NCBI RefSeq assembly: GCF_041053055.1
Contig: NZ_CP163443.1
Location: forward strand, 1,488,001 to 1,552,000
DNA length: 64,000 nucleotides
From: Streptomyces sp. R41
GTDB taxonomy: Bacteria > Actinomycetota > Actinomycetes > Streptomycetales > Streptomycetaceae
Reading direction: 5' to 3'
Positions 1 to 64,000 of the stretch are shown here, in pieces. The translations under genes were made by a program, and so were the position numbers. Every line of letters begins with the position of its first letter. The first letter of the stretch is position 1. The notes beneath the pieces were generated by a model. The model was not told the origin of the DNA. It was given only the letters and a program-made list of their open reading frames with translations, and ran no database searches.

Positions 1-111
1 CCTGATCGTGCTCTCCCGTACGCCGCCCCGGTCGTTGAGAACCCGGTCGACGGTGGCCGTGCTCAGTCCGGCCTGACGGGCGATCTCCCTGATCGTATAG
101 GGGTGACGCAT
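1..111 (-). CDS. LacI-family transcriptional regulator, N-terminus (partial)
   Basis: Only the first 37 codons are inside the window; the gene runs off the left edge. The start is the ATG at 111 reading leftwards. The peptide begins MRHPYTIREIARQAGLSTAT and is the classic LacI helix-turn-helix (TIREIAxxAGLSxATVxRVLN), which binds a palindromic operator. The gene is divergent from the dioxygenase operon starting at 220, so it most likely represses that operon in response to a sugar-like or polyol-like effector. The effector domain is not visible. Confidence 0.85.
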   Translation of the reverse strand, partial: MRHPYTIREIARQAGLSTATVDRVLNDRGGVRESTIR

Positions 112-219
112 GACCGACCTCAAAGATGATGATGGTTTTTTGATGTGTTTCTGCCGATTGAATGATGGGTTCGCGTTCATAAGACTGACAGAAGGACAGG
201 GACGGCGAAAGGACCCGGG
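112..219. promoter_or_regulatory. Divergent promoter region between lacI-type gene and dioxygenase operon
   Basis: This 108 bp gap separates two divergent starts and is much more AT-rich than its surroundings (runs of gat and tttttt around 126-150). It should hold both promoters and the LacI-family operator. A GGAC-type ribosome-binding stretch precedes the ATG at 220. I could not define a single convincing palindrome by eye. Confidence 0.5.
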
Positions 220-1398
220 ATGTCTCCCACACGTGCGGGATCACGGACTTGGCTGACCGAGGAAGACTGCGATCCGGACACATTCCGTCGGCTCGTCGAG
301 CAGCGCACCGACGCCACCCACTACCCCTCGGCGGACCGGGTCGAGCAGAACGTTCCGCTCTACGACAGCGACCGGCTCCGCGCCCTCGCGGTCACCTCGC
401 AGGGTCGTCGGGCGCTGCAGGAGGAACTGGTCCGGGCTCTGCTGGACGGGCCCGGCATCGTGGTCCTCAAGCGGGCGTTCGCCGACGCGGCCGTCGTGGA
501 CCGGGCGTCCGACATCTTCAACGCCCTGATCGAAGAAGAGCGTGCCACGGGCGCCGCCCACGGTGACCACTTCGCCAAGCCGGGCGCCAACGACCGCGTG
601 TGGAACGCTCTGGACAAGGTGGCCGTCCGCGCACCGGAGGTCTTCGCCGACTACTACGCGGACGACATGCTGGCACTGGTCTCCGAGGCCTGGCTCGGCC
701 CCGCCTACCAGGTGACCTCGCAGGTCAATGTGGTCAACCCGGGTGGCGCAGCACAGAGTGTGCACCGCGACTACCACCTCGGGTTCCTCTCCCAGGAGCA
801 GGCGGCGGCGTATCCCGCCCATGTGCACCGGCTCTCACCGGTGCTGACCCTCCAGGGTGCGGTCGCGCACTGCGACATGCCCGTCGAGTCGGGCCCGACG
901 CTCTATCTGCCGCACTCCCAGAAGTACGAGCCGGGCTATCTGGCCTGGCGGCTCCCGAAGTTCGTCACGTACTTCGACAAGCACCACGTCCAACTCCCCC
1001 TGGAGAAGGGCGACGCCGTCTTCTTCAACCCCGCGCTCTTCCACGCCGCCGGGCACAACCGCTCGACCGGTATCAAGCGCATGGCGAATCTGCTGCAGAT
1101 CTCCTCCGCCTTCGGCCGCGCCATGGAGAGTGTCGACCGCGAGGCGATGGCTAACGCGCTTTTCCCGGTGCTGCTGCGCCGCAAGGCCGAAGGCGCCTCC
1201 GAGGACTGGCTGCGTCGCGTGGTCGCGGCCACGGCGGAGGGCTACCCCTTCCCCACCAACCTGGACCTCGACCCCCCGGTCGACGGTCTCGCACCACCCG
1301 CCCAGGCGGACACCGTCTGGCAGGCCGTCACCGAGGGCTGGGCCCCGGAGCGACTGCGCCAGGAACTGCGGGCCGGCGCCAAGCGCCGCCAGAGCTGA
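220..1398 (+). CDS. Phytanoyl-CoA dioxygenase (PhyH)-family Fe(II)/2-oxoglutarate oxygenase
   Basis: This 392-residue protein has the double-stranded beta-helix metal site of the PhyH family. HRDYH around residues 188-192 supplies the His-X-Asp pair, and the distal His with a 2OG-binding basic residue lies in FHAAGHNRS near residue 275. The family hydroxylates unactivated C-H bonds using 2-oxoglutarate and O2. It is the first gene of a likely operon with an SDR and two Gfo/Idh/MocA dehydrogenases, so the substrate is probably a sugar, polyol or other hydroxylated metabolite rather than phytanoyl-CoA. A Shine-Dalgarno-like AAGGAG straddles its stop and leads into the next gene. Confidence 0.85.
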   Translation: MSPTRAGSRTWLTEEDCDPDTFRRLVEQRTDATHYPSADRVEQNVPLYDSDRLRALAVTSQGRRALQEELVRALLDGPGIVVLKRAFADAAVVDRASDIFNALIEEERATGAAHGDHFAKPGANDRVWNALDKVAVRAPEVFADYYADDMLALVSEAWLGPAYQVTSQVNVVNPGGAAQSVHRDYHLGFLSQEQAAAYPAHVHRLSPVLTLQGAVAHCDMPVESGPTLYLPHSQKYEPGYLAWRLPKFVTYFDKHHVQLPLEKGDAVFFNPALFHAAGHNRSTGIKRMANLLQISSAFGRAMESVDREAMANALFPVLLRRKAEGASEDWLRRVVAATAEGYPFPTNLDLDPPVDGLAPPAQADTVWQAVTEGWAPERLRQELRAGAKRRQS

Positions 1399-1414
1399 AG
1401 GAGACACAGCACTC

Positions 1415-2176
1415 ATGGGACTGCTTGAGGACAAGGTCGTCCTCGTCAACGGCGGCAGCCAGGGCCTGGGCGCGGGCATCGTACGGGCCGCCGTGCGAGA
1501 GGGCGCGACCGTCGCCTTCACCGGGCGCCGGGCCGAGGCCGGCGAGAAGCTCGCGGCGGACGCGGGTGCCCACTTCATCCGCGCGGACCTCGCCGACCCG
1601 GCGCAGGCGCGTGACAGCGTCGTACGGACCGTGGAGACACACGGCCGCATCGACTGCCTGGTCAACGCGGCAGGGCTGACCTCGCGCGGCACGCTCCTGG
1701 ACACCACCCCGGAGCTGTTCGACGCGCACATCGCCATCAACCTGCGGGCACCGTTCTTCGCGATGCAGGCGACCGCCCAGCACCTGGTGGACCGCAAGTC
1801 GCCGGGCACCATCGTCAACATCATCACCTCCTCCGAGCACGGCGGGCAGCCGTTCCTCGCCCCGTACGTCGCCGCCAAGGCCGGACTCGCCGGACTGACC
1901 CGCAACGCGGCGCACGCGCACCGCTGGGACCGCATCCGGATCAACGGTCTCGACATCGGCTGGACCGACACCGAGGGCGAGGACGCCACGCAGCGCGCCT
2001 TCCACGGCGCGGGCGACGACTGGCGCGATAAGGCCGCCGCGGCACAGCCCATGGGCAAGCTCGGACAGGTCGACGAGATCGCCGACTTCGTCGTCTTTCT
2101 GCTCTCCGACCGCAGCGGAGTGGTGACCGGCTCGGTCATCGACTGGGACCAGACCGTCCTCGGCGGACTCGACTGA
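1415..2176 (+). CDS. SDR-family NAD(P)-dependent oxidoreductase
   Basis: A 253-residue classical short-chain dehydrogenase. The Rossmann motif GGSQGLG is at residues 13-19, NAAG follows beta-4, and the catalytic YxxxK is YVAAK near residue 150. The start is the ATG at 1415, preceded by AAGGAG and giving the normal SDR N-terminus (MGLLEDKVVLVNGG). It lies 16 nt after the dioxygenase stop, so the two are co-transcribed. The enzyme should interconvert a hydroxyl and a carbonyl in the pathway served by the dioxygenase and the downstream Gfo/Idh enzymes. The substrate cannot be told from sequence. Confidence 0.9.
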   Translation: MGLLEDKVVLVNGGSQGLGAGIVRAAVREGATVAFTGRRAEAGEKLAADAGAHFIRADLADPAQARDSVVRTVETHGRIDCLVNAAGLTSRGTLLDTTPELFDAHIAINLRAPFFAMQATAQHLVDRKSPGTIVNIITSSEHGGQPFLAPYVAAKAGLAGLTRNAAHAHRWDRIRINGLDIGWTDTEGEDATQRAFHGAGDDWRDKAAAAQPMGKLGQVDEIADFVVFLLSDRSGVVTGSVIDWDQTVLGGLD

Positions 2177-2208
2177 GCCCCTCCGTGGGCCGAAGGAGCA
2201 AGATTCTC

Positions 2209-3213
2209 ATGCGTATGGGCATCATGGGGCTGGGCCGGATCGGCGCGTTCCACGCGGAAACCCTCGCCGGCCTCGACGCGGTGGACTCCCTGGTGGTCAC
2301 CGACCCGGTGGCCGCGGCCGCCGCCTCGGCCGCGGAGCGGTTCGGAGCCACCGCGGTGAACTCCCCCGAGGCCGTGTTCGCGGCCGGCGTCGACGGCGTC
2401 GTGATCGCCGCCGCCACCGACGCGCATCCGGAGCTGATCCTCGCCGCGGTCAAGGCCGGCGTCCCGGTCTTCTGCGAGAAGCCCGTGGCCCGCGGTATCC
2501 AGGAGAGCCTGGAGGTGCTGCGCGCCGTGGCGGGCAGCGGCGTCGAGGTGCACATCGGCTACAACAGGCGCTTCGACGCGGGCTGCGTCGCCGCACGCGA
2601 GGCCGTGGTGAGCGGCGAACTCGGCAAGCTGCACACCGTACGGTCCACCACGCTGGACCCCGCGCCGCCGCCGGAGGCCTACGTGGCGGTGTCCGGCGGC
2701 ATCTTCCGGGACTGCTCGGTGCACGACTTCGACATCGTTCGCTGGGTCACCGGCCGTGAGGTCATCGAGGTGTACGCGACCGGCGGCAACCGCGGTGCCG
2801 AGTACATCGCGGCCGCGGGTGACGTCGACACCGCGTCCGCGCTTCTCACGCTCGACGACGGCACCATCGCGGTCGTCTCCAACTCCCGGCACAACGCCCG
2901 CGGTTACGACGTGCGCCTGGAGCTGCACGGCATGAAGGACAGCATCGCGGTCGGCCTGGAGGACAAACTGCCGCTGCGCTCCGTGGAGCCGGGCGCCACC
3001 TTCCCGGCGGGCACCCCGCACCACTTCTTCATGGACCGCTTCGCCGCCGCCTACCGCGCCGAACTCACCGCGTTCACCGAGGTCGTGGCCGGCACGCGCC
3101 CCTCCCCCTGCACGGTGGCGGACGCCGTCGAGGCGAGCCGGATCGCCGAGGCGTGCACGCTGTCGCTGGCCGAGCACCGCCCCGTACGTCTGGAGGAGGT
3201 GCGCACCGTATGA
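2209..3213 (+). CDS. Gfo/Idh/MocA-family oxidoreductase (myo-inositol 2-dehydrogenase-like)
   Basis: A 334-residue protein with an N-terminal Rossmann fold (GIMGLGRIGAFHAETLA) followed by the EKP motif (FCEKPVARG) and the C-terminal alpha/beta domain carrying HIGYNRRFD and a SVHDFDIVRWV segment typical of inositol or scyllo-inositol dehydrogenases. I chose the ATG at 2209 over the upstream GTG at 2185 because GAAGGAG is 8-10 nt before it and the Rossmann strand then begins almost at once. It overlaps the next gene by ATGA. The context suggests oxidation of a cyclic polyol or sugar acid with NAD(P). Confidence 0.88.
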   Translation: MRMGIMGLGRIGAFHAETLAGLDAVDSLVVTDPVAAAAASAAERFGATAVNSPEAVFAAGVDGVVIAAATDAHPELILAAVKAGVPVFCEKPVARGIQESLEVLRAVAGSGVEVHIGYNRRFDAGCVAAREAVVSGELGKLHTVRSTTLDPAPPPEAYVAVSGGIFRDCSVHDFDIVRWVTGREVIEVYATGGNRGAEYIAAAGDVDTASALLTLDDGTIAVVSNSRHNARGYDVRLELHGMKDSIAVGLEDKLPLRSVEPGATFPAGTPHHFFMDRFAAAYRAELTAFTEVVAGTRPSPCTVADAVEASRIAEACTLSLAEHRPVRLEEVRTV

Positions 3214-3433
3214 CGGACGAGCCCCTGCGCATCGGCGTCCTGGGCGCGGCCCGGATCGCCGAACTGTCCATCGTCGGGCCGGCCCGTGCGGGCGGCCACC
3301 GACTCGTCGCGGTGGCCGCCCGCGACCGCGCCCATGCCGAGACATTCGCCGCCGCGTACGACGTCGAACGCGTCGCCGACTCGTACGCCGACCTCGTCGC
3401 CGATCCGAAGATCGAGGTCGTGTACAACCGTTC

Positions 3434-5126
3434 CTAGAGACTGAGCGGGAACGAGTCCTGTTGCCAGGACTCGTGCTCAGCCGTGTGCCCCGAACGGTTG
3501 TGGGCCCACTGGTCCCCCGCTTTCGCTCCGCATCCGGCGCCGACGGATCGTGCCCGTGGTCCGGGAATGCGGGGGCGGGTTTCCTCACGCCCCGAGATGC
3601 CCGATTCGGCCTGGACGGTCCGATGCCCCACCGCATCACGCTGGTGCTGTGGGGGCGGGTGCCGTCCGTCGCCGGATCGGGCATCCCAGGGGCGCGCCTT
3701 CCGATCGCCACGGCGGCAGCGTCGTGGCGGGTGATTTTGCGCGTCTTTGTGGTCAGGGGCTGCTGCCAGTGCTGGGCGCCCCAACGGCTGGTGTAGGCGG
3801 GATCGACGGCGACGATGGTGAGGCCGAGTTCGGCGGCCATGGACACCAGCCGGTTGCGCAGCTTCGCCGTGGGCATGCCGGAGATCAGCTGGCGGAACCG
3901 CTTTCGCCGCCCATGCTTCTCCCGGGTCTTCTCCGCCTGGAAGTCCAGGTTTTCGATGGCGAGGGATAGGCCGTGGCGCTGGGCCCAGTGCAGGAGGCGG
4001 ATCAGGGCATGCCGCACCTGGGCGTCCCGATGCCGCGCGGTGCCGGTCAGGTCGTAGTCGAACCTGCGGGGCTCGCCGACGGGGTTGCCGTGGGTGTCCA
4101 GGCGCCAGGCGCCATGTGGTCGGCGTTGGTGTCCACGCCGATCAGCCCGCCGGTACGGACTGCGTCCAGCGGCACGGCCGTGACGGGCGGGATCTGCCAG
4201 GAGGCGGTCAGGTACCAGCGGGCACGGGCCACGTCGTGGTGGATGCGGTAGGCCACGGCACGGTTCGCGGTGATGCGGTCGGCCCACTGCTCGCCGCGGT
4301 GGCGGAAGCCGGCCCGGCAGGCCAGCACGTACCGGCCGTGCGGCGCGTTCGCCAACCCGGCAAGTGGCGTCGGGAGTTTGATGCTCACCTCACCGTCCGG
4401 GGTGACGCGGATGGTCTCGTTCCCGTACCGCTTCCCCGACTCGCCATCGGCCTGGAGGAACCAGCGTTCAGCCTCCCAACGGCTGCGCCACCCCGCCTCG
4501 GTCAGCTGGGCGGCTTCGAGGTGGTGCCGGTTGCGCAGCAGCTTCTTGCCACCGCGCACCACCCGCACGCGTCCGGCGTCACGGTCGGCCCGCTCACGCT
4601 CCAGCCGGTCTTCGAGCTGGTGCAGGCGCCGGAACTTGGTGAACCACTCCTGCTTCGAACGGTAGCCACCCGGCGAGCCCTTGGAGCCCTTGGCCCCGAT
4701 CATCGGTTGCGAGAGCCGGTGCGCGATCGTGAGGATGCCTGCTTCGAGGTTGTGGATGCAGGCGAGCTGTCCACGCCGGGCCAGCGCGCATTGGTCATGC
4801 GTGGCCTTGGTCATGCTGCCCGCCCAGCGGGAGGACGACTCTGCGGTCAGAGCACGCTTGCGCTGGGCCCACTGGTGGCTGTCATGGTGGATCCCGGCTG
4901 CGCAGCGTGCCTTCAGGTCGCGCGAGGCCAGGGAGCCGAGCAGCTCACCAACCAGACGCAGGACCTTCTCGTCATGAGCGGTCAGGCCCTTGAGGCTGGC
5001 GCGGATCGCCACCCCGGAGGGCCCGGGCACCACGAACGGGGCCGCCACCTCGCGCAGGCCGCCCATTCCCCACCCCCACCCGGTACCGAAGATCCCAACA
5101 ACACACCCAACGAGCACCCCTCGCAA
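3434..5126 (-). pseudogene. tnpB: tnpB, RNA-guided nuclease-like transposon protein (frameshifted)
   Basis: The protein reads from about 5126 downwards with the RuvC-I aspartate in LIGVDTNADH. It then shifts frame near 4115 (one G appears missing in ATGGC-GCC) and resumes as AWRLDTHGNPVGEPRRFDYD. The RuvC-II glutamate is in LAIENLDF and the RuvC-III-like aspartate in RHDAAAVAIGRR. A second shift near 3697 and a third further on seem needed to reach the C-terminus ending HESWQQDSFPLSL at 3434. The usual four-cysteine zinc ribbon is absent; the region reads VDPAYTSRWGAQHW instead. The start is unclear, because the first roughly 40 residues look non-homologous. Confidence 0.75.
3451..3474. repeat. 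Perfect 10-bp stem-loop at transposon end
   Basis: Arms ACGAGTCCTG (3451-3460) and CAGGACTCGT (3465-3474) enclose the loop ttgc. It lies 22 bp inside the element boundary, at the 3' side of tnpB, where IS605-type elements carry a subterminal hairpin and where the guide (omega/re) RNA would end. Confidence 0.75.
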
Positions 5127-5142
5127 AGGTCACCCATTCGAT
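5126..5142. repeat. 17-bp motif shared with element 2 (copy 1)
   Basis: AAGGTCACCCATTCGAT occurs here and identically at 7618-7634. In both elements it lies upstream of the minus-strand tnpB and about 90-105 bp from the element end. On the minus strand it includes ATGGGTGACCTT. It is probably a conserved part of the left end or tnpB leader. Confidence 0.75.
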
Positions 5143-5584
5143 GCAGGAACCTTCGTTCCCCTCCAAGGTCCTTGCGCATATTCGCGACGCTCACTCATGC
5201 ACACCAGAATGTGCCCAGGCGCTGTCAACCGCCAGCAGTTTCCAACCCCTTGGCCAACGGCCTCCACGGCCCCTGGAACCTGGCCGCCCTCGAAGCCGGC
5301 AAGCACGTGCTCCCCGAGAAGCCGTCCGCGAGCAACGCCGAGGAGGCGGCGGAGGTCCAGGAGGCGGCCGCCAGGGCGGGCACCGTCTTCATGGAGGGCT
5401 TCCACTATCTCTTCCATCCGGTCACCCGGCGCCTGCACGAGGTGCTGGACAGCGGGGAGTTGGGGGACCTCCGGCACGTCGAGACCATGGTCGCCATGCC
5501 CCCGCCGCCGGACGACGACGTACGGTGGTCGCTCCCGCTTGCGGGCGGAGCGCTGATGGACCTGGGGTGCTACAGCGTCTCTGA

Positions 5585-7564
5585 TTAGCTGAGTGATCCT
5601 ATGCAAGTCGTGGTGTCTGGCATGGGTTCTGCCCACCGTGGAGGGGTGGCGTGGGTGTGCAGGTGGAAGCCCGCGCCCAGTGCTGCTCCTCGTGGCCGGT
5701 GTCGGCTGGTGGTGGGTGTGCTGATCGTCGTCACGCCCTGGTGCCGGTGGGCTGCGCGGGGCAGCCGGGTCCGGTCCGTGTGAGCGTGCCCCTCCGGACG
5801 CTGGCCCGCCGAACCCGAGGGTCTGGCAGGGGAGGGTGCCCTGCGTCGCCTGGGCGCGGGGCGTGTGGTGCGGTGCCGGGTGGGTCCGGTCTTGGACCGA
5901 TCAGTCCGGCTGCTCTTCGGCGGCGGCGCCGTGATGACCGCGCCTGCTTCGAGTCTGTCCACCACCGTACGGATCGTCATGGCCCCGCTGGTGCGGTCGG
6001 TGACGGTTTTGGTCTGGTGGGTGAGACCGCGGGCGGCGATGCGCCGCCACGCTCCTTGGTCGCGGTCGCCCTGCCAGCCGCAGGAGCCGCACACGGCCCA
6101 TTTCCAGCCCGGTGTCGTGGGCCGGTCGGGGGCCTTGCGGTGCCGCAGTGGCACCAGGCAGTGCGGGCAGCGCTTGGAGGTGCCTCTGGCCGGGACGGTG
6201 ACCACGGCGATACCGGCCTCCGCGGCCAGGTGCCGCATACGGTCCACGATCCGGCCGCGCACCGCCTGGGACATGCGGGTGTTGATGCTGCGGCCCATGC
6301 CGCGGGCTTCCATCGAACGGAGGTCTTCGACGTAGATGACGCTCGCCCCGGCGGTGATGGCCTGGTCGACGGCCCAGCGGGCGGCGGCCCGGGCCAGCGC
6401 GTCGTTGAGGTTCGACCGCCGATAGGAGACGTGCCGGATCTCGTCGGCCAGCACCGCGTGCCTGCCGGTCAAGTAGTGCTCTTCGGCCCCGCCGATGAGC
6501 CGCTCGTAGTGGCCGGCCTTGGTGTGCAGGTGCTCGCCCTGACGGCGCAGCCGGTGCTGTTTGGCGAGGACTCCGGCGGCGCGGAACATCGCCCCGGCCC
6601 CGAGGGCGGTGATCGTGCCGTCGCCGTGCAGGCGGGCGGCTCCGGCGGACAGCAGGGTGTTCAGCCCCCAGTCCACGCCCAGCGCGACCACATGCCCGGT
6701 CCGCTGGATCTTCGGGACGGCGTGGGTGTAGGCGAGATCGGCCCGCACCCGGCCCTGGTGGATGCGCAGGGTGGGCAGGTGCAGCACCACGTTCGCGGGG
6801 ATCGTCGGCGGCAGCGCGAGCGGACAGGCCACCCACCCCCAGTCCGCGTAGGACCGCGGGTGGGGACGGGTCGGCAGTTGCAGTCGCAGCAGGGCCCGGC
6901 CTGGATCGGTCTCGTGCCGTTCGATGGTGTCCTGCTGCCCGTCACAGGCCGACAGCAGCAGCATCCGCGCGCTGCGGGGCGCGGCCTCCACCTCGAACAC
7001 ATCAGCCGGCATCCGACCGTGTTCCTTGACGAAGGCGGCGATCTGCCGGGTACGGGACTTGATCACGCCGGACGGCACAGACCGCCCGCCGGGCACCGCC
7101 TCCCGCACCGCATCCCACTCCTCCGCAGTGCGCCTGGCGGGGTCGGCGGGCCAGGTCGCGATGACCGCGGCGGTCAGGTCGGCACGCCACTTCGCCGAAC
7201 GCAGTGTGCGCCCGGCCGTCTCCTGGGCCATCCGCACGATGCGGTCGTTGACGCGGATGCCCTCGGACGGGCCGACGGCCCAGCCCAGGCGACGCAGGGC
7301 CATCCACGCGTTCGACGGCAGCGCACGGCCCCCGGCGTCCTCACCGCGCGCCAGCACGTCCACATCACCGGTATTCCAGTGCTCGGCCAGCAGGGCGGCG
7401 GCCATGCCGGACACCAGATCGGCAGCCCAGCCCACCCGCTCCGACAGCACAGCAGCCGACAGGACTTCGCCGCCCCTCTCCTCCACGCCCGTACGCAGCA
7501 GACCACGGGCACAGGCGGTGCGGGCAGTCTCACCCTCGCCGAGCGGCAGCTTCCGGCTCACCAC
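5585..7564 (-). CDS. tnpB: TnpB-family RNA-guided endonuclease (apparently intact)
   Basis: 659 residues, longer than a typical TnpB of about 400. The RuvC-I Asp is in ALGVDWGLNTLL (about residue 296), the RuvC-II Glu in VIYVEDLRSME (about 411), a zinc ribbon is formed by CPHC (about 465) and CGSCGW (about 496), and the RuvC-III Asp is in GDRDQGAWRRIAARGL. All catalytic residues are present. The last roughly 110 residues are R/P/T-rich and low in complexity, and the stop falls 6 bp from the element end, so this tail probably reads through the guide-RNA region. Start: GTG at 7564. Members nick or cut DNA at the donor site using an RNA from the element's 3' end. Confidence 0.85.
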   Translation of the reverse strand: MVSRKLPLGEGETARTACARGLLRTGVEERGGEVLSAAVLSERVGWAADLVSGMAAALLAEHWNTGDVDVLARGEDAGGRALPSNAWMALRRLGWAVGPSEGIRVNDRIVRMAQETAGRTLRSAKWRADLTAAVIATWPADPARRTAEEWDAVREAVPGGRSVPSGVIKSRTRQIAAFVKEHGRMPADVFEVEAAPRSARMLLLSACDGQQDTIERHETDPGRALLRLQLPTRPHPRSYADWGWVACPLALPPTIPANVVLHLPTLRIHQGRVRADLAYTHAVPKIQRTGHVVALGVDWGLNTLLSAGAARLHGDGTITALGAGAMFRAAGVLAKQHRLRRQGEHLHTKAGHYERLIGGAEEHYLTGRHAVLADEIRHVSYRRSNLNDALARAAARWAVDQAITAGASVIYVEDLRSMEARGMGRSINTRMSQAVRGRIVDRMRHLAAEAGIAVVTVPARGTSKRCPHCLVPLRHRKAPDRPTTPGWKWAVCGSCGWQGDRDQGAWRRIAARGLTHQTKTVTDRTSGAMTIRTVVDRLEAGAVITAPPPKSSRTDRSKTGPTRHRTTRPAPRRRRAPSPARPSGSAGQRPEGHAHTDRTRLPRAAHRHQGVTTISTPTTSRHRPRGAALGAGFHLHTHATPPRWAEPMPDTTTCIGSLS

Positions 7565-7617
7565 CGCCCCCTCCCCGTCCGTGATGCTGTCATCAGATCA
7601 ACGACACACCCCACAAG

Positions 7618-7634
7618 AAGGTCACCCATTCGAT
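7618..7634. repeat. 17-bp motif shared with element 1 (copy 2)
   Basis: Identical to 5126-5142 (AAGGTCACCCATTCGAT). It lies 54 bp upstream of the minus-strand tnpB start at 7564 and about 87 bp from the element end. Confidence 0.75.
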
Positions 7635-8251
7635 CCCTGCACTCACATGCGACACAAACACCGAACACACCGCATGACGCCAGCAGATGACGAATCACTA
7701 CGGATACCTAAGGAGGCATGTGAGCCTGCACGCCCAGCGCATGCTCGCCCCTTGGGCGGGCGGCCCGCCCCGACTGGTCGCCGCGCGGGGCGGCGAGCGA
7801 GGCGACAGCGGGGTCCCCCCGGACGGAGTCCGCAGGGCCGACGCTCCCGGAGTCGACGAATGGCTCGACGCCGACCTGGAGTTCCCGGGCGGCGCCACCG
7901 GTACCGCCCGCTGCCACATGGCCTACCACGAGTGGCGGATGAGCTGCCGGATCGTGGGCACGCTCGGTGAGGCCACGGCGGTGAACTTCGTCCAGCCACA
8001 TCTGGACGACCGGGTCGTGGTGCGCACGGCGTCGGGCGAGCGCACCGAGGAGCTCGGCCGCCGGTCCTCGTACACCTACCAGCTCGACGCCTTCGCCGCC
8101 CACCTGCGCCACGGTGCGCCGCTGCCTCTCGACGCCGGGGACGCGGTCACCACCATGCGGCTGATCGACGACTGCTACCGGGCGGCCGGGTTTCCGGTAC
8201 GGCCGCGAACGGTGCTTCCGAGTGCGACCGGTCCTTGAGAGCGCGGTACAC

Positions 8252-8268
8252 CGATTGCGGGGCAATCG
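8252..8268. terminator. Small bidirectional stem-loop between convergent genes
   Basis: CGATTGC (8252-8258), loop GGG, GCAATCG (8262-8268). It sits in the 40-bp gap between the end of the split oxidoreductase (8238) and the convergent membrane-protein gene ending at 8279. No U-tract is present, which is usual for actinomycete terminators. Confidence 0.5.
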
Positions 8269-8278
8269 CGGCCCACGG

Positions 8279-9013
8279 TCATTTCAGGATGTTGACGGCC
8301 CGGGCGACCACCAGGACCACAGTCACCAGGGAGACCGAGGACTGCAGCATCATCAGCATCTTGGCCCAGCGCGACAGCGGCATCACGTCGGTCGGGCTGA
8401 AGGCGGTGGAGTTGGTGAACGACAGGTACAGGTAGTCCAGGAACGCCGGCTCCCAGTCCGGCGGCGCGGCCTGAGGGCTCTGCATCTGCACGAAGAGGAA
8501 GTCGGCGAACTGGTGGTGACCGCGGGCCCGCGCCATCGGGCCACCGCGGTCCCACTCCCAGTACCACAGCGCGAACACGATGACGTTCGTCAGCCAGATG
8601 CCGCCGCCGGTCAGCAGCAGCGGCCCGGCGTCCTTCCCCTCGGTGCCGTTCACCAGGCCCGCCACCAGCTGGACCGCCGCCCAGCCGTTGGCCAGGCTGA
8701 TCACGCCGATCAGGGCCAGGCCCAGCCACCGCAGCCACCGGGTCCGGGGCTCGACCCGCCGTGGGTTCGCGGCGATCAGACCGGCCAGCAGCACCAACTC
8801 CAGGACCGGCAGCACCCAGTACGGCTGGAGGGTGAGCCGGTGCGGCAGCATCAGCTGGAAGGCGACCGCCACCAGGATCACGGCGGTCACCGCCCAGCGC
8901 GGCTCACCCCGCGTCGCCCGGCGCCACGCGGGTGCCACCTCGCGCTCGCGGCTCTCCAGCAGCCGCTCGATCCTGGCCAGGCGGCTCTCGGCGTCGTCCA
9001 TACCGTCGGTCAT
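8279..9013 (-). CDS. Multi-pass membrane protein, channel-like C-terminus (DUF1345-like)
   Basis: 244 residues with a charged cytosolic N-terminus (a short heptad-like RLARIERLLESRE stretch), then about five to six hydrophobic segments: two around residues 40-82, one at about 97-117, one at about 130-150, and a C-terminal pair. The C-terminal part DYLYLSFTNSTAFSPTDVMPL, followed by a final helix, resembles the pore-like end of DUF1345 proteins and two-helix ion channels. No experimental role is known to me. It ends 18 nt before the lpd start codon region on the same strand, but the two genes are not overlapped, so co-transcription is uncertain. Confidence 0.7.
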   Translation of the reverse strand: MTDGMDDAESRLARIERLLESREREVAPAWRRATRGEPRWAVTAVILVAVAFQLMLPHRLTLQPYWVLPVLELVLLAGLIAANPRRVEPRTRWLRWLGLALIGVISLANGWAAVQLVAGLVNGTEGKDAGPLLLTGGGIWLTNVIVFALWYWEWDRGGPMARARGHHQFADFLFVQMQSPQAAPPDWEPAFLDYLYLSFTNSTAFSPTDVMPLSRWAKMLMMLQSSVSLVTVVLVVARAVNILK

Positions 9014-9031
9014 GGCGACGATTGTCCCGGG

Positions 9032-10432
<1,401 letters not shown>

Positions 10433-10527
10433 GACGGCCAGCCTAATGCGAGGACAAAGAAAGATCACAAGGTGACCGCGGGCCACGGCGCAGACGCTGC
10501 CGACTGCCAGCCGATGGGCCGTCACCC

Positions 10528-10640
10528 GCCTGTGCCCGACCTTCGCGATCGCCTGCGAGGGCCACGAGGTGACGACGATCGAGGGCCTGGCCAAGAACGA
10601 AGAACTCGACGCCAGGCAGCACGCGTTCATCGCCGACGCA
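10528..10640 (+). pseudogene. Fragment of a [2Fe-2S] (CoxS/xanthine dehydrogenase-type) subunit
   Basis: In one frame the DNA reads [19 protein letters not shown] and then [19 protein letters not shown]. This matches the middle of the ferredoxin-like small subunits of molybdenum hydroxylases (the EVTTIEGLA signature followed by a helix leading to the second cysteine motif). The cysteine-rich parts on either side are missing. It is clearly a relic. Confidence 0.6.
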
Positions 10641-10641
10641 C

Positions 10642-11502
10642 ATGGTCACGATGGGCGGCAACATGATGCAGCACGTGCTGATGGAGGACTACCTGCGTCG
10701 GTTCCGGCTCGGGCCGCGCACGCAGAGCCTGGCCTGGACTGTGGCAGTGGCGCCGGCGGACTGGATCGGGAGTGGGACCTGGGTCCGGACGGCGCGCGGC
10801 CTCAGCGGGCAGGAGCGGGACGCGGTCCGGTTCCGGGTGGCGCAGGGCATCACGGGCCGTCCGGGGAACGCCTCGAAGGGGTGGCGGCGATGGGCGGAGG
10901 AGGCCTTCCATCCGCCGTAGCCCTGGCGGGAGTTGCTGGACGCGGCGGTCCGTTCGGCGGCCTCAGGCCCGGGCGCGGGCGCGGGCTACACGTACGGCCG
11001 GCCGTCACGGCGCTCGGCCGGGAATGCCCGGCGCCGTGCTGCCGAGCCTTCGGCGCAGGCCGCCCCGGGTCTCCGTGGTCATCGACACCTCCGGCTCGGT
11101 CAGTGACACCGAACTGGGCAGCGCGATCCTCGATGTTGCCGCGATCTCCCGTGCCGTGGGCGCCCGTCGCGACCGGATCACCGTGCTGCCGTGCGACGCG
11201 GCGGCCCGGATCGTGCACCCGCTGTGCCGCGGCGAGGGCATACCGCCGATGGGCGGTGGGGATACGGATCTTCGTGCGGGCTTCGCCAAGGCGCTCCGAG
11301 CGAATCCCCGCCCCTATGCCATCGTGGTCCTGACCGACGGCCAGACGCCCTGGCCGGCACGCGACCACCGTGCCGGACGGTGGTGGGTCTGTTCCCTCGG
11401 CAGCACGCAGCGAGGTCGTGGGACGAGGACGATCCCGTGCCGGACTCGCCGCCCGACTGGGCACGAGTGGTCGTCATCGGGTCGGCTCCCGCCGCCCGGT
11501 GA
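10642..11502 (+). pseudogene. VWA-domain protein of the DUF2201 metallopeptidase-like family, broken
   Basis: The family layout is recognisable across several frames. First comes the N-terminal helical part (RGLSGQERDAVRFRVAQGI ... WRRWAEEAFHPP), then an in-frame TAG at 10918. The same frame continues PWRELLDAAVRSAA ... YTYGRPSRRS, shifts near 11025 to VLPSLRRRPPRVSVVIDTSG (the MIDAS DTSGS of the VWA domain) and TDLRAGFAKAL, and shifts again near 11355 to the ending SPPDWARVVVIGSAPAAR. One stop and at least two frameshifts make a dead gene. Intact relatives often sit beside MoxR-type AAA ATPases; none is seen here. Confidence 0.75.
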
Positions 11503-11548
11503 GGCAGCGATCCCGGGCACTGGAGGGGCTCGCGCCTCAACCCGAAGA

Positions 11549-13000
11549 TCACGGCTCCCGGTGCTCGTGCGACGCCGCTTCCAGCGCCTCGGCCTCCGCC
11601 TCCGCCAGGCGTGTCTCGGCCTCGACGTCGATCGACCGGGTGAGCAGCCAGTAGAGCGCCGCGGAGACGGGCAGCCCGATGAACAGGGCGATGTCCGCTC
11701 CGCCGAGCGCCTCGGCGGCAGGTCCGACGTAGAGCGTGCCGACGGAGAAGAACGGCACCATCACGGCGAACCCGACCAGGTAGGCGATGATGCCGTGCCA
11801 GCCCCAGCGGCCGTAGATGCCGTGCGGATTGAAGATCTCGGCGACCGCGTAGTGGCCGCGGCGCACCACGTAGTAGTCCATGAGGTTGACCGCGGTCCAC
11901 GGAATGAACAGGTAGAGCACCAGCAGAAGGAAGTTGTTGAAGTTCTCCAGGAAGTGGGCGGTGGCGGCCAGCGCACCCACCACGGAGAGCACCGCGGTGA
12001 GGCCGATCGTCACGAGCCGTACGGCCAGGGTCGGCCGCACTCTCTTGAACGAGTCGATCGCGCTGATGAGCGTGAGGGACCCGCCGTACATGTTCAGCGC
12101 GGTCACCGAGATCAGGCCCAGGGCGGCGAACAGCAGCACGATCGCGCCGAACCCGCTGAAGACCTTGTCACCCGCGGCGTTGATCGAGCGGATCGTCTCG
12201 AAATCCTCGCCCGCCCACGCGGCGAGCAGCGCCCCGAGCATCATCAGCCAGATACCGCCGAGCGCCGACCCGAAGTACGTCCAGTAGAAGGTCTTGCGGA
12301 CGGTCACGTCCGGAGGGAGGTAGCGGGAGTAGTCCGAGACGTAGATGGCCCAGCTGATCTGGTAACCGGCGACCACGCCGAACTGCGCGAGGAACGGGGT
12401 CCACTGGAAGCCGCCGAGGTCGAAGGAGCCGGGGGGATAGTGCAGGGTGACCAGCACGCCCACGGTGAAGACCCCGAAGATGACCAGGAAGGTGTAGGTG
12501 AGGACCCGCTCGGCGCGGTGGATGACGTCATAGCCCACCAGCGCGATGACCAGCGCGATGAGGGTGACCACGACGACCCACAGCTTGACGCCGCCGTGCA
12601 CCGTGGTGTGCAGCGCCTCGCCGGCCAGGATCGTGTTGAAGACGTTGAATCCGGCGTACTGCACATAGGCGAACAGCCACACCAGCAGGGCTCCGACATA
12701 GCCGAACTGCGGCCGAGACTGGATCATCTGCGGCAGACCCAGTTGCGGGCCCTGCGCGGAGTGGAAGGCCATGAAGAACGTGCCGAGGATGGTGCCCGCG
12801 GCGATGGCGATCAGCGACCAGACGAGGTTGCCGCCCTCGGTGATGCTGATCAGTCCCACCGCCAGAGTGGCGATCTGCGCGTTGGACATGAACCACAGAG
12901 GCCCGAGGTGCCACAGCTTTCCGTGCCGCTCGTCCAGGGGGACGTAGTCGATGGAGCGGATTTCCAGACCCGATACCCGTGGCTGTGATGCTGTGGTCAC
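11549..13000 (-). CDS. NCS1-family nucleobase/cytosine-purine permease
   Basis: 483 residues with about 12 hydrophobic segments. The N-terminal signature of NCS1 cation symporters is visible (PLWFMSNAQIATLAVGLISI), followed by GLPQMIQSRPQFGYVGA. Members import cytosine, purines, allantoin or hydantoins with H+ or Na+; the substrate here is not predictable. The start is the ATG at 13000 after a good GGAGG (minus strand, about 13008). The gene is single, with a divergent glycosyltransferase upstream and pseudogene debris downstream. A short Glu/Ala-rich cytosolic tail ends the protein. Confidence 0.88.
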   Translation of the reverse strand: MTTASQPRVSGLEIRSIDYVPLDERHGKLWHLGPLWFMSNAQIATLAVGLISITEGGNLVWSLIAIAAGTILGTFFMAFHSAQGPQLGLPQMIQSRPQFGYVGALLVWLFAYVQYAGFNVFNTILAGEALHTTVHGGVKLWVVVVTLIALVIALVGYDVIHRAERVLTYTFLVIFGVFTVGVLVTLHYPPGSFDLGGFQWTPFLAQFGVVAGYQISWAIYVSDYSRYLPPDVTVRKTFYWTYFGSALGGIWLMMLGALLAAWAGEDFETIRSINAAGDKVFSGFGAIVLLFAALGLISVTALNMYGGSLTLISAIDSFKRVRPTLAVRLVTIGLTAVLSVVGALAATAHFLENFNNFLLLVLYLFIPWTAVNLMDYYVVRRGHYAVAEIFNPHGIYGRWGWHGIIAYLVGFAVMVPFFSVGTLYVGPAAEALGGADIALFIGLPVSAALYWLLTRSIDVEAETRLAEAEAEALEAASHEHREP

Positions 13001-13221
13001 GAGTGCCTCCTTTGATGATATTCACCATCGAATGAGAAGATTCTCCACCCATGACCACGTTCATCCCCCGAGCCGCACCGGTCAAGGAGGACCGTACCGG
13101 CCGGTGGGTCCGACCGGCCCGCACTCCTCCGCTTCCCGGCGGGCTGCCGAGGCGGCACCGATAAGCCTACGAAGTGGTAACAGGCGACAACCGTGAGGTA
13201 GTTGCCGTGGTCTAGCCCACC

Positions 13222-14487
13222 ATGAAGATCTCTTTCCTGCTCCACAACGCCTACGGAATCGGAGGCACGATCACCACCACGTTCAACTTGGCCCACGCAC
13301 TGGCCGAGCGGCACGAGGTGGAGATCGTCTCCGCGCTGCGGCACCGGGAGCACCCGACCTTCACCCTGGACCCGAGGGTGTCGCTGCGGCCACTGGTGGA
13401 CCTCAGGCAGGAGGAGCGGCATCCGTTGCATCTGAGACCGGCGAGGGTGTTCCCGCGCGGCGAGTACCGGTACCGGCAGTACAGCGAGTTGACCGACCAG
13501 CGGCTCGGCGAGTGCCTCGCCACGATCGACGCCGACGTCGTGATCGGAACCAGGCCGGGCCTCAACGTGCATCTCGCGCTCCAGGCTCCGCGCCACGTCG
13601 TACGCATCGGGCAGGAGCACCTCACCCTGGACAATCATCCGCCGCGGCTGCGCAACACGCTGCGCCGTGCCTACCGTGGGCTCGACGCGATCACCACGGT
13701 GACCGAGGCGGACGCCGCCGTCTACCGGCGCAAGATGAGGCTGCCCGGCGTACGGGTGGAGACACTCCCGAACAGCGTGCCGGATCCCGCACTGCCGGCG
13801 GCGGACGGCAACGCGAAAGTGGTCGTCGCGGCCGGCCGACTGGTCCCGGTGAAACGGTACGACCTGCTCATCGAGGCCTTCGCCGTGGTCGCCGCCGAAC
13901 GCCCGGACTGGCAGCTGCGCATCTACGGCAGGGGTGAGCAACACGATCGGCTGCGACAGCTCATCGCGGACCTCGGTCTGTGGAACAACGTCTTCCTGAT
14001 GGGTGCGGTGGCTCCCATGGAAGCGGAGTGGGTCAAGGGCTCGATCGGAGCGGCCGCCTCCAGCTTCGAGCCGTTCGGCATGACGATCGTCGAGGCGATG
14101 CGCTGCGGCCTGCCGGTGGTGAGCACCGACTGCCCCTATGGACCCGGTGAAATCATCCAGGACGGGGTCGACGGCCGGCTCGTTCCGGTCGGGGACCGTG
14201 ACGCGCTGGGCGCGGCCCTGCTGGAACTGGTCCGTGACGACGACCGGCGCCGCGATACGGGCCGAGCGGCCCTGGAGAACGCGCGGCGGTTCTCTCCCGG
14301 CCCTGTGGTCGAGCAGGCCGAGCGCCTGTTCGCCGAGGCGGTCTCGGCGAGAAGGGCGGGGCGACGGGCCGTACAAAGGCGTGCCCGCGTGCACCGCGTC
14401 CTCGTCAGCCAGGGTTTCGCCGCCCGCGACGTCGCATCCGCCGCGGCCGGCAGCGCGCTGCGCCTTGCATGGAGGGGGCGGCGGTGA
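13222..14487 (+). CDS. GT4-type (GT-B) glycosyltransferase
   Basis: 421 residues. The N-terminal domain starts MKISFLLHNAYGIGGTITTT, a nucleotide-sugar-fold strand with a glycine loop. The C-terminal domain shows AAGRLVPVKRYDLLIEAF and the EX7E pair in FEPFGMTIVEAMRCGLPVV, which bind the NDP-sugar. Such retaining enzymes add sugars to teichoic acids, capsules or other polymers. The gene overlaps the next one by GTGA, so the two form a two-gene operon; the second product resembles proteins that accompany actinomycete wall-polymer glycosyltransferases. Confidence 0.88.
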   Translation: MKISFLLHNAYGIGGTITTTFNLAHALAERHEVEIVSALRHREHPTFTLDPRVSLRPLVDLRQEERHPLHLRPARVFPRGEYRYRQYSELTDQRLGECLATIDADVVIGTRPGLNVHLALQAPRHVVRIGQEHLTLDNHPPRLRNTLRRAYRGLDAITTVTEADAAVYRRKMRLPGVRVETLPNSVPDPALPAADGNAKVVVAAGRLVPVKRYDLLIEAFAVVAAERPDWQLRIYGRGEQHDRLRQLIADLGLWNNVFLMGAVAPMEAEWVKGSIGAAASSFEPFGMTIVEAMRCGLPVVSTDCPYGPGEIIQDGVDGRLVPVGDRDALGAALLELVRDDDRRRDTGRAALENARRFSPGPVVEQAERLFAEAVSARRAGRRAVQRRARVHRVLVSQGFAARDVASAAAGSALRLAWRGRR

Positions 14488-15302
14488 GCGGGGGCGACGG
14501 TGCGCAACCACGCGTCGACTGCGTGGTCGATACGGACGGCCGCATCACCTTCGGTCTGCCGATGGGGTCGACCGAAGGTCATCAGTTGCTGCTGCGGCTG
14601 CGCCCGAAGAAGGGACAACCCGAGAAGGTCCGTCACGTCCTTGACCTGGAGCTCGCCGACGACGGTCGCCGACGCGCCGTCCTGGGCCCGGACGCCGTTC
14701 TCGCGGAGGGCCGGTGGGACGTGTACCTGCTCCGGGAACCGGGATCCCAGCGGCAGCGTGTGCGCCCAGGCCTGCGCGACCTACGGGCCCTCGTCGACGG
14801 ACACCTGCATGACCGGCGGTCACCGCTGGCCGTGCGCATTCCCTACGTCACCAAGGACGGCTGTCTCGCGGTACGGGCCTGGTTGCGCCCCGCCCACGCG
14901 GAGGTCGACGGCATCGACGTCACGGACCGGTCGATGACGGTCGGCGCACGCCTGCACGGCGCCTCGCTCGGGGAGGGAGCCGTCGTATGCCTGCGCCTGC
15001 GGGGCGGCAGCGGCACCCTACGCGTCCTCGAGCCGCGGGCCGGCGACGACGGCCGAAGCTTCTCCTTCACCGTCGACTACGAGGAGTTGGACGCCGGCAC
15101 GGGCGCTGGGAGCGGCGTCTGGGACGTCTTCGTGCAGCCTGCCGCGGCAGCACCTCTCATCCGGGTCGCCCGTCTCCTCGACGACGTGGCGGACCGCAAG
15201 GAGGTGTTCGTCTACCCGGCGGTCACGCACGGCGGTGCCGTCCTGCGCCCCTACTACACCGTCGACAACGACCTCTCCGTGACGGTGACGAAGGCTGGTT
15301 GA
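14484..15302 (+). CDS. Hypothetical beta-rich protein co-transcribed with glycosyltransferase
   Basis: 272 residues from the GTG at 14484, which overlaps the upstream stop and has GGAGGGG 6 nt before it; an in-frame ATG at 14469 is less likely. The product has no signal peptide or membrane segment. It is built of repeated beta-strand-like blocks with Trp-Asp-Val motifs (RWDVYLLREP, VWDVFVQPA) spaced as if two Ig-like modules were present, plus a C-terminal YYTVDNDLSVTV. I do not recognise a catalytic family. Translational coupling suggests that it works with the glycosyltransferase, possibly as a substrate-binding or modification partner. Confidence 0.75.
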   Translation: MSGGDGAQPRVDCVVDTDGRITFGLPMGSTEGHQLLLRLRPKKGQPEKVRHVLDLELADDGRRRAVLGPDAVLAEGRWDVYLLREPGSQRQRVRPGLRDLRALVDGHLHDRRSPLAVRIPYVTKDGCLAVRAWLRPAHAEVDGIDVTDRSMTVGARLHGASLGEGAVVCLRLRGGSGTLRVLEPRAGDDGRSFSFTVDYEELDAGTGAGSGVWDVFVQPAAAAPLIRVARLLDDVADRKEVFVYPAVTHGGAVLRPYYTVDNDLSVTVTKAG

Positions 15303-15340
15303 GGCTCGGTCGGCAGCAGGCCCTGGAGGCAGGCGGGTGA

Positions 15341-16432
15341 TCAGTACTCCAGTTCGGGGCGCAGGGGGCCGCCCACCGCGTGGAGGTGCCGCAGCACCTG
15401 GGCGTAGGAGTTGAGGAGTCCGGTCTCGTGATACGCGATGCCGTGCCGGGCGCAGAACGTGCGCACGAGTTCCTGGGCATGGCGCAGGCTGGGCCGCGGC
15501 ATGGAGGGGAACAGGTGGTGCTCGATCTGGTAGTTCAGCCCGCCGAGCGCGAGGTCGGTGATCCGGCCGCCGCGGATGTTGCGTGAGGTCAGTACCTGCC
15601 GGCGCAGGAAATCGATCTTGTCGTCCTTGGCGAACATGGCCATGCCCTTGTGGTTGGGGGCGAAAGAGCACCCCATGTACAGCCCGAACAGGCCTTGGTG
15701 CACGGCGATGAAGCACACGGCCTGGACGGGAGACAGGACCAGGAACACGGCGGCGAGATAGCCGCCGAGATGCGCCGTCAGCAGTCCCGCTTCGGCCAGC
15801 TTGGTCGTCCGCGAGGTCGCGGTGCCGGTGCGGTCGAGCAGCGCCCGTACGCCGGCGACGTGCAGGGCGAGTCCTTCCAGAAGCAGCATCGGGAAGAACA
15901 GCCAGGCCTGGTGACGGGCCAGCCAGGCATACGCCCCGCTGCGGACGCGGGCGTGGTCCTCGGTGAAGGCGATCGCGCCATCGGCGATGTCGGGGTCGCG
16001 GTCGACGTGGTTGGGGTGGGAATGGTGCCGGTTGTGCTTGGCGATCCACCAGCCGTAGCTGAGGCCGATCAGCAGGTCGGCGTGCACGCGGCCGAGCACG
16101 TTGTTGACGCGCTTGGAGGCGGCGATCTGGTGGTGTCCGGCGTCGTGCCCGATGAACCCGGTCTGGGTGAACATCACCGCGAGGAAGGCGGCGGTCACCA
16201 GCTGCCACCACGACTGCCCGATCAGGGCGAACGCGGTCCAGCCGGCGGCGAGCAGGAGCAGGTTCGCCCCGACCTTGACGGAGTAGTAGCCCGGCCGCCG
16301 CTTCAGCAACCCGCTCCGCTTCACCTCGCGGGAGAGTGCGGCGTAGTCGCTGCCCCGGCCACCGGGCAAGGGTTTGGTCATCTCGGCGTGGTCCGCCGGA
16401 CCGGCGTCCCGGTAGCTGACGTCAGTGGTCAC
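15341..16432 (-). CDS. Membrane fatty-acid desaturase (acyl-lipid, front-end type)
   Basis: 363 residues from the GTG at 16432, chosen because AAAGGA lies about 7 nt upstream; an ATG at 16453 lacks one. The three histidine boxes that hold the di-iron centre are HDAGHH (residues 96-101), HNRHH (132-136) and QIEHH near the C-terminus (about 310), the last with Q as in delta-6/front-end desaturases. Hydrophobic helices lie between the boxes. The enzyme introduces a double bond into membrane acyl chains using a reductase partner. The cold-shock gene just upstream on the same strand fits a role in membrane fluidity, though a strong terminator separates them. Confidence 0.92.
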   Translation of the reverse strand: MTTDVSYRDAGPADHAEMTKPLPGGRGSDYAALSREVKRSGLLKRRPGYYSVKVGANLLLLAAGWTAFALIGQSWWQLVTAAFLAVMFTQTGFIGHDAGHHQIAASKRVNNVLGRVHADLLIGLSYGWWIAKHNRHHSHPNHVDRDPDIADGAIAFTEDHARVRSGAYAWLARHQAWLFFPMLLLEGLALHVAGVRALLDRTGTATSRTTKLAEAGLLTAHLGGYLAAVFLVLSPVQAVCFIAVHQGLFGLYMGCSFAPNHKGMAMFAKDDKIDFLRRQVLTSRNIRGGRITDLALGGLNYQIEHHLFPSMPRPSLRHAQELVRTFCARHGIAYHETGLLNSYAQVLRHLHAVGGPLRPELEY

Positions 16433-16512
16433 AGTGTTCCTTTCGGCGTGCACGGGCGCTGCCTCCGGCGCGAGGGCGGGGCGCCGTCAAGGGCGCCGTT
16501 CGGGGGCAGCGC

Positions 16513-16541
16513 GAGGCAGGCCCGCGGCGCGGGCCTGCCTC
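16513..16541 (-). terminator. Strong stem-loop terminator after cold-shock gene
   Basis: Perfect 13-bp arms GAGGCAGGCCCGC (16513-16525) and GCGGGCCTGCCTC (16529-16541) around a 3-nt loop, 15 nt beyond the csp stop codon and upstream of the desaturase. Confidence 0.85.
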
Positions 16542-16555
16542 GGAATGGGGTGTCC

Positions 16556-16759
16556 TCAGAGCGCGCGGACCTGGTCGGCCTGCATGCCCTTGGGGCCCTG
16601 GCTGGCGGTGAACTCCACCCGCTGGTTCTCTTCCAGGGAGCGGAAACCACCCGTGTCGATCGCCGAGTGGTGGACGAAGATGTCGGCGCCGCCCTCATCG
16701 GGGGCGATGAAGCCGAAACCCTTGTCCGCGTTGAACCACTTCACGGTTCCTTGAGCCAT
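16556..16759 (-). CDS. Cold-shock protein (CspA family)
   Basis: 67 residues, a full-length CSD. RNP1 is KGFGFI (residues 13-18) and RNP2 is DIFVHHSAI; the N-terminus is the standard [18 protein letters not shown]. It binds single-stranded RNA/DNA as a chaperone. The start is at 16759 with AAGGAG 8 nt upstream. The leader is long, and the SD core pairs with GTCTCC upstream on the mRNA (16765-16770 with 16791-16796), which may make translation structure-dependent. It is monocistronic, with a strong terminator downstream. Confidence 0.95.
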
Positions 16760-16764
16760 GTGAC

Positions 16765-16796
16765 GTCTCCTTCGAGATGGCGAGTAGGTCGGAGAC
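16765..16796 (-). promoter_or_regulatory. Possible SD-sequestering stem in csp leader
   Basis: GTCTCC (16765-16770) and GGAGAC (16791-16796) are complementary with a 20-nt loop. On the mRNA the GGAGAC of the Shine-Dalgarno region is one arm. Six pairs is weak, so this is only suggestive. Confidence 0.3.
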
Positions 16797-16959
16797 CGCG
16801 CACTCGCGCGATCCCGGGCTGCTGGTCGCCAGCCGTCGAAGAAAACCCCCGCAAACGGCAAAGCACCCGCTGTCAGAACTCCGCGGGCGCTTCCACGTTC
16901 GCAAACTTCAACTACAACCACTCCCTACAACGTGCGGAGCGCGGGGATCGTTCCCGGTC

Positions 16960-17028
16960 GGGCGGGGAAGGGTCCGGCGGCCGGGCGAAGAAGGGCTCGA
17001 CGACCGGGCGGAGAAGGGCTCGGCGACG
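16960..17028. repeat. Three tandem copies of a 23-bp repeat
   Basis: Copies at 16960-16982, 16983-17005 and 17006-17028, each starting GGGCGRRGAAGGG and ending in CGRCGRCS, with a few mismatches. They lie in the 554-bp gap between the divergent csp gene and the 90-residue protein gene at 17314. The rest of that gap shows no convincing gene. Confidence 0.7.
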
Positions 17029-17313
17029 CCCTGGCGGGTCGGCTCCGGGTCCGGAGAGGAGTACCGTGGCGGCACCGAGCGCATCTCGCATGCCGTCATC
17101 CGTTTCGGCGTCGCCCTCGGGGAACGGCAAGGCCGGAGCACATCAGGTCCGGTCGGAAAAGAGCCGCACCATGCCGCCTGGCTCGTACTGTCGCGCTGTC
17201 TTCCGTATCCCGTTCCGCGCCCCCTCGTAGCGGATTTCCTCGTTCCCGGGGTGTCTGAGAGGCATTCCGGCGCCTCATGCACGCCCTGAAACGATCAAGA
17301 GGATGCAGGACGC

Positions 17314-17586
17314 ATGTATTCACAGGACTCGATCTCCGGCCGCCGCCGCGGCCGCCCCGAACCGACCGCCGAGATGCTCTCCGGACTGGCGTGCCTCATC
17401 TGCGGCACCGACTACCGGAACGCGCCCGACCCGGAGGCGGTAGTGGTTTCCCACCGCGACGACAGGCAGCTGCTGGCCTGCCACGGAACGTGCGCACGCA
17501 TCGTGAGCGGGTCGGTCAACGGTCTGGACGAGACGCCCCTCCCGCTGGCCGAGCGCGTACGCAGGCACCAGGCCGACCGCTCCTGA
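17314..17586 (+). CDS. Small hypothetical protein with cysteine motifs
   Basis: 90 residues, start ATG at 17314 behind AGGATGCAGGA. It contains CLICG in the middle and a C-H-G-T-C (CHGTC) about 29 residues later, which could form a metal site; otherwise it is rich in Arg and Asp. No signal peptide. It lies 56 nt upstream of the dehydrogenase on the same strand and may be co-transcribed. I do not recognise the family. Confidence 0.7.
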   Translation: MYSQDSISGRRRGRPEPTAEMLSGLACLICGTDYRNAPDPEAVVVSHRDDRQLLACHGTCARIVSGSVNGLDETPLPLAERVRRHQADRS

Positions 17587-17642
17587 CCCGGAAGCCCGGC
17601 AGCCGCAACCAGCACGACAAGAACGAAATGATGAGGAAGCGC

Positions 17643-18824
17643 ATGAGCCTGATGAGCCTCGGAGTACTCGCCTCCTCCCGCAAGGAGAACGAGTTCCGGC
17701 TGCCGTTGCACCCCGGTCACCTCGGCCGGATCGCCCCTGATGTACGCGAGAAGATCTTCCTCGAACAGGGCTACGGCGAACGGTTCGGCGTCGCCGACGA
17801 CGCGCTGCGACCGCTCGTGGCCGGCCTGCGCTCCCGCGAGCAACTTCTCGCCGAGTGCGACGTGTTGCTGCTGCCCAAACCCATGCACGAAGACGCCGCG
17901 GCGCTGCGCGAGGGCCAGGTGCTGTGGGGATGGCCGCACTGCGTGCAGGACGAGAAGATGACCCAGATCGGCATCGATCGACGGTTGACCCTCATCGCCT
18001 GGGAGGCCATGAACCACTGGACGTCCACCGGCGCCTTCAGTGTCCATGTGTTCCACAAGAACAACGAGCTCGCCGGTTACTGCTCGGTGCTGCACGCCCT
18101 GCAACTCGGCGGGCTGACCGGCAGCTACGGGCGTCGTCTGCGCGCGGTGGTCATCAGCTTCGGCGCCACGGCGCGCGGAGCGGTCACGGGCCTGGGCGCC
18201 ATGGGCGTTTCCGACGTCACGGTGCTCACCCAACGCGCCGCGGCGGCCGTGGCGTCGCCGATGCCGTCGGTCGTGATGGGGCACTTCGAGGAGCAGGAGG
18301 ACGATCCCTCACGCCTGCGGGCATTCACCGCGGCCGGTTCCATGCCGCTGGCGGAGTACCTGGCCGGGTTCGACATCATCGTCAACTGCGTCCTCCAGGA
18401 CACCGACGCGCCGCTCATGTTCGTCACCGACGAGGAACTCGCTCTCTTCCGGCCGGGGACCTTCTTCATCGACGTCGCCTGCGACGAGGGCATGGGCTTC
18501 GCATGGGCCCGCCCGACCACCTTCGGCGCGCCCATGCACACGGTGGGGTCGGGCTGCCACTACTACGGGGTGGATCACAGCCCGTCCCACCTGTGGAACT
18601 CCGCGACCTGGGAAATCAGCGAGGCGCTCCTTCCCTACCTGCGCAAGGTCATGAGCGGTCCCGCGTCATGGGAGGCCGACGCCACCGTCAAGAACGCCAT
18701 CGAGATCCGCGACGGCGTTGTCCAGAACCCGAAGATCCTCTCCTTCCAGCACCGGACAGCCGCCTACCCCCACGGCCGCGAGGTCCCGGCCCCGGAGCTG
18801 CGCTCCCTCGCACGACCGGCCTGA
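17643..18824 (+). CDS. NAD(P)-dependent alanine dehydrogenase / N5-(carboxyethyl)ornithine synthase-like enzyme
   Basis: 393 residues. The N-terminal half begins GVLASSRKENEFRLPLHPGH, the KENExR-type motif of the alanine dehydrogenase/PNT/saccharopine dehydrogenase superfamily. The C-terminal half has a nucleotide-binding strand (AVVISFGATARGAVTGLGAMG) and SGCHYYGVDHSPSHLWN, as in the CEO synthase branch. That branch reduces an imine formed from an amino acid and a keto acid. I chose the ATG at 17643, preceded by GAGGAAG; two ATGs just upstream (17628, 17631) are alternatives. The exact substrate is unknown. Confidence 0.8.
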   Translation: MSLMSLGVLASSRKENEFRLPLHPGHLGRIAPDVREKIFLEQGYGERFGVADDALRPLVAGLRSREQLLAECDVLLLPKPMHEDAAALREGQVLWGWPHCVQDEKMTQIGIDRRLTLIAWEAMNHWTSTGAFSVHVFHKNNELAGYCSVLHALQLGGLTGSYGRRLRAVVISFGATARGAVTGLGAMGVSDVTVLTQRAAAAVASPMPSVVMGHFEEQEDDPSRLRAFTAAGSMPLAEYLAGFDIIVNCVLQDTDAPLMFVTDEELALFRPGTFFIDVACDEGMGFAWARPTTFGAPMHTVGSGCHYYGVDHSPSHLWNSATWEISEALLPYLRKVMSGPASWEADATVKNAIEIRDGVVQNPKILSFQHRTAAYPHGREVPAPELRSLARPA

Positions 18825-18825
18825 C

Positions 18826-18845
18826 GACTCCGGCGGTGCCGAGTC
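18826..18845. terminator. Short stem-loop between convergent genes
   Basis: GACTC-CGGC (18826-18834) pairs with GCC-GAGTC (18838-18845) with one bulged base, in the 49-bp gap between the dehydrogenase stop and the convergent helicase stop. Confidence 0.5.
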
Positions 18846-18873
18846 AGCAGGGGCTTGTCAGCCTGCCCTCGGC

Positions 18874-20385
18874 CTATGCGCCACGACGGACCCGGGCGGC
18901 CTTGCGGGCCTCGGCAGTCAGGCGGGCCTCGGCGGACCGGCGGGACTCGCCGGCGGCGCGACCGGACCGACCCGGGCGGGTGCCCAGACCGCGGAAGGGG
19001 GCACCGCCGCGCTTCGGGCGCTCCGCGACCGGCCCGCTGCCGCTGACCGGGACACCGGAGGGAGCCTGGGCGCCGGTGATGCGGCTCAGCTCGGCCTCGC
19101 CCGAGCGGACCTGCGTGATCTGCGGCCGGATGCCGGCGTCGGACATGAGACGGGTCATGTCCCGGCGCTGGTTGGGCAGAACCAGCGTGACGACACTGCC
19201 GGACTCGCCGGCGCGGGCGGTACGGCCGCCGCGGTGCAGGTAGTCCTTGTGATCGCTGGGCGGGTCGACGTTGACGACGAGGTCGAGGTCGTCGACATGG
19301 ATGCCCCGGGCCGCGACGTTGGTGGCCACCAGCACCGTGACGCCGCCTGTCTTGAACTGGGCCAGGGTGCGGGTGCGCTGGGGCTGCGACTTGCCGCCGT
19401 GCAGCGCCGCGGCCTTCACCCCGCTGCCCAGCAGGTGCTTGGTGAACTGGTCGACGGCGTGCTTGGTGTCCAGGAACATGATCACGCGCCCGTCACGGGC
19501 GGCGATCTCGGTGGCGGTGGCGTACTTGTCCGCGCCGTGCACGTGCAGCACGTGATGCTCCATCGTGGTGACCGCGCCCGCCGAGGGGTCGACCGAGTGG
19601 ACCACCGGGTCATGGAGATAGCGACGGACCAGAAGGTCGATGTTGCGATCCAGCGTGGCCGAGAACAGCATGCGCTGGCCGTCGGGGCGCACCTGGTCGA
19701 GCAGTTCGGTGACCTGGGGCATGAACCCCATGTCGGCCATCTGGTCGGCCTCGTCCAGGACGGTGATGTTCACCCGGTCCAGGCGGCAGTCCCGGCGCTC
19801 GATGAGATCCATGAGACGGCCGGGGGTCGCGACGACGACCTCGGCCCCGGCGCGCAGTGCGCCCGCCTGCCTGCCGATCGACATGCCGCCGACCACGGTG
19901 GCCAGCCGCAGCTTCAGCAACCGGGCGTAGGGGGTGAGCGCATCGGTGACCTGCTGGGCCAACTCGCGCGTGGGGACGAGGATCAGGGCCAGTGGTTTCC
20001 GGGCCTCGGCGCGCTGTCCGGCCGTGCGCACAAGGAGCGCCAGGCCGAAGGCGAGGGTCTTGCCCGATCCGGTGCGCCCGCGCCCCAGCACATCGCGGCC
20101 CGCGAGGGAGTTCGGCAGCGTGGCGGCCTGGATCGGGAACGGCTCGTTCAGGCCGAGGCTGGTGAGCATGTTCAGCAACTCGACGGGCATGTCCAGTTCC
20201 CCGAAGGTCGCAGCCGCGGGGAGGGCCGGGGTGACGGTGACCGGGAGCGCGAACTCCCCGTGCGGGGCGGAGGGGCGGCGCCCGTTGCCGCCTGAACCGA
20301 CGCCGGGGCGCCCCTGACCCTGCGGCCGAAAACGGGCTCCCCGGTCAGACCCGAAACGGTCGTTCGTACGAGCTGAGCGGTTCAT
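18874..20385 (-). CDS. DEAD-box ATP-dependent RNA helicase
   Basis: 503 residues. Q-motif region TFGELDMPVELLNMLTSLGL, motif I GRTGSGKT, Ia PTRELA, Ib TPGR, II DEAD, III SAT, V ATNVAARGIHVDD and VI HRGGRTAR are all present. The N-terminus and C-terminus are basic, Gly/Arg-rich, disordered tails that probably bind RNA. The start is the ATG at 20385, which directly follows GAGGAAGG. The frame stays open far upstream, but that part is AT-rich leader. The enzyme unwinds structured RNA in ribosome assembly, decay or cold adaptation. A hairpin covers the ribosome-binding site. Confidence 0.93.
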   Translation of the reverse strand: MNRSARTNDRFGSDRGARFRPQGQGRPGVGSGGNGRRPSAPHGEFALPVTVTPALPAAATFGELDMPVELLNMLTSLGLNEPFPIQAATLPNSLAGRDVLGRGRTGSGKTLAFGLALLVRTAGQRAEARKPLALILVPTRELAQQVTDALTPYARLLKLRLATVVGGMSIGRQAGALRAGAEVVVATPGRLMDLIERRDCRLDRVNITVLDEADQMADMGFMPQVTELLDQVRPDGQRMLFSATLDRNIDLLVRRYLHDPVVHSVDPSAGAVTTMEHHVLHVHGADKYATATEIAARDGRVIMFLDTKHAVDQFTKHLLGSGVKAAALHGGKSQPQRTRTLAQFKTGGVTVLVATNVAARGIHVDDLDLVVNVDPPSDHKDYLHRGGRTARAGESGSVVTLVLPNQRRDMTRLMSDAGIRPQITQVRSGEAELSRITGAQAPSGVPVSGSGPVAERPKRGGAPFRGLGTRPGRSGRAAGESRRSAEARLTAEARKAARVRRGA

Positions 20386-20873
20386 GGAGAACCTTCCTCG
20401 ATATGGCGCGCATCGAGGAATTCTCGGCATACATGAGCCGAACGAATTGCAAGAACGAGCCGAACTTAAGACTACGAATAAAAGAAGCAGGCCACATGGC
20501 CCCGCGATGAAAAAAGGCAAACTCCGCAAAAGCACCAATTCGCTTCGGGAGTTTACGGGAACCGTAACTGCAACTCGGGCAATTTTAGCACGGTGCACAC
20601 ATCCGGACGCGACGGCACCAATTTTCACCCGCGATGCGTTGACCACGCACTATGCGCATTTCTGAGGCGGCAGAATAAGATCAACCAGCCCCTTCCCTTG
20701 TGACGGGTATCACGGCAACTGGTCGACGCGGTCGGACAGTACATGGCATGCGAGGGTTCCACGGGCTGCGGAGCGGTGGGGGTGCAACCCTTCTACGCGG
20801 TCGGGGGTCTCCCTTTGTCGGCGTGGGCCCAAGATTCTCGCGGTCCGCTCAAGAATCGACACAAGGAGATCCG
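20386..20873. other. Long AT-rich intergenic region between helicase and acyltransferase
   Basis: 488 bp between divergent genes. About 20395-20690 is strikingly AT-rich for this genome (for example tttagcacgg, gaataaaaga) and is probably the long 5' leader and promoter of the helicase. The right part (20700-20860) returns to normal GC and should carry the acyltransferase promoter. I see no gene here; open frames through it lack codon bias. Confidence 0.6.
20394..20420 (-). promoter_or_regulatory. RBS-sequestering hairpin upstream of DEAD-box helicase
   Basis: TTCCTCGAT and ATCGAGGAA form a perfect 9-bp stem with a 9-nt loop. In the helicase mRNA the 3' arm contains the Shine-Dalgarno GAGGAAGG that ends 6 nt before the ATG. 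Closing the stem should block ribosome access, so translation is likely to respond to temperature or to helicase activity. Confidence 0.6.
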
Positions 20874-23018
20874 TTGACGACCGCCACCCCGTGGAATTCG
20901 GGCCGGCTGATGCCTAACCCAGCGCCCACCGAGCTCCGCACCCCACCGCACGACGGCACCGGGACGCCGCATGCGTTGCGACTCGACATCCAGGGGCTTC
21001 GTGCCCTGGCGGTCTCGCTGGTCGTTCTCTCCCACGCCGGGGTGAGCCGGTTCAGCGGGGGTTATGTCGGTGTCGATGTCTTCTTTGTGATATCAGGCTT
21101 TCTGATCACCTCGTTGTTGTCGCGCGAGCTCCGCGCCACGGGCGGTATCTCGATCCGGAAGTTCTACGCCCGCCGGGCGCTGCGCCTGCTTCCGGCATCC
21201 ACGCTCGTCGTCGTCGCCACGCTCGGCGGTTCCTGGCTGTTCCTGTCGAAGATCCGCTTCGCCGACTACGTGGGCGACGCGCTCAGCAGCGCTCTCTACG
21301 CGGTGAACTTTCGGCTGGCGATCACCGGCACGGACTACCTCGCCCAGGGAAGCCCGCCGTCACCGTTCCAGCACTTCTGGTCGCTGGCCGTCGAGGAGCA
21401 GTTCTATCTGCTGTGGCCGCTGCTGCTCCTTCTCAGCTGGAAAATGGCCCGGCGACGTGCACTTCTGGTGGCGCCGCTCGTCGCGCTCTGCCTGGTTTCG
21501 TTCGGGCTGAGCGTGTCCGTGACGGAGAGCTCGCCGCCTTGGGCGTACTTCGGTCCGCACACCCGTATCTGGGAACTGGGCGTCGGGTCCCTTCTCGCGC
21601 TGTTCGTCGCCCGGCTGGAGCAGCTGTCCCCCACCATTTCGGCGCCGATGACGTGGACCGGCCTGGCCTGCGTCGTGCTGTCGGCGCTCTGGTTCGACCA
21701 GGACACGCCGTTCCCCGGATATCACGCGCTCCTGCCGGTTGCCGGAGCCGCGCTCCTCCTGGCCGGCGGCTGTTCGCCGGCCAGGTTCGGCGCCGGATGG
21801 CTGCTCTCGCGACGGCCGGTGGCCTGGCTCGGCGGGTTGTCGTACGGCTGGTATCTGTGGCATTGGCCGCTTCTGCTCATCGGACCGATGGCGTTGGGCA
21901 GACCCACCACCGTTCGGCTGGCGCTGGTGCTCAGTGCGATCGCCCTGCTCATGGCGTGGGCCACTGCGCGCCTGGTCGAGAATCCGGTGCGCTTCCACCG
22001 GGCGTTCCGCGGCCGGCACGGCCGGGCACTGGGGCTTGGTCTCGGCCTGTCGGTGGGCGCCGCAGTGATGTCCCTGATCGCGGCGGCCTTCCCGCCCCCG
22101 ATCGACTCCGGTGCGCACGCGCCCGCGCTCAAAGACGCTCTCGCGACCGCACCGGACGCACGGTCGCGTCTGACAGAACTCCTGGATGCCTCGGACACGC
22201 GCCTTCCGAGTAACCTGGCGCCGGCACTGGCCAAGATCAAGGACACGAAGTCCGCGATCTATCGGGACGGGTGCCACGTGAACTACGCGAGCACGCGGAC
22301 ACCGCCGTGCGTCTACGGAAGCCGCTCCTCGGAGAAGGTCGTCGTACTCTTCGGTGATTCGCACGCGGCCCAATGGTTCCCGGCGCTGAACCGGCTCGCG
22401 TCGACGCACGGATGGAAGCTGGTTTCGCTGACCAAGGCGTCCTGCAAGGTGGCCGCGGTGACCATCGTCCAAAACGGCAAGCCGTACACGGCATGCGATG
22501 CATGGCGAAGCAGAGCGCTCGCACAGATCAAAGAGCTCCGTCCCTCGCTGGTGATCGTCTCGTCTTCGGATGCGGGCAACCCGGTACAGGCGATGCGTGA
22601 TCCCCTTCAGGGCTGGACCGCGGGGTTCCGGGACACGTTCCAGAAACTCGCGGGAACCGGTGCCCGGGTGGCCGCCATCCTCGACACTCCTTGGCCGAAG
22701 GGTGACGCGGTCGACTGCGCGGCTCTGTATCCGCTGCGGCTGGGGCGCTGTTCGAACCACGTCCCTCAGGCGATCAAGGACCAGACCCGCAGAAACGCGA
22801 TCACGGAGGCGGCAAGGTCGACCCGCGTCGCGGTCATCGACCCGGAGCCCTGGCTGTGCACCCGTTCGGGCAACTGCCCCGTGGTCGTGGGAGACACGTT
22901 CGTCTACCGCGACGACAGCCACATGGCCGAGGCCTACGCCGAGGCCATCGCTCCCGTTGTCGGCGATCGGCTGTCCGAACTCTTCGGCACAGACCTGCGG
23001 GGCACCGGGCTCCGGTGA
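20874..23018 (+). CDS. OafA/YrhL-type acyltransferase with C-terminal SGNH domain
   Basis: About 714 residues from a TTG start at 20874 with AAGGAG 7 nt upstream; the open frame from 20700 lacks such a site. The N-terminal acyltransferase-3 domain has RLDIQGLRALAVSLVVLSHA (motif RxLDxLRxxA, then the His), GGYVGVDVFFVISGFLI, and about ten transmembrane segments up to about residue 400. The periplasmic SGNH hydrolase part shows VVLFGDSHAAQWFPAL (block I Ser) and DDSHMAEAYA (catalytic Asp-His). Such proteins O-acetylate cell-surface polysaccharide or secondary wall polymers. The gene is monocistronic. Confidence 0.9.
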   Translation: MTTATPWNSGRLMPNPAPTELRTPPHDGTGTPHALRLDIQGLRALAVSLVVLSHAGVSRFSGGYVGVDVFFVISGFLITSLLSRELRATGGISIRKFYARRALRLLPASTLVVVATLGGSWLFLSKIRFADYVGDALSSALYAVNFRLAITGTDYLAQGSPPSPFQHFWSLAVEEQFYLLWPLLLLLSWKMARRRALLVAPLVALCLVSFGLSVSVTESSPPWAYFGPHTRIWELGVGSLLALFVARLEQLSPTISAPMTWTGLACVVLSALWFDQDTPFPGYHALLPVAGAALLLAGGCSPARFGAGWLLSRRPVAWLGGLSYGWYLWHWPLLLIGPMALGRPTTVRLALVLSAIALLMAWATARLVENPVRFHRAFRGRHGRALGLGLGLSVGAAVMSLIAAAFPPPIDSGAHAPALKDALATAPDARSRLTELLDASDTRLPSNLAPALAKIKDTKSAIYRDGCHVNYASTRTPPCVYGSRSSEKVVVLFGDSHAAQWFPALNRLASTHGWKLVSLTKASCKVAAVTIVQNGKPYTACDAWRSRALAQIKELRPSLVIVSSSDAGNPVQAMRDPLQGWTAGFRDTFQKLAGTGARVAAILDTPWPKGDAVDCAALYPLRLGRCSNHVPQAIKDQTRRNAITEAARSTRVAVIDPEPWLCTRSGNCPVVVGDTFVYRDDSHMAEAYAEAIAPVVGDRLSELFGTDLRGTGLR

Positions 23019-23207
23019 CGAGAAGGAAAGGCCGTTTCGGGCCTCCCGCCGAAGGCCGCACGGCGGGGCTTCGGTTCGCGGTGCGTTCCGTCCAAGGCTC
23101 CGGCGCCGGCAAACGTGCGGCGACCGGCAGCGGGCCGAGCAGGGTGAGGACGAACTGCGGGCGGATCACCTCGTACAGCGATCCGCCCGCTTCTGCGTGA
23201 TCGTCGG

Positions 23208-23370
23208 CTACAACGCGACGCGGACGGCGAAGGCGTAGGTGCCCGAAGGAACGCTGTAGACGGCCCGGTCGCCCTCGATGCGCTGGAACTGCGCGCCCTC
23301 GGGTGTCTCGTACGGCTTACGGCCGCCCGTCGGCACCCGCACCTCGGCCGTGGGGCCCGCCGCACCACCG
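23208..23370 (-). pseudogene. C-terminal remnant, glycoside hydrolase (alpha-L-rhamnosidase-like)
   Basis: The minus strand reads PTAEVRVPTGGRKPYETPEG followed by AQFQRIEGDRAVYSVPSGTY and AFAVRVAL-stop. This is the typical closing beta-sandwich of GH78-like enzymes (VxVPTxG ... FxVxSGTYxF). The rest of the enzyme is absent, so this is a relic. Confidence 0.5.
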
Positions 23371-23423
23371 CTCCCCCGCCGGCGACGACATGACCGTCTG
23401 CGCGGCACTGGCGGTCGCGGTGT

Positions 23424-24071
23424 TCAGGCGAGTTCGAGAAGTCCCCTGCGGACGGCTTCCGACACAGCCGCTGCCCTGTTGTCGGCCTTGAGTTTGCGGT
23501 AGATGCGGACGAGATGGGTCTTGACGGTGGCCTCACTGAGGAAAAGCGCCTCGGCGATGGCCCGGTTGCTGCGGCCTTCCGCCAGCAGCCGGACGACCTC
23601 GATCTCGCGATGGCTCAAGTCCTGGTCCGGACGGACCACTTGGCCGACGAGTTCACCCACGATCTCCGCGGCAAGTCCCACGGAGCCGGCGGCCGCGGTG
23701 CGGACTGCCTGGAACAGTTCCTCGGGCGGCCCCGCTTTGAGTACATAGCCGCGAGCACCCGCCTCCAACGCACGGACCACGTCGGTCCGTCCGGCGTAGC
23801 TGGTCAGCATCACCGCCGCCACGCCCGGCGCCTTCAAGGCCAGCCGACGGACGGCCTCGACGCCGTCGATCCCTTTGTCCGGACCGGCGAAGCGAAGATC
23901 CATCAGTACCACGTCCGGCATCAGCCGAGCGGCCAGGCGGACGGCTTCCTCACCGCTGCCGACCTCCGCGATCACCTCGAGGTCGGGTTCGCCGTCCAGC
24001 AGAGCGCGCAGTCCGGCACGTACGACAGCGTGATCGTCCGCGATCAGCAGGCGGAGCGGTTCGCCGGTCAT
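23424..24071 (-). CDS. LuxR/NarL-type response regulator
   Basis: 215 residues. Receiver domain: acidic pair ADDH near residue 12, phospho-acceptor in VVLMDLRFAG (about residue 58), conserved Lys in YVLKAG. The C-terminal HTH is LSHREIEVVRLLAEGRSNRA followed by LFLSEATVKTHLVRIYRKL. It overlaps the histidine kinase gene upstream by ATGA, so the pair forms a two-component system. The receiver has an insertion (RFAGPDKGIDG) after the phospho-Asp, seen in some NarL regulators. Target genes are unknown. Confidence 0.93.
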   Translation of the reverse strand: MTGEPLRLLIADDHAVVRAGLRALLDGEPDLEVIAEVGSGEEAVRLAARLMPDVVLMDLRFAGPDKGIDGVEAVRRLALKAPGVAAVMLTSYAGRTDVVRALEAGARGYVLKAGPPEELFQAVRTAAAGSVGLAAEIVGELVGQVVRPDQDLSHREIEVVRLLAEGRSNRAIAEALFLSEATVKTHLVRIYRKLKADNRAAAVSEAVRRGLLELA

Positions 24072-25318
24072 GAGGCAGTCGCCGCGGTGACAGCTTCGAC
24101 CGGCTGGGCTCGGGGCCGCGCGGACAGCGTGGCACGGAACCTGGTGCCCCTGCCCGGCCCGCTGCTGACCTCGAGCTCACCGCCACATTCGCGCAGCCGT
24201 GCCCGGGCAGTGGGCAGACCGAATCCGCGGTCCGCGCGGGCGCCTGCCCTGAACGCCTCGGCCGGGTCGAAGCCGACTCCGTCGTCGCTCACTTCGAGTT
24301 CCACCCGATCCCCGTGCCGACGGAAGGTGACCAGCACATTCACCGCGCGGGCGTGTTCGCGTACGTTCGCCAGTGCGCTCTGCGCGACGCGGAACAAGGT
24401 GGTGGCTGCGCGGTCGTCGAGGACGGGCTGATGCGCGCCCACCGAGCAGAACTGGACCCGGGCCGCGGCCCCCTCCGCCCCGGAACGGGCACACAGCAGA
24501 CGCAGTGCGCCTTCCAGGCCGGCCTCGGCGACGGCGGACGGGGTGAGATCCCGGATGATCCTGCGGGTCTCGGCCAGGTTGGAACCCAGCCCGTCGGTCA
24601 CAGCGCGGACACGGGTCCGCGCGACGTCCGGCCGCTCCTCCCAGTCGCGCTCGGCCGCCTGAAGCAGCATCAGGCTGCCGGCGAGTTCCTGGGCCAGGGT
24701 GTCGTGCAGATCCCGGGCGATACGGGCCCGCTCCGCCACTACGCCCGCCTGACGCTGTTGCTTCGCCAGCGTGTCCCGCGTGTCCCGCAGCTCTTCCACC
24801 AGGCGCTGGCGGACCGCCGCGTCCCGCTGTTGGGCCCGGTAGAGGGCGACGGTTCCCCACACGGCCGCCACGGGGACCAGGACGACCTCGGCGTCGACGT
24901 GACCCGTGGAGCGGACGAGTGCCCCGACCAGTACCGACGTGATCACGGCCACTGTGACCACGGCGGCGCGTAGGCCGAGCGCGCGCAGGGCCGCGCAGGC
25001 GAGCGGGACCGCACACCAGACGTAGGCGGTCGTCAGCGGTGGTGGAGCGAGGAACGCAAGGACGGTCCACAGCAGGAGCAGTACGGGGATCCAGGAGCGG
25101 CGGCCCAGCACGCCGAGCCGGTCCCACCACGCCAGGCCGCTCGCGTACGCCAGTGCCAGCAATCCGCTGACGCTCACGATGGACCAGCACCACGGGTTGT
25201 CCTCGAGCCGGGTCAGCCGCACGAGACCGGCAGCGACGACGAGGAAGAACGCCAGATGGGATATGTGTTCCAGGGTGGGCCGACTGCCGCGAGCGGTCAG
25301 CGGAGTGCGATCGGACAC
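24068..25318 (-). CDS. Sensor histidine kinase (HisKA_3 / DesK-like)
   Basis: 416 residues from the GTG at 25318, preceded by AAGGGGA. About five N-terminal membrane helices (roughly residues 20-140) have little extracellular loop, so the signal is probably sensed in or at the membrane. The phospho-acceptor His is in RIARDLHDTLAQELAGSLML. The HATPase_c domain has NVREHARA (N box), DDGVGFDP (G1) and GFGLPTARAR (G2). It overlaps its response regulator. Confidence 0.92.
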   Translation of the reverse strand: MSDRTPLTARGSRPTLEHISHLAFFLVVAAGLVRLTRLEDNPWCWSIVSVSGLLALAYASGLAWWDRLGVLGRRSWIPVLLLLWTVLAFLAPPPLTTAYVWCAVPLACAALRALGLRAAVVTVAVITSVLVGALVRSTGHVDAEVVLVPVAAVWGTVALYRAQQRDAAVRQRLVEELRDTRDTLAKQQRQAGVVAERARIARDLHDTLAQELAGSLMLLQAAERDWEERPDVARTRVRAVTDGLGSNLAETRRIIRDLTPSAVAEAGLEGALRLLCARSGAEGAAARVQFCSVGAHQPVLDDRAATTLFRVAQSALANVREHARAVNVLVTFRRHGDRVELEVSDDGVGFDPAEAFRAGARADRGFGLPTARARLRECGGELEVSSGPGRGTRFRATLSARPRAQPVEAVTAATAS

Positions 25319-25390
25319 GGCAGATCCCCTTGGGCGGACTGATCCGGGCACGGGGCCCGAGTCTATCCGCCACCTGTATGACCTGTGTGA

Positions 25391-25451
25391 ACAGTGGGGC
25401 CCGCGGCGTTCGTCCGGAGGTGTGCCGGACGAACGCCGCGGGCCCCACTGT
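25391..25451 (-). terminator. Perfect 27-bp inverted repeat (terminator)
   Basis: The arms 25391-25417 and 25425-25451 are fully complementary with a 7-nt loop. The stem begins ACAGTGGGGCCCGCGG. It lies 19 bp past the stop of the minus-strand substrate-binding protein gene and before the histidine kinase promoter, a position that fits a very strong terminator. Confidence 0.85.
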
Positions 25452-25469
25452 CGCTTGCCACGGCGGCCG

Positions 25470-26616
25470 CTACGCCCCCGGGTGCAGTCCGAGCCACCCG
25501 GGCGTGGGATCGCCCTTCACCTCGCCGAAGTACAGGGCGAAGGTCTGCTTCCAGCGTTCGACCTCCGCGCGGTCGGCCATGAAGCGGGGGAAGCCGTCGA
25601 TGTGCGCGTTCGGGTACTCCCAGATCGGCTTCAGGCCCGCCGGAGGCGTGACGTCGGTCCGTACCGACCAGCCGTTGAAGGACGTCTGCTGCTGGGTCGT
25701 GGACAGCTGCCAGTTCAGGTAGAGCTTGGCGGCAGTCGCGTTCTTGGCCTGCTTGAGGATCGCGGCCCGCTGCCCCCAGGCCATGAAGGGGTGGCCGTCG
25801 GCGACGACCCACTTCGCGGGCGACGTCGCCGGTGAGGCCAGGGAGCCCGCGGTGCCGATGCCGACCGGCTTCTGTCCGCCGAAGACCGCGTCCGCGGGCG
25901 AGTTGCTGCCCCGGGCGAACCGCACGTCCTGCTCGGCGAGCGCGGCCACCCATTCCCAGCCGTACTGCTGCGCGTACAGCGAGTAGAGGTAGAGAACCGC
26001 GTCGTCGTCGTGCGGGTACGACGAGGCGATCTGCCCCTTCCACTTGGGGTCGATCAGGTCGAGCGGGCTCTTCGGGGCATCCGAACCGACCGCGGACACC
26101 GCGTACATGAAGCTGAAGCCGATCGCGCCGATGGCGACCCACGCGCCGTGCGGGTCCTTGAAGCCGTCGTACCTTCGAGAAACCGGCCGGCTTGTAGCGC
26201 AGCAGGCGGCCCTGTTCCTTCCAGCGCGTGAAGTCCTGCAGCGTCTGCAGCTGTACGACGTCGGGGACGAGGGTGTCGGTCGCGAACTGGTTGTCGACGC
26301 GGACGTCGTGGTACTTGCTGTAGTCGACGATCAGCGTCAGATCGATATCGGGGAAGCGGCTGCGGAAGGCCGCCTTGGTGGCGTCCTGCTGGGTCGGCGT
26401 GTCACCGCCGGCATAGATGACGAGCTTGCCGCCGTCCGCGAGGGCCGCCTGGTACAGCTCGTCGAGTGTTCTGGTCTCCTCGGCGCCGGAGGCACGCCGG
26501 GATCCCACGGACGAGGTGGCGGCGGCGGGAGTCGCTGCGGCGCCGAGCGCGCCCATTCCGAGGGCGGCACCGGCTCCGGTGGCGAGTACACGTCGTCTGC
26601 TGAGGAAGCTGGACAC
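25470..26616 (-). pseudogene. Tat-exported ABC substrate-binding protein, frameshifted
   Basis: The product starts at the GTG at 26616 with a twin-arginine signal (SRRRVLATGAGAALGMGALG). It continues through KLVIYAGGDTPTQQDATKAA, as in extracellular solute-binding proteins of the thiamine/iron/putrescine type. Near 26170 the frame breaks: KPAGFSKV is followed in another frame by GFKDPHGAWVAIGAIGFSFM and the rest of the protein to LGLHPGA at 25470. About two bases appear to be missing within GGTACGAC. No permease or ATPase genes are nearby. It is either a decayed solitary binding protein or a sequencing error. Confidence 0.8.
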
Positions 26617-27051
26617 TCTGCTGGGACCTCTCTGATGGGGGGTGAGGCCATGGGCGGGGACCCGGCGCCACGGTCGGTTGTGATTCTTGTGCCGCGGAGA
26701 GGCTGTTCGCGTCGACCGAACGGAGCGGAGAAGGTTCAGGAGGTGGAAGCCGCGTTCAACCGAACGGTTGAACGGCATCGGCCTACAACTTCAACCAGCC
26801 GCTCGCGCCTCGTCGGCGATGCGGTATCCGCACAGGCACCCCGCGCACCGTGGACCTGGCCGCCCACCCACGGCGCTCCCCCACAAGTGCAGACACATCA
26901 CCCGAGGAAGCTCGACCGCGCCTGCCAGCTCGGCCGAGATGGGATCTGATGGATCTTCCGATGGGCGGCATCCTTCGCTCAGGCACAGCCAAGAGCTCGT
27001 CCTCGCAGGACAGTTGCAAGCTACGACTGCTGCTCACACACCGATGAGCCG
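26617..27051. other. Intergenic region upstream of substrate-binding protein
   Basis: 435 bp between two minus-strand genes. Apart from the 20-bp palindrome at 26754-26773, I see no gene or remnant; open frames here lack codon bias. Confidence 0.5.
26754..26773. promoter_or_regulatory. Perfect 20-bp palindrome, candidate operator
   Basis: GTTCAACCGAACGGTTGAAC is a perfect inverted repeat (9-bp arms around AA). It lies 138 bp upstream of the substrate-binding protein start. Its length and symmetry suit a LacI-, GntR- or TetR-type repressor. No regulator gene is adjacent. Confidence 0.6.
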
Positions 27052-28227
27052 TCAGGCAGGATTCCCCCACCGCACATGCAGAGTGGGGGGCTTTCGAAAG
27101 ACCAGACCGTACGGAGTGGCACCGCGGTCCGGGTCGAGGCGCAGGGCAGGGAGGCGTTCGAGCAGGCGCTGGAGAGCGATGCGGGCCTCCAGGCGGGCGA
27201 GGTGCGCGGCGAGACAGTGGTGCGGGCCGTGTGCGAAGGCCAGTTGGAGACGGGCGTTCTCGCGGCGGACATCGAACCGATCAGGATCGGGAAAGACGGC
27301 CGGGTCGCGATTGGCGCCGGCCAGGGAGACGGTGACCAATTCACCGCGGCGGATCGTGGCCGGGCCGAGGACGGTGTCACGGGTGGCGTAGCGGTCCACG
27401 ACCGCCGCACCGGGTTCCAGGCGCAGCGATTCCTCGATCGCGCCGTCCAGCAGGTTGGCGTCGGCCCGGACGAGGGCGAGTTGGTCGGGGCGTTGCAACA
27501 GGTGCAGCAGCGCGTTGGTGATCATCGCCTCCGTGGTCTCGATGCCTCCGAACATCAGCACCGCGGCATTCGACGCCACCTCGGGCAGCGCCAGCCGCCC
27601 GGCAGCGGAGACGAGGAGCGACGATGAGCTCCGGCGCGCGACGGTGGCTTCCACGGCGGACCGCAGCTGCGCGTACGCCGCCGCACCGGCGGGCCCCGCC
27701 TCATGTCCGGCGGTGATGTCCGAGACCGACCGCACGATGGAGTCGTACCAGGAGAGCACCGTGGCCGCGGTGGTGCCGGCCAGGCCGAGTGCCTCGGTCA
27801 CGACGGCGACCGCGAGCGGGCCGGCGAAGGCGCGTCGCAGTTCGGCCGCGCCCCCCGGTTCCAGTGCGGTGATGAGCCGGTCGGTCTCGCGCTCGATGAA
27901 CGAGGCGAATCCGTCGCGCACCTCCCGAGGGCGGAAGGGCGAGGCGAAGGGCTCGCGGTGGCGGGTGTGCTGCTCACCGTCCAGGGACAGCATGCTCGGC
28001 CCGACGACCTGCGCGGTGGAGAACCGGGGGTCGTCGACGGTGAAGGTCACTGCGTCCCGCATCACGCTCAGCGCGAGGTCGCGGCGGGTCACAAGCCAGC
28101 CGCCCAGCGCGGGCAGCCAGGACACGGGCTCCCGTGCACGCAGCAACGCCAGTCGCGGATGCGGGTCCCGGGCGAGTTCGGCGAGCGTGGTCGCGGCCCC
28201 GAGCGGAAAGCGGTCGACGACGGTCAT
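27052..28227 (-). CDS. Cytochrome P450 (bacterial class I)
   Basis: 391 residues from the ATG at 28227 (a GTG immediately upstream is an alternative). The I-helix reads MFGGIETTEAM (the acid/alcohol pair is E-T-T), the K-helix ExxR is in EESLRLEP (about residue 266), and the heme loop is FAHGPHHCLAAHLAR with the Cys ligand near residue 338. The usual F-G-x-G-x-H-x-C has A in place of G early in the motif. Family members oxidise small hydrophobic or terpenoid substrates using ferredoxin. No ferredoxin or terpene cyclase gene is adjacent. Confidence 0.92.
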   Translation of the reverse strand: MTVVDRFPLGAATTLAELARDPHPRLALLRAREPVSWLPALGGWLVTRRDLALSVMRDAVTFTVDDPRFSTAQVVGPSMLSLDGEQHTRHREPFASPFRPREVRDGFASFIERETDRLITALEPGGAAELRRAFAGPLAVAVVTEALGLAGTTAATVLSWYDSIVRSVSDITAGHEAGPAGAAAYAQLRSAVEATVARRSSSSLLVSAAGRLALPEVASNAAVLMFGGIETTEAMITNALLHLLQRPDQLALVRADANLLDGAIEESLRLEPGAAVVDRYATRDTVLGPATIRRGELVTVSLAGANRDPAVFPDPDRFDVRRENARLQLAFAHGPHHCLAAHLARLEARIALQRLLERLPALRLDPDRGATPYGLVFRKPPTLHVRWGNPA

Positions 28228-28349
28228 CACGAGCCTTGGCCGGACATGGGCAAACCGATCACAGCCAAGGCTAACAACTCCTCCGAAGGCGTGGCGGATC
28301 GGGGCTCCACTGTTCCGGCGTGCGGGAGCACGGGCGAGAGCGGCTGGAA

Positions 28350-28730
28350 GGCGCCCGCTCCCATACGACCTCACCGGCGCCGCCCAGTACCGGGACAGCG
28401 CGGTCGGCCGAAGGGACTCCACCCTCGGCCGCAACGCTGAACATCTCGTACGTCACCGGCTGCAGCGAGGTCAACACCCGTCTGCAACACAGGCGTTGAT
28501 ATGCCCACCGACTGGACCCGCCGAAGGGCACCGTCACCGTGGGTGCCAACTCCAGTATTCGCCTCCCCTACGCGCAGAGCAGACTCAGGGGCCGCACGGG
28601 CCAGTTCTGCTACCTCGACGACATCCAGTCCTGGTCCACCAAGGAGACCGCCGTCGACGGGGACGCGGCGCCGGCCTGGATGGCGTCGTTCGTGGCGGAC
28701 CAGGGCCAGGAGATGTCCGCTGGATCACCC
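28350..28730 (+). pseudogene. C-terminal remnant of a GH9 cellulase
   Basis: Three short blocks in shifting frames match the end of GH9 endoglucanases: PYDLTGAAQYRDSAV and TLGRNA, then NISYVTGCSEVNTR, and finally [20 protein letters not shown] with [15 protein letters not shown] and [11 protein letters not shown]. In intact enzymes these segments surround the catalytic YxDDxxxW region. At least one frameshift and a stop are present, and the first roughly 400 residues are missing. Confidence 0.65.
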
Positions 28731-28732
28731 GG

Positions 28733-30307
28733 TCACTTGAGGTACCCGAGGATGGTCATCATGCCGCTCTCCGAGTGGTACTGGTTGTGGCAATGCAGCA
28801 TCCACAGACCGGGGTTGTCGGCGTCGAAGTCGATGACCAGCTTGCGGTGGGGAAGCACCAGGGCGGTGTCCTTGAGCGCACCGACGGCGTCGACGCCGGT
28901 GAGGGCGAAGGTGTGGCCGTGCAGGTGGATGGGGTGCCACATGTCGGTGGCGTTGATCATGGTGAGCCGTACCCGTTCACCGGCGCGGACCGGGTGGCGC
29001 CTGTGCGTGTCGTGGGGTCGGTGGTCGAAGCCCCAGTCGTACCTCCTCATGCTGCCGGTGATCCTGATGCGCAGCTCGCGGTCGGGTTCGCGGTCGTCCA
29101 GCGCCACGGACTCGTCCGGTACGAGGCGGCGCGCGGGCACGACCTGCCCGTCCAGTTCGTCCGGGCGGACGTCCCGCCCGGGAAGGGTTCTTCCCCTGTC
29201 GGTGCGCAGCACGGCGAGGGCCCGGCCCGGCTTCCCCTCGGCGAGTGCGACGAGGGGGAAGACGCCGTCCTGGGCGGTGACCAGGACGTCGTACCGCTCG
29301 GCCATGCCGACGAGGAGAGCGTCGGTCTCCGTGTGCTCCACGGGATAGCCGTCGGTATGCGTGACGGTCATGGTGTGGTCGCCCAGCGCCACCCGGAAGG
29401 CGGTCTCGGAACCCGCGTTGATGATGCGCAGCCGGACGCGGTCGCCCGGGCGGCACCGGAACACCCGGGGACTGGTCGGCAGGCGGCCGTTGGCGAGGTA
29501 GTACGGGTAGGCCACATTGCCCCCGTCGCCGTCGAGCATGCGGCTGTAGGAGTCGCGCAGCACCCGGGAGGGGCCAGCCGGCCGGCGGCCGCTTCCGGGA
29601 CCCATGGCCACCGCTGTGGCCGTGCCGTGCTGGAGCTGGCCGAGCACGCCTTCCGGGGTGGAGCCGTCCACGTCGTCGATCCAGTCGTCCAGGACGACGA
29701 CCCATTCCTTGTCGTAGGCGAGGGGTTCCCTGGGGTCGTCGACGATGAGCGGCGCGTACAGCGCACGGTCGGGCTGGAGTCCGACATGGGAGTGGAGGAG
29801 ATAGGTGCCCGGGTAGGAGACGGTGAAGCGGTAGGTGAAGTCGGTCCCCGGGCGGATGGCGTTCTGCGTCACGCCGGGGGCGCCGTCCATGTCGCAGCGC
29901 AGTCGCACCCCGTGCGAGTGGAGCGTGGTGGAGACCGGCAGACGGTTGGCGAGGGTGAGGCTCAGGACGTCACCGGCGGTGACGCGCACCAGCGGACCGG
30001 GCAGTGTCTCGTCGTACGCCCAGCTCCGGACGATCCGCCCGCCCAGGTCCAGCGTGGACTGGGCGGCGGTGAACCCGAGCCTGCGCACCGGGCCGGAACC
30101 GCGTCTCCGCTCGGTCGCAAGGACCTCCGGACCCGACGGGTCGACATATCCCCCGAGTCCTGGCGGGGCGAAGCCGGCCTCGCCGAGCGCGGTCCCCTCG
30201 GGGCCGTGGTGGGGGCGGAGAACGAAGTCGGGACGGGCAGGCAGGAGTCCCGCGCCGGCGGCAGCGAGCGGGGCACGGAGCAGGGTACGCCGCGAAGGTG
30301 TATGCAT
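28733..30307 (-). CDS. Tat-exported multicopper oxidase (laccase/CueO-like)
   Basis: 524 residues from the ATG at 30307, giving a twin-arginine signal ([18 protein letters not shown]). The four copper-binding segments are [30 protein letters not shown] and [13 protein letters not shown], providing ligands for type 1, 2 and 3 copper; the axial ligand of T1 is probably the Met of ESGM. Three cupredoxin domains are expected. Members oxidise phenols, metals or Cu(I) with O2. The gene is monocistronic. The last base before its stop codon abuts the GH9 remnant. Confidence 0.92.
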
Positions 30308-30636
30308 GCCTGCAATAAGACACGTTTTGTAGTGATTTAGCGGGAAATACGGCGTTGCGCCTCGATGATGTCGGCTTCCGGTGCCCCAGTCGGCGGGCGG
30401 TGTCCCGGGCCGTGTCGTGGAACACCAGCCCCAGGGTCCGCCGCCGAACCTGGCACCTGGCCGATGCCTGCAACGCCTGCGTTGCTGCAATCCCGCACGC
30501 AGCAACCGTCTCGGAACCCCCGGCGCACATCACTGGTGGCTCCGGTCCATGAACCTCGCAGGACATGACGAAGTCCCGACTGGGGGCTCTCCCACAGGGT
30601 TTCTCCTTTGGTCGGCATCGCGGGCAGAATCAACGC
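30308..30636. other. Intergenic region between divergent oxidase and histidine kinase
   Basis: 329 bp. The first 50 bp are AT-rich and read, on the minus strand, like a promoter for the oxidase (AATAAGACACGTTTTGTAGT). The remainder has no recognisable gene. A copper-responsive operator was looked for and not found. Confidence 0.4.
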
Positions 30637-31821
30637 GTGCCGTCTTTCGATCAGGTCCGTTTCCGGCTGCCTCGCGGCGCCCGCGCTGACGCTGCGCTGG
30701 CCGGCGGGGTATTCGTGTTGGTGGCGCTCGCTGAGGGGCAGCGGCTGAGCCACGGCGGGGACGCGATGGCCTCGCTGATCGCGTCCTGGTTGCTGATCAC
30801 GGCGGTGTGCGGAGCGCTGCTGTTCCGGCGCCGGTATCCGGTGACGGTGGGCTGGTTCACGGTGCTGGCCACGGGCGCCTACTACCTCCTGAGCGACATC
30901 GACGCCCCGCTGATCATGGTTCCGATCGTGGCGTTGTACGCCCTCGCGGCCCAGGGCCGGACGCAGGCGGCCATTGCCATGGCGGCGGCCATGGTGATCG
31001 GCGTATCCGTGGGCCCCCTCGCGGGCAACAGCGATATCAACGGCACGGCGGTGTTCATGCTCACCGGCTGGCTGGTCGCCGTCGTGGCTCTCGGCAGCGT
31101 GCGGCACAGCCGGGTGGCCTACGCCGAGGAGGAGGCGCGACTGCGGGCCACCGAGGAGCGGCTGCGCATTGCCCGCGAGCTGCACGATGTGATCGGGCAC
31201 AACATTTCGATGATCAACGTGCAGGCGGGTGCTGCACTGCACCGGCTGAAGAAGGATCCTGCCCAGGCCGAGGAGGCGCTCGGCGCGATCAAGGCGAGCA
31301 GCCGGGAGACCCTGCGGGAGCTCCGGGCCACCCTCGGCGTGCTCCGCCAGGTCGACGAGGAGGCGCCCACGGCACCCCCGCCGGGGCTGGCCCGGACCGA
31401 CGAGCTGGTGGCCTCGGCGAAGCTGGCGGGGCTCTTGGTGCGGATCGAGCGGACCGGGGCTGAACGTTCGCTGCCCGCCCCTGTCGACCTGGCCGCGTAC
31501 CGGATCGTGCAGGAGTCGCTGACCAACGCCGCCAAGCACAGCGGCGCCGGACGGGTCACGATCCGGCTCGCCCACGCGGACGGGGAGCTGACCCTGGCCG
31601 TCGAGGACGACGGCGAGGGCGCAGCGACCCGCCCGGCCGGGTCCGGTGGCGGCAGCGGGATCACCGGCATGAAAGAGCGGGCGCGGGCACTGGGTGGCGA
31701 GCTGGCCGCGGGCCCGCGGCCAGAGGGCGGATTCGCGGTGCGGGCCCGGCTGCCGTACGAGATCACAGGAGAGCCGAAATGGAGCGGAGTGACCGATGAT
31801 CAGGGTCCTGCTGGCGGATGA
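30637..31821 (+). CDS. Sensor histidine kinase (HisKA_3 / DesK-like)
   Basis: About 394 residues from the GTG at 30637 (the ribosome-binding site is weak, and an ATG at 30565 is possible). Four to five N-terminal membrane helices are followed by RIARELHDVIGHNISMINVQ with the phospho-His. The HATPase part has LTNAAKHSGAG, EDDGEG and GITGMKERARALGG. The 3' end overlaps its response regulator by 26 bp. The kinase probably senses membrane or wall stress, judging from the MMPL exporter downstream. Confidence 0.9.
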   Translation: MPSFDQVRFRLPRGARADAALAGGVFVLVALAEGQRLSHGGDAMASLIASWLLITAVCGALLFRRRYPVTVGWFTVLATGAYYLLSDIDAPLIMVPIVALYALAAQGRTQAAIAMAAAMVIGVSVGPLAGNSDINGTAVFMLTGWLVAVVALGSVRHSRVAYAEEEARLRATEERLRIARELHDVIGHNISMINVQAGAALHRLKKDPAQAEEALGAIKASSRETLRELRATLGVLRQVDEEAPTAPPPGLARTDELVASAKLAGLLVRIERTGAERSLPAPVDLAAYRIVQESLTNAAKHSGAGRVTIRLAHADGELTLAVEDDGEGAATRPAGSGGGSGITGMKERARALGGELAAGPRPEGGFAVRARLPYEITGEPKWSGVTDDQGPAGG

Positions 31822-32464
31822 CCAGCGGCTCGTCCGGGCCGGGTTCCGGTCGATCCTGGAGGACGAGGACGACATCGAGGTGGTGGGGGAGGCAGCGGAC
31901 GGAGAAGCCGCGGTCCTGGCCTGCCGCGAGCTCGAGCCGGACGTGGTCCTGATGGACATCCGGATGCCGGGGATGGACGGTCTGGAAGCCTCCAAGGTGA
32001 TCGCCGGAGAAAGGCAGCTGGCGTCGGTGAAGGTGGTCATCCTGACGACCTTCGATCTGGACGACTACGTGTACGGGGCGCTGCGTGCCGGGGCGACGGG
32101 CTTTCTGGTGAAGGACACGGAGCCGGAGGAACTGCTGCAGGCGGTGCGGGTCGCAGCCCGGGGCGATGCCCTGATCAGCCCGTCGGTCACACGGCGGCTC
32201 ATCGCCGAGTTCGCGGGCCGGGTGAAGGGCCCTGAGCCGGATCCCCGGCTCGATGTCCTCACCGACCGGGAGCGCGAGGTCATGCAGTTGGTGGCCGCGG
32301 GGCTCACGAACGACGAGATCGCGGCACGGCTGGTGCTGTCACCGTCGACGGCGAAGACGCATGTCAGCCGGATCATCTCGAAGCTGGGGGCGCGGGACAG
32401 GTCGCAGGTCGTGGTGCTGGCGTACGAGTCCGGAATGGTCAGCCCGGGCTGGCTGGCGGAATAG
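31796..32464 (+). CDS. LuxR/NarL-type response regulator
   Basis: 222 residues starting MIRVLLADDQRLVRAGFRSI. The phospho-acceptor lies in DVVLMDIRMPGMDG (about residue 54), the switch Thr in ILTTF, and the Lys in FLVKDTEPEE. The C-terminal HTH is LTDREREVMQLVAAGLTNDE, then LVLSPSTAKTHVSRIISKLG. It overlaps the upstream kinase. A short terminator and direct repeats follow, then the small membrane protein and MMPL genes that it may control. Confidence 0.94.
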   Translation: MIRVLLADDQRLVRAGFRSILEDEDDIEVVGEAADGEAAVLACRELEPDVVLMDIRMPGMDGLEASKVIAGERQLASVKVVILTTFDLDDYVYGALRAGATGFLVKDTEPEELLQAVRVAARGDALISPSVTRRLIAEFAGRVKGPEPDPRLDVLTDREREVMQLVAAGLTNDEIAARLVLSPSTAKTHVSRIISKLGARDRSQVVVLAYESGMVSPGWLAE

Positions 32465-32467
32465 GCC

Positions 32468-32487
32468 GGCCGTCGGGGCGGACGGCC
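32468..32487 (+). terminator. Stem-loop after response regulator
   Basis: GGCCGTC (32468-32474), loop GGGGCG, GACGGCC (32481-32487), 3 nt past the stop codon. Confidence 0.6.
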
Positions 32488-32520
32488 CATCCGGCAGACG
32501 GCGCCGGTCCCGCGCGACTC

Positions 32521-32594
32521 CTGGGGTACGACGCAGCGGCAAACCGCATCCGCTGAGGTACGACACAGCGGCAGCCCGCATCCGCTGGGGTACG
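32521..32594. repeat. 2.3 direct copies of a 32-bp repeat, candidate operator
   Basis: Units start at 32521, 32553 and 32585; each begins CTGRGGTACGAC and the first two continue RCAGCGGCA to GCATCCG. The spacing of 32 bp is three helical turns. They sit about 60-130 bp upstream of the small membrane protein gene at 32653 and right after the response-regulator gene, so they may be its binding sites. Confidence 0.6.
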
Positions 32595-32652
32595 CCCAGT
32601 GTCGTCCGGAGGCTGACGCTTCCGACCCTGTTGCGCGTGCACGATCAACGGC

Positions 32653-32862
32653 ATGAACGCACCCCCCTTTCGCGCACGGGCCACGACCGTGCTCGTCGGC
32701 GCGCTCGTCGGGGCCGCCGCCGGAATTCTGCTGGTCACGGCCGCCGGGGCCCTGGAGGTCGGCGGCGTGTTTGCCGCCCTGGGGATCGGCGTGCCCACGC
32801 TGTGCGGCGCCGTGGTGGGCGCGCTTCTTACGCCAGGCCACTCCCGCTCGAATCCGAGGTAG
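32653..32862 (+). CDS. Small two-helix membrane protein
   Basis: 69 residues with two hydrophobic segments (about 11-32 and 37-59) and basic ends. Glycine- and alanine-rich ([14 protein letters not shown]). It ends 6 nt before the MMPL transporter start, so the two are co-transcribed. No known family is recognised; it could be an accessory subunit or a stress-induced membrane peptide. Confidence 0.7.
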
Positions 32863-32868
32863 TCACCC

Positions 32869-35052
32869 ATGTCTCCTACCCGCGGCGCAGCCGCGCCCCT
32901 TGCCCTGCCCGCACCGGGCCGGCCCGATCGGCCGCGCGGCGGCCGGTTCGGCGCCCTGGCCGGCTGGGCGCAGCGTCACCGCTGGTCCGCCCTGCTGCTC
33001 TGGGTCGCCGTCCTAGCCGCCGTCACGCTCGGTTCGCAAGCCGCAGGCTCCGCGTACAAGAACGACTTCGCCCTGCCGGGCACCGACTCCCAAGCGGCCA
33101 CGGACCTGTTCACGAAGCACGGTTCCGCCCAGGCCGGCGACAGCGTCGACATCGTGCTGAAGGACAGCCAGGGCATCGACGGCCGCAAGGCCGCCGTCGA
33201 GAAGATGCTGGCCGAAGTGAAGGGACTGCCGAGCGTCGCCGATGTGCGCAGCCCGTACGCCGATGCCTCCGCTGTGTCCGAGGACGGCACGATCGGCTAC
33301 GCCACCGTGACTCTCGACGGCAAGGCCGAGGCCGTGCCCAAGGAGGACGTCACCGCGATCATCGACACCGCCAAGGGCGTCGAGGCGGACGGGCTCCAGG
33401 TCGAGCTCGGCGGCGACGCCGTGCGTGGCGCCGAGGACAAGGGAAGCCCGACCGCAGAACTCGCCGGCATCCTGGCCGCCGTGATCATCCTCGGACTGCT
33501 CTTCGGCTCCGTGGTGGCGGCCGCCGTACCGCTGATCACCGCCCTCTTCGCGGTCGGCGCCGCCATCGGCCTGATCGCTCTCGCCTCGCACGTCTTCACC
33601 ATCGCCGATTTCACGCCGCCCATCACGATGCTCGTCGGACTCGGCGTGGGTGTCGACTACGCCCTGCTGATCTTCTACCGCTACCGGCACGAGCTCACCC
33701 ACGGCGCTGAACCGGCCGAAGCCGGCCGCAAGGCTCTGGACGCCGCCGGTCGTACGGTCTTCGTCGCCGGCTGCACCGTGATCATCGCCCTGCTGGGCCT
33801 GGTCGCACTCGGCCTCGGCTCGCTGCAGGGCGTGGCCCTCGCCCTGGCACTGACCGTGCTGACCACGATGGCCGCCTCGTTGGTCCTGCTGCCCGCACTC
33901 CTGGCGCTCTTCGGCCACCGCATTCAGCGCCACGTACTGAAGCACGCGGCCCAGGCCGCGTCCAAGGGCGAGGTCGAAGGCCGCCGCTGGCGGGCCCTGG
34001 CCGCAGCTGTGCAGCGCCGTCCATTGCCGACGCTGCTGGTCGCCGTCCTCGCTCTGCTCGCCCTGTCCGCACCTGCGCTGGGCATGCGCCTCGGCTTCGC
34101 CGACGCGGGCAACGACCCGAAGACCTCGACCTCCAAGCAGGCGTACGACCTGCTCGCCGAGGGCTTCGGCCCGGGCTTCAACGGTCCGCTGGTCGTCTTG
34201 GTGCGGGGCGACAAGGCCGCCGGCCAGGCCGTCCGGTCCGAGCTGGCCAAGGCCGAGGGCGTGGCCGCGGCCAGCCCCGCGATGCCCTCCGAGGACGGCG
34301 CCCTGTCCACCGTGATCGTCTACCCGAAGACAGCACCGCAGGACGAGGGAACCACCGATCTCGTGCACCACCTACGCGATGACGTGGCCCCGAACCTGGA
34401 GCACGACACCGGCGCCGAGATCCTGGTCGGCGGCTCCACCGCCGCCTCCCAGGATTTCGCCGAGACGGTCTCGCAGCGGCTGCCGCTGTTCGTCGCCGTC
34501 GTCGTCGGACTGTCGTCGCTGCTGCTGATGCTGGTCTTCCGGTCCGTGCTGATCCCCATCAAGGCAGCCCTGCTGAACCTGCTCTCGATCACCGGCGCGC
34601 TCGGCGCGATGACCCTGGTGTTCCAGGAGGGCTGGTTCGGAGTGCAGCCAGGGCCGATCGAAGCATTCCTCCCCGTGCTGATCTTCGCGATCGTGTTCGG
34701 GCTGTCCATGGACTACGAGGTGTTCCTGGTCTCGCGGATCCACGAGGAGTGGGAGCGTACGAAGGACCACTCCATCGCAGTGCGGGAAGGACTGGCCACC
34801 ACCGGCAAGGTGATCACGGCGGCCGGGGCCATCATGATCGTGGTGTTCGCCGCCTTCATGCTGAGCCCCGACCGAATGCTCCAGCAGTTCGGGCTGGGCC
34901 TCGCCGTGGCGATCCTGATGGACGCAGTAGTCATCCGCTGCCTGATCGTCCCGGCCATCATGCAACTGCTCGGTAAGTGGGCCTGGTGGCTGCCCGCCCC
35001 CCTCGCCCGGCGGCTGCCCAAGGTGGCGCTCGAGCGCCCCGCGGACAGCTGA
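32869..35052 (+). CDS. MMPL/RND-superfamily membrane transporter
   Basis: 727 residues with the duplicated RND layout: helix 1 (about residues 40-57), an extracellular loop (about 58-190), five helices, a second loop (about 405-530) and five more helices. Signature stretches include MLVGLGVGVDYALLIFYRYR and FGLSMDYEVFLVSRIHEEW, each with the Asp-Tyr pair thought to carry protons. Such proteins export lipids, siderophores or antibiotics by proton motive force. The upstream two-component system and small membrane protein suggest stress- or drug-induced export. Confidence 0.93.
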   Translation: MSPTRGAAAPLALPAPGRPDRPRGGRFGALAGWAQRHRWSALLLWVAVLAAVTLGSQAAGSAYKNDFALPGTDSQAATDLFTKHGSAQAGDSVDIVLKDSQGIDGRKAAVEKMLAEVKGLPSVADVRSPYADASAVSEDGTIGYATVTLDGKAEAVPKEDVTAIIDTAKGVEADGLQVELGGDAVRGAEDKGSPTAELAGILAAVIILGLLFGSVVAAAVPLITALFAVGAAIGLIALASHVFTIADFTPPITMLVGLGVGVDYALLIFYRYRHELTHGAEPAEAGRKALDAAGRTVFVAGCTVIIALLGLVALGLGSLQGVALALALTVLTTMAASLVLLPALLALFGHRIQRHVLKHAAQAASKGEVEGRRWRALAAAVQRRPLPTLLVAVLALLALSAPALGMRLGFADAGNDPKTSTSKQAYDLLAEGFGPGFNGPLVVLVRGDKAAGQAVRSELAKAEGVAAASPAMPSEDGALSTVIVYPKTAPQDEGTTDLVHHLRDDVAPNLEHDTGAEILVGGSTAASQDFAETVSQRLPLFVAVVVGLSSLLLMLVFRSVLIPIKAALLNLLSITGALGAMTLVFQEGWFGVQPGPIEAFLPVLIFAIVFGLSMDYEVFLVSRIHEEWERTKDHSIAVREGLATTGKVITAAGAIMIVVFAAFMLSPDRMLQQFGLGLAVAILMDAVVIRCLIVPAIMQLLGKWAWWLPAPLARRLPKVALERPADS

Positions 35053-35103
35053 CGACCGACGAGGAAGAGCCCGCCCCTGATCGGCAGATTCCAATGATCG
35101 CCG

Positions 35104-35300
35104 CTACCCGTGGATCAGGCGGCGAGGAATCCCCGCATGCGCTCGGCTGGGTGTCCAGCCGAGCGCATTGCGTGGACGGCCGTTGAGCCCGGCGGCGACC
35201 GGGGCGCCCAGGGGGAGACTGCGGACGGTGTCAGGCCAGGCAGCTACGACGCGGGTTCCGTGGTCCTTGTCGCTCCCCCGATCGGGCCAGGAGTATTCGG
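35104..35300 (-). pseudogene. Possible C-terminal remnant of an IS30-type transposase
   Basis: The minus strand reads LGAPVAAGLNGRPRNALGWT followed by PSRAHAG. This resembles the end of IS30-family transposases, where LNxRPRKxLGWxTPAE is diagnostic. The DDE residues and the inverted repeats are not seen. A stem-loop (35137-35168) overlaps it. Confidence 0.35.
35137..35168. terminator. 14-bp perfect stem-loop after MMPL gene
   Basis: ATGCGCTCGGCTGG (35137-35150), loop GTGT, CCAGCCGAGCGCAT (35155-35168), 85 bp past the MMPL stop. It is either its terminator or an IS end. Confidence 0.65.
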
Positions 35301-35581
35301 TCGTAGCCGGATCATGGCAGGCTCGGCCCCGATTGGGTTCGTCCGTCGGTGGTCGTCGGATGACGTTGCTTGGGGCCGGAGTTGTCCTTTGGGGCAGTCC
35401 TGATCGCGGGCCGCGGCCGTTGGGGATTCTGCCCTGCTCAAGAACAGTCGAGAGCATGAATCACCATGACTCGGGCGGCATTTCGGACGCCCTGACAGCC
35501 GGGGTGACCGATATCGGCTTCCACCGGGCGTGGGACCGAGTTGTCCCTGCGGGCGCGGCTCTGGTGCATCCGCGCCGCCCC
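35169..35581. other. Non-coding or decayed stretch
   Basis: About 410 bp with no supported gene. Short open frames on both strands lack Streptomyces codon bias. Part may be further transposase debris. Confidence 0.4.
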
Positions 35582-35833
35582 TCACCCGCCCGCGGTGTCA
35601 GGGACCCGGCCGCCCGGGCGCGCCAGCCCCCGGATCGACAGTCCGCTGTCGGCGGTGAACATGCTCCCGGTCATCGCGGCCGACTGCGACGGGGATGCCA
35701 GCAGGGTGAAGATCCCGCTGTACGCGTCGACGTCCGGCACCTCCTGCAGCGGCAGCACCTCCCGGGTGCCGTCAAGCACCGAGTCGGCGGCCGTCTGACC
35801 GAGGGAGGTCGTGCCGCGCAGCCCGGTCGGCCT
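35582..35833 (-). pseudogene. C-terminal fragment of an SDR (cis-dihydrodiol dehydrogenase-like)
   Basis: The minus strand reads GLRGTTSLGQTAADSV, then VLPLQEVPDVDAYSGIFTLL and MTGSMFTADSGLSIRGLA. This matches the closing third of aromatic cis-dihydrodiol dehydrogenases (LRGxxSLG ... PxxxxYTGxxxxxAS ... TGxxxxxDGGxxxRG). The cofactor-binding half is missing. It sits just downstream of the VOC gene on the same strand. Confidence 0.55.
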
Positions 35834-35843
35834 CAGAAGCAGC

Positions 35844-36227
35844 TCAGCGTGGCGCAGGTTCAAACAGTTCGATGAGGTTGCCGGCCGGGTCGGTGAGGAG
35901 GATCTGGCGTCCGCCCGGGCCCGTGATGACGTCGCTGCGGAAGGACAGCCCGGCGGTGCGCAACCGGTCGATCTCGGTGTCGAGGTCGTTGACGGTGAGA
36001 TGGATGCGGTTGCGGCCTGGCGCATTGGAGTCATCGGGCGTGGCTCGGGCGCCGGAGCTTGCCGGCCCGGACAGCAGCAGCCGCAGCGGGCCGCGGACCA
36101 CGTCGGCGAAGGCGGGCGCGGGGTTGGTGCGCAGGCTGAAGCCGAGGTGGGTGGTGTAGAAGTCGACCGCGGCGGCCACGTCGTCGACGATGTAGCGGAC
36201 GGCGGCGAGTTCGTCGGATGGTGTCAT
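35844..36227 (-). CDS. VOC-family (glyoxalase/bleomycin-resistance fold) protein
   Basis: 127 residues with the two-beta-alpha-beta-beta-beta modules of the vicinal oxygen chelate fold (YIVDDVAAAVDFYTTHLGFS and IHLTVNDLDTEIDRLRTAGL) and the closing DPAGNLIELFEP Glu ligand. It overlaps the upstream ArsR-phosphatase gene by ATGA. It contains no cysteine at all, so it is not an ArsI-type C-As lyase, which needs a Cys pair. Its substrate is unknown; co-expression with an ArsR-type sensor suggests detoxification. Confidence 0.88.
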   Translation of the reverse strand: MTPSDELAAVRYIVDDVAAAVDFYTTHLGFSLRTNPAPAFADVVRGPLRLLLSGPASSGARATPDDSNAPGRNRIHLTVNDLDTEIDRLRTAGLSFRSDVITGPGGRQILLTDPAGNLIELFEPAPR

Positions 36228-37009
36228 GGCTGGACCTCCGGGTTCGGGGCGCGGGTGAGGACGGGCAGCAGGTAGCGGATACGCGTGTCGATCTCCGCCG
36301 CCGTGTGCCTGAAGGCGGGGTAGCTTGCCTGGTCGTTGCCGTCGGCGGCAGCCGGGTCGGGGATGCTCCAGTGGGTCCGCCGCGGCTGACCGCTGAACTC
36401 GGGGCAGATCTCGCGGACCTTGTCACACAGGCTGATCAAGTGATCGAAACGATTGCGGGCCACCGTGTCCAGCTGGCGTGGCCGCTGGTCGGCGATGTCG
36501 ATGCCGTAGTGCTCGCGCAGGACCCGCACGGCGTTGGGATGGATCCGCGGTTTGGGGTGGCTGCCGGCGCTGGTCACCTCCACCTGGCCGCCGGAGCGGT
36601 GGCGCAGCAGAGCCTCGGCGATCGGGGAGCGGGCGCTGTTGCCGGTGCACGTGAACAGCACGCAAGGCCGAGCCGACTGTTCGGTGGCCGTGGGAGGTGG
36701 TGGGGTGGGATCGAGGCGCAGTGCCGGGTGCAGGGCGACGCCGGCGGCGGCCAGCGCGTGCGCGCAGCGCTCCAGATCCAGGTGGTAGTAGCTGTCGCGG
36801 GCGTCGAAGCTGCTGCGATGGGCAGTGACGAGCCCGCTGCGGCGCAGCAGCCGCAGATGGTAGGAGATCAGGTTCTGCGGGTGGCCGAGCAGGGCGACCA
36901 GCTCACGGACCCGGTAGTCGCTTGCGGCCAGCGCGGTCAGCAGCCGCCACCGCAGTGGGTTGGCGGCCAGGCTCACAAACGCCGGGGCAGCGTGACCTGT
37001 GGGCACCAT
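36224..37009 (-). CDS. ArsR-type regulator fused to low-molecular-weight protein phosphatase / arsenate reductase
   Basis: 261 residues from the ATG at 37009. Residues 1-95 are a winged HTH (NLISYHLRLLRRSGLVTAHR). Residues 115-250 are a LMW phosphatase domain with the P-loop CTGNSARSP (Cys121, Arg127) and the Asp of the DP loop in SIPDPAAADG. The HTH lacks the CxC motif used by classical ArsR to bind As(III). Known actinomycete fusions of this type sit in arsenic loci, but no pump or ArsM is seen here. A palindromic operator lies 14 nt upstream. The gene is first in an operon with the VOC gene. Confidence 0.9.
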   Translation of the reverse strand: MVPTGHAAPAFVSLAANPLRWRLLTALAASDYRVRELVALLGHPQNLISYHLRLLRRSGLVTAHRSSFDARDSYYHLDLERCAHALAAAGVALHPALRLDPTPPPPTATEQSARPCVLFTCTGNSARSPIAEALLRHRSGGQVEVTSAGSHPKPRIHPNAVRVLREHYGIDIADQRPRQLDTVARNRFDHLISLCDKVREICPEFSGQPRRTHWSIPDPAAADGNDQASYPAFRHTAAEIDTRIRYLLPVLTRAPNPEVQP

Positions 37010-37022
37010 GCCAATAGGATAA

Positions 37023-37038
37023 ATCAAACCCGTTTGAT
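37023..37038. promoter_or_regulatory. ArsR-type palindromic operator
   Basis: ATCAAACCCGTTTGAT: ATCAAAC and GTTTGAT are inverted repeats with 2 nt between. It lies 14 nt upstream of the ArsR-phosphatase start, ideal for autorepression, and matches the ATCAAx-N-xTTGAT pattern of ArsR boxes. Confidence 0.75.
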
Positions 37039-37336
37039 GGATTCCGCTCCGCGGGCGAGGGTGAAGCGGAAGCCCACTCCGAATGGACCAGCGCCGAAGC
37101 CCACCACGAGGCGGCCGAAGGCACTCGCACACGACATGCGGCACGAGATCTTCTTCAGGCCCCCCGGGGGCTGCGGCTCATCTACCGCACGCCGTATTAC
37201 CTGTACCGCGGGCCGTGCCGGCCCTCCGTGTAATCCGGATGATCCAGGGCACCCAACGTGGAGGACGCATCTCGTCGGGAAGGAGAGATCGCAAAGCAAT
37301 GGATCACCTCTTCCACCTCTCCGGTAACGTCACGGT

Positions 37337-39022
37337 ATGAGCCATCCACATCCGGAACTGCACACCGCCCCGCCACTGCCCGACGGAGGGCTACGGGTCG
37401 TCGCCCTGGGCGGCCTGGGTGAGATCGGCCGCAACATGACCGTCTTCGAGCACGCCGGCAAGCTGCTCATCGTCGACTGCGGCGTGCTGTTCCCCGAGGA
37501 GACCCAGCCCGGCGTTGATGTGATCCTGCCCGACTTCACCTCGATCCGGGAGCGCCTGGACGACATCGTGGCCGTCGTGCTCACCCACGGGCACGAGGAC
37601 CACATCGGGGGCGTGCCGTATCTGCTGCGTGAGCGGTCCGACATCCCCGTCGTGGGCTCCAAACTGACCCTGGCGTTCCTTGAGGCCAAGCTCAAAGAGC
37701 ACGGCATCCGGCCGCGCACGGTGCGGGTGCGTGAGGGCGACCGGCGCGGGTTCGGGCCGTTCGACTGCGAATTCGTAGCGGTGAATCACTCGATCCCGGA
37801 CGGTCTCGCGGTCGCGATCCGCACCGGTGCCGGGATGGTGCTGCACACCGGCGACTTCAAGATGGACCAGTTCCCGCTGGACGACCGCATCACCGACCTG
37901 CGTGCCTTCGCCCGCCTCGGTGAGGAGGGCGTCGACCTCTTCCTGGTTGACTCCACCAACGCCGAGGTGCCCGGATTCACCGTCGCCGAGCGCGAGTTGA
38001 ACCCAGCGATCGAGCAGGTCCTGCGCACCGCGCCACGCCGCGTGATCGTCTCCAGCTTCGCCAGCCATGTGCACCGCATCCAGCAGGTCCTGGACGCCGC
38101 TCACCAGCACGGCCGCAAAGTCGCCTTCGTAGGCCGGTCGATGGTCCGCAACATGGGCATCGCCCGCGACCTGGGCTACCTGAAGGTTCCGCCCGGCCTG
38201 GTGGTCAACATGAAGGAAATGGAGAAGCTGCCGGACCACAAGATCGCCCTCGTCTGCACCGGATCCCAGGGCGAGCCGATGGCCGCGCTGTCGCGGATGG
38301 CCAACCGCGACCATGTGATCCGCATCGGCGAGGGCGACACGGTCCTGCTCGCCAGCTCCCTGATCCCGGGCAATGAGAACGCCATTTACCGGGTGATCAA
38401 CGGGCTGACCCGGTGGGGTGCCCACGTCGTCCACAAGGGCAACGCCAAGGTGCACGTCTCCGGACACGCCAGCGCCGGTGAACTCGTCTACTGCTACAAC
38501 ATCATCAAGCCCCGGCACGTCATGCCCGTCCACGGCGAATGGCGTCACCTCCGGGCCAACGGCGACCTCGCCATCCGTACCGGCGTCGATCCCGACCGGG
38601 TGGTCATCGCCGAGGACGGTGTCGTCGTCGACCTCGTCGACGGGCGCGCCTCGATCACCGGCAAGGTGCCCGCGGGCAACGTCTACGTGGACGGCATGGA
38701 AGTCGGCGGCGCCACCGAGGCCTCCCTCAAGGACCGCCTCACCCTCGCCAACGAAGGCGTGGTCACCGTCGTGGCGATCGTCGACGCCGACACCGGCGCC
38801 CTCGCCGAACCCCCCGACTTCCTGGCCCGCGGATTCGTCCACGACGACACCACATTCGAACCGGTCATCCCGGTGATCGAGAAGACCTTGGCCAGGGCGG
38901 CCGAGGAAGGCGTCGGGGACGCGCACCAGCTCGAACAGCTCATCGCCCGCGCGGTGGCGTCCTGGGCGTTCCGGACCTACCGCCGCAAGCCCCTCATCAT
39001 CCCCGTCATCATCGACGCCTGA
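37337..39022 (+). CDS. rnj: Ribonuclease J
   Basis: 561 residues, normal RNase J length. The metallo-beta-lactamase motif is HGHEDH (His84, His86, Asp88, His89). Further ligands are NHSIPD and HTGDFK, with HVSGHAS and MPVHGEWRHL closing the beta-CASP active site. The C-terminal domain ends AFRTYRRKPLIIPVIIDA. It is a 5'-to-3' exonuclease and endonuclease that matures rRNA and degrades mRNA. The ATG at 37337 follows a stretch without a strong Shine-Dalgarno. The chromosomal rnj of streptomycetes usually follows dapA, which is not here, so this may be a second copy. Confidence 0.93.
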   Translation: MSHPHPELHTAPPLPDGGLRVVALGGLGEIGRNMTVFEHAGKLLIVDCGVLFPEETQPGVDVILPDFTSIRERLDDIVAVVLTHGHEDHIGGVPYLLRERSDIPVVGSKLTLAFLEAKLKEHGIRPRTVRVREGDRRGFGPFDCEFVAVNHSIPDGLAVAIRTGAGMVLHTGDFKMDQFPLDDRITDLRAFARLGEEGVDLFLVDSTNAEVPGFTVAERELNPAIEQVLRTAPRRVIVSSFASHVHRIQQVLDAAHQHGRKVAFVGRSMVRNMGIARDLGYLKVPPGLVVNMKEMEKLPDHKIALVCTGSQGEPMAALSRMANRDHVIRIGEGDTVLLASSLIPGNENAIYRVINGLTRWGAHVVHKGNAKVHVSGHASAGELVYCYNIIKPRHVMPVHGEWRHLRANGDLAIRTGVDPDRVVIAEDGVVVDLVDGRASITGKVPAGNVYVDGMEVGGATEASLKDRLTLANEGVVTVVAIVDADTGALAEPPDFLARGFVHDDTTFEPVIPVIEKTLARAAEEGVGDAHQLEQLIARAVASWAFRTYRRKPLIIPVIIDA

Positions 39023-39373
39023 GCCGGGACCGACTGCGGGCAGTGCAACGCGGCGTCTCCGCACGTCGAGCCAGGCCGTCGGCCGTCGCTCGAGCCGTGG
39101 CGGACGGAGAACCCCCAACCGTGGCAGGGCAGAGAAGGGTGCGTGGCTGAGCGCACGCTTCGAAGAGATCGCCCGGCGCCCCTGGGTGACATCGGTCTGC
39201 GGCGCCGGCGGTATCCGGCGTCGGAGATGATCCGCGCTGCCTCCTGCCGCACAGCCACCCGCTGATCCGCGGGCGGATGCGCCGTGGCCGGGTGGTGCAT
39301 GGTGGGTACATCACCACGCACCACCCGGCCGCCCCCCGTTCATGGGCGTCTTCCTCCTCAGACCCCCAGTCCC
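39023..39373. other. Intergenic region between convergent rnj and S8 protease
   Basis: 351 bp with no gene I can support. Open frames on both strands lack codon bias. No clear terminator hairpin was seen. Confidence 0.4.
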
Positions 39374-41755
39374 TCAGACCCGGCGCAGTTCACGGCCGTT
39401 GGAGACCGCCAGCGCGAAGTCCTGATGCGGCTCCACCGAGATCACGGAGCGCAGCGAGCGCCTGGTGACGGACACGCCCCAGACGCGGATCAGATAGGGG
39501 TCGGTGCCCGGCTCGTCGATCACGACCTGCTGGACGTTGTTGGTCGCGTGCGGGAAGGGCCGCACGTCTCCGTCCCGTACCGGTCCGCCGTCCTCCGCCC
39601 GGACCTGCAGGTAGAGCTTGTTGACGAGGTCGCCGTTGCCGGGTTGGGACGGTGCGTCGGTCCAGACGAGGGTGATCTTGAGCGGTCGGCCCGGGTCGAA
39701 CTGCTCGAGGCGGTACGTGACGAGCTCGCCGGTCTGCACCGCGTCCATCCACTCGTCGACGAAGAGCATCCGATGCCGGCCGTCCCTGCCGATGGCCCCG
39801 GCGACATCGACTCGGCCGAAGCCGCTGGCGCCGTTGGGCCCGGTCGGGATCTCCCCGGTGAACTGGCCCTTCATGGCGGCCGCGCCGTTCACCAGGCATG
39901 CCTTGACCAGTGCGGAGGTCGGTTGATGCTGCCGTTCCCGTACCAGGTACTCGCGGACCAGGGCCGCGGCGCCCGCGGCGAGCGGCGTGGCCATGCTGGT
40001 GCCACCGCTCCAGCAATAGGCGCTGCGCAGCGGGTGGTTGAGCGGCAGCTTGCCCCACAGCGGGACGGCATTGGGCGGCAGGGCGCGCGACAGCATCGAC
40101 AGGACGTTGGTGCCGGGTGCGATCAGGTCGGGCTTGATCCGGCCGTCGTCCGTGGGTCCGCGCGACGAGAAGGCGGCCAGCCCGTCGACGTTGTCGGAGA
40201 TGTGGCCTGCCGCGCCCATCTTGGGGAAGCGCAGCACCCCACCCCTGGTGAACCGGTCCCAGGTGGTGTCGCGTCCGGGCGGCGGCGCGGAGCCCGCCGG
40301 GCGGTCGTTCTCGCCGGCGCCGATGGACAGGCAGTTCTTCGCGGTTGCCGGGGAGCCGATGGAGTCCGAGTCGACCACGCCGTTGCCATCGTCGTCCGCG
40401 CCTTCGTTGCCGGCCGAGAACAGGATCAGCATGTCGGGGTTGTTCCAGGCGAACTCGTCGACCGCACGCGCCTTGGTGGTGTAGAGGCCGGCGGTCGGTG
40501 CGCCCCAGGAGTTGGTGTGGATACGGGCCCCGGCACGGTAGGCCTGCTCGAAGAGCGGCCCGAGGTCCTCGGGAAGCCCGTGCAGACCGGCCTCGGCGGG
40601 CGGCCAGGTATCGCTGATCCGGGGCAGCCCGGCGACCTCCGCCTCGGTCTTCCAGTGCACGCGCTGGCCGATGGCCTGGAAGAAGACCTTCGCCTCCGGC
40701 GCCACTCCCGAGGGGGCCGGTGTGATGTTCGCGTCCCGGGCGGCCGCGCCGTTGCCGAGCACGGAGCCCGTCACATGGGTGCCGTGTCCTATGTCGGGGT
40801 CGGAGGGCCCGTCGTCGCTGCCGGGCGGGTCGTTGACGTACGGCGCCAGGGTGAGGCGGGTCGGCCAGCTCACCATGCCAGCGACCCGGCCCCGTACATC
40901 CGGGTGCATCGTGTCGGGGTCGCCGGTGTCGAGGCCGGAGTCGGCGATGGCGACGATCTGGTCGGCGCCGGTCAGCTCGATGCCGCCTGCCGAGTTGTCC
41001 TCCTGGACTTCGAGGACCAGTCGGGCGCGATCGTTGTGGAACTCCGGCAGCGCGTACGGCAACACGGCCTGGACGCCGGGCTGTTCGGCGAGGCCCGCCG
41101 GGTCGGCGTTCGCCACGAGGGTGCGGCCCGCCGCGGACAGGACGGCTCCGCCCGACTCACGGACCGCTGCGGCCACGTCCTCGATGCTCTCGCCGGGGAA
41201 GACGGAAACCTCGACGAGCTGGCTCTCGGCCCCGGCCGGATGGGCGAGTTGCTCGGTGCCCAGGGACCGTGTCGGCGTGGTGTGCACCTTCGGGGAGACC
41301 TTCATGGCGGGCCGGTACGGCGTCACCTCGGCGACCCACGGCAGCGCGGTGAGAGCGTCGACGTTCTCCGGGAGCACGCCGATGAGCAGTGTGAAGTTCG
41401 CGAGGCTGTCGTGGATGCGGGCGCCGTGAGAGCCCAGCTCGCGCAGCCACCGAGGCGCGGGGGGTCCTGCCAGCCGCAGCAGGTAGTAGGCCGTGCGTCC
41501 CGCCGGGGGCTCGAGGGCTGCCTCCTGCTGGGCTTCTACCGCGTCGGCGAAGGAGAAGGAGTTTCCGGCGGTGAGCAGCGGCCGTTCGGCGAGCTCGGTG
41601 GCTTGGACGTCCAACGCGCCGACGCGGATGGCCTGTTCGTCGGTCGCGCGGATGAGCATGGCGTCGGGGTAGCGGGCGAGCACCTCGACCCCGGTTCCGC
41701 GGACGGCGGTGTCCTCGTCGTCCGTCCGTACATGCACCAGCAGTGTGGCAGTCAT
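39374..41755 (-). CDS. S8-family (subtilisin-like) serine protease without signal peptide
   Basis: 793 residues from the ATG at 41755 (GGAGT upstream). The catalytic triad is clear: Asp in VAIADSGLDTG (about residue 270), His in GHGTHVTG (about 324) and Ser in SGGTSMATPLAAG (about 585). NSWGAP carries the oxyanion Asn, and FSAGNEG is also present. A long N-terminal region of about 260 residues repeats alpha/beta blocks of the inhibitor I9 kind, and a C-terminal beta-sandwich follows. It begins MTATLLVHVRTDDEDTAVRG, with no Sec, Tat or lipoprotein signal, so it appears to act in the cytoplasm. Its neighbour is a STAND regulator, and its promoter region shares a motif with another gene of the cluster. 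Confidence 0.92.
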   Translation of the reverse strand: MTATLLVHVRTDDEDTAVRGTGVEVLARYPDAMLIRATDEQAIRVGALDVQATELAERPLLTAGNSFSFADAVEAQQEAALEPPAGRTAYYLLRLAGPPAPRWLRELGSHGARIHDSLANFTLLIGVLPENVDALTALPWVAEVTPYRPAMKVSPKVHTTPTRSLGTEQLAHPAGAESQLVEVSVFPGESIEDVAAAVRESGGAVLSAAGRTLVANADPAGLAEQPGVQAVLPYALPEFHNDRARLVLEVQEDNSAGGIELTGADQIVAIADSGLDTGDPDTMHPDVRGRVAGMVSWPTRLTLAPYVNDPPGSDDGPSDPDIGHGTHVTGSVLGNGAAARDANITPAPSGVAPEAKVFFQAIGQRVHWKTEAEVAGLPRISDTWPPAEAGLHGLPEDLGPLFEQAYRAGARIHTNSWGAPTAGLYTTKARAVDEFAWNNPDMLILFSAGNEGADDDGNGVVDSDSIGSPATAKNCLSIGAGENDRPAGSAPPPGRDTTWDRFTRGGVLRFPKMGAAGHISDNVDGLAAFSSRGPTDDGRIKPDLIAPGTNVLSMLSRALPPNAVPLWGKLPLNHPLRSAYCWSGGTSMATPLAAGAAALVREYLVRERQHQPTSALVKACLVNGAAAMKGQFTGEIPTGPNGASGFGRVDVAGAIGRDGRHRMLFVDEWMDAVQTGELVTYRLEQFDPGRPLKITLVWTDAPSQPGNGDLVNKLYLQVRAEDGGPVRDGDVRPFPHATNNVQQVVIDEPGTDPYLIRVWGVSVTRRSLRSVISVEPHQDFALAVSNGRELRRV

Positions 41756-41817
41756 GGAGGACTCCCCTTTCACGCTATTCGGTTGGCTGTCGACGAGTGT
41801 GGTGGCGGCCGGTGGCC

Positions 41818-41854
41818 GGTTGACGAAAGCTGACGGAGCTGGACAGAACTGGCC
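41818..41854. promoter_or_regulatory. Shared promoter motif, copy upstream of S8 protease
   Basis: Reading towards the protease (minus strand), this 37-bp element starts GGCCAGTTCTGTCCAG and ends TTTCGTCAACC. It contains three roughly 10-bp-spaced direct repeats of a TNYGTCA type. Its near edge is 62 nt from the protease start. The same block with one repeat fewer is at 44505-44531. Confidence 0.7.
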
Positions 41855-41859
41855 GTCGG

Positions 41860-44433
41860 TCAGCTCTGGTCGAGCAGGCGGTGCAGCGCGGACGCCTCGG
41901 GGACCCCCAGTGCGTCGAAGAGCCCGGCCGCGGTCTGCCACTGGCGGCGGGCCGCGGTGCGGTCCCCGGACTCCTGGCTCAGCCTGCCGAGGCCGGTCAG
42001 GGCACGGGCCTGCTCGTAGCGGTCGCCGTTGTGTTGGGCCAGCTCCAGGGCGGTGCGGAAGGAATCGGCGGCGTCCTCGGACTTTCCGGTGGCGTGCTGG
42101 GCTTCGCCGAGGTCGACGAGCGCGCCGGTCTCGACCTCGGCCTCGCCCACCTCATGGGCGAGTTCCACCGCCCGGCCCAACTGGTCGAGGGCCTCACTGT
42201 GGCGGCCGGCCCGCAGATGGACGTCGCCGAGGCCGCGCAGGGCATCGGCCTGGCCTGTCCGGTATCCCGTCTCCAGGTAGATGGGCAGGGCCTGTTCATG
42301 ATGGTCGGCGGCGTCGGCGAGGCGGCCAAGACGCAGGCTTGCCGAGCCGAGGTTGGTGAGCGCGACCGCCTCGCCGACCCGGTTACCGATCTCACGGTTG
42401 ATGGTGAGGGCGCGGGCGTAGTGGTCGTACGCCTCGGCGTAGCGGCCGGTGCGCTCCAGGGTGGTGCCCAGGTTGTTGAGGACCCGGGCCTGGCCGATGC
42501 GGTCGCCGCGCTCCTGGTAGAGGGTGAGCGCCCGCTGCTGGTGGTCGAGTGCCTTCGGGTAGTCGCCGAGCTGCCGGTACACGGTGCCGAGGCCGTACAG
42601 GGCGGCGCCCTCTCCGATGTTGCCGGCCAGTTCCCGGTGCAGGGCGAGCGCCTCTTCCAGGTGGCCGCGGGCCTCTTCGTACCGGCCGAGCCGCCAGGCC
42701 AGTGTGCCGAGCCCCTGCAGCGCGTTCGCCTCGCCGGCCCGGTCGCCGCTCTCGCGGTGCGCTGCGAGTGCCTGCAGGTGGTGGTCGACGGCCGCGGTGT
42801 ACGAACCGGTGCGCAGATGGGCGGTGCCCAGACGGTTGAGGGCGTCGGCCTCTGCCCGGAGGTCGTGCCGGGCGCGGGCGGCTCGCAGGGCGAGCCCGTG
42901 CAGAGTGAGGCCGTCGCGGTAGTGGGCACCGGTGTCGAGGTGACGGTCCAGGCAGACCGAGAGCTCGACGGTGTGCTCCGGCGAGATGTCGACAGCGGCG
43001 GCCGCGACGGCCAGGAGGTTGGAATGCTCGGCGGCCAGCCAGGGGTCGTGCGGTCCGGCGGCGCGGCGGGCGGTGTGCAGATAGTGGTTGAGGAGCCGGA
43101 GCAGCGCGGGCTGCCGGTCGGTGCGGTCCGCGGCCTGCTCGGCCGCGTAGGCGCGGAGCAGATCGTGCATCGCGAAGCGGCCCGCGCTGCTCTCGTCGAG
43201 GAGGTGGGCGCGCGTGAGGGTGTCCAGCAGCCGGTGCGCCGTGACCGGTTCGGCGTCGAGGAGCGCGGCGGCGGCCTCGATGCCGATGTCCTGGCCGGGG
43301 TGCAGTCCGAGCAGTTGGAACGTGGTGAGCGCCGGGTCGGGCAGCAAGCGGCAGGACCAGGAGAACACCGTGCGTACGGCGGTGTAGTCGTCCTCGCCCG
43401 CGGCCAGCAGGTCGAGCCGGCGGGACTCGTCGCCGAGGTCGGCCACCAGGCGGGACAGCGGTACGGCGGGATGGGCCGCCGCCAGTTCGGCGGCGATGCG
43501 CAGGGCGAGGGGCAGCCGGGCGCAGCGTTCGGCGAGGGCGACGGCCTGCTCGGGTTCGGCCTCGGCGCGAGCCCCGATCAGGCGACTGAGCAGGGCGACG
43601 GCTTCGGTGAGAGGCAGTACGTCGAGGTTGATGCGGACGGCGCCGTGCCGGGCGACGAGCGCGGGCAGCGAGTCGCGGCTGGTGACGAGGACCTGGCAGG
43701 TGGGCGTGCCGGGCAGCAGGTCGCGCACTTGGTCCACGGAACGGGCGTTGTCCAGGACGACGAGGGTCTTCCGGCCGGCGAGCAGGGTGCGGTAGCGGGC
43801 CGCCCGCTCGTCGAGGCCGTGCGGGATGGCGGAGCCCTCGACGCCGAGGGCACGCAGGAACACTTCGAGCGCTTCCGCGGCGGACACGGGCCGGTCCGGG
43901 TCGTAGCCACGGAGGTTGAGGTAGAGCTGTCCGTCGGGGAAGGCGTCCGCCACACGGTGCGCCCAGTGCACGGCGAGGGCCGTCTTCCCGACGCCCGCGG
44001 TGCCCGACACCGCCGAGATCACCACGGCGGTGGCGTCGGTGGCCGACTCGGCGAGCAGCCGGTCCAGGTCGGCGATCTGACTGTCACGGCCGGTGAACGC
44101 CGTGACGTCGCCGGGGAGTTGGCGGGGCGGCGGGAAGTGGTCGGCCGCGGCCGGCGGGGCTGCCGGGACCGTGGGGTCGGCGCTGGCCGCGAGCCACAGG
44201 GCGTGGAACCGGCCGGGATCACCCCCCAGCGTCTCCACGATCAGCTCGAGAAGTCCCCAGCGTGGCACGGCGGGCCCGGAGAAGGCGACCGAGACGGTGG
44301 TGTGGCTGCAGCCGACCTCCTTGGCCATCTGGCGCAGGCTCGGCCGGCCGGCCCGGTGATGCAGCTCGTGCAGCGCGTCGAAGAGGGACCGCACCGGTCC
44401 CTCGGCCAGGTCGGGCCTCGGCAGCACCCTCAT
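41860..44433 (-). CDS. XRE-NB-ARC-TPR (STAND) regulator
   Basis: 857 residues. An N-terminal helix-turn-helix (RPSLRQMAKEVGCSHTTVSV) is followed by the NTPase domain with Walker A GTAGVGKTALAVHWAHRVAD (about residue 148), Walker B KTLVVLDNA, sensor RDSL and a winged-helix region (AMHDLLRAYA). The second half (about residues 520-830) consists of eight or more TPR repeats (LGTLAWRLGRYEEARGHLEE and similar). STAND proteins oligomerise when the repeats bind a ligand. The HTH suggests that the output is transcription. It lies between the S8 protease and two divergent genes. Confidence 0.92.
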   Translation of the reverse strand: MRVLPRPDLAEGPVRSLFDALHELHHRAGRPSLRQMAKEVGCSHTTVSVAFSGPAVPRWGLLELIVETLGGDPGRFHALWLAASADPTVPAAPPAAADHFPPPRQLPGDVTAFTGRDSQIADLDRLLAESATDATAVVISAVSGTAGVGKTALAVHWAHRVADAFPDGQLYLNLRGYDPDRPVSAAEALEVFLRALGVEGSAIPHGLDERAARYRTLLAGRKTLVVLDNARSVDQVRDLLPGTPTCQVLVTSRDSLPALVARHGAVRINLDVLPLTEAVALLSRLIGARAEAEPEQAVALAERCARLPLALRIAAELAAAHPAVPLSRLVADLGDESRRLDLLAAGEDDYTAVRTVFSWSCRLLPDPALTTFQLLGLHPGQDIGIEAAAALLDAEPVTAHRLLDTLTRAHLLDESSAGRFAMHDLLRAYAAEQAADRTDRQPALLRLLNHYLHTARRAAGPHDPWLAAEHSNLLAVAAAAVDISPEHTVELSVCLDRHLDTGAHYRDGLTLHGLALRAARARHDLRAEADALNRLGTAHLRTGSYTAAVDHHLQALAAHRESGDRAGEANALQGLGTLAWRLGRYEEARGHLEEALALHRELAGNIGEGAALYGLGTVYRQLGDYPKALDHQQRALTLYQERGDRIGQARVLNNLGTTLERTGRYAEAYDHYARALTINREIGNRVGEAVALTNLGSASLRLGRLADAADHHEQALPIYLETGYRTGQADALRGLGDVHLRAGRHSEALDQLGRAVELAHEVGEAEVETGALVDLGEAQHATGKSEDAADSFRTALELAQHNGDRYEQARALTGLGRLSQESGDRTAARRQWQTAAGLFDALGVPEASALHRLLDQS

Positions 44434-44504
44434 GCGTCCTCCCCCAAGGTCGCCTGGTCAAAGGCTCCTCTGCCGCATCCCGTGCTGTAAAGCCGGTTGC
44501 GGGC

Positions 44505-44531
44505 GGCCAGTTCTGTCAGGTTCCGTCAACC
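44505..44531. promoter_or_regulatory. Shared promoter motif, copy in STAND/small-protein divergent region
   Basis: This 27-bp element on the plus strand starts GGCCAGTTCTGTCAGG and ends TTCCGTCAACC. It carries two TNYGTCA direct repeats. It is 61 nt upstream of the small-protein ATG at 44593 and 71 nt upstream of the STAND gene on the other strand. It corresponds to 41818-41854 minus one 10-bp repeat. Confidence 0.7.
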
Positions 44532-44592
44532 CGCCCCGCGCGCCCCAAGACTGATGAGTGACCCGACGGACCGCCGGAAAGGGGCGAAGGAC

Positions 44593-45096
44593 ATGACCAC
44601 CTTCGAGGACGCGACACTGCTCGGACTCGCTGTACAGGCCCGGCTCAAGCGCCCGGCGCCGACCGCACCGATGGACTCGCACCAGCTTTCGGATGTCCAG
44701 CGGGAAGAAGTGGCGGCCGCTCTGCGGTATTTGGAGGCATCGGGTGTACTGACCGGGAGCGAGAGCACGTCGTTCCAGGAGTACGTGTCCAACGGCAAGC
44801 TGCCGGAGGCCGATTCAGCTCCCTCGCCGTTCACGGTGGGTTCGGTTCTCGCGATCCTCGTGCAGCACGGTGCGCAGGCCGGCGCGCTCGGCCATGTCGT
44901 CGACGCCGCGGTGGACGGCTTCGTGCACGCCGGCCCGCACGCCGCGGTCGGCTGCGCCTCGATCGCCGCGATGGAGTCGCTGCGGGCGACGAAGAGCGCC
45001 GTACCGGGAGCCGTCTTCGTGCCAGGGGCGACCAAAAGCAGCACGGGCGGCATCAAGAGCGGCACCGGCGGAATCAAGAGTGCCGTCACTCCCTGA
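44593..45096 (+). CDS. Hypothetical protein with Gly-rich repeat tail, STAND-associated
   Basis: 167 residues from the ATG at 44593 (GGGGCGAAGG just upstream); an ATG at 44554 is possible. An acidic and helical N-terminal half (QLSDVQREEVAAALRYLEAS) precedes a hydrophobic middle rich in Ala and His (VGSVLAILVQHGAQAGALGH). The C-terminus is a short repeat of the type GGIKSGTGGIKS. No signal peptide, and no family that I recognise. It shares a promoter motif with the S8 protease and is divergent from the STAND gene. The repeat tail looks like a tag or protease substrate, but that is inference. Confidence 0.75.
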   Translation: MTTFEDATLLGLAVQARLKRPAPTAPMDSHQLSDVQREEVAAALRYLEASGVLTGSESTSFQEYVSNGKLPEADSAPSPFTVGSVLAILVQHGAQAGALGHVVDAAVDGFVHAGPHAAVGCASIAAMESLRATKSAVPGAVFVPGATKSSTGGIKSGTGGIKSAVTP

Positions 45097-45115
45097 GCGC
45101 CGTGCCGACCGCGGT

Positions 45116-45982
45116 GTGCGGACACTGCGCGTCAAGGTGCTGCGGTACGTCTGGGAGACCGGCTGGTCGGGGGCGCGGCCGGTCAGGCCCTGGCCCGACG
45201 AGGTCTTCACCGAGGTCTTCCAGGAGGCCAACGGGCGCAGTGTGCGGGACTTCTGGCTGCGGTCGACCCTCGGCCGTACGGCCGTCGACTTCGACATCGC
45301 CCCCTGGACCGTCCTGCGCGGCGGCTTCCAGGAGACGCTGAAGGAGGACCGCGCCGGGACAGTACGGGCCTGCCGACGCCAGGCCGAACGAGACGGAGTG
45401 GCGCTCTCCGGTTTCCACCGTCTGATCGCCTTCCTTCATGAGCCACCGTCGGACACGGGGCTGTGCGGCGGCTCACTCGTTCTCGACCAAGGGGCCCGCG
45501 CGCCCACGGACTTCCGTCGCGAGGTCGGCCGCCTGATCGGCTTCGGACCGGTGCTCGACGCCCGTGGCCTGCCCGGTGCTCCGTACTGCGTGATGGGCTC
45601 GGGGACCTGCCGGGCCGCCGCGGCCACGCTGTTCGCCCACGACCCGGTGTTCCGGGCGTCGTCGAGGGCGGTGCGCGTCGGGGCGCCGGGGACCGTAGAT
45701 CTGACCGCACTGGGGGACGCGTCCTGGCACGGTGGCGAGCCGGTGCTCGCCACCGTGCCGGTGACCGGCGGCGACATCGTCGTCGAGTACCGCACGGACA
45801 GCGGTCTGCCGCCCGCGGTGGTCGTGCACTCCGTCGGGGTCCGCTCCCCAGGGGTACGTTTCGAGGGTGCCCTCGCGCCCGAAAGCGGCGCGCACACCGT
45901 GGTCCTCGGTATACGGGTCGCTGTCCTCGGCACCTCGCCCCGGAGCGTCACGCTGGAATTGGACCCTCGCGGCCGGCGGTGA
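45116..45982 (+). CDS. Metzincin-like protein with degenerate zinc site (pseudo-protease)
   Basis: 288 residues from the GTG at 45116, 20 nt after the previous gene. The central part follows a metzincin layout: a strand, then DFRREVGRLIGFGPV (about residues 131-145), then a Met-turn-like YCVMGSG (about 157-163). In active enzymes the first stretch would be HExxHxxGxxH; here all three His positions are Arg, Arg and Pro, while the Glu and Gly remain. The C-terminal domain (about 200-288) is beta-rich (VVVEYRTDSG, TVVLGIRVAVLG). It has no signal peptide. It is best read as a catalytically dead protease that binds peptides, but the homology is inferred by eye. Confidence 0.6.
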   Translation: MRTLRVKVLRYVWETGWSGARPVRPWPDEVFTEVFQEANGRSVRDFWLRSTLGRTAVDFDIAPWTVLRGGFQETLKEDRAGTVRACRRQAERDGVALSGFHRLIAFLHEPPSDTGLCGGSLVLDQGARAPTDFRREVGRLIGFGPVLDARGLPGAPYCVMGSGTCRAAAATLFAHDPVFRASSRAVRVGAPGTVDLTALGDASWHGGEPVLATVPVTGGDIVVEYRTDSGLPPAVVVHSVGVRSPGVRFEGALAPESGAHTVVLGIRVAVLGTSPRSVTLELDPRGRR

Positions 45983-46682
45983 GCCGAGGGGCGGTTGCCG
46001 CTCGCGGGGCCGGGACGGGCGAGCCCAGCAGCCCGGCGAGCAGCGAGCACGTCGCGGCTCCAGAAGCAGCTCACCGTCATCGACGGACTCCAGACCGACG
46101 ATCAGGGCGATCCGTACGGCTCGGCCTGGCGCCCTGCAGCAGTAACCGGTACCCGGCCAGGCTGTCGCTGCATTCGCCGCCGCCGGCGGCCGCTTCGCAC
46201 AGCACATAGCACCCACGGCACGGCCATCCTGACCGTGGTGAATGAATCCGACACCCAGGCCCTGGTGGTGCTGGTGTGCGCCGGGTTCGTGCGGTGCACG
46301 AGCGCGGAGGCGGCCGCCGACGCGCAACACGGGTACCGGCGGCCCCGATCCCCCGGCGGCACGCGCCCGCCCCGTTCGCCCGCCGTCCCCTGTCACCTGC
46401 TTTTCTTCTGTTTTAGGGCGAGCGCGGGGGTGTGCAGAGGGGGATGTCGGGCCCCTGACCACGGTCAGACAGGCGTGGTGACCTGCGGATATGCCGCCCA
46501 CGGCGTGGCAGCGCGCGGGCAGTTGTCGGAGGGGATGTCGGCCTGGTCGTCAGGGGTGTTGTCGCATCGTGACCATGGTCGGGCCTTCGTGGACACAGGT
46601 GTGGTCGGGGTCGGCTGCTGCTGTGGCCGGTACGCGCGGCGCCGGGCAGGACGGCGCCGCCCCGTACGGGAGAGACAGGCCG
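45983..46682. other. 700-bp region without a supported gene
   Basis: Several open frames exist but none has good codon bias or a family match. A GACCATGGTC palindrome is at about 46568-46577. The right end (46640-46682) should hold the promoter of the replication-relaxation gene. It may be the edge of an integrated element. Confidence 0.4.
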
Positions 46683-47588
46683 ATGATGAGCGACGTGGAT
46701 GCGGGCGGTGGGGACCGGCTGGCGCTGGCGGTGCTGACGCAGTACCGGATGGCCACGACCGAGCAGATGCACCGGGTGATCGCCCCTGGGGTGCGCATCG
46801 AGCAGACTCGGCGTCGGCTGGCCAAGCTGCGCGATGAGGGGCTGATCGACCGCATCACGCTGCCCCGGGCCGGACGGATGCGGGTGTGGTTTCCCACCGC
46901 GTACGGCGTGCAGATCGCTTCGGAGTGGCCGGAGTTACGCGGACGACGGCCGCCGAAGACAGTGTCCGATCCGACCGCCGTACGGCTGCGGGTCGGCCAC
47001 ACCCTGACGGTGACCGAGACCGCGCTCGTCTTCCTTGAAGACGTGTGCCACCGCGGCGAGTTGTGCCGGCCGCTGGACTGGATACCCGAGGTCTACCACC
47101 CTATTGGGGGCGGCGAGGCCGTCATCCCCGACGCCCTCATGTACTACCGGCGCGGCCATGAGGGCGGGGCTGGGGCAATGCTGCGAGCGTTCGTCGAGGT
47201 CGACCGGGCCACCATGGGCCCCGAACGCCTCGCCGCGAAACTCACCGCCTACGCCCGCCTCCACCGCTACCTGCCCACTCCCCCAGGGCGGCGCCACCGG
47301 CCGGCCATCGGCCAGGAGCCGGCGCCGGAGGAATGACGACGGCACTACCCGCTCTTCCCCCGCCTCTTGTTCGTCCTGGACGACACAGGCCCCGCCGGCA
47401 TCACCACCCGCATCCACGCCCTGCACGCCGCCGCCGCGGACCCGGCGCTGGCCGGCTTCCTGCGCGACGTCCCCGCCCTGGCCGCGGCACTGGCAGACCT
47501 GCGCAACCACGGCCCCTCCGAGCCCGTGTGGCACCCCGTCCAGGCCCCCGAGAGCACCGTCGCCTGGAGCCAGTCCCCGCACCTGTAG
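46683..47588 (+). pseudogene. Replication-relaxation-family protein interrupted by an in-frame TGA
   Basis: The first part (217 codons from the ATG at 46683) has a winged helix (MATTEQMHRVIAPGVRIEQT) followed by the domain containing VIPDALMYYRRG and AFVEVDRATMGPERLAAKL, typical of the replication-relaxation family of actinomycete plasmids and integrative elements. A TGA follows at 47334-47336. The same frame then continues RRHYPLFPRLLFVLDDTGPA, a normal continuation (family WRxxYPxFP), to 47588. A single TGG-to-TGA change, or stop readthrough, explains it. Confidence 0.75.
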
Positions 47589-48533
47589 ACAGCCTGCGCA
47601 GGCTCCACCACCCCCGTACGGCAGCTGCGCAGCATCCGACCATCGGGCCCGACCACAGCCCCGGAGCCCCGGCCATCACCCCCGACCACAGCAGGTCACA
47701 GCGTTGCGCAACGAACTGCACACCGAGCGCGCAGCGGATGCGCAGTACTCATGGACAGCTGCGCAGTCAGTGCACGCGGGCAAATCGGAGCCTGCGCAGC
47801 CGCCCGAAGGCGCGCATGCACAACCCGGCTACCACCCGATTGCGCACACGCAGCCGCCCAGCGCACCGCCCTGCGCAATGCCACAGCCATGTCCAACAGC
47901 CTTGTTAAGGCCTGCAAGCGGAGCAGAGAAATGCTTCCAACTTCGCGGCGTGACCGGCCATGCCCCGCTTCCCCGCAGATGGATCCCGCTCCGCGATCTC
48001 CCGCCACAGGGCGCTGCTGGCCGCCCCGAACGCGGCCTTCGCTGTGGGGCGGCGGTCTGCCAGGAGGGGAAGGTGTGTGCGAAGGCGTCGGCCTCCTCGA
48101 CGGTGTGTCCGGCGTCCAGGAGACGGAGGAAGTGTCAGGTACCGCAGCTTCGGCCGTGTTCGCGCCCATGGGGCGCTTCCTCACTGTCGCAGATGGCCGA
48201 CCGCGGCATCCGATCAGGATCCGGGTGCTCGGTGGCGGCCTGTCCACTTCCCATACTTGTACGGATCGCGTCCGTGGAACGGCTCACCAGATCTGTTGTT
48301 GAGCTCGACATGTCGGTTCGGTCGACCTGCGGGCTGGGCAGTTGAGGGGGTTCGTGGTACCAGCAATCCCGGTTGCCTCGTTCGCAGCGTCAGCAGGTCA
48401 CGCGACGGGGTGTCGCCGCCGACTCCGGCACGGGATTTACGCGACTGATCGGCGCCGTCCGGGGAACCCAGCAAGTAACGGCGCAGCCACCGGGATCACG
48501 TGTGGTTCGTCGTCCACCGGCAGGGGTAGACAG
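47589..48533. other. Decayed region after replication-relaxation gene
   Basis: About 945 bp. On the minus strand, short stretches such as HFLRLLDAGHTVEEADAFAH and FGAASSALWREIAERDPSAG look coding but lie in different frames, and I cannot assign them to a family. A cluster of TGCGCA sites occupies 47595-47877. Otherwise nothing is recognisable. It is most likely the rest of a degenerate plasmid or AICE. Confidence 0.4.
47595..47877. repeat. Eight TGCGCA palindromes within 283 bp
   Basis: TGCGCA occurs at 47595, 47626, 47705, 47739, 47760, 47793, 47841 and 47872. Four of the seven intervals are 31-34 bp and one is 21 bp, near multiples of a helical turn. In GC-rich DNA this hexamer would rarely recur so often. 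Confidence 0.55.
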
Positions 48534-48716
48534 ATGCTCGCATTCGTGGCCGCCGCACTCTTCGTCATCGCCTTCATCATCCGTGTCACCGAGACGCCGA
48601 CCCAGGTGATTTTCAGCCCGACGAGCCTCATGCTTCTCGGGCTTGCCTTCCTCGCTGTGCACTCGACCGGCGTGGGGTCTGGCTGGTCCTCCCGGGGAAG
48701 CGGGCGTCGGCGCTGA
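48534..48716 (+). CDS. Small membrane protein (two helices)
   Basis: 60 residues starting MLAFVAAALFVIAFIIRVTE with AGGGG 9 nt upstream. Two hydrophobic segments (about 2-16 and 28-44) are separated by a short loop TPTQVIFSPTS, followed by a polar tail. Related tiny proteins are common near streptomycete stress genes; no function is known. Confidence 0.75.
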   Translation: MLAFVAAALFVIAFIIRVTETPTQVIFSPTSLMLLGLAFLAVHSTGVGSGWSSRGSGRRR

Positions 48717-48892
48717 GGAAGCGATGCACTCCATCCTCGTGCTGGCGGATCCGAACGGGGAGCGGCCGGGTATCGCCCATCAGCGGGGCTGAGTTGCGCC
48801 CGGATCAGGCGATCACCGCCTGCAGTCGGTGGCTGTCCCTATGCCGCCGAGGAGCGATGGGGGCGGAGTCCTTGCCCCTGCCCGCCTCGCGA

Positions 48893-49387
48893 CTAGAGCA
48901 CGCGGTCCTCGCTGGCCTGCGGCGTGTCCTCATCCGGCAGGTGCACGTCGTTGACCGCGAGGTTCACCTCGACGACTTCCAGGCCCGTCATCCGTTCCAC
49001 CGCCGCGATCACATTCTCACGGACCTCTGTGGCGACCTCGGTGATGCTGACCCCGTATTCCACGACGACCTGGAGGTCGATGGCGGTCTGCTTCTCGCCG
49101 ACCTCGACCTTGACGCCGCGCCCCGCGCTCGCGTGCCCGCCCGGGACCCGGTCGCGCACGGCGCCCATGGTGCGAGTGAATCCGCCGCCCAGTGCGTTGA
49201 CTCCGGGGACCTCCCGGGCGGCGATCCCCGCGATCTTCTCCACCACCCCGTCCGCGATGGTCGTCCGGCCCCGGGTCTCCGGCGGTTCCTGAGGCCCGGG
49301 CCGTGCAGTCTGAAGCGTCGTGCCCACGCCGATGCTCGGCTCATCGGGATCGGACTTCTGCCGGGTTGAACCGTTCGGCTCCGTCAT
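48893..49387 (-). CDS. Asp23/Gls24-family envelope stress protein
   Basis: 164 residues from the ATG at 49387. The conserved part begins RGRTTIADGVVEKIAGIAAR, continues through GVKVEVGEKQTAIDLQVVVE and ends with VIAAVERMTGLEVVEVNLAV, all hallmarks of the Asp23 fold. The acidic, Pro-rich N-terminus (about 50 residues) is poorly conserved. In Gram-positives such proteins coat the membrane and reduce envelope stress. It is similar to the protein at 59257-59745 in this window. Confidence 0.92.
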   Translation of the reverse strand: MTEPNGSTRQKSDPDEPSIGVGTTLQTARPGPQEPPETRGRTTIADGVVEKIAGIAAREVPGVNALGGGFTRTMGAVRDRVPGGHASAGRGVKVEVGEKQTAIDLQVVVEYGVSITEVATEVRENVIAAVERMTGLEVVEVNLAVNDVHLPDEDTPQASEDRVL

Positions 49388-49832
49388 GCGAAGCCACCTC
49401 CTCGGGCAGTCGACGGACTGCCATTCCTGAGCGGCTGTTGGCCGCCGCTTTCGTGCTGCTGGCCCAAGTACCGTGCAGGTCACTGGATATGCGCGCTGGC
49501 CTTTGGCACCGTCCACATCCTGGGACTGGGCGGCTTCGGGCCGTCTGCCGCACCGGGTTGAGGGCTATGCTGCTGTACGGACGTCCCAGACCCCGGCGGC
49601 TTGTCGTTGCTCGATACAGATGGCTGCGGGGAGCGGATCTTTCGTCCGTCACCCGGCGCATCCCTGGAGGGAACTGGGTGGGTCCGCTGTCCTGTCGCAC
49701 AGGCTGTTGGGCCGGCCGTTGCTCCGCCTCCGCCTCCGCCGAACGTACGCCCCCGCCGGCAGCGCGCCAAGGGGGCCGGGAATCCCGGCGTCACCGCGTC
49801 CCCTGCCGGATGGTCTTCCGAACCGAGGCGTC
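49388..49832. other. Intergenic region between divergent Asp23 and STAS genes
   Basis: 445 bp with no recognisable gene. It must contain the promoters of the minus-strand Asp23 gene and the plus-strand STAS operon. Confidence 0.45.
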
Positions 49833-50258
49833 ATGCCCCTTCCGCAGCTCACCGTCTACCGTCATGACCGAAGGCACCGGGCACTGATCACCCTGGCCGG
49901 GGAGATCGACCTGGAATCGGCGCCGCTGGTGCGCACGGCACTGACGCGGAGTCTGGACGACGGCATCCGCACCATCGACGTCGACCTCACCCCCGTCACC
50001 TTCTGCGACTGCAGCGGCCTCAACGCCTTCCTCCACGCCGCACAGAAGACCACGGAGGCCGGCGGGACCCTGCGACTGCACCACCCGCCACCGACGCTGG
50101 GCCTGATACTCGACCTCACCGGCTCCGGATTCCTGCTCCTCAGCGTTCCGCTCGGGCATGTGACACCTCCCCTCGCGGGTGTCCCAGCCCCAACCGCCCA
50201 AGCCCCGCCGCACCCGCCCGTTCCGCTTGCCTCTGTCCTCTCGGGTGATGTGCGGTGA
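49833..50258 (+). CDS. STAS-domain anti-sigma factor antagonist
   Basis: 141 residues from the ATG at 49833 (GAGG upstream). The STAS core has ITLAGEIDLESAPLVRTAL and DVDLTPVTFCDCSGLNAFLH, with the phospho-acceptor Ser in DCSG. The Pro-rich tail (about 25 residues) is not part of the domain. Such proteins release sigma factors by binding anti-sigma kinases. It starts an operon with three further genes through overlapping starts. A SigF/B-type sigma is encoded at 54575. Confidence 0.9.
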   Translation: MPLPQLTVYRHDRRHRALITLAGEIDLESAPLVRTALTRSLDDGIRTIDVDLTPVTFCDCSGLNAFLHAAQKTTEAGGTLRLHHPPPTLGLILDLTGSGFLLLSVPLGHVTPPLAGVPAPTAQAPPHPPVPLASVLSGDVR

Positions 50259-50920
50259 CGCCCCGGTCGGAGCGAGGGCAGCCGTACAAGCCCGATGGCG
50301 GCGAGCCGTCCACCATGGACGCGGTGCGGTTGCGTCGGGTGAACCGCTGGCAGGCGCAGGGCGTGAGCGGGGAGCTCGCGGATCTGTACGTGGACTCCCG
50401 TGAGACGTCTCCCCGTGAGGCGTACCGCCCTCCCGGCCGCCAGGACTTTCTGAACCGTCTCACCGCCGAGATCCGGCGGCCGGGCTTCGCCATGGTGATC
50501 GCGGAGACGGACGGCCTGGTGGGATGCGCTTTCGGATTCCCGGTGCGCAGCGACGGCTTCTGGTGGCTCGGGTTCGACGGGGCACTGCCGCGCGGCATCG
50601 AGCAACTCACTGAGTCGGGCGGCGTCTTCGCGATCACCGACCTCCTGGTCCGCCCGCACCCGCAGGACGCGCACATGGCCCGCCGGCTGCAGGAGCGGCT
50701 GTTGGCCGACCATCAGGCGTCACTCGGCGCCACCCTGGTGGACCGGGCCGATCACCCCGCCCTCACTGCGCTCCGGTCCTGGGGATGGCTGGACGTGGGA
50801 GAGATCTGGAGGCCGGTCAGCGCCACGCTGCTCCGGGTGCTGGTCCTTCCGGTCGGGGAGCGAACCGCGGCGCGGCTGGAGGGACTTGCTCACGATGCCT
50901 GGACGCGGTGGCCCGAATGA
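50255..50920 (+). CDS. GNAT-like acetyltransferase (putative)
   Basis: 221 residues from the GTG at 50255, which overlaps the STAS stop. The segment FAMVIAETDGLVGCAFGFPV, followed by FAITDLLVRPHPQDAHMARR and then LQERLLADH, resembles the beta-4/beta-5/alpha-3 CoA-binding core of GNATs, although the RxxGxG/A loop is weak. The stop overlaps the next gene by ATGA. The substrate is unknown. Confidence 0.6.
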   Translation: MTPRSERGQPYKPDGGEPSTMDAVRLRRVNRWQAQGVSGELADLYVDSRETSPREAYRPPGRQDFLNRLTAEIRRPGFAMVIAETDGLVGCAFGFPVRSDGFWWLGFDGALPRGIEQLTESGGVFAITDLLVRPHPQDAHMARRLQERLLADHQASLGATLVDRADHPALTALRSWGWLDVGEIWRPVSATLLRVLVLPVGERTAARLEGLAHDAWTRWPE

Positions 50921-51678
50921 GGTCCGACAGCCGCTCGGCCCGGATTCAGGTGCTGGTCGCCGAGCAGGCGGCGCGACGCGGTGCCCGGGTCGGTGTGGTG
51001 GATGTGTGCACCGCGGCCGTGGCCGCCCTCCCGGTCGGCGGAGCCGGACTGTCGGCGATGTCCCGGACTGCGGCGAGCCATCCGCTGTGCAGCACCGACA
51101 ACATCAGCGAGCAGTTGGAGGAGTTGCAGCTCACGCTGGGCGAGGGGCCCTGCGTGGATGCTTTCCTGCACGGCTCGGCCGTCCTGACGCCCGATCTGCT
51201 GAACGGTGTGCTGCAGGACCGCTGGTCCGTGTTCGCGGATGCGGCCCTGGAGGCCGGGGCACGTGCGGTGTTTGCGCTGCCTCTGCAGATGGGGGCGATC
51301 AGCCCGGGAGTCCTGGACCTGTACGCCGACGTGCCGACGGTGCTGGATGCAGAGGAGCTGGCCGACGCACTGGCGTTCGCCGATCTCGCGACGCTGCTCC
51401 TGCTCGACGCACGGATCGAGGAGACGGGCGCGCCGGTCGACGGAGCGCTGGAAGATCGAGGCTTCGAGGACCTGGGCGGATACCGGGCGGAGATCGACCA
51501 GGCCACCGGCATCCTCACCGTCCAACTCGGCGTCGGCATCGAAGAAGCCTTCGTACGGCTGCGCGCCCACGCCTATATGCAGGGCCGCCGGCTCGCGGAC
51601 GTGGCCGCCGACGTGGTGGCCCATCGACTCCGCTTCTCCCCGGACGCGGAACCCGAACGGACCGACGAGGAAACCTGA
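50917..51678 (+). CDS. GAF-ANTAR regulator
   Basis: 253 residues from the ATG at 50917 (ATGA overlap). A GAF-like domain (residues about 10-165) contains LQLTLGEGPCVDAFLHGSAV. A C-terminal ANTAR three-helix RNA-binding domain reads EIDQATGILTVQLGVGIEEA and FVRLRAHAYMQGRRLADVAA. ANTAR proteins bind paired hairpins and prevent transcription termination. The ATG start overlaps the preceding gene; the next gene is a second GAF-ANTAR protein. Confidence 0.88.
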   Translation: MRSDSRSARIQVLVAEQAARRGARVGVVDVCTAAVAALPVGGAGLSAMSRTAASHPLCSTDNISEQLEELQLTLGEGPCVDAFLHGSAVLTPDLLNGVLQDRWSVFADAALEAGARAVFALPLQMGAISPGVLDLYADVPTVLDAEELADALAFADLATLLLLDARIEETGAPVDGALEDRGFEDLGGYRAEIDQATGILTVQLGVGIEEAFVRLRAHAYMQGRRLADVAADVVAHRLRFSPDAEPERTDEET

Positions 51679-51754
51679 CGCACCGGCGCCAACCGACGAA
51701 CGTGCTGTACTTCCCGCCCCCTCCCGGCGGGACTAGTCTCAATCGAGGGTGTGC

Positions 51755-52474
51755 ATGATGAATCAGCGGCTCCTGGCCAAGACCTTCGTCGAGCTGGCGG
51801 ACAACCTGGTCGCCGACTTCGACCTGATCGACTTCCTGCGGCTGCTCACCGACCGCTGCGTGGCGATGCTCGGCGCCAGTGCGGCCGGAGTGCTGCTCGC
51901 GGACCGCGACGGTGAACTGCGCGTGATGGCCGCCTCCGACGAACAGGTACGCCTGCTGGAACTCTTCCAGCTCCAGAATGATGAAGGCCCCTGTCTGGAG
52001 TGCTTCCGCACTGGCACACCGGTGATCGTCCCCGACCTGACCCGGGAAGTCGACCGCTGGCCGCGCTTCGTCACAGCGGCCCACCGCAGCGGGTTCGGTG
52101 CGGTCCAGGCACTGCCCATGCGCCTGCGTGACGAGGTCGTCGGCGCCCTCAACCTCTTCCGCGCCGCCCCCGGCCCCTTCGACCCGGCAGGCACACTCAT
52201 CGCCCAGGCCCTGGCCGACGTCGCCACCATCAGCCTCCTGCAACAACGCTCCACCCACCGCAGCACGGTTCTCAACGAGCAGCTGCAGACCGCGCTGAAC
52301 AGCCGCGTACTGATCGAGCAAGCCAAGGGCAAACTCGCCGAACGCCAGAGCATCGACATGGAACAGGCCTTCACCACCCTGCGCAGTTACGCCCGTTCCC
52401 ACAACCGGCGCCTGTCCGATGTGGCCCGCGCCTTCATCGACGACTCCGAACCCCTTCCCGGCCTGGTGGCCTGA
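51755..52474 (+). CDS. GAF-ANTAR regulator
   Basis: About 239 residues. The start is ATG 51755 or 51758, behind GAGGG. GAF domain: MLGASAAGVLLADRDGELRV and QLQNDEGPCLECFRTGTPVI. ANTAR domain: NSRVLIEQAKGKLAERQSID, then TLRSYARSHNRRLSDVARAF. It is a paralogue of the gene just upstream and could respond to a small ligand or light. The 3' end overlaps the convergent STAS gene by 88 bp. Confidence 0.9.
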   Translation: MMNQRLLAKTFVELADNLVADFDLIDFLRLLTDRCVAMLGASAAGVLLADRDGELRVMAASDEQVRLLELFQLQNDEGPCLECFRTGTPVIVPDLTREVDRWPRFVTAAHRSGFGAVQALPMRLRDEVVGALNLFRAAPGPFDPAGTLIAQALADVATISLLQQRSTHRSTVLNEQLQTALNSRVLIEQAKGKLAERQSIDMEQAFTTLRSYARSHNRRLSDVARAFIDDSEPLPGLVA

Positions 52475-53085
52475 CGCTGTCGCCAAGGGGATGAACGGAG
52501 GCAGCCATCCGCTCGACCGCCGCCATGACGCTCTCGTACCGAATCCGAGGACCAACACGACCGCAGGGCGGCATTGCCGCCTTCAGGGAGCCGGCGGAGT
52601 ATCTGGGCCGCTGTCTGGAGCTCCGGGGCAGCCGTCATCCCGACAGGCGTGCCAGCATTGGGAAGGACGTGGAGGGGCCGGATCAGCCCGCTGTCGCCCA
52701 GCGCCTCGACGACGGCGTGGCTCGGGGCGACGAGGCGCAGGCCACCGCCGGAGTGGTGAACCCTGCGTGCCGTGGCGACGAGCAGCCCGAGGCCCAGGGT
52801 GTCGCAGGAGGTGACGCCCGACAGGTCGAGGATCATCAGGCTTCCGGGGCCGTGACATACGCCCAGAAGGCGCTCGCGCAGTCCTGGAACGGTGGCGAGA
52901 CCGAGACTGCCGCTGACGACGACCTTCTCGCGGCCCTCCGGCACACCGGCGAGCACAGGCCGCAGGCCTGGGGCGGACGCCGCAGGTGAGGAGCAGTAGT
53001 CCTGCACGGATTGGGGAGTGTCCGCCTGCCTCGGGGGGCTGGGGACTTCTGCGGGGATGAGGGGAGTTGCGGTACCTGCAGACAC
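52387..53085 (-). CDS. STAS-domain protein with long C-terminal tail
   Basis: 232 residues from the ATG at 53085. STAS core: EKVVVSGSLGLATVPGLRER and LMILDLSGVTSCDTLGLGLL, where the acceptor is Thr in CDTLG. The last roughly 60 residues (RERHGGGRADG onwards) are Arg/Gly-rich, run antisense into the GAF-ANTAR gene and may be spurious through a frameshift or lost stop. Role: an anti-anti-sigma-type partner switch. Confidence 0.75.
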   Translation of the reverse strand: MSAGTATPLIPAEVPSPPRQADTPQSVQDYCSSPAASAPGLRPVLAGVPEGREKVVVSGSLGLATVPGLRERLLGVCHGPGSLMILDLSGVTSCDTLGLGLLVATARRVHHSGGGLRLVAPSHAVVEALGDSGLIRPLHVLPNAGTPVGMTAAPELQTAAQILRRLPEGGNAALRSCWSSDSVRERHGGGRADGCLRSSPWRQRQATRPGRGSESSMKARATSDRRRLWERA

Positions 53086-53273
53086 CGTGGGCCTCCTCGG
53101 GGCGGAGTGTCACGCTGCCGGGGGCTGGGGCTAGCAGTTCAGTGCCATCCGCATCTCGCGGACAGTCGATGCCACGTACAGGCTCCGGCACGTGGGCATC
53201 GAGGGCGGTGGGCGCCACGGGCGGTCCGTCCCGCCCCGATGTTCTACGCGCGGCTGCACGTCGGCGGAGGGGG

Positions 53274-53560
53274 TCAGGTCCGGTTGACCCGGCCGGCCAC
53301 CGCGTGACCGATCAGCAGGTGGACGACAGCGGGCAGACCGTAGTTGACCACAGTGCGCCAGTTGTCCGAGTGAACGGTGAACAGGTTGTGTGTCCAGCCC
53401 GGAGCCAGTTCGCCGCGTCGTGGACCCAGGAGACCGTCCTGTTGGCGGTGTTGGCGTCGAACAGGTGGAGGGCGATCCACAGGATCAGGATCAGTGCCGT
53501 GATGTTCGCGATGATGGAGATGACCGTCCCCGCGGGGTTGCCGCCGTAGCGTCTGGAATG
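53274..53560 (-). pseudogene. Small membrane protein, frameshifted
   Basis: The first half reads TVISIIANITALILILWIAL, then HLFDANTANRTVSWVHDAANW. The frame breaks near 53405, and another frame continues GWTHNLFTVHSDNWRTVVNY ending GLPAVVHLLIGHAVAGRV. Together they match the two-helix stress membrane proteins of streptomycetes (helix, acidic loop, NYG..., helix). No clear start codon was found. Either an indel error or a decayed gene. Confidence 0.55.
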
Positions 53561-53741
53561 TGCAACGACTAGCCCTGACAGAAGAGTTGGAACCTCGCCG
53601 ACCCCACCGCCCGTGGCCGTTTCAGACGCGCTGCATCAGCTCGCCCTTGCCGTCCCTGCTGTCTCGACCGGTGTGCGGTGACTGCCCGACCCAGGCGGGG
53701 AGCCTGCGGGAGGATCCGGCAAATCCGGTTTGGGCCACCGT

Positions 53742-54578
53742 TCACAGACGGCGCCAGCGAGCCGAGGCGAAGGAGAAGGCGCCGAAGAGAACCAGCCCGA
53801 TCGCGACGGCAATCAGGAGCCATGGCCCCACCGATGTTTGCGCGAAGCTACGGAGCGTCGCGTCCACGCCCTTGGCCTCGTGCGGGTCGAAGCGTATGGC
53901 TGCCACCAGGATGAAGATCCCTGCCGCGGCGAACACCACGCCACGTGCCACGCCTCCGCCCACGCCCAGAGCCGTGACGACCTGCTGCGTACCGTGGCTC
54001 ATGGTGCCGGTGTCCAGCTGCCGCAGGAAGCGCCGCATGGCCGCCCGTCCGGCGAGTACCGCGCCGATGCCGATCAGCAAGCAGCCCGCGGCACCCACCA
54101 GCGCCCGGCCGTACGGCAGTTTGAGCGCCGATGCCGTCCAGTCCTGCGACTTCGCATTGCCACTGGACCCCTGGCTGCCCCCGGCGGCGTACGCGGCGGT
54201 CGCCCAGCAGATCGCGGCGTAGAAGAGCGCCCGTCCTCCGTCAAGCACTCGCGGGGCCGCTTTGCGTCGAGGCCCCCTGCCAAGGACCGCGCGGGCGCCC
54301 CGCCACAACGCCATGCAGCCGAACCCGACGACCAGCGCCCACAGCATCGCCTTCCCGAAGGGCTGCGCCGCGATCTGGGCCAGTGCACCCTGGCGGTCCG
54401 CCGATTCGCCGCCGCTGCCGAGGGCGATCCGGACGGCCAGTACACCGATGAGGACGTACACCACGCCTCGTGCGGCAAAGCCCGCTCGTCCGGCGGCAGT
54501 CAGTGTCTGCCTCTCCGCGGAGCGACGGGTATCGGGCCTGGCGGCCCGGCGCCGCCCGTGCACCCGGGATGTCGTCAC
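53742..54578 (-). CDS. DUF1206 membrane protein
   Basis: 278 residues from the GTG at 54578, whose start overlaps the sigma factor stop (GTGA). Three repeats of the DUF1206 unit are visible, each with paired hydrophobic helices (AARGVVYVLIGVLAVRIALG; GRALFYAAICWATAAYA; GVARGVVFAAAGIFILVAAI). About six transmembrane segments in all. Function unknown; co-expression with an alternative sigma factor suggests stress physiology. Confidence 0.9.
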   Translation of the reverse strand: MTTSRVHGRRRAARPDTRRSAERQTLTAAGRAGFAARGVVYVLIGVLAVRIALGSGGESADRQGALAQIAAQPFGKAMLWALVVGFGCMALWRGARAVLGRGPRRKAAPRVLDGGRALFYAAICWATAAYAAGGSQGSSGNAKSQDWTASALKLPYGRALVGAAGCLLIGIGAVLAGRAAMRRFLRQLDTGTMSHGTQQVVTALGVGGGVARGVVFAAAGIFILVAAIRFDPHEAKGVDATLRSFAQTSVGPWLLIAVAIGLVLFGAFSFASARWRRL

Positions 54579-55396
54579 GATGCCCTCCTCAGAGCGTGGG
54601 TGTCGGCCATGACCTGGTCGCGCAGACGTGCACAGATGCGGGTGATCAGACGGGAGACGTGCATCTGCGAGAGACCGAGCTGCAGGGCGATGCGGCTCTG
54701 CGTCATCTCGCAGAAGAACCGCATATAGAGGATCTGCCGTTCGCGTTCAGGCAGTGCCCGCAGCAGCGGGCGGAGCGCCTCGCGGTTGACGATCAGGTCG
54801 AAGCCGGGCTCCACGCCACCGAGGGTGTCGGTCAGTGGGTGACCGTCCGCGGAGTGGCCGGGCACGGCGTCTATGGACAGGGCGGTGAAGCTCTCCAGCG
54901 CGCCCTGGCCCAGCCGTACCTCCGCCTTGGTCAGGCCGGTGTGCGCGGCGAGCTCGGGGACGGACGGTTCACGACCGCCCGTCGTGGAGCTGATCTCATT
55001 TCCGGCGGCCCGGACCCGGCCGCGCAGATCCTGTACGCGCCGCGGCACATGCACGATCCAGAGTTCGTCACGGAAGTGCCGCTTCACCTCGCCGAGGATC
55101 GTCGGTATGGCAAAGCTCGGGAAGGCGGTGCCAAGACTCGGGTCGAAGCGGGACACCGCCTTGACCAGGCCCAGTTGGGCGACCTGCTTGAGGTCTTCGA
55201 AGGTCTCGCCGCGATGGCGGAAGCGACGTGCGAGCCGTACGGCCATCGGCATCCAGGCGCACACCACCTCCTGCCGCAGCGCGGACCTCTCCAGGCCGTC
55301 CGGCAGGGTAGCGATACGGCGGAACGCCGCGTCGGTGTCCGGGGTGTCGTCGTAGGTGCGTGCGCTTCGTGGGCTCTGCGTCCGCTGGTACGTCAT
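54575..55396 (-). CDS. RNA polymerase sigma factor, SigF/SigB subfamily
   Basis: 273 residues from the ATG at 55396. Region 2: RLARRFRHRGETFEDLKQVA and AIPTILGEVKRHFRDELWIV. Region 3: VPELAAHTGLTKAEVRLGQG. Region 4 HTH: MTQSRIALQLGLSQMHVSRL. Region 1.1 is absent, so it is a stress/sporulation sigma controlled by partner switching. Nearby STAS antagonists fit, but no RsbW-type kinase is encoded in the window. It is translationally coupled to the DUF1206 gene. Confidence 0.94.
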   Translation of the reverse strand: MTYQRTQSPRSARTYDDTPDTDAAFRRIATLPDGLERSALRQEVVCAWMPMAVRLARRFRHRGETFEDLKQVAQLGLVKAVSRFDPSLGTAFPSFAIPTILGEVKRHFRDELWIVHVPRRVQDLRGRVRAAGNEISSTTGGREPSVPELAAHTGLTKAEVRLGQGALESFTALSIDAVPGHSADGHPLTDTLGGVEPGFDLIVNREALRPLLRALPERERQILYMRFFCEMTQSRIALQLGLSQMHVSRLITRICARLRDQVMADTHALRRAS

Positions 55397-55810
55397 GGGC
55401 ACGTGTCTCCCTGATCGGTGGCGTCGCTCACCGTGGGAGCCGGCAGACCGCAGCGCACAGGGGAGCAGCGACAGCTGCTCCCACGGGCGTGCCTCCGGTC
55501 CGAAGCACCCCGCACGGGTTCCCGGGCAGCCCGCTTTCAAACAAGCTCTGCGCCACGCAACTACGGCTGCCCACGGGACGCGCGGGCGGCGAACGCGGCG
55601 CGTCGGAGGGCCCGGCACGCTCTCCAGCGGTTGACCCACACCACGGGCCGTCCCCGCCCGGACAGCCCCGCCGGCCCAGCCGAACGACATGCCCCCTGGG
55701 TGGTCCCGTCCGGAACCGGATGGTCAACTGGCCTCGCGGCAGGCGCCCTTGACCGATTCGTGCGGGCAAGCGGCCCGCGTGGTCGCCACCGCTACGGGTA
55801 CGCAGTCGGC
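55397..55810. other. Intergenic region before PAP2-kinase fusion
   Basis: 414 bp between divergent genes; no gene, remnant or strong hairpin recognised. It should hold the sigma-factor promoter and that of the lipid enzyme. Confidence 0.4.
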
Positions 55811-57190
55811 ATGAGACACCTCCGCGGACTCGATGCACGGCCCTTCGCGTGCATCGCCTCGGCCCACCCCATGCTGCCGTGGCTCACCGGTGCGGCCGTC
55901 ATGGGCCTGTCCGGTAACCGTGGCGCACGCCGAGCCGCGCTGCGCGGCGCTGGCTCACTGGCCCTGGCCTCCGCTGCCGTCGGCATCGCCGCCAAGTCGG
56001 CCTCCAGCCACCGATTTCTGCCTCGGCCCGCCACCCGGGCGTTGCCGTCCGGGCATGCGGCCGCCGTCGCGGCTTTCGCAACCGCCGTCACGTTGGAGTC
56101 GCCCTGGCTGGGCGCCGCGCTCATCCCCCTTGCCACGGCAGCCGCCGTCTTTCGCGCCCGCACCGGCACGCGTTCGCCCGGTGATGTTCTCGCCGGCGCC
56201 GTTCTCGGGGTCAGCGTCGCGACGGCGACTTGCCGTTGGTGGCCGCTGCACGTGGACGAGCCCGCCGACGCAGCCCGGCCGAACGTCCGTGTCCCCGCGC
56301 TTCCCGCAGGCCGAGGGCTGATCGCGGTCGTCAACAGCGACGCGGGCGGCGACACCCCGGCTGAGGCCGAACTGCGGATCCTCTTGCCGATGGCGGACAT
56401 ACGGCTCTGTGAGAGTGGCGTCGACCTGCACCTGGTGCTCGACCAAGCCGCCAAGGACGTGGTCGCCCGGGGTGGCGCGCTCGGCGTCGTCGGCGGCGAC
56501 GGGACGGTCAACGCGGCAGCCGTCCGGGCCACCGAGAGCGGACTGCCACTGGCCGTGTTCCCCGCCGGCACCCTCAACCACTTCGCCGCCGACCTTGGCC
56601 TTGCGACCCTGAAGTCCACTGCCGACGCCGTGGAGGCGGGTTGCGGCGGAGCCGTCGACCTCGGCCGGGTCACCTCCGCAGACGGTGCCAGCACGTACTT
56701 CCTCAACACCTTCAGTATCGGCGTCTACCCCGAACTCGTCCGGGCCCGGGAAGCCCGCGAGAGGCGCCTGGGCAAGTGGCCCGCCCTGTGCATCGGCCTG
56801 CTCCGCGTCCTCGCCGGCGGCACCCCCAGCCAGGTCACCGTCGACGGGCGGCACCGGCGGCTGTGGCTGCTCTTCGTCGGCAACAGCCGCTACGACCCGC
56901 CCGGCTTCGCGCCCTCCTACCGCCGCAGCCTCAACGACGGACTCCTCGACATCCGCACCGTCGACGGCATCCACCCCTTCGCCCGCACTCGGCTCGTCAC
57001 CGCCTTCCTCACCGGAACCCTCGCCCGCTCCCGCGTCTACCAGGCCACCATGGTCACCCGGCTGCGGATCGACGGAATGGGCGAGGAAGAGGACTACACC
57101 CGCGACGGCGAAGTAAGCCCGGGCGCCGACACACTCCACCTCGACAAGGCGACACGTGTGCTCACCGTCTACCTGCCGCCACCGCAGTGA
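55811..57190 (+). CDS. PAP2-like domain fused to diacylglycerol kinase domain
   Basis: 459 residues from the ATG at 55811. The first roughly 170 residues resemble a PAP2 phosphatase (KSASSHRFLPRPATRALPSG carries the C1 Lys and the C2 PSGH), but the third motif reads RTGTRSPGDVLAG, lacking the catalytic His of the usual HYPxDV. The second half is a DAGK catalytic domain with GVVGGDGTVNAAA, PLAVFPAGTLNHFA and the DGLLDIRTVDG end. It should phosphorylate a lipid such as diacylglycerol or a sphingoid-like alcohol, with an inactive or altered phosphatase half. Confidence 0.88.
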   Translation: MRHLRGLDARPFACIASAHPMLPWLTGAAVMGLSGNRGARRAALRGAGSLALASAAVGIAAKSASSHRFLPRPATRALPSGHAAAVAAFATAVTLESPWLGAALIPLATAAAVFRARTGTRSPGDVLAGAVLGVSVATATCRWWPLHVDEPADAARPNVRVPALPAGRGLIAVVNSDAGGDTPAEAELRILLPMADIRLCESGVDLHLVLDQAAKDVVARGGALGVVGGDGTVNAAAVRATESGLPLAVFPAGTLNHFAADLGLATLKSTADAVEAGCGGAVDLGRVTSADGASTYFLNTFSIGVYPELVRAREARERRLGKWPALCIGLLRVLAGGTPSQVTVDGRHRRLWLLFVGNSRYDPPGFAPSYRRSLNDGLLDIRTVDGIHPFARTRLVTAFLTGTLARSRVYQATMVTRLRIDGMGEEEDYTRDGEVSPGADTLHLDKATRVLTVYLPPPQ

Positions 57191-57325
57191 CGCCGTTGGC
57201 GGGGTGGCGCTCTTCGAGCGTTCTGCCTGCTCAACGGCTTCGGGGTCAGGGAAGGGGCAGGCCGGTGTTTGAGTTCCAAGAGATGGGCTACACAACGGAG
57301 GCGTCCGACGGCCGTCCTGGACGAA

Positions 57326-57360
57326 GGCACCGGAGGGTTGAGCTCACAGCTCCCGGTGCC
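57326..57360 (-). terminator. Stem-loop after ANTAR gene 1
   Basis: GGCACCGG (57326-57333) pairs with CCGGTGCC (57353-57360), with an additional pair or two after a bulge. It lies 22 bp past the stop of the ANTAR gene and is homologous to 61334-61365. Confidence 0.6.
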
Positions 57361-57381
57361 GTCCGCTGGGAACGCATGCCG

Positions 57382-57672
57382 TCACCGCCGGTCCGCCAGA
57401 TGGAGGCGCCGCAACTCCCGCCGTAGCTGTTCCGGGAGCGCGTCGTCCTTCGTCGTGGCGACCGGAGCGGCGGCCACGTCCCGGAGCTTGACGTTGCAGT
57501 GCTGCGATACGTCCACCAGCAGGTCCCAGGCCCGCTCACTGGAACATGGTGCCAGGGCCATCACCATGCCGCGCGCCTGGTCGATCACCGCACGGCTCGC
57601 CAGCGCGCGGCCCAACTGCTCGTTCCTGGCGCGAGCAAGAGGACCATGGCGCTCTGCCTCCTCGGTGGAGGG
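57382..57672 (-). CDS. ANTAR-domain regulator 1 (start unclear)
   Basis: The conserved part encodes ASRAVIDQARGMVMALAPCS, SERAWDLLVDVSQHCNVKLR and then DVAAAPVATTKDDALPEQLR, nearly identical to the protein at 61388-61747 (over 80 percent by eye across about 65 residues). ANTAR domains bind RNA hairpins, but no GAF or receiver sensor is attached. Upstream of about 57672 the frame stays open into non-homologous sequence without a good start or Shine-Dalgarno, so the 5' end may be lost or scrambled. Confidence 0.6.
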   Translation of the reverse strand, partial: PSTEEAERHGPLARARNEQLGRALASRAVIDQARGMVMALAPCSSERAWDLLVDVSQHCNVKLRDVAAAPVATTKDDALPEQLRRELRRLHLADRR

Positions 57673-57838
57673 GCCACTCTCGGCGGCGGGTGAGTTGCGG
57701 CTCGCCCCTGGTGCCTTCAGCAGCGCCTTGTCGCGGGCGGACTTGGCGTACGCCGACCCGACGGTCGCACCGTCCGGCGAAAGAAATCCAGGCGGCGCCC
57801 GTGGGCGGGGCGGGACCCGTACCGACGTCAATGAGGGG

Positions 57839-58183
57839 TCATATGTGCTGCCCGTAGTACTTGCCGAGCTGCTCAAGGTAGCGGGGGTCGCCGGTGTGCT
57901 TGTCCTTGTCGAACTCGGGTGCGTCCTTGATCTCGTCCTTGGTGCGGTCGACATAAACTTTTTCCTCGGCGGTGTCGATGCGCGTGATGGTCCCGGCCGG
58001 GAGAAGCACGTGCTTGCCGAAGATCCAAGCACCGGTGTCGACGACGAGGTGGGCGGCGCCGACATCGTCGGAGTGCTTGTCGATCTTGCCGATGCTGCCA
58101 TCGGTCGCCTCGACCTTGAAACCGATCAGATCGGTTCCCGTCTGATATCCCAACGCCGGGTGGTTAGCCCTAAATGCTTTCAC
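57839..58183 (-). CDS. PRC-barrel protein 1
   Basis: 114 residues from the GTG at 58183. The PRC-barrel core reads TDLIGFKVEATDGSIGKIDK, then HLVVDTGAWIFGKHVLLPAG with TITRIDTAEEKVYVDRTKDE. It resembles the protein at 60771-61118. Such domains act in RNA processing or photosynthetic complexes; small stand-alone copies are typical of actinomycete stress regions, with no proven role. Confidence 0.88.
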   Translation of the reverse strand: MKAFRANHPALGYQTGTDLIGFKVEATDGSIGKIDKHSDDVGAAHLVVDTGAWIFGKHVLLPAGTITRIDTAEEKVYVDRTKDEIKDAPEFDKDKHTGDPRYLEQLGKYYGQHI

Positions 58184-58441
58184 TCACAACAGAATCCCTT
58201 CCTTTGCGTGACGCGAAGAGAAGACTGCACTGATTCGTCTGTGAATCCATTTCTGAAACCGGGCGAGGGGAAGTTGAGAGGGCAACGGCTTCTGGTGACG
58301 ACGGGGACGGACGTGCGAGAGGTGCTGCCTTGGCTCTACTTCTTGCCCGTGCGACAGAAACCGGTCGCAGATGGCCTCCAGCAGGTCCCGGACGGGGCTG
58401 GAGACCATCTGCCATTAAGTGGCCGTGCCTCAATCAGGGGG

Positions 58442-58648
58442 CTACTGGTTCCGCCCGCCGCCAGTGCCCTTCGACCTGCTCTCACCAGGCTGGCCCTGCT
58501 GCTTGGTCTGCTCCTGCAGGCGCCGGGCCTGCTCCTGAAGCTTCTGACGCTCCTGCGGGTCGGTCGTGCGCTCCGCAGCTTCGGTCAGCTTCTGGGCCTT
58601 CTCGCGCATCTGCTGTGCTCGGTTGCCGGATTCGCCTGCGGCGCTCAT
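58442..58648 (-). CDS. Small hydrophilic coiled-coil-like protein (DUF6381-like)
   Basis: 68 residues from the ATG at 58648 with AGGAG 5 nt upstream (a GTG at 58654 is an alternative). Helical and highly charged: NRAQQMREKAQKLTEAAERT, then DPQERQKLQEQARRLQEQTK, with a Gly/Gln-rich tail. Similar short proteins are frequent beside streptomycete stress genes; the role is unknown. Confidence 0.8.
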   Translation of the reverse strand: MSAAGESGNRAQQMREKAQKLTEAAERTTDPQERQKLQEQARRLQEQTKQQGQPGESRSKGTGGGRNQ

Positions 58649-59256
58649 AGTCACTCCTTGGACTGTCGGGAAGAGCGGGCCCCATCAGCCAATCAGCACC
58701 CGATCACCCCCGCATCCTGAACCGTCACCGTGCGCAATCACCGCAGGCCCGCCGCTCCAGGAGACGGTCGTGGAAAGGTCGCATGACGTGCGTCTTCTGT
58801 TCGCGTGCGCCCGGGATGGGTAAACCGACCAAGACGCCGGGCCCGCTGAGGGCAGCTCACGCGGTGATCACCTTGCGGGTTCATCATGCGTCGCCCCGGA
58901 AGCGGTCGGTACGGTCGCCGCCCCGGCGGCCGGGCGCACCCGGTCATCGACAGTCCCTCGGGGACAACACTGAACCAAAGAGCGCACGAAAAAGCCCACC
59001 GGGAGAGCGCGAAGCGGGCAACTCACACCCCAGTAGCGAGAATCCGGTCATGTGCGCCTCGACGAGGGGCCCGCAGTGATCGGCTGGACGGGTCGAGAGA
59101 GCCGGGCCGGGGTCGGGTGCTGAGTAGGCGGTCGAAGAAGCACCGGTATTGACGCAGGGCCAGGCGCTCGCCCTACACCTGGAGCGTCGTCGACGAAACA
59201 GACCTAATGTGGAAATTCGGACGGCAGGTTCCTCTCCTCGGAAGGGACGACCGGCT
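58649..59256. other. Intergenic region between small hydrophilic protein and Asp23 operon
   Basis: 608 bp with several open frames of poor codon bias and no family match. The last 100 bp (59150-59256) are relatively AT-rich and probably hold the Asp23 operon promoter, with GGAAGGGA before the ATG. Confidence 0.45.
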
Positions 59257-59745
59257 ATGACCGATACCGGACAGCAGAACCGGCCCGAGAACTCCGGCGC
59301 CGAGTTCACGGGGGACAACCTCAGGAAGAACGTCGGCGCGAAGCGCGGCGGCGAGCCCGGCACCCGGGGCCGGACCACCATCGCCGACGGTGTAGTCGAG
59401 AAGATCGCCGGAACGGCAGCCCGTGATGTGGTCGGTGTCCACGCGATGGGCAGCGGAATCTCCCGGGCCTTCGGCGCCGCGCGGGAACGCGTACCCGGCA
59501 CCACCAAGTCCGTCTCGCGCGGGGTCAAGGTCGAAGTCGGCGAGACACAGACGGCCATCGATCTGGCGATCGTTGTCGACTACGGCGTCTCCATCACGGA
59601 TGTGGCGGGCGCCGTGCGGGAGAGTGTGATCTCCGCCGTCGAGTGGATGACGGGCCTGGAAGTCGTCGAAGTCAACGTGGCGGTCAGCGACGTGAAGCTT
59701 CCCGACGAGGAGGACGAAGAGGAAGAGCCGTCACGGCTGCGGTAG
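59257..59745 (+). CDS. Asp23/Gls24-family envelope stress protein
   Basis: 162 residues from the ATG at 59257. Core: RGRTTIADGVVEKIAGTAAR, GVKVEVGETQTAIDLAIVVD, then SVISAVEWMTGLEVVEVNVA, ending in a strongly acidic tail (DEEDEEEEPS). It is a paralogue of the 48893-49387 protein. It is the first gene of a three-gene operon with a small membrane protein and a third, divergent Asp23-like protein, resembling the AmaP/Asp23/GlsB organisation of envelope stress loci. Confidence 0.93.
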   Translation: MTDTGQQNRPENSGAEFTGDNLRKNVGAKRGGEPGTRGRTTIADGVVEKIAGTAARDVVGVHAMGSGISRAFGAARERVPGTTKSVSRGVKVEVGETQTAIDLAIVVDYGVSITDVAGAVRESVISAVEWMTGLEVVEVNVAVSDVKLPDEEDEEEEPSRLR

Positions 59746-59774
59746 CCGACCGGCGGTACAAGAAGGAGGGCACG

Positions 59775-59966
59775 ATGAGCATGGCCGTGGTGGGCTTGGT
59801 TGCCGGGATGGCGCTCGCCTTCGCCGGGTACTTCGGCGGCTTCGGGGCTTTTCTCCTGGTGGCGGCGCTGGGCGCCGGCGGATTCGTCGCCGGGCGGTTC
59901 CTGGACGGTGACCTGAAGCTCGGCGGCTTCTCCCGAACCCGCGAGCGCGTCGACCGGCGACGGTGA
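59775..59966 (+). CDS. Small glycine-rich membrane protein of Asp23 operon
   Basis: 63 residues with AAGGAGG 6-8 nt before the ATG at 59775. Two hydrophobic segments (AVVGLVAGMALAFAGYFG and FLLVAALGAGGFVAGRFL) precede a polar Arg-rich end. It lies between two Asp23-type genes, as DUF2273 or AmaP-like anchors do in other Gram-positives, so it probably anchors them to the membrane. Confidence 0.85.
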   Translation: MSMAVVGLVAGMALAFAGYFGGFGAFLLVAALGAGGFVAGRFLDGDLKLGGFSRTRERVDRRR

Positions 59967-59969
59967 CCA

Positions 59970-60422
59970 GTGACAGAGACAGAGGCCGCCGCCAACGCGG
60001 TGCCGGCAGGCGGCCGCGGTGCGACCAGTGTCGCCGATCGGGTCGTCGCGAAGATCGCCTCCCAGGCGGCTCGCGAGGCACTGCGCGGATTCAGCGAGTC
60101 CGCCCATCTCGTCCCTCCCGGCCGTTCGAAGCCGCACGCGACGGTATCGGTGCGGCCCGCACCTGAACGCGAAAGAGCTTCGCGAGGCGCTGCCGACACG
60201 GGCGCCGCCGAGCGGAGGACCGTGCTCGGTCAGGCGCGGGTGCACATCGCGGTGGAGCTGGGCTACCCGTCCGACATCGGCGCGCAGTGCGGTGCGGTCC
60301 GCCGCGCAGTCGCCGCGAAAGTCAGCGGCTTGGCAGGCATGGACGTGCAGCAGGTCGCGCTGTCCGTCGAGTGGCTGCATTCGGTGCACACGCGCGGCAT
60401 AGGCCGGGAAAGGACGAGTTGA
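59970..60422 (+). CDS. Divergent Asp23/Gls24-like protein
   Basis: 150 residues from the GTG at 59970, 3 nt after the preceding stop. The N-terminus reads GATSVADRVVAKIASQAARE, as in Asp23 proteins. The core ARVHIAVELGYPSDIGAQCG and VSGLAGMDVQQVALSVEWLH keeps the fold, but an Arg/Ala-rich insertion of about 30 residues separates the halves. Co-translated with the membrane protein upstream. Confidence 0.85.
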   Translation: MTETEAAANAVPAGGRGATSVADRVVAKIASQAAREALRGFSESAHLVPPGRSKPHATVSVRPAPERERASRGAADTGAAERRTVLGQARVHIAVELGYPSDIGAQCGAVRRAVAAKVSGLAGMDVQQVALSVEWLHSVHTRGIGRERTS

Positions 60423-60499
60423 GCGGGCAGGAGCCGGAGCCCGCCACCCAGCGTGTGCCGACCAGCAAAACCGAGCAGGCCACTACGGCAGGCACGACC

Positions 60500-60585
60500 G
60501 GATAGGACGCAGCACGTCCAGCAACCGCGACTTGCCGCACCCTTCCGCAGGTCCCAGCACCGCCAGGCGGGGGCATGTCCCGGCA
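60500..60585 (-). pseudogene. Remnant of a DUF3631 plasmid/AICE primase-helicase
   Basis: The minus strand reads CPRLAVLGPAEGCGKSRLLD followed by VLRP. LAVLGPAEGCGKSRLLEVLE is the characteristic Walker A stretch of DUF3631 proteins found on actinomycete plasmids and integrative elements. No more of the gene is left. The rest of the 348-bp gap (60423-60770) shows nothing else. Confidence 0.55.
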
Positions 60586-60770
60586 TCAGCGCCGTTGTCT
60601 CCGAGCCCGTGTGGCTTGGCCTCCCCGGCCTGGTGCGGTCACTTTCGCAGTCACGCCCTCAAGCGCGGGCCGCGGCAGAGTCATCGGCCCGGCGCCCTGG
60701 TTCGCCCCGGTGCCGGTTCAGCCGGAGGTCGCCGGACGAACCACCACCGAGGCAGTCAAGCACTGCTGGG

Positions 60771-61118
60771 TCAGGCGAGCGGACGCTGATAGTAGGAGCT
60801 CAAACGCTGGTGATAGTCCGGGTCTCCCAGATGCTTATCCGGGTCGAACTCAGGCGCACCCTTGATCTCTTCCTTCGTCCGGGACACGTAGACCTTCTGC
60901 TCAGGTACCTCCACGCGCTTGATGGTGCCGGCAGGCAGCAGTACCTGCTTGCCGAAGATCCATCCACCGGTGTCCACCACAACATACGCTGAGCCAGCTT
61001 CGTCGGAATGCTTGTCGATTTTCCCGATGCTGCCGTCAGTGGCTTCCACCGTGAAACCGATCAGGTTGATTCCCGCATTGTGGCCGGCGGTCGGATCGTA
61101 ACCCCATACGTCGCTCAC
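60771..61118 (-). CDS. PRC-barrel protein 2
   Basis: 115 residues from the GTG at 61118, with GAGGAGG 8 nt upstream. Core: INLIGFTVEATDGSIGKIDK, VVVDTGGWIFGKQVLLPAGT, then VYVSRTKEEIKGAPEFDPDK. It is close to PRC-barrel protein 1 (57839-58183) across the whole length. The N-terminal 18 residues are unrelated. An ANTAR gene lies 270 bp upstream on the same strand. Confidence 0.9.
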   Translation of the reverse strand: MSDVWGYDPTAGHNAGINLIGFTVEATDGSIGKIDKHSDEAGSAYVVVDTGGWIFGKQVLLPAGTIKRVEVPEQKVYVSRTKEEIKGAPEFDPDKHLGDPDYHQRLSSYYQRPLA

Positions 61119-61333
61119 GAAATATTCCTCCTCGAAAATCTCCAAGAAAACGCGGCAGGCTTCTATTCGCCGAACTGACGTCGGCTGGGTCCCCCCATCG
61201 GACTTAGCCAAACATTCGGGCCGGTCTCCCGCAGATCGGCAGATGTCCGAAGAGGGCGCGCACACGGAGACGGTTTGCCATCAAAAGAGTTGGGATACTC
61301 GACGGAGCGTCCCATGGCCAAGCGCGGACAAGT

Positions 61334-61365
61334 GCACCGGGGGGTTGAGCTCACAGCCCCGGTGC
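61334..61365 (-). terminator. Stem-loop after ANTAR gene 2
   Basis: GCACCGGGG (61334-61342) and CCCCGGTGC (61357-61365) around a 14-nt loop, 22 bp past the ANTAR stop. Homologous to 57326-57360. Confidence 0.75.
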
Positions 61366-61387
61366 CGTCCGCTGGGCGCGCGTGCCG

Positions 61388-61747
61388 TCATCTCCGGTCT
61401 GCCGCGTGAAGGCGCCGCAGCCCCCGGCGCAGCTCCCGCTGTATCGGTTCCGGGAGCGTCTTGTCCCTCGTCGTGGCGACCAGGGCTGCAGCCACGTTCC
61501 GGAGTTTGACGTTGCAGTGCTGCGATACGTCCACCAGCAGGTCCCAGGCCCGCTCGCTGGAACACGGTGCCAGGGCCATCACCATGCCGCGGGCCTGGTC
61601 GATCACCGCTCGGCTCGCCAGCGCCTGCTCCAACTGCTTGTTCTTGGCGCGTAGTTCGACGACCTCGGCCAGCAAAGCCGCATCCCTCGCCGAAACCACA
61701 GCCGTCAACAGAGGCTGTTCTTCATGGGGCGTGGTCAGCTGGTGCAT
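61388..61747 (-). CDS. ANTAR-domain regulator 2
   Basis: 119 residues from the ATG at 61747. A short helix (LLAEVVELRAKNKQLEQALA) leads into the ANTAR fold ASRAVIDQARGMVMALAPCS, then DLLVDVSQHCNVKLRNVAAA. It is a full-length version of the protein at 57382 and shares its terminator sequence. It probably regulates an RNA hairpin target; without a sensor domain its activity may depend on a partner. Confidence 0.88.
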   Translation of the reverse strand: MHQLTTPHEEQPLLTAVVSARDAALLAEVVELRAKNKQLEQALASRAVIDQARGMVMALAPCSSERAWDLLVDVSQHCNVKLRNVAAALVATTRDKTLPEPIQRELRRGLRRLHAADRR

Positions 61748-61782
61748 GGTGCGTACCTCACAACGCAGTCATCGTGCCCATG

Positions 61783-61877
61783 GGCGTTCAGCGGCGCGCC
61801 AGCTGCCTCTCCCCGGCTGCACCGGGCTGAGGCGTTCAGCGGCGCGCCAGCTGCCTCTCCCCGGCTGCACCGGGCTG
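61783..61877. repeat. Tandem duplication of 48 bp
   Basis: 61783-61830 and 61831-61878 are almost identical, each beginning GGCGTTCAGCGGCGCGCC and passing CTGCCTCTCCCCGG. The unit is exactly 16 codons. It spans the stop of the PRC-barrel 3 gene (stop at 61836-61838), so the copy beyond the stop repeats its C-terminal coding sequence. Confidence 0.9.
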
Positions 61878-62192
61878 GTAGGGCAGGCCGTAGTGTTTGA
61901 AGATCGCTTCCTCCTGCCCGGCGGGCAGCACGTCGTCGGTGCCGATCGAGGGAGCTTGCTTCACCAGCGTTCTGACATAGCCGACCTTGAGATAGCCCGG
62001 CCCGGCGATCGCGTCCTCGATGGGGACGAAGAGCAGACGGTGCCGGGTGGGCAGTCCGGTCCGCACCGTGGCCATGGCCGGTTCATCGGTGGTGGTGTCC
62101 ACATAGACCGCTTCGAGCACACCGATCTTGTGGCCCTCGGTGTCGACGACGTCGCGGTTGCGCCATTCGCGGACGTCGGCTGCGTGAATCAT
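61836..62192 (-). CDS. PRC-barrel protein 3
   Basis: 118 residues from the ATG at 62192, overlapping the ANTAR stop (ATGA). Core: VREWRNRDVVDTEGHKIGVL and VYVDTTTDEPAMATVRTGLP. It is of the photosynthetic-reaction-centre H-subunit barrel type and differs from the other two PRC proteins. Its C-terminal QPGAAGERQLARR is the unit duplicated just past the stop. Confidence 0.88.
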   Translation of the reverse strand: MIHAADVREWRNRDVVDTEGHKIGVLEAVYVDTTTDEPAMATVRTGLPTRHRLLFVPIEDAIAGPGYLKVGYVRTLVKQAPSIGTDDVLPAGQEEAIFKHYGLPYQPGAAGERQLARR

Positions 62193-62590
62193 GACCTTCC
62201 CTTTCCGGACGGCTCATCCGCCGGTGGTGAGTCGCACCCCCGGTCTTCCGCGTAGAGCCGCCGCAGTGCGCGCCGAAGCGCCCGCTGCATCCGCCACGAA
62301 AGCGGCTCCCCCTCCCAGGCGGCGACCAGAGCCGCAGCCACCTCCGGAAGTTTGGTGTTGCACTGCCGCGAGATGTCCATCAGCAGGTTCCTGGCCGGCC
62401 CCCGGCGGCAGGGGGCCAGGATCATCACCATGCCGCAGGCCTGGTCGACGACCGCACGGGCGGCCAGCGACCGCCGCAGCTGATCGATCTCAGCGCGCAG
62501 CGCCACGACATCCTGACCCGCCGAGTTCTCTACCGAGGCCTCGGCTCGCAGATCCCACCAATCCTCTGGGAGCATGGTTGTGCGATGCAT
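62189..62590 (-). CDS. ANTAR-domain regulator 3
   Basis: 133 residues from the ATG at 62590 with GGAGAGG upstream. The ANTAR core is AARAVVDQACGMVMILAPCR, then NLLMDISRQCNTKLPEVAAA, more divergent from ANTAR 1 and 2 than they are from each other. A short coiled segment precedes it. Translationally coupled to PRC-barrel protein 3. Confidence 0.88.
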   Translation of the reverse strand: MHRTTMLPEDWWDLRAEASVENSAGQDVVALRAEIDQLRRSLAARAVVDQACGMVMILAPCRRGPARNLLMDISRQCNTKLPEVAAALVAAWEGEPLSWRMQRALRRALRRLYAEDRGCDSPPADEPSGKGRS

Positions 62591-62673
62591 GGCATCTACC
62601 TCTCCACGATTTCCACGCATCCGGCGTGGCTGAAGCCGCCCCGGAACCTCTGGATGTCAGGCAACTTCACAGG

Positions 62674-62952
62674 TCACCCGCGGCGTTCGCGGTCCCGCCG
62701 GTCCTCGCCCCTCCAGCGCGCCCGGTGCTGACGGCTGTAGCGACGGTCCCAGCGGTCCTGACGATCCCGGCGGTTCTCGTAGTCCCGGTACTCCCCGAGA
62801 TCGGACCCGTCACCACGGATCCAGCCCCCGCCACCACCGCGGCCATACCGGGTGGCGCCGAAGACCAGCACGGCCGCGGCCACCCACCAGAGGGGATTGA
62901 GGAAGCCGAGGCCGAACAAGACCACGATCAGGACGAGAAGCAGAACGAACAC
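62674..62952 (-). CDS. Small hydrophobic protein with Arg/Asp-rich tail
   Basis: 92 residues from the ATG at 62952. The N-terminal 40 residues are membrane-spanning (MFVLLLVLIVVLFGLGFLNP, then LWWVAAAVLVFGAT). The rest is a charged tail with repeating DR/RD/RR (YENRRDRQDRWDRRYSRQ). It resembles the protein at 63668-63853, and short hydrophobic proteins of this type (LWWVAAVLL signature) are induced by stress in streptomycetes. Confidence 0.82.
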   Translation of the reverse strand: MFVLLLVLIVVLFGLGFLNPLWWVAAAVLVFGATRYGRGGGGGWIRGDGSDLGEYRDYENRRDRQDRWDRRYSRQHRARWRGEDRRDRERRG

Positions 62953-63336
62953 GGCGGGCCTCCCCGGGAGCGGAACCAGGCATCACTGCCGGGGACTGGG
63001 GCCTGTGCGAACAGCGTAACCCTGCCCAGAGGTTGCGGATAGCGCCCCATGTAACGGTCTTCTACCTGGTGCAGATGGCCACTTGCCGTCTGTTCAGGGA
63101 GTGCGGCGAGGGCTACCGTGCACGGTACGGCCCGAGCCCCCGGCAGCGTCGATCACCTCTCGCGCTCCTTCGAGGGCGCACCTCGCGCATCGGTGCCGGA
63201 ACCTGCCCCGCCACCAACGGGCCGCTCCCGCACTCGCCGTCGCTACGCGATCCTGACGCAGCCTCGATGCGCCCCAAGCGGGCACCGTCCATCTGCTGCC
63301 CGCCGCGCCGCACACATTTCACGACAGGCGACACAC
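62953..63336. other. Intergenic region
   Basis: 384 bp between divergent small-protein genes; no supported gene, although open frames are present on both strands. Nothing else is recognised. Confidence 0.4.
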
Positions 63337-63549
63337 ATGTACGCGCTGATCGTTCCGGCTTCGACGCCCTTCGTCCTGCTCGCCACCGTGCTGGCCCTGT
63401 CCTGGTGGGAGGACCGCATCCTGCCGGCGCCGCCGGCCGAGCCGGTCGACGCTCCCGCCGAGGCTCCGTTTGCCCCAGCGGCCCCTGCCCAGCTCGCAGA
63501 ACTCCCCCGTGCCGACACTACGTTGACAAGGGAAGTTGCCAGGCGTTGA
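63337..63549 (+). CDS. Small single-pass membrane protein with Ala/Pro tail
   Basis: 70 residues from the ATG at 63337. One hydrophobic helix (YALIVPASTPFVLLATVLAL) is followed by SWWEDRILP and an Ala/Pro-rich linker. No strong Shine-Dalgarno (GACAGG about 9 nt before). No family recognised. Confidence 0.55.
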   Translation: MYALIVPASTPFVLLATVLALSWWEDRILPAPPAEPVDAPAEAPFAPAAPAQLAELPRADTTLTREVARR

Positions 63550-63667
63550 CTGACAGCACGGCGTAGGGCTATGCCGCTCCGGATCACTCGGGGCGACGCA
63601 TTCCACCTTCCCGCTTCGCCCAGACCCCGCGGAACACAGGAAATCCCCGCGATCTGGAGGCCCGGCG

Positions 63668-63853
63668 ATGATCCTATGGATTCTTCTCTTTCTGCTGATC
63701 CTGGTGGTGTTCGGGTTCGGCTTCACCATGCAGGCCCTTTGGTGGGTCGCCGCCGTCCTGCTGGTCGTCTGGCTCGTCGGCTTCGCGATGCGCGGACGCG
63801 GCGGGGGCAGGCGTGGCGGTGGCGGCCGCCGGTACGGGCGCAGTCGCGGGTAG
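63668..63853 (+). CDS. Small hydrophobic membrane protein
   Basis: 61 residues from the ATG at 63668 with GGAGG about 10 nt upstream. Two hydrophobic stretches (MILWILLFLLILVVFGFGFT and LWWVAAVLLVVWLVGFAM) and a Gly/Arg tail. Related to the protein at 62674-62952. It lies 91 nt upstream of the CsbD start, suggesting joint stress induction. Confidence 0.85.
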   Translation: MILWILLFLLILVVFGFGFTMQALWWVAAVLLVVWLVGFAMRGRGGGRRGGGGRRYGRSRG

Positions 63854-63944
63854 TCCACACCAGGCGCTCTCCCGCCCGCGGGAATGGCGGCTTGTACGGC
63901 AATCACGCGCGGGAGCCCATCCAGCGAATGAGCAGAGGACAACC

Positions 63945-64000
63945 ATGAGCGTCGGACAGACGATCAAGCACAAGACCCAGGCATTCAAGGGCCGGGTCAC
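63945..64000 (+). CDS. CsbD-family stress protein, N-terminus (partial)
   Basis: The 18 complete codons in the window read MSVGQTIKHKTQAFKGRV, the start of actinomycete CsbD-like general stress proteins (KxKxxxGxxKGxxG). GAGGA precedes the ATG at 63945. The gene runs off the right edge. Confidence 0.75.
   Translation, partial: MSVGQTIKHKTQAFKGRV

What the first reader, a model, noticed from the sequence alone, without database searches (positions are those of the whole stretch)
39374..45982. Candidate new module: STAND regulator, cytoplasmic subtilisin, tagged small protein and pseudo-metzincin
A STAND NTPase with HTH and TPR repeats lies between a protease with no export signal and two small genes. 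The protease and the small-protein gene share a promoter motif at 62 and 61 nt. Intracellular protease plus STAND sensor plus dead-protease partner resembles a sensing-and-proteolysis system (for example anti-phage or stress suicide) more than nutrient use. I do not know a described system with this set.
Basis: partly seen in the sequence, partly recalled or inferred. Interest (0 to 1): 0.9.

Follow-up and report, generated by a model that had tools for sequence, protein, structure and literature searches.

The report
STAND-controlled protease and pseudo-protease cluster
A rare group of neighbouring genes in an actinomycete, in which a switch-like DNA-binding ATPase probably turns on an internal protein-cutting enzyme together with a small tailed protein and a dead protease; its biological purpose is still unknown.

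The parts
39374..41755 (-). S8 subtilisin without export signal, 793 aa (catalytic domain 264-625, N-terminal extension of about 260 aa)
   Evidence: Pfam Peptidase_S8 132 bits; PDB best 5fax SubHal and 1wmd; D272, H324, S587 invariant in 23 aligned sequences; no N-terminal hydrophobic stretch
41818..41840 (-). Operator/promoter copy 1, upstream of S8 (a further repeat unit lies at about 41841-41850)
   Evidence: one of only two sites in the genome with up to 3 mismatches; the pattern was built from this site, copy 2 and the Fodinicola L009 site, so its 0 mismatches are by construction
41796..41801 (-). -10-like CACACT of the S8 promoter (inferred)
   Evidence: aligned columns in six promoters
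41860..44433 (-). STAND regulator, 857 aa: HTH, NB-ARC, TPR array
   Evidence: Fodinicola orthologue 56% identical overall, HTH 79.3%, NB-ARC 66.4%, TPR 42.6%
44509..44531 (+). Operator/promoter copy 2, upstream of the small-protein gene, between the two divergent genes
44547..44552 (+). -10-like AAGACT of the small-protein promoter (inferred)
44593..45096 (+). Small protein, 167 aa: predicted helical head and disordered tail with four KS units
   Evidence: AlphaFold2 mean pLDDT 68.5, residues 135-167 under 50; 5 other relatives found; tail counts
45080..45982 (+). Pseudo-M6 metzincin, 300 aa; HExxHxxGxxH reads REVGRLIGFGP (residues 147-157); start overlaps the small gene

Best explanation
A STAND-switched regulon. 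The HTH-NB-ARC-TPR protein is held off until its TPR domain meets an unknown inducer. It then oligomerises on 10-bp direct repeats and switches on two transcripts: the S8 gene on one side and the small-protein/pseudo-M6 operon on the other. In the cytoplasm the S8 acts as the executing protease. The small protein offers its flexible KS-repeat tail to the S8 as substrate, adaptor or brake. The pseudo-M6 binds peptides without cutting them and so tunes or senses the S8. Shown: the genes, an intact S8 triad, no export signal by a simple scan, a predicted M6 fold with lost zinc ligands, a direct-repeat motif confined in this genome (up to 3 mismatches) to the two promoters and conserved with the STAND HTH in Fodinicola. 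Inferred: that this STAND binds the motif; that binding activates; everything said about substrate, tail and pseudo-M6 function.
Against: No DNA-binding data. The patterns were built from the module's own sites, so their zero mismatches are by construction. In Fodinicola weaker copies (2-3 mismatches) precede other genes, so the motif may belong to a wider regulator or sigma factor; the reversed control also gave one hit in G778. No S8 of this family was found in either Fodinicola genome, and S8 stands without small protein and pseudo-M6 in 8 of 8 other loci, so it is no obligate partner. No pseudo-M6 relative was listed on contigs of the lengths of those of P0003, P0004 or P0007. P0006 has KP in place of KS and its S8 status is unknown. 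The F. feengrottensis small gene is interrupted in the draft.
Confidence: 0.5

Rival explanations
1. Direct NLR-type immune complex: the STAND oligomerises on an invader signal and activates the S8 post-translationally, which degrades cell proteins or matures the small protein into a toxin.
For: STAND next to a protease without export signal; NB-ARC and TPR present; S8-containing antiphage models (IteS/IetS) exist in NCBIfam and PADLOC (the IetAS system itself is recalled).
Against: The STAND carries an HTH and the cluster a conserved operator. The S8 scores 26.6 bits against the IteS cut-off of 900. In Fodinicola the STAND has no S8 of this family. No phage-related result was obtained.
Confidence: 0.15
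2. Peptide-maturation system like the FxSxx systems: the small protein is a precursor whose repetitive tail is cut by the S8 into signal or toxin peptides; the pseudo-M6 is the leftover or recruited former peptidase.
For: Kaur et al. 2020 (section 24 read) describe a zincin, a small protein with a conserved C-terminal peptide and an AP-ATPase with TPRs; here are a dead zincin, a small protein with a repeated C-terminal motif and an NB-ARC-TPR protein. HaaT (cyclophane RiPP TPR protein) gives 419 bits to the STAND, under its cut-off of 1125.
Against: No radical SAM or other modifying enzyme among the neighbours scanned (not every ORF was scanned); tail motif is none of the four described types; P0006 has no KS.
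Confidence: 0.25
3. Loose neighbourhood: S8 (and small protein) landed beside an unrelated regulator and the shared motif is a general promoter element, for example of an ECF sigma factor recognising GTCAACC and a -10.
For: Modules assort differently in other genomes; weaker motif copies before unrelated genes in Fodinicola; a replication-relaxation protein gene lies 0.5 kb away.
Against: Only two copies with up to 3 mismatches in the whole genome, few for a general promoter; repeat units point to an activator; small protein and S8 recur together in three other genomes or contigs.
Confidence: 0.1

Closest known systems
Peptide-processing systems of Kaur et al. 2020 (FxSxx-COOH type; PMC7159879, section 24)
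   Same: zincin-fold protein, small variable protein with a conserved C-terminal motif, AP-ATPase/NB-ARC with TPRs
   Different: zincin dead, S8 present, tail of KS type, HTH on the STAND, no radical SAM and no MoxR-vWA core seen among the neighbours scanned
AfsR/SARP-type STAND activators
   Same: NB-ARC plus TPR behind an N-terminal DNA-binding domain; direct-repeat operator about one helical turn apart before a weak CACT-like -10 (PMC10936776, passages seen); AfsR model 420 bits
   Different: no SARP/BTAD match but HTH_31; repeat 10 bp instead of 11; last repeat ends about 18-19 bp before the -10-like element instead of 8; below the AfsR cut-off (1430)
IetAS antiphage system (system recalled; models)
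   Same: an S8 peptidase next to an ATPase
   Different: IteS/IetS scores far below cut-off or weak; the ATPase is NB-ARC-TPR with HTH; small protein and pseudo-M6 added
M6 (immune inhibitor A) peptidases
   Same: predicted fold over nearly the whole length
   Different: zinc ligands lost; no export signal apparent by eye at the N terminus
SubHal/KP-43 subtilases (name KP-43 recalled)
   Same: sequence match of the later catalytic part and following domain, query 517-763
   Different: extra N-terminal region of about 260 aa, no secretion signal

Membership tests
Kaur et al. peptide-processing system | zincin-like metallopeptidase that cleaves the small protein | tested here: not met
   zincin fold predicted but active-site motif lost in 18 of 18
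Kaur et al. peptide-processing system | small diverging protein with FxSxx, RxD, acidic or FtsH-associated C-terminal peptide | tested here: not met
   tail is KS repeats, read directly; no NCBIfam or Pfam match
Kaur et al. peptide-processing system | AP-ATPase with C-terminal TPRs | tested here: met
   NB-ARC and TPR_12
Kaur et al. peptide-processing system | radical SAM-SPASM gene or MoxR-vWA core nearby | tested here: inconclusive
   not among the neighbours scanned; not every ORF of the window was scanned and the genome was not searched for them
AfsR/SARP regulator | N-terminal SARP (BTAD) domain | tested here: not met
   HTH_31 instead; no BTAD among the matches of the N-terminal 109 residues
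AfsR/SARP regulator | NB-ARC plus TPR control region | tested here: met
AfsR/SARP regulator | direct-repeat operator bound by the regulator | tested here: inconclusive
   direct repeats present; binding not testable
IetAS | IetS-family S8 peptidase | tested here: not met
   26.6 bits against cut-off 900; PADLOC IetS best 31.1 bits
M6 peptidase | M6 fold | tested here: met
M6 peptidase | HExxHxxGxxH zinc site | tested here: not met
   of 18 family members 0 keep the first His, 12 the Glu, 2 the second His, 18 the Gly, 3 the third His (read)
Active S8 subtilase | Asp-His-Ser triad | tested here: met
   D272, H324, S587 invariant in 23 sequences
Anti-phage defence system | protects against phage | not testable with these tools
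   no assay; PADLOC without a strong specific hit

The most novel reading that the evidence does not exclude
An undescribed actinobacterial conflict or stress-suicide module in which a STAND transcription switch launches a cytoplasmic subtilisin together with its own tagged partner and a dead-protease decoy or brake, so that a dead zincin and a live S8 have replaced the single zincin of the FxSxx-type peptide-processing systems.
Probability: 0.25. Interest if true: 0.75.

Novelty: new variant of a known kind. Interest (0 to 1): 0.55.

Why it matters
It gives a compact, testable case of a STAND regulator with a candidate operator and three named outputs, and a clear example of a pseudo-metzincin family with scattered remnants of its zinc site. 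If the S8 acts on the KS tail, it would link bacterial STAND switches to a dedicated intracellular proteolysis step, parallel to protease-executed immunity in other organisms. If not, it is still a rare, well-bounded regulon beside a large family of apparently non-exported subtilisins of unknown purpose.

Tried and rejected
Rejected: that the S8 is secreted. That the last protein is not a metzincin. That the weak G056 match (1.6e-4) is a relative: its neighbours look like a contractile-injection cluster (by eye). That the STAND matches in G011 and G069 are the same module: neither locus holds the other three genes, and G011's protein starts like a SARP regulator (by eye). A viral-contig scan for the pseudo-M6 found no relative. 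Plasmid hits of the S8 (6 records) are under 33% identity. The small protein's low-confidence model had no PDB match with E <= 0.001; that is no evidence of a new fold. My literature searches listed no title on this combination; I saw listings and abstract starts only, except PMC7159879 (passages, and section 24) and PMC10936776 (passages); one search returned no paper. The ORF caller missed the small gene even in the window, so I repeated the neighbourhood test with tblastn of all four families, nine window or relative queries in the small and pseudo-M6 families together, with the window and L009 as positive controls that rang. In 8 of 8 other S8 loci (about 8-10 kb on each side; G1100's S8 is cut) nothing but S8 rang at 1e-3, except a distant STAND in L025. 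In some searches only 2-9 first-look candidates per genome were scored, so misses are possible, and genomes overlap between searches. A note said that 0 of 18 family members have HExxH; one search shows that P0021 and P0022 carry an HEELH string outside the aligned active-site helix.

Full report
What is there. The window lies at 1,488,001-1,552,000 of a 10.46-Mb single-contig genome, of an unnamed actinomycete, probably a Streptomyces (inferred from its nearest protein relatives). Four genes fill 39374-45982. RNase J (37337-39022) is on one side and a replication-relaxation protein gene (46491-47336) on the other. The S8 gene reads 41755 to 39374, the STAND gene 44433 to 41860, both on the minus strand; the small-protein gene (44593-45096) and the last gene (45080-45982) are divergent from them, the last start overlapping the preceding stop. 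All four frames have their highest G+C at the third codon position; the antisense frame over the small gene does too, so that gene rests more on its homologues.

The protease. Pfam gives a subtilase domain at 264-625; the best solved matches are SubHal (5fax) and 1wmd (a KP-43-type protease, as I recall). The triad is invariant in 23 aligned sequences. The family is large: 1302 proteins at E <= 1e-20 among the 7994 candidates scored. Of the 120 listed, one, a partial protein, has a hydrophobic stretch over my threshold in its first 45 residues. A place inside the cell is therefore well supported, though by a proxy and not by SignalP.

The small protein. Five other relatives were found. The model is a helical head and a disordered tail, of low confidence (pLDDT 68.5), with no PDB match at E <= 0.001. 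The tail carries KS units: 4 here; 4, 6, 4, 0 and 2 in P0003 to P0007; P0006 has three KP instead.

The regulator. HTH_31, NB-ARC, TPR. The nearest curated models are AfsR, HaaT and the FxSxx TPR protein, all well under their cut-offs. The Fodinicola orthologue in L041 is 56% identical: 79.3% in the HTH, 66.4% in NB-ARC, 42.6% in the TPR part.

The operator. Both upstream regions share a stretch which 0 of 2000 pairs of dinucleotide shuffles equal. With up to three mismatches the 23-bp pattern is found twice in the genome and nowhere else; the reversed control gives none. A slightly widened pattern was run over 13 genomes: no site in 8; one 3-mismatch site each in G056 and G069; two in G782, three in G778, two in G000; the reversed control gave one hit, in G778. 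The patterns were made to fit the module sites, so only the absence or presence of other sites is informative. The best sites in G782 and G778 lie between the STAND gene and its divergent partner. Weaker Fodinicola sites lie before an Rv2525c-like gene (Pfam 35 bits) and before a small gene with a hydrophobic segment (by eye). Six promoters align with a common -10-like element; in L041 that element ends 6 nt before the ATG of the pseudo-M6 gene, so that transcript may be leaderless (inferred). This resembles STAND activators of the AfsR kind, which bind direct repeats about one helical turn apart before a weak CACTGT -10 (PMC10936776, passages), with different spacing.

Who has what. S8 at E <= 1e-130: own genome only among 392 of the genus and among 394 of the class, 7 of 397 in the order of Fodinicola, 1 of 150 in a further order; none in F. 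feengrottensis (itself without a positive control, where other genomes rang) or in G782. In these 8 S8 loci neither small protein nor pseudo-M6 is found by tblastn, and only one, L025, has any STAND, a distant one. Small protein: own only among 382. Pseudo-M6: own plus one spurious match among 100; one locus in a two-pattern scan of 84,980 species, which may leave out the window's own genome; 2 of 3 in the Fodinicola family. STAND at E <= 1e-120: own and two regulators without the module among 150. Of the five other small proteins three sit in a genome or on a contig with a close S8 (94%, 76%, 61% identical), judged by equal contig lengths and by locus tags two apart; the other two lie on short contigs. 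L041 has STAND and pseudo-M6 but no recognisable small gene; L009 has STAND (in pieces), an interrupted small gene recognised by P0007 at 62.5% over 40 residues, and pseudo-M6.

Reading. The cluster is a regulon whose constant core is STAND plus operator, with outputs that come and go. A STAND transcription switch with a conserved HTH and a variable TPR sensor fits this better than a fixed STAND-protease complex. That the KS tail is seen wherever S8 and small protein are found together (4 of 4: 4, 4, 6 and 2 units) and not in the frames of the S8-less Fodinicola draft (1 of 1) suggests, but does not show, that the tail serves the S8; the two other small proteins (P0005 with 4, P0006 with 0) have unknown S8 status. 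The dead M6 may bind the same tail or its fragments. Defence, development or stress control remain open.

Comparison. The set resembles the peptide-processing systems of Kaur et al. 2020 (section 24 read) in parts list, but the zincin is dead and the tail is of another type, so I do not file it there. It is not IetAS by score, and not a SARP regulator by domain. My searches of the held papers listed no description of this set (listings only for most); most subscription papers are not held.

Noticed in passing
L050 9671-9693 (-) and L051 9614-9636 (+): In two Fodinicola genomes weaker copies of the operator precede an Rv2525c-like glycoside-hydrolase-like gene and a small gene with a hydrophobic segment at a similar distance, hinting at a wider regulon there.
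   Followed up: partly
L041 about 10120-10300: A long imperfect inverted repeat (transposon-like) sits between operator and STAND gene in the Fodinicola acaciae-like genome; seen by eye in the sequence.
   Followed up: no
window 36224-37144 (-): ArsR-type HTH fused to a low-molecular-weight phosphatase-like domain.
   Followed up: no
window 46491-47336 (+): Replication-relaxation family protein 0.5 kb from the cluster; possibly a remnant of a mobile element. No tRNA in the window.
   Followed up: no
G000:C1:41790-42596 and G000:C1:1077187-1077993: Two S8 genes with identical scores and open-frame lengths, about 1 Mb apart, which suggests a recent duplication.
   Followed up: no
P0020 (pseudo-M6 homologue, 323 aa): Keeps second and third zinc His but not the first His or the Glu, an intermediate in the decay of a metzincin site.
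   Followed up: no
L025 13606-16764 (+): A distant STAND (27% identity to the window STAND) lies about 2.5 kb from a Glycomyces-type S8 of this family.
   Followed up: no
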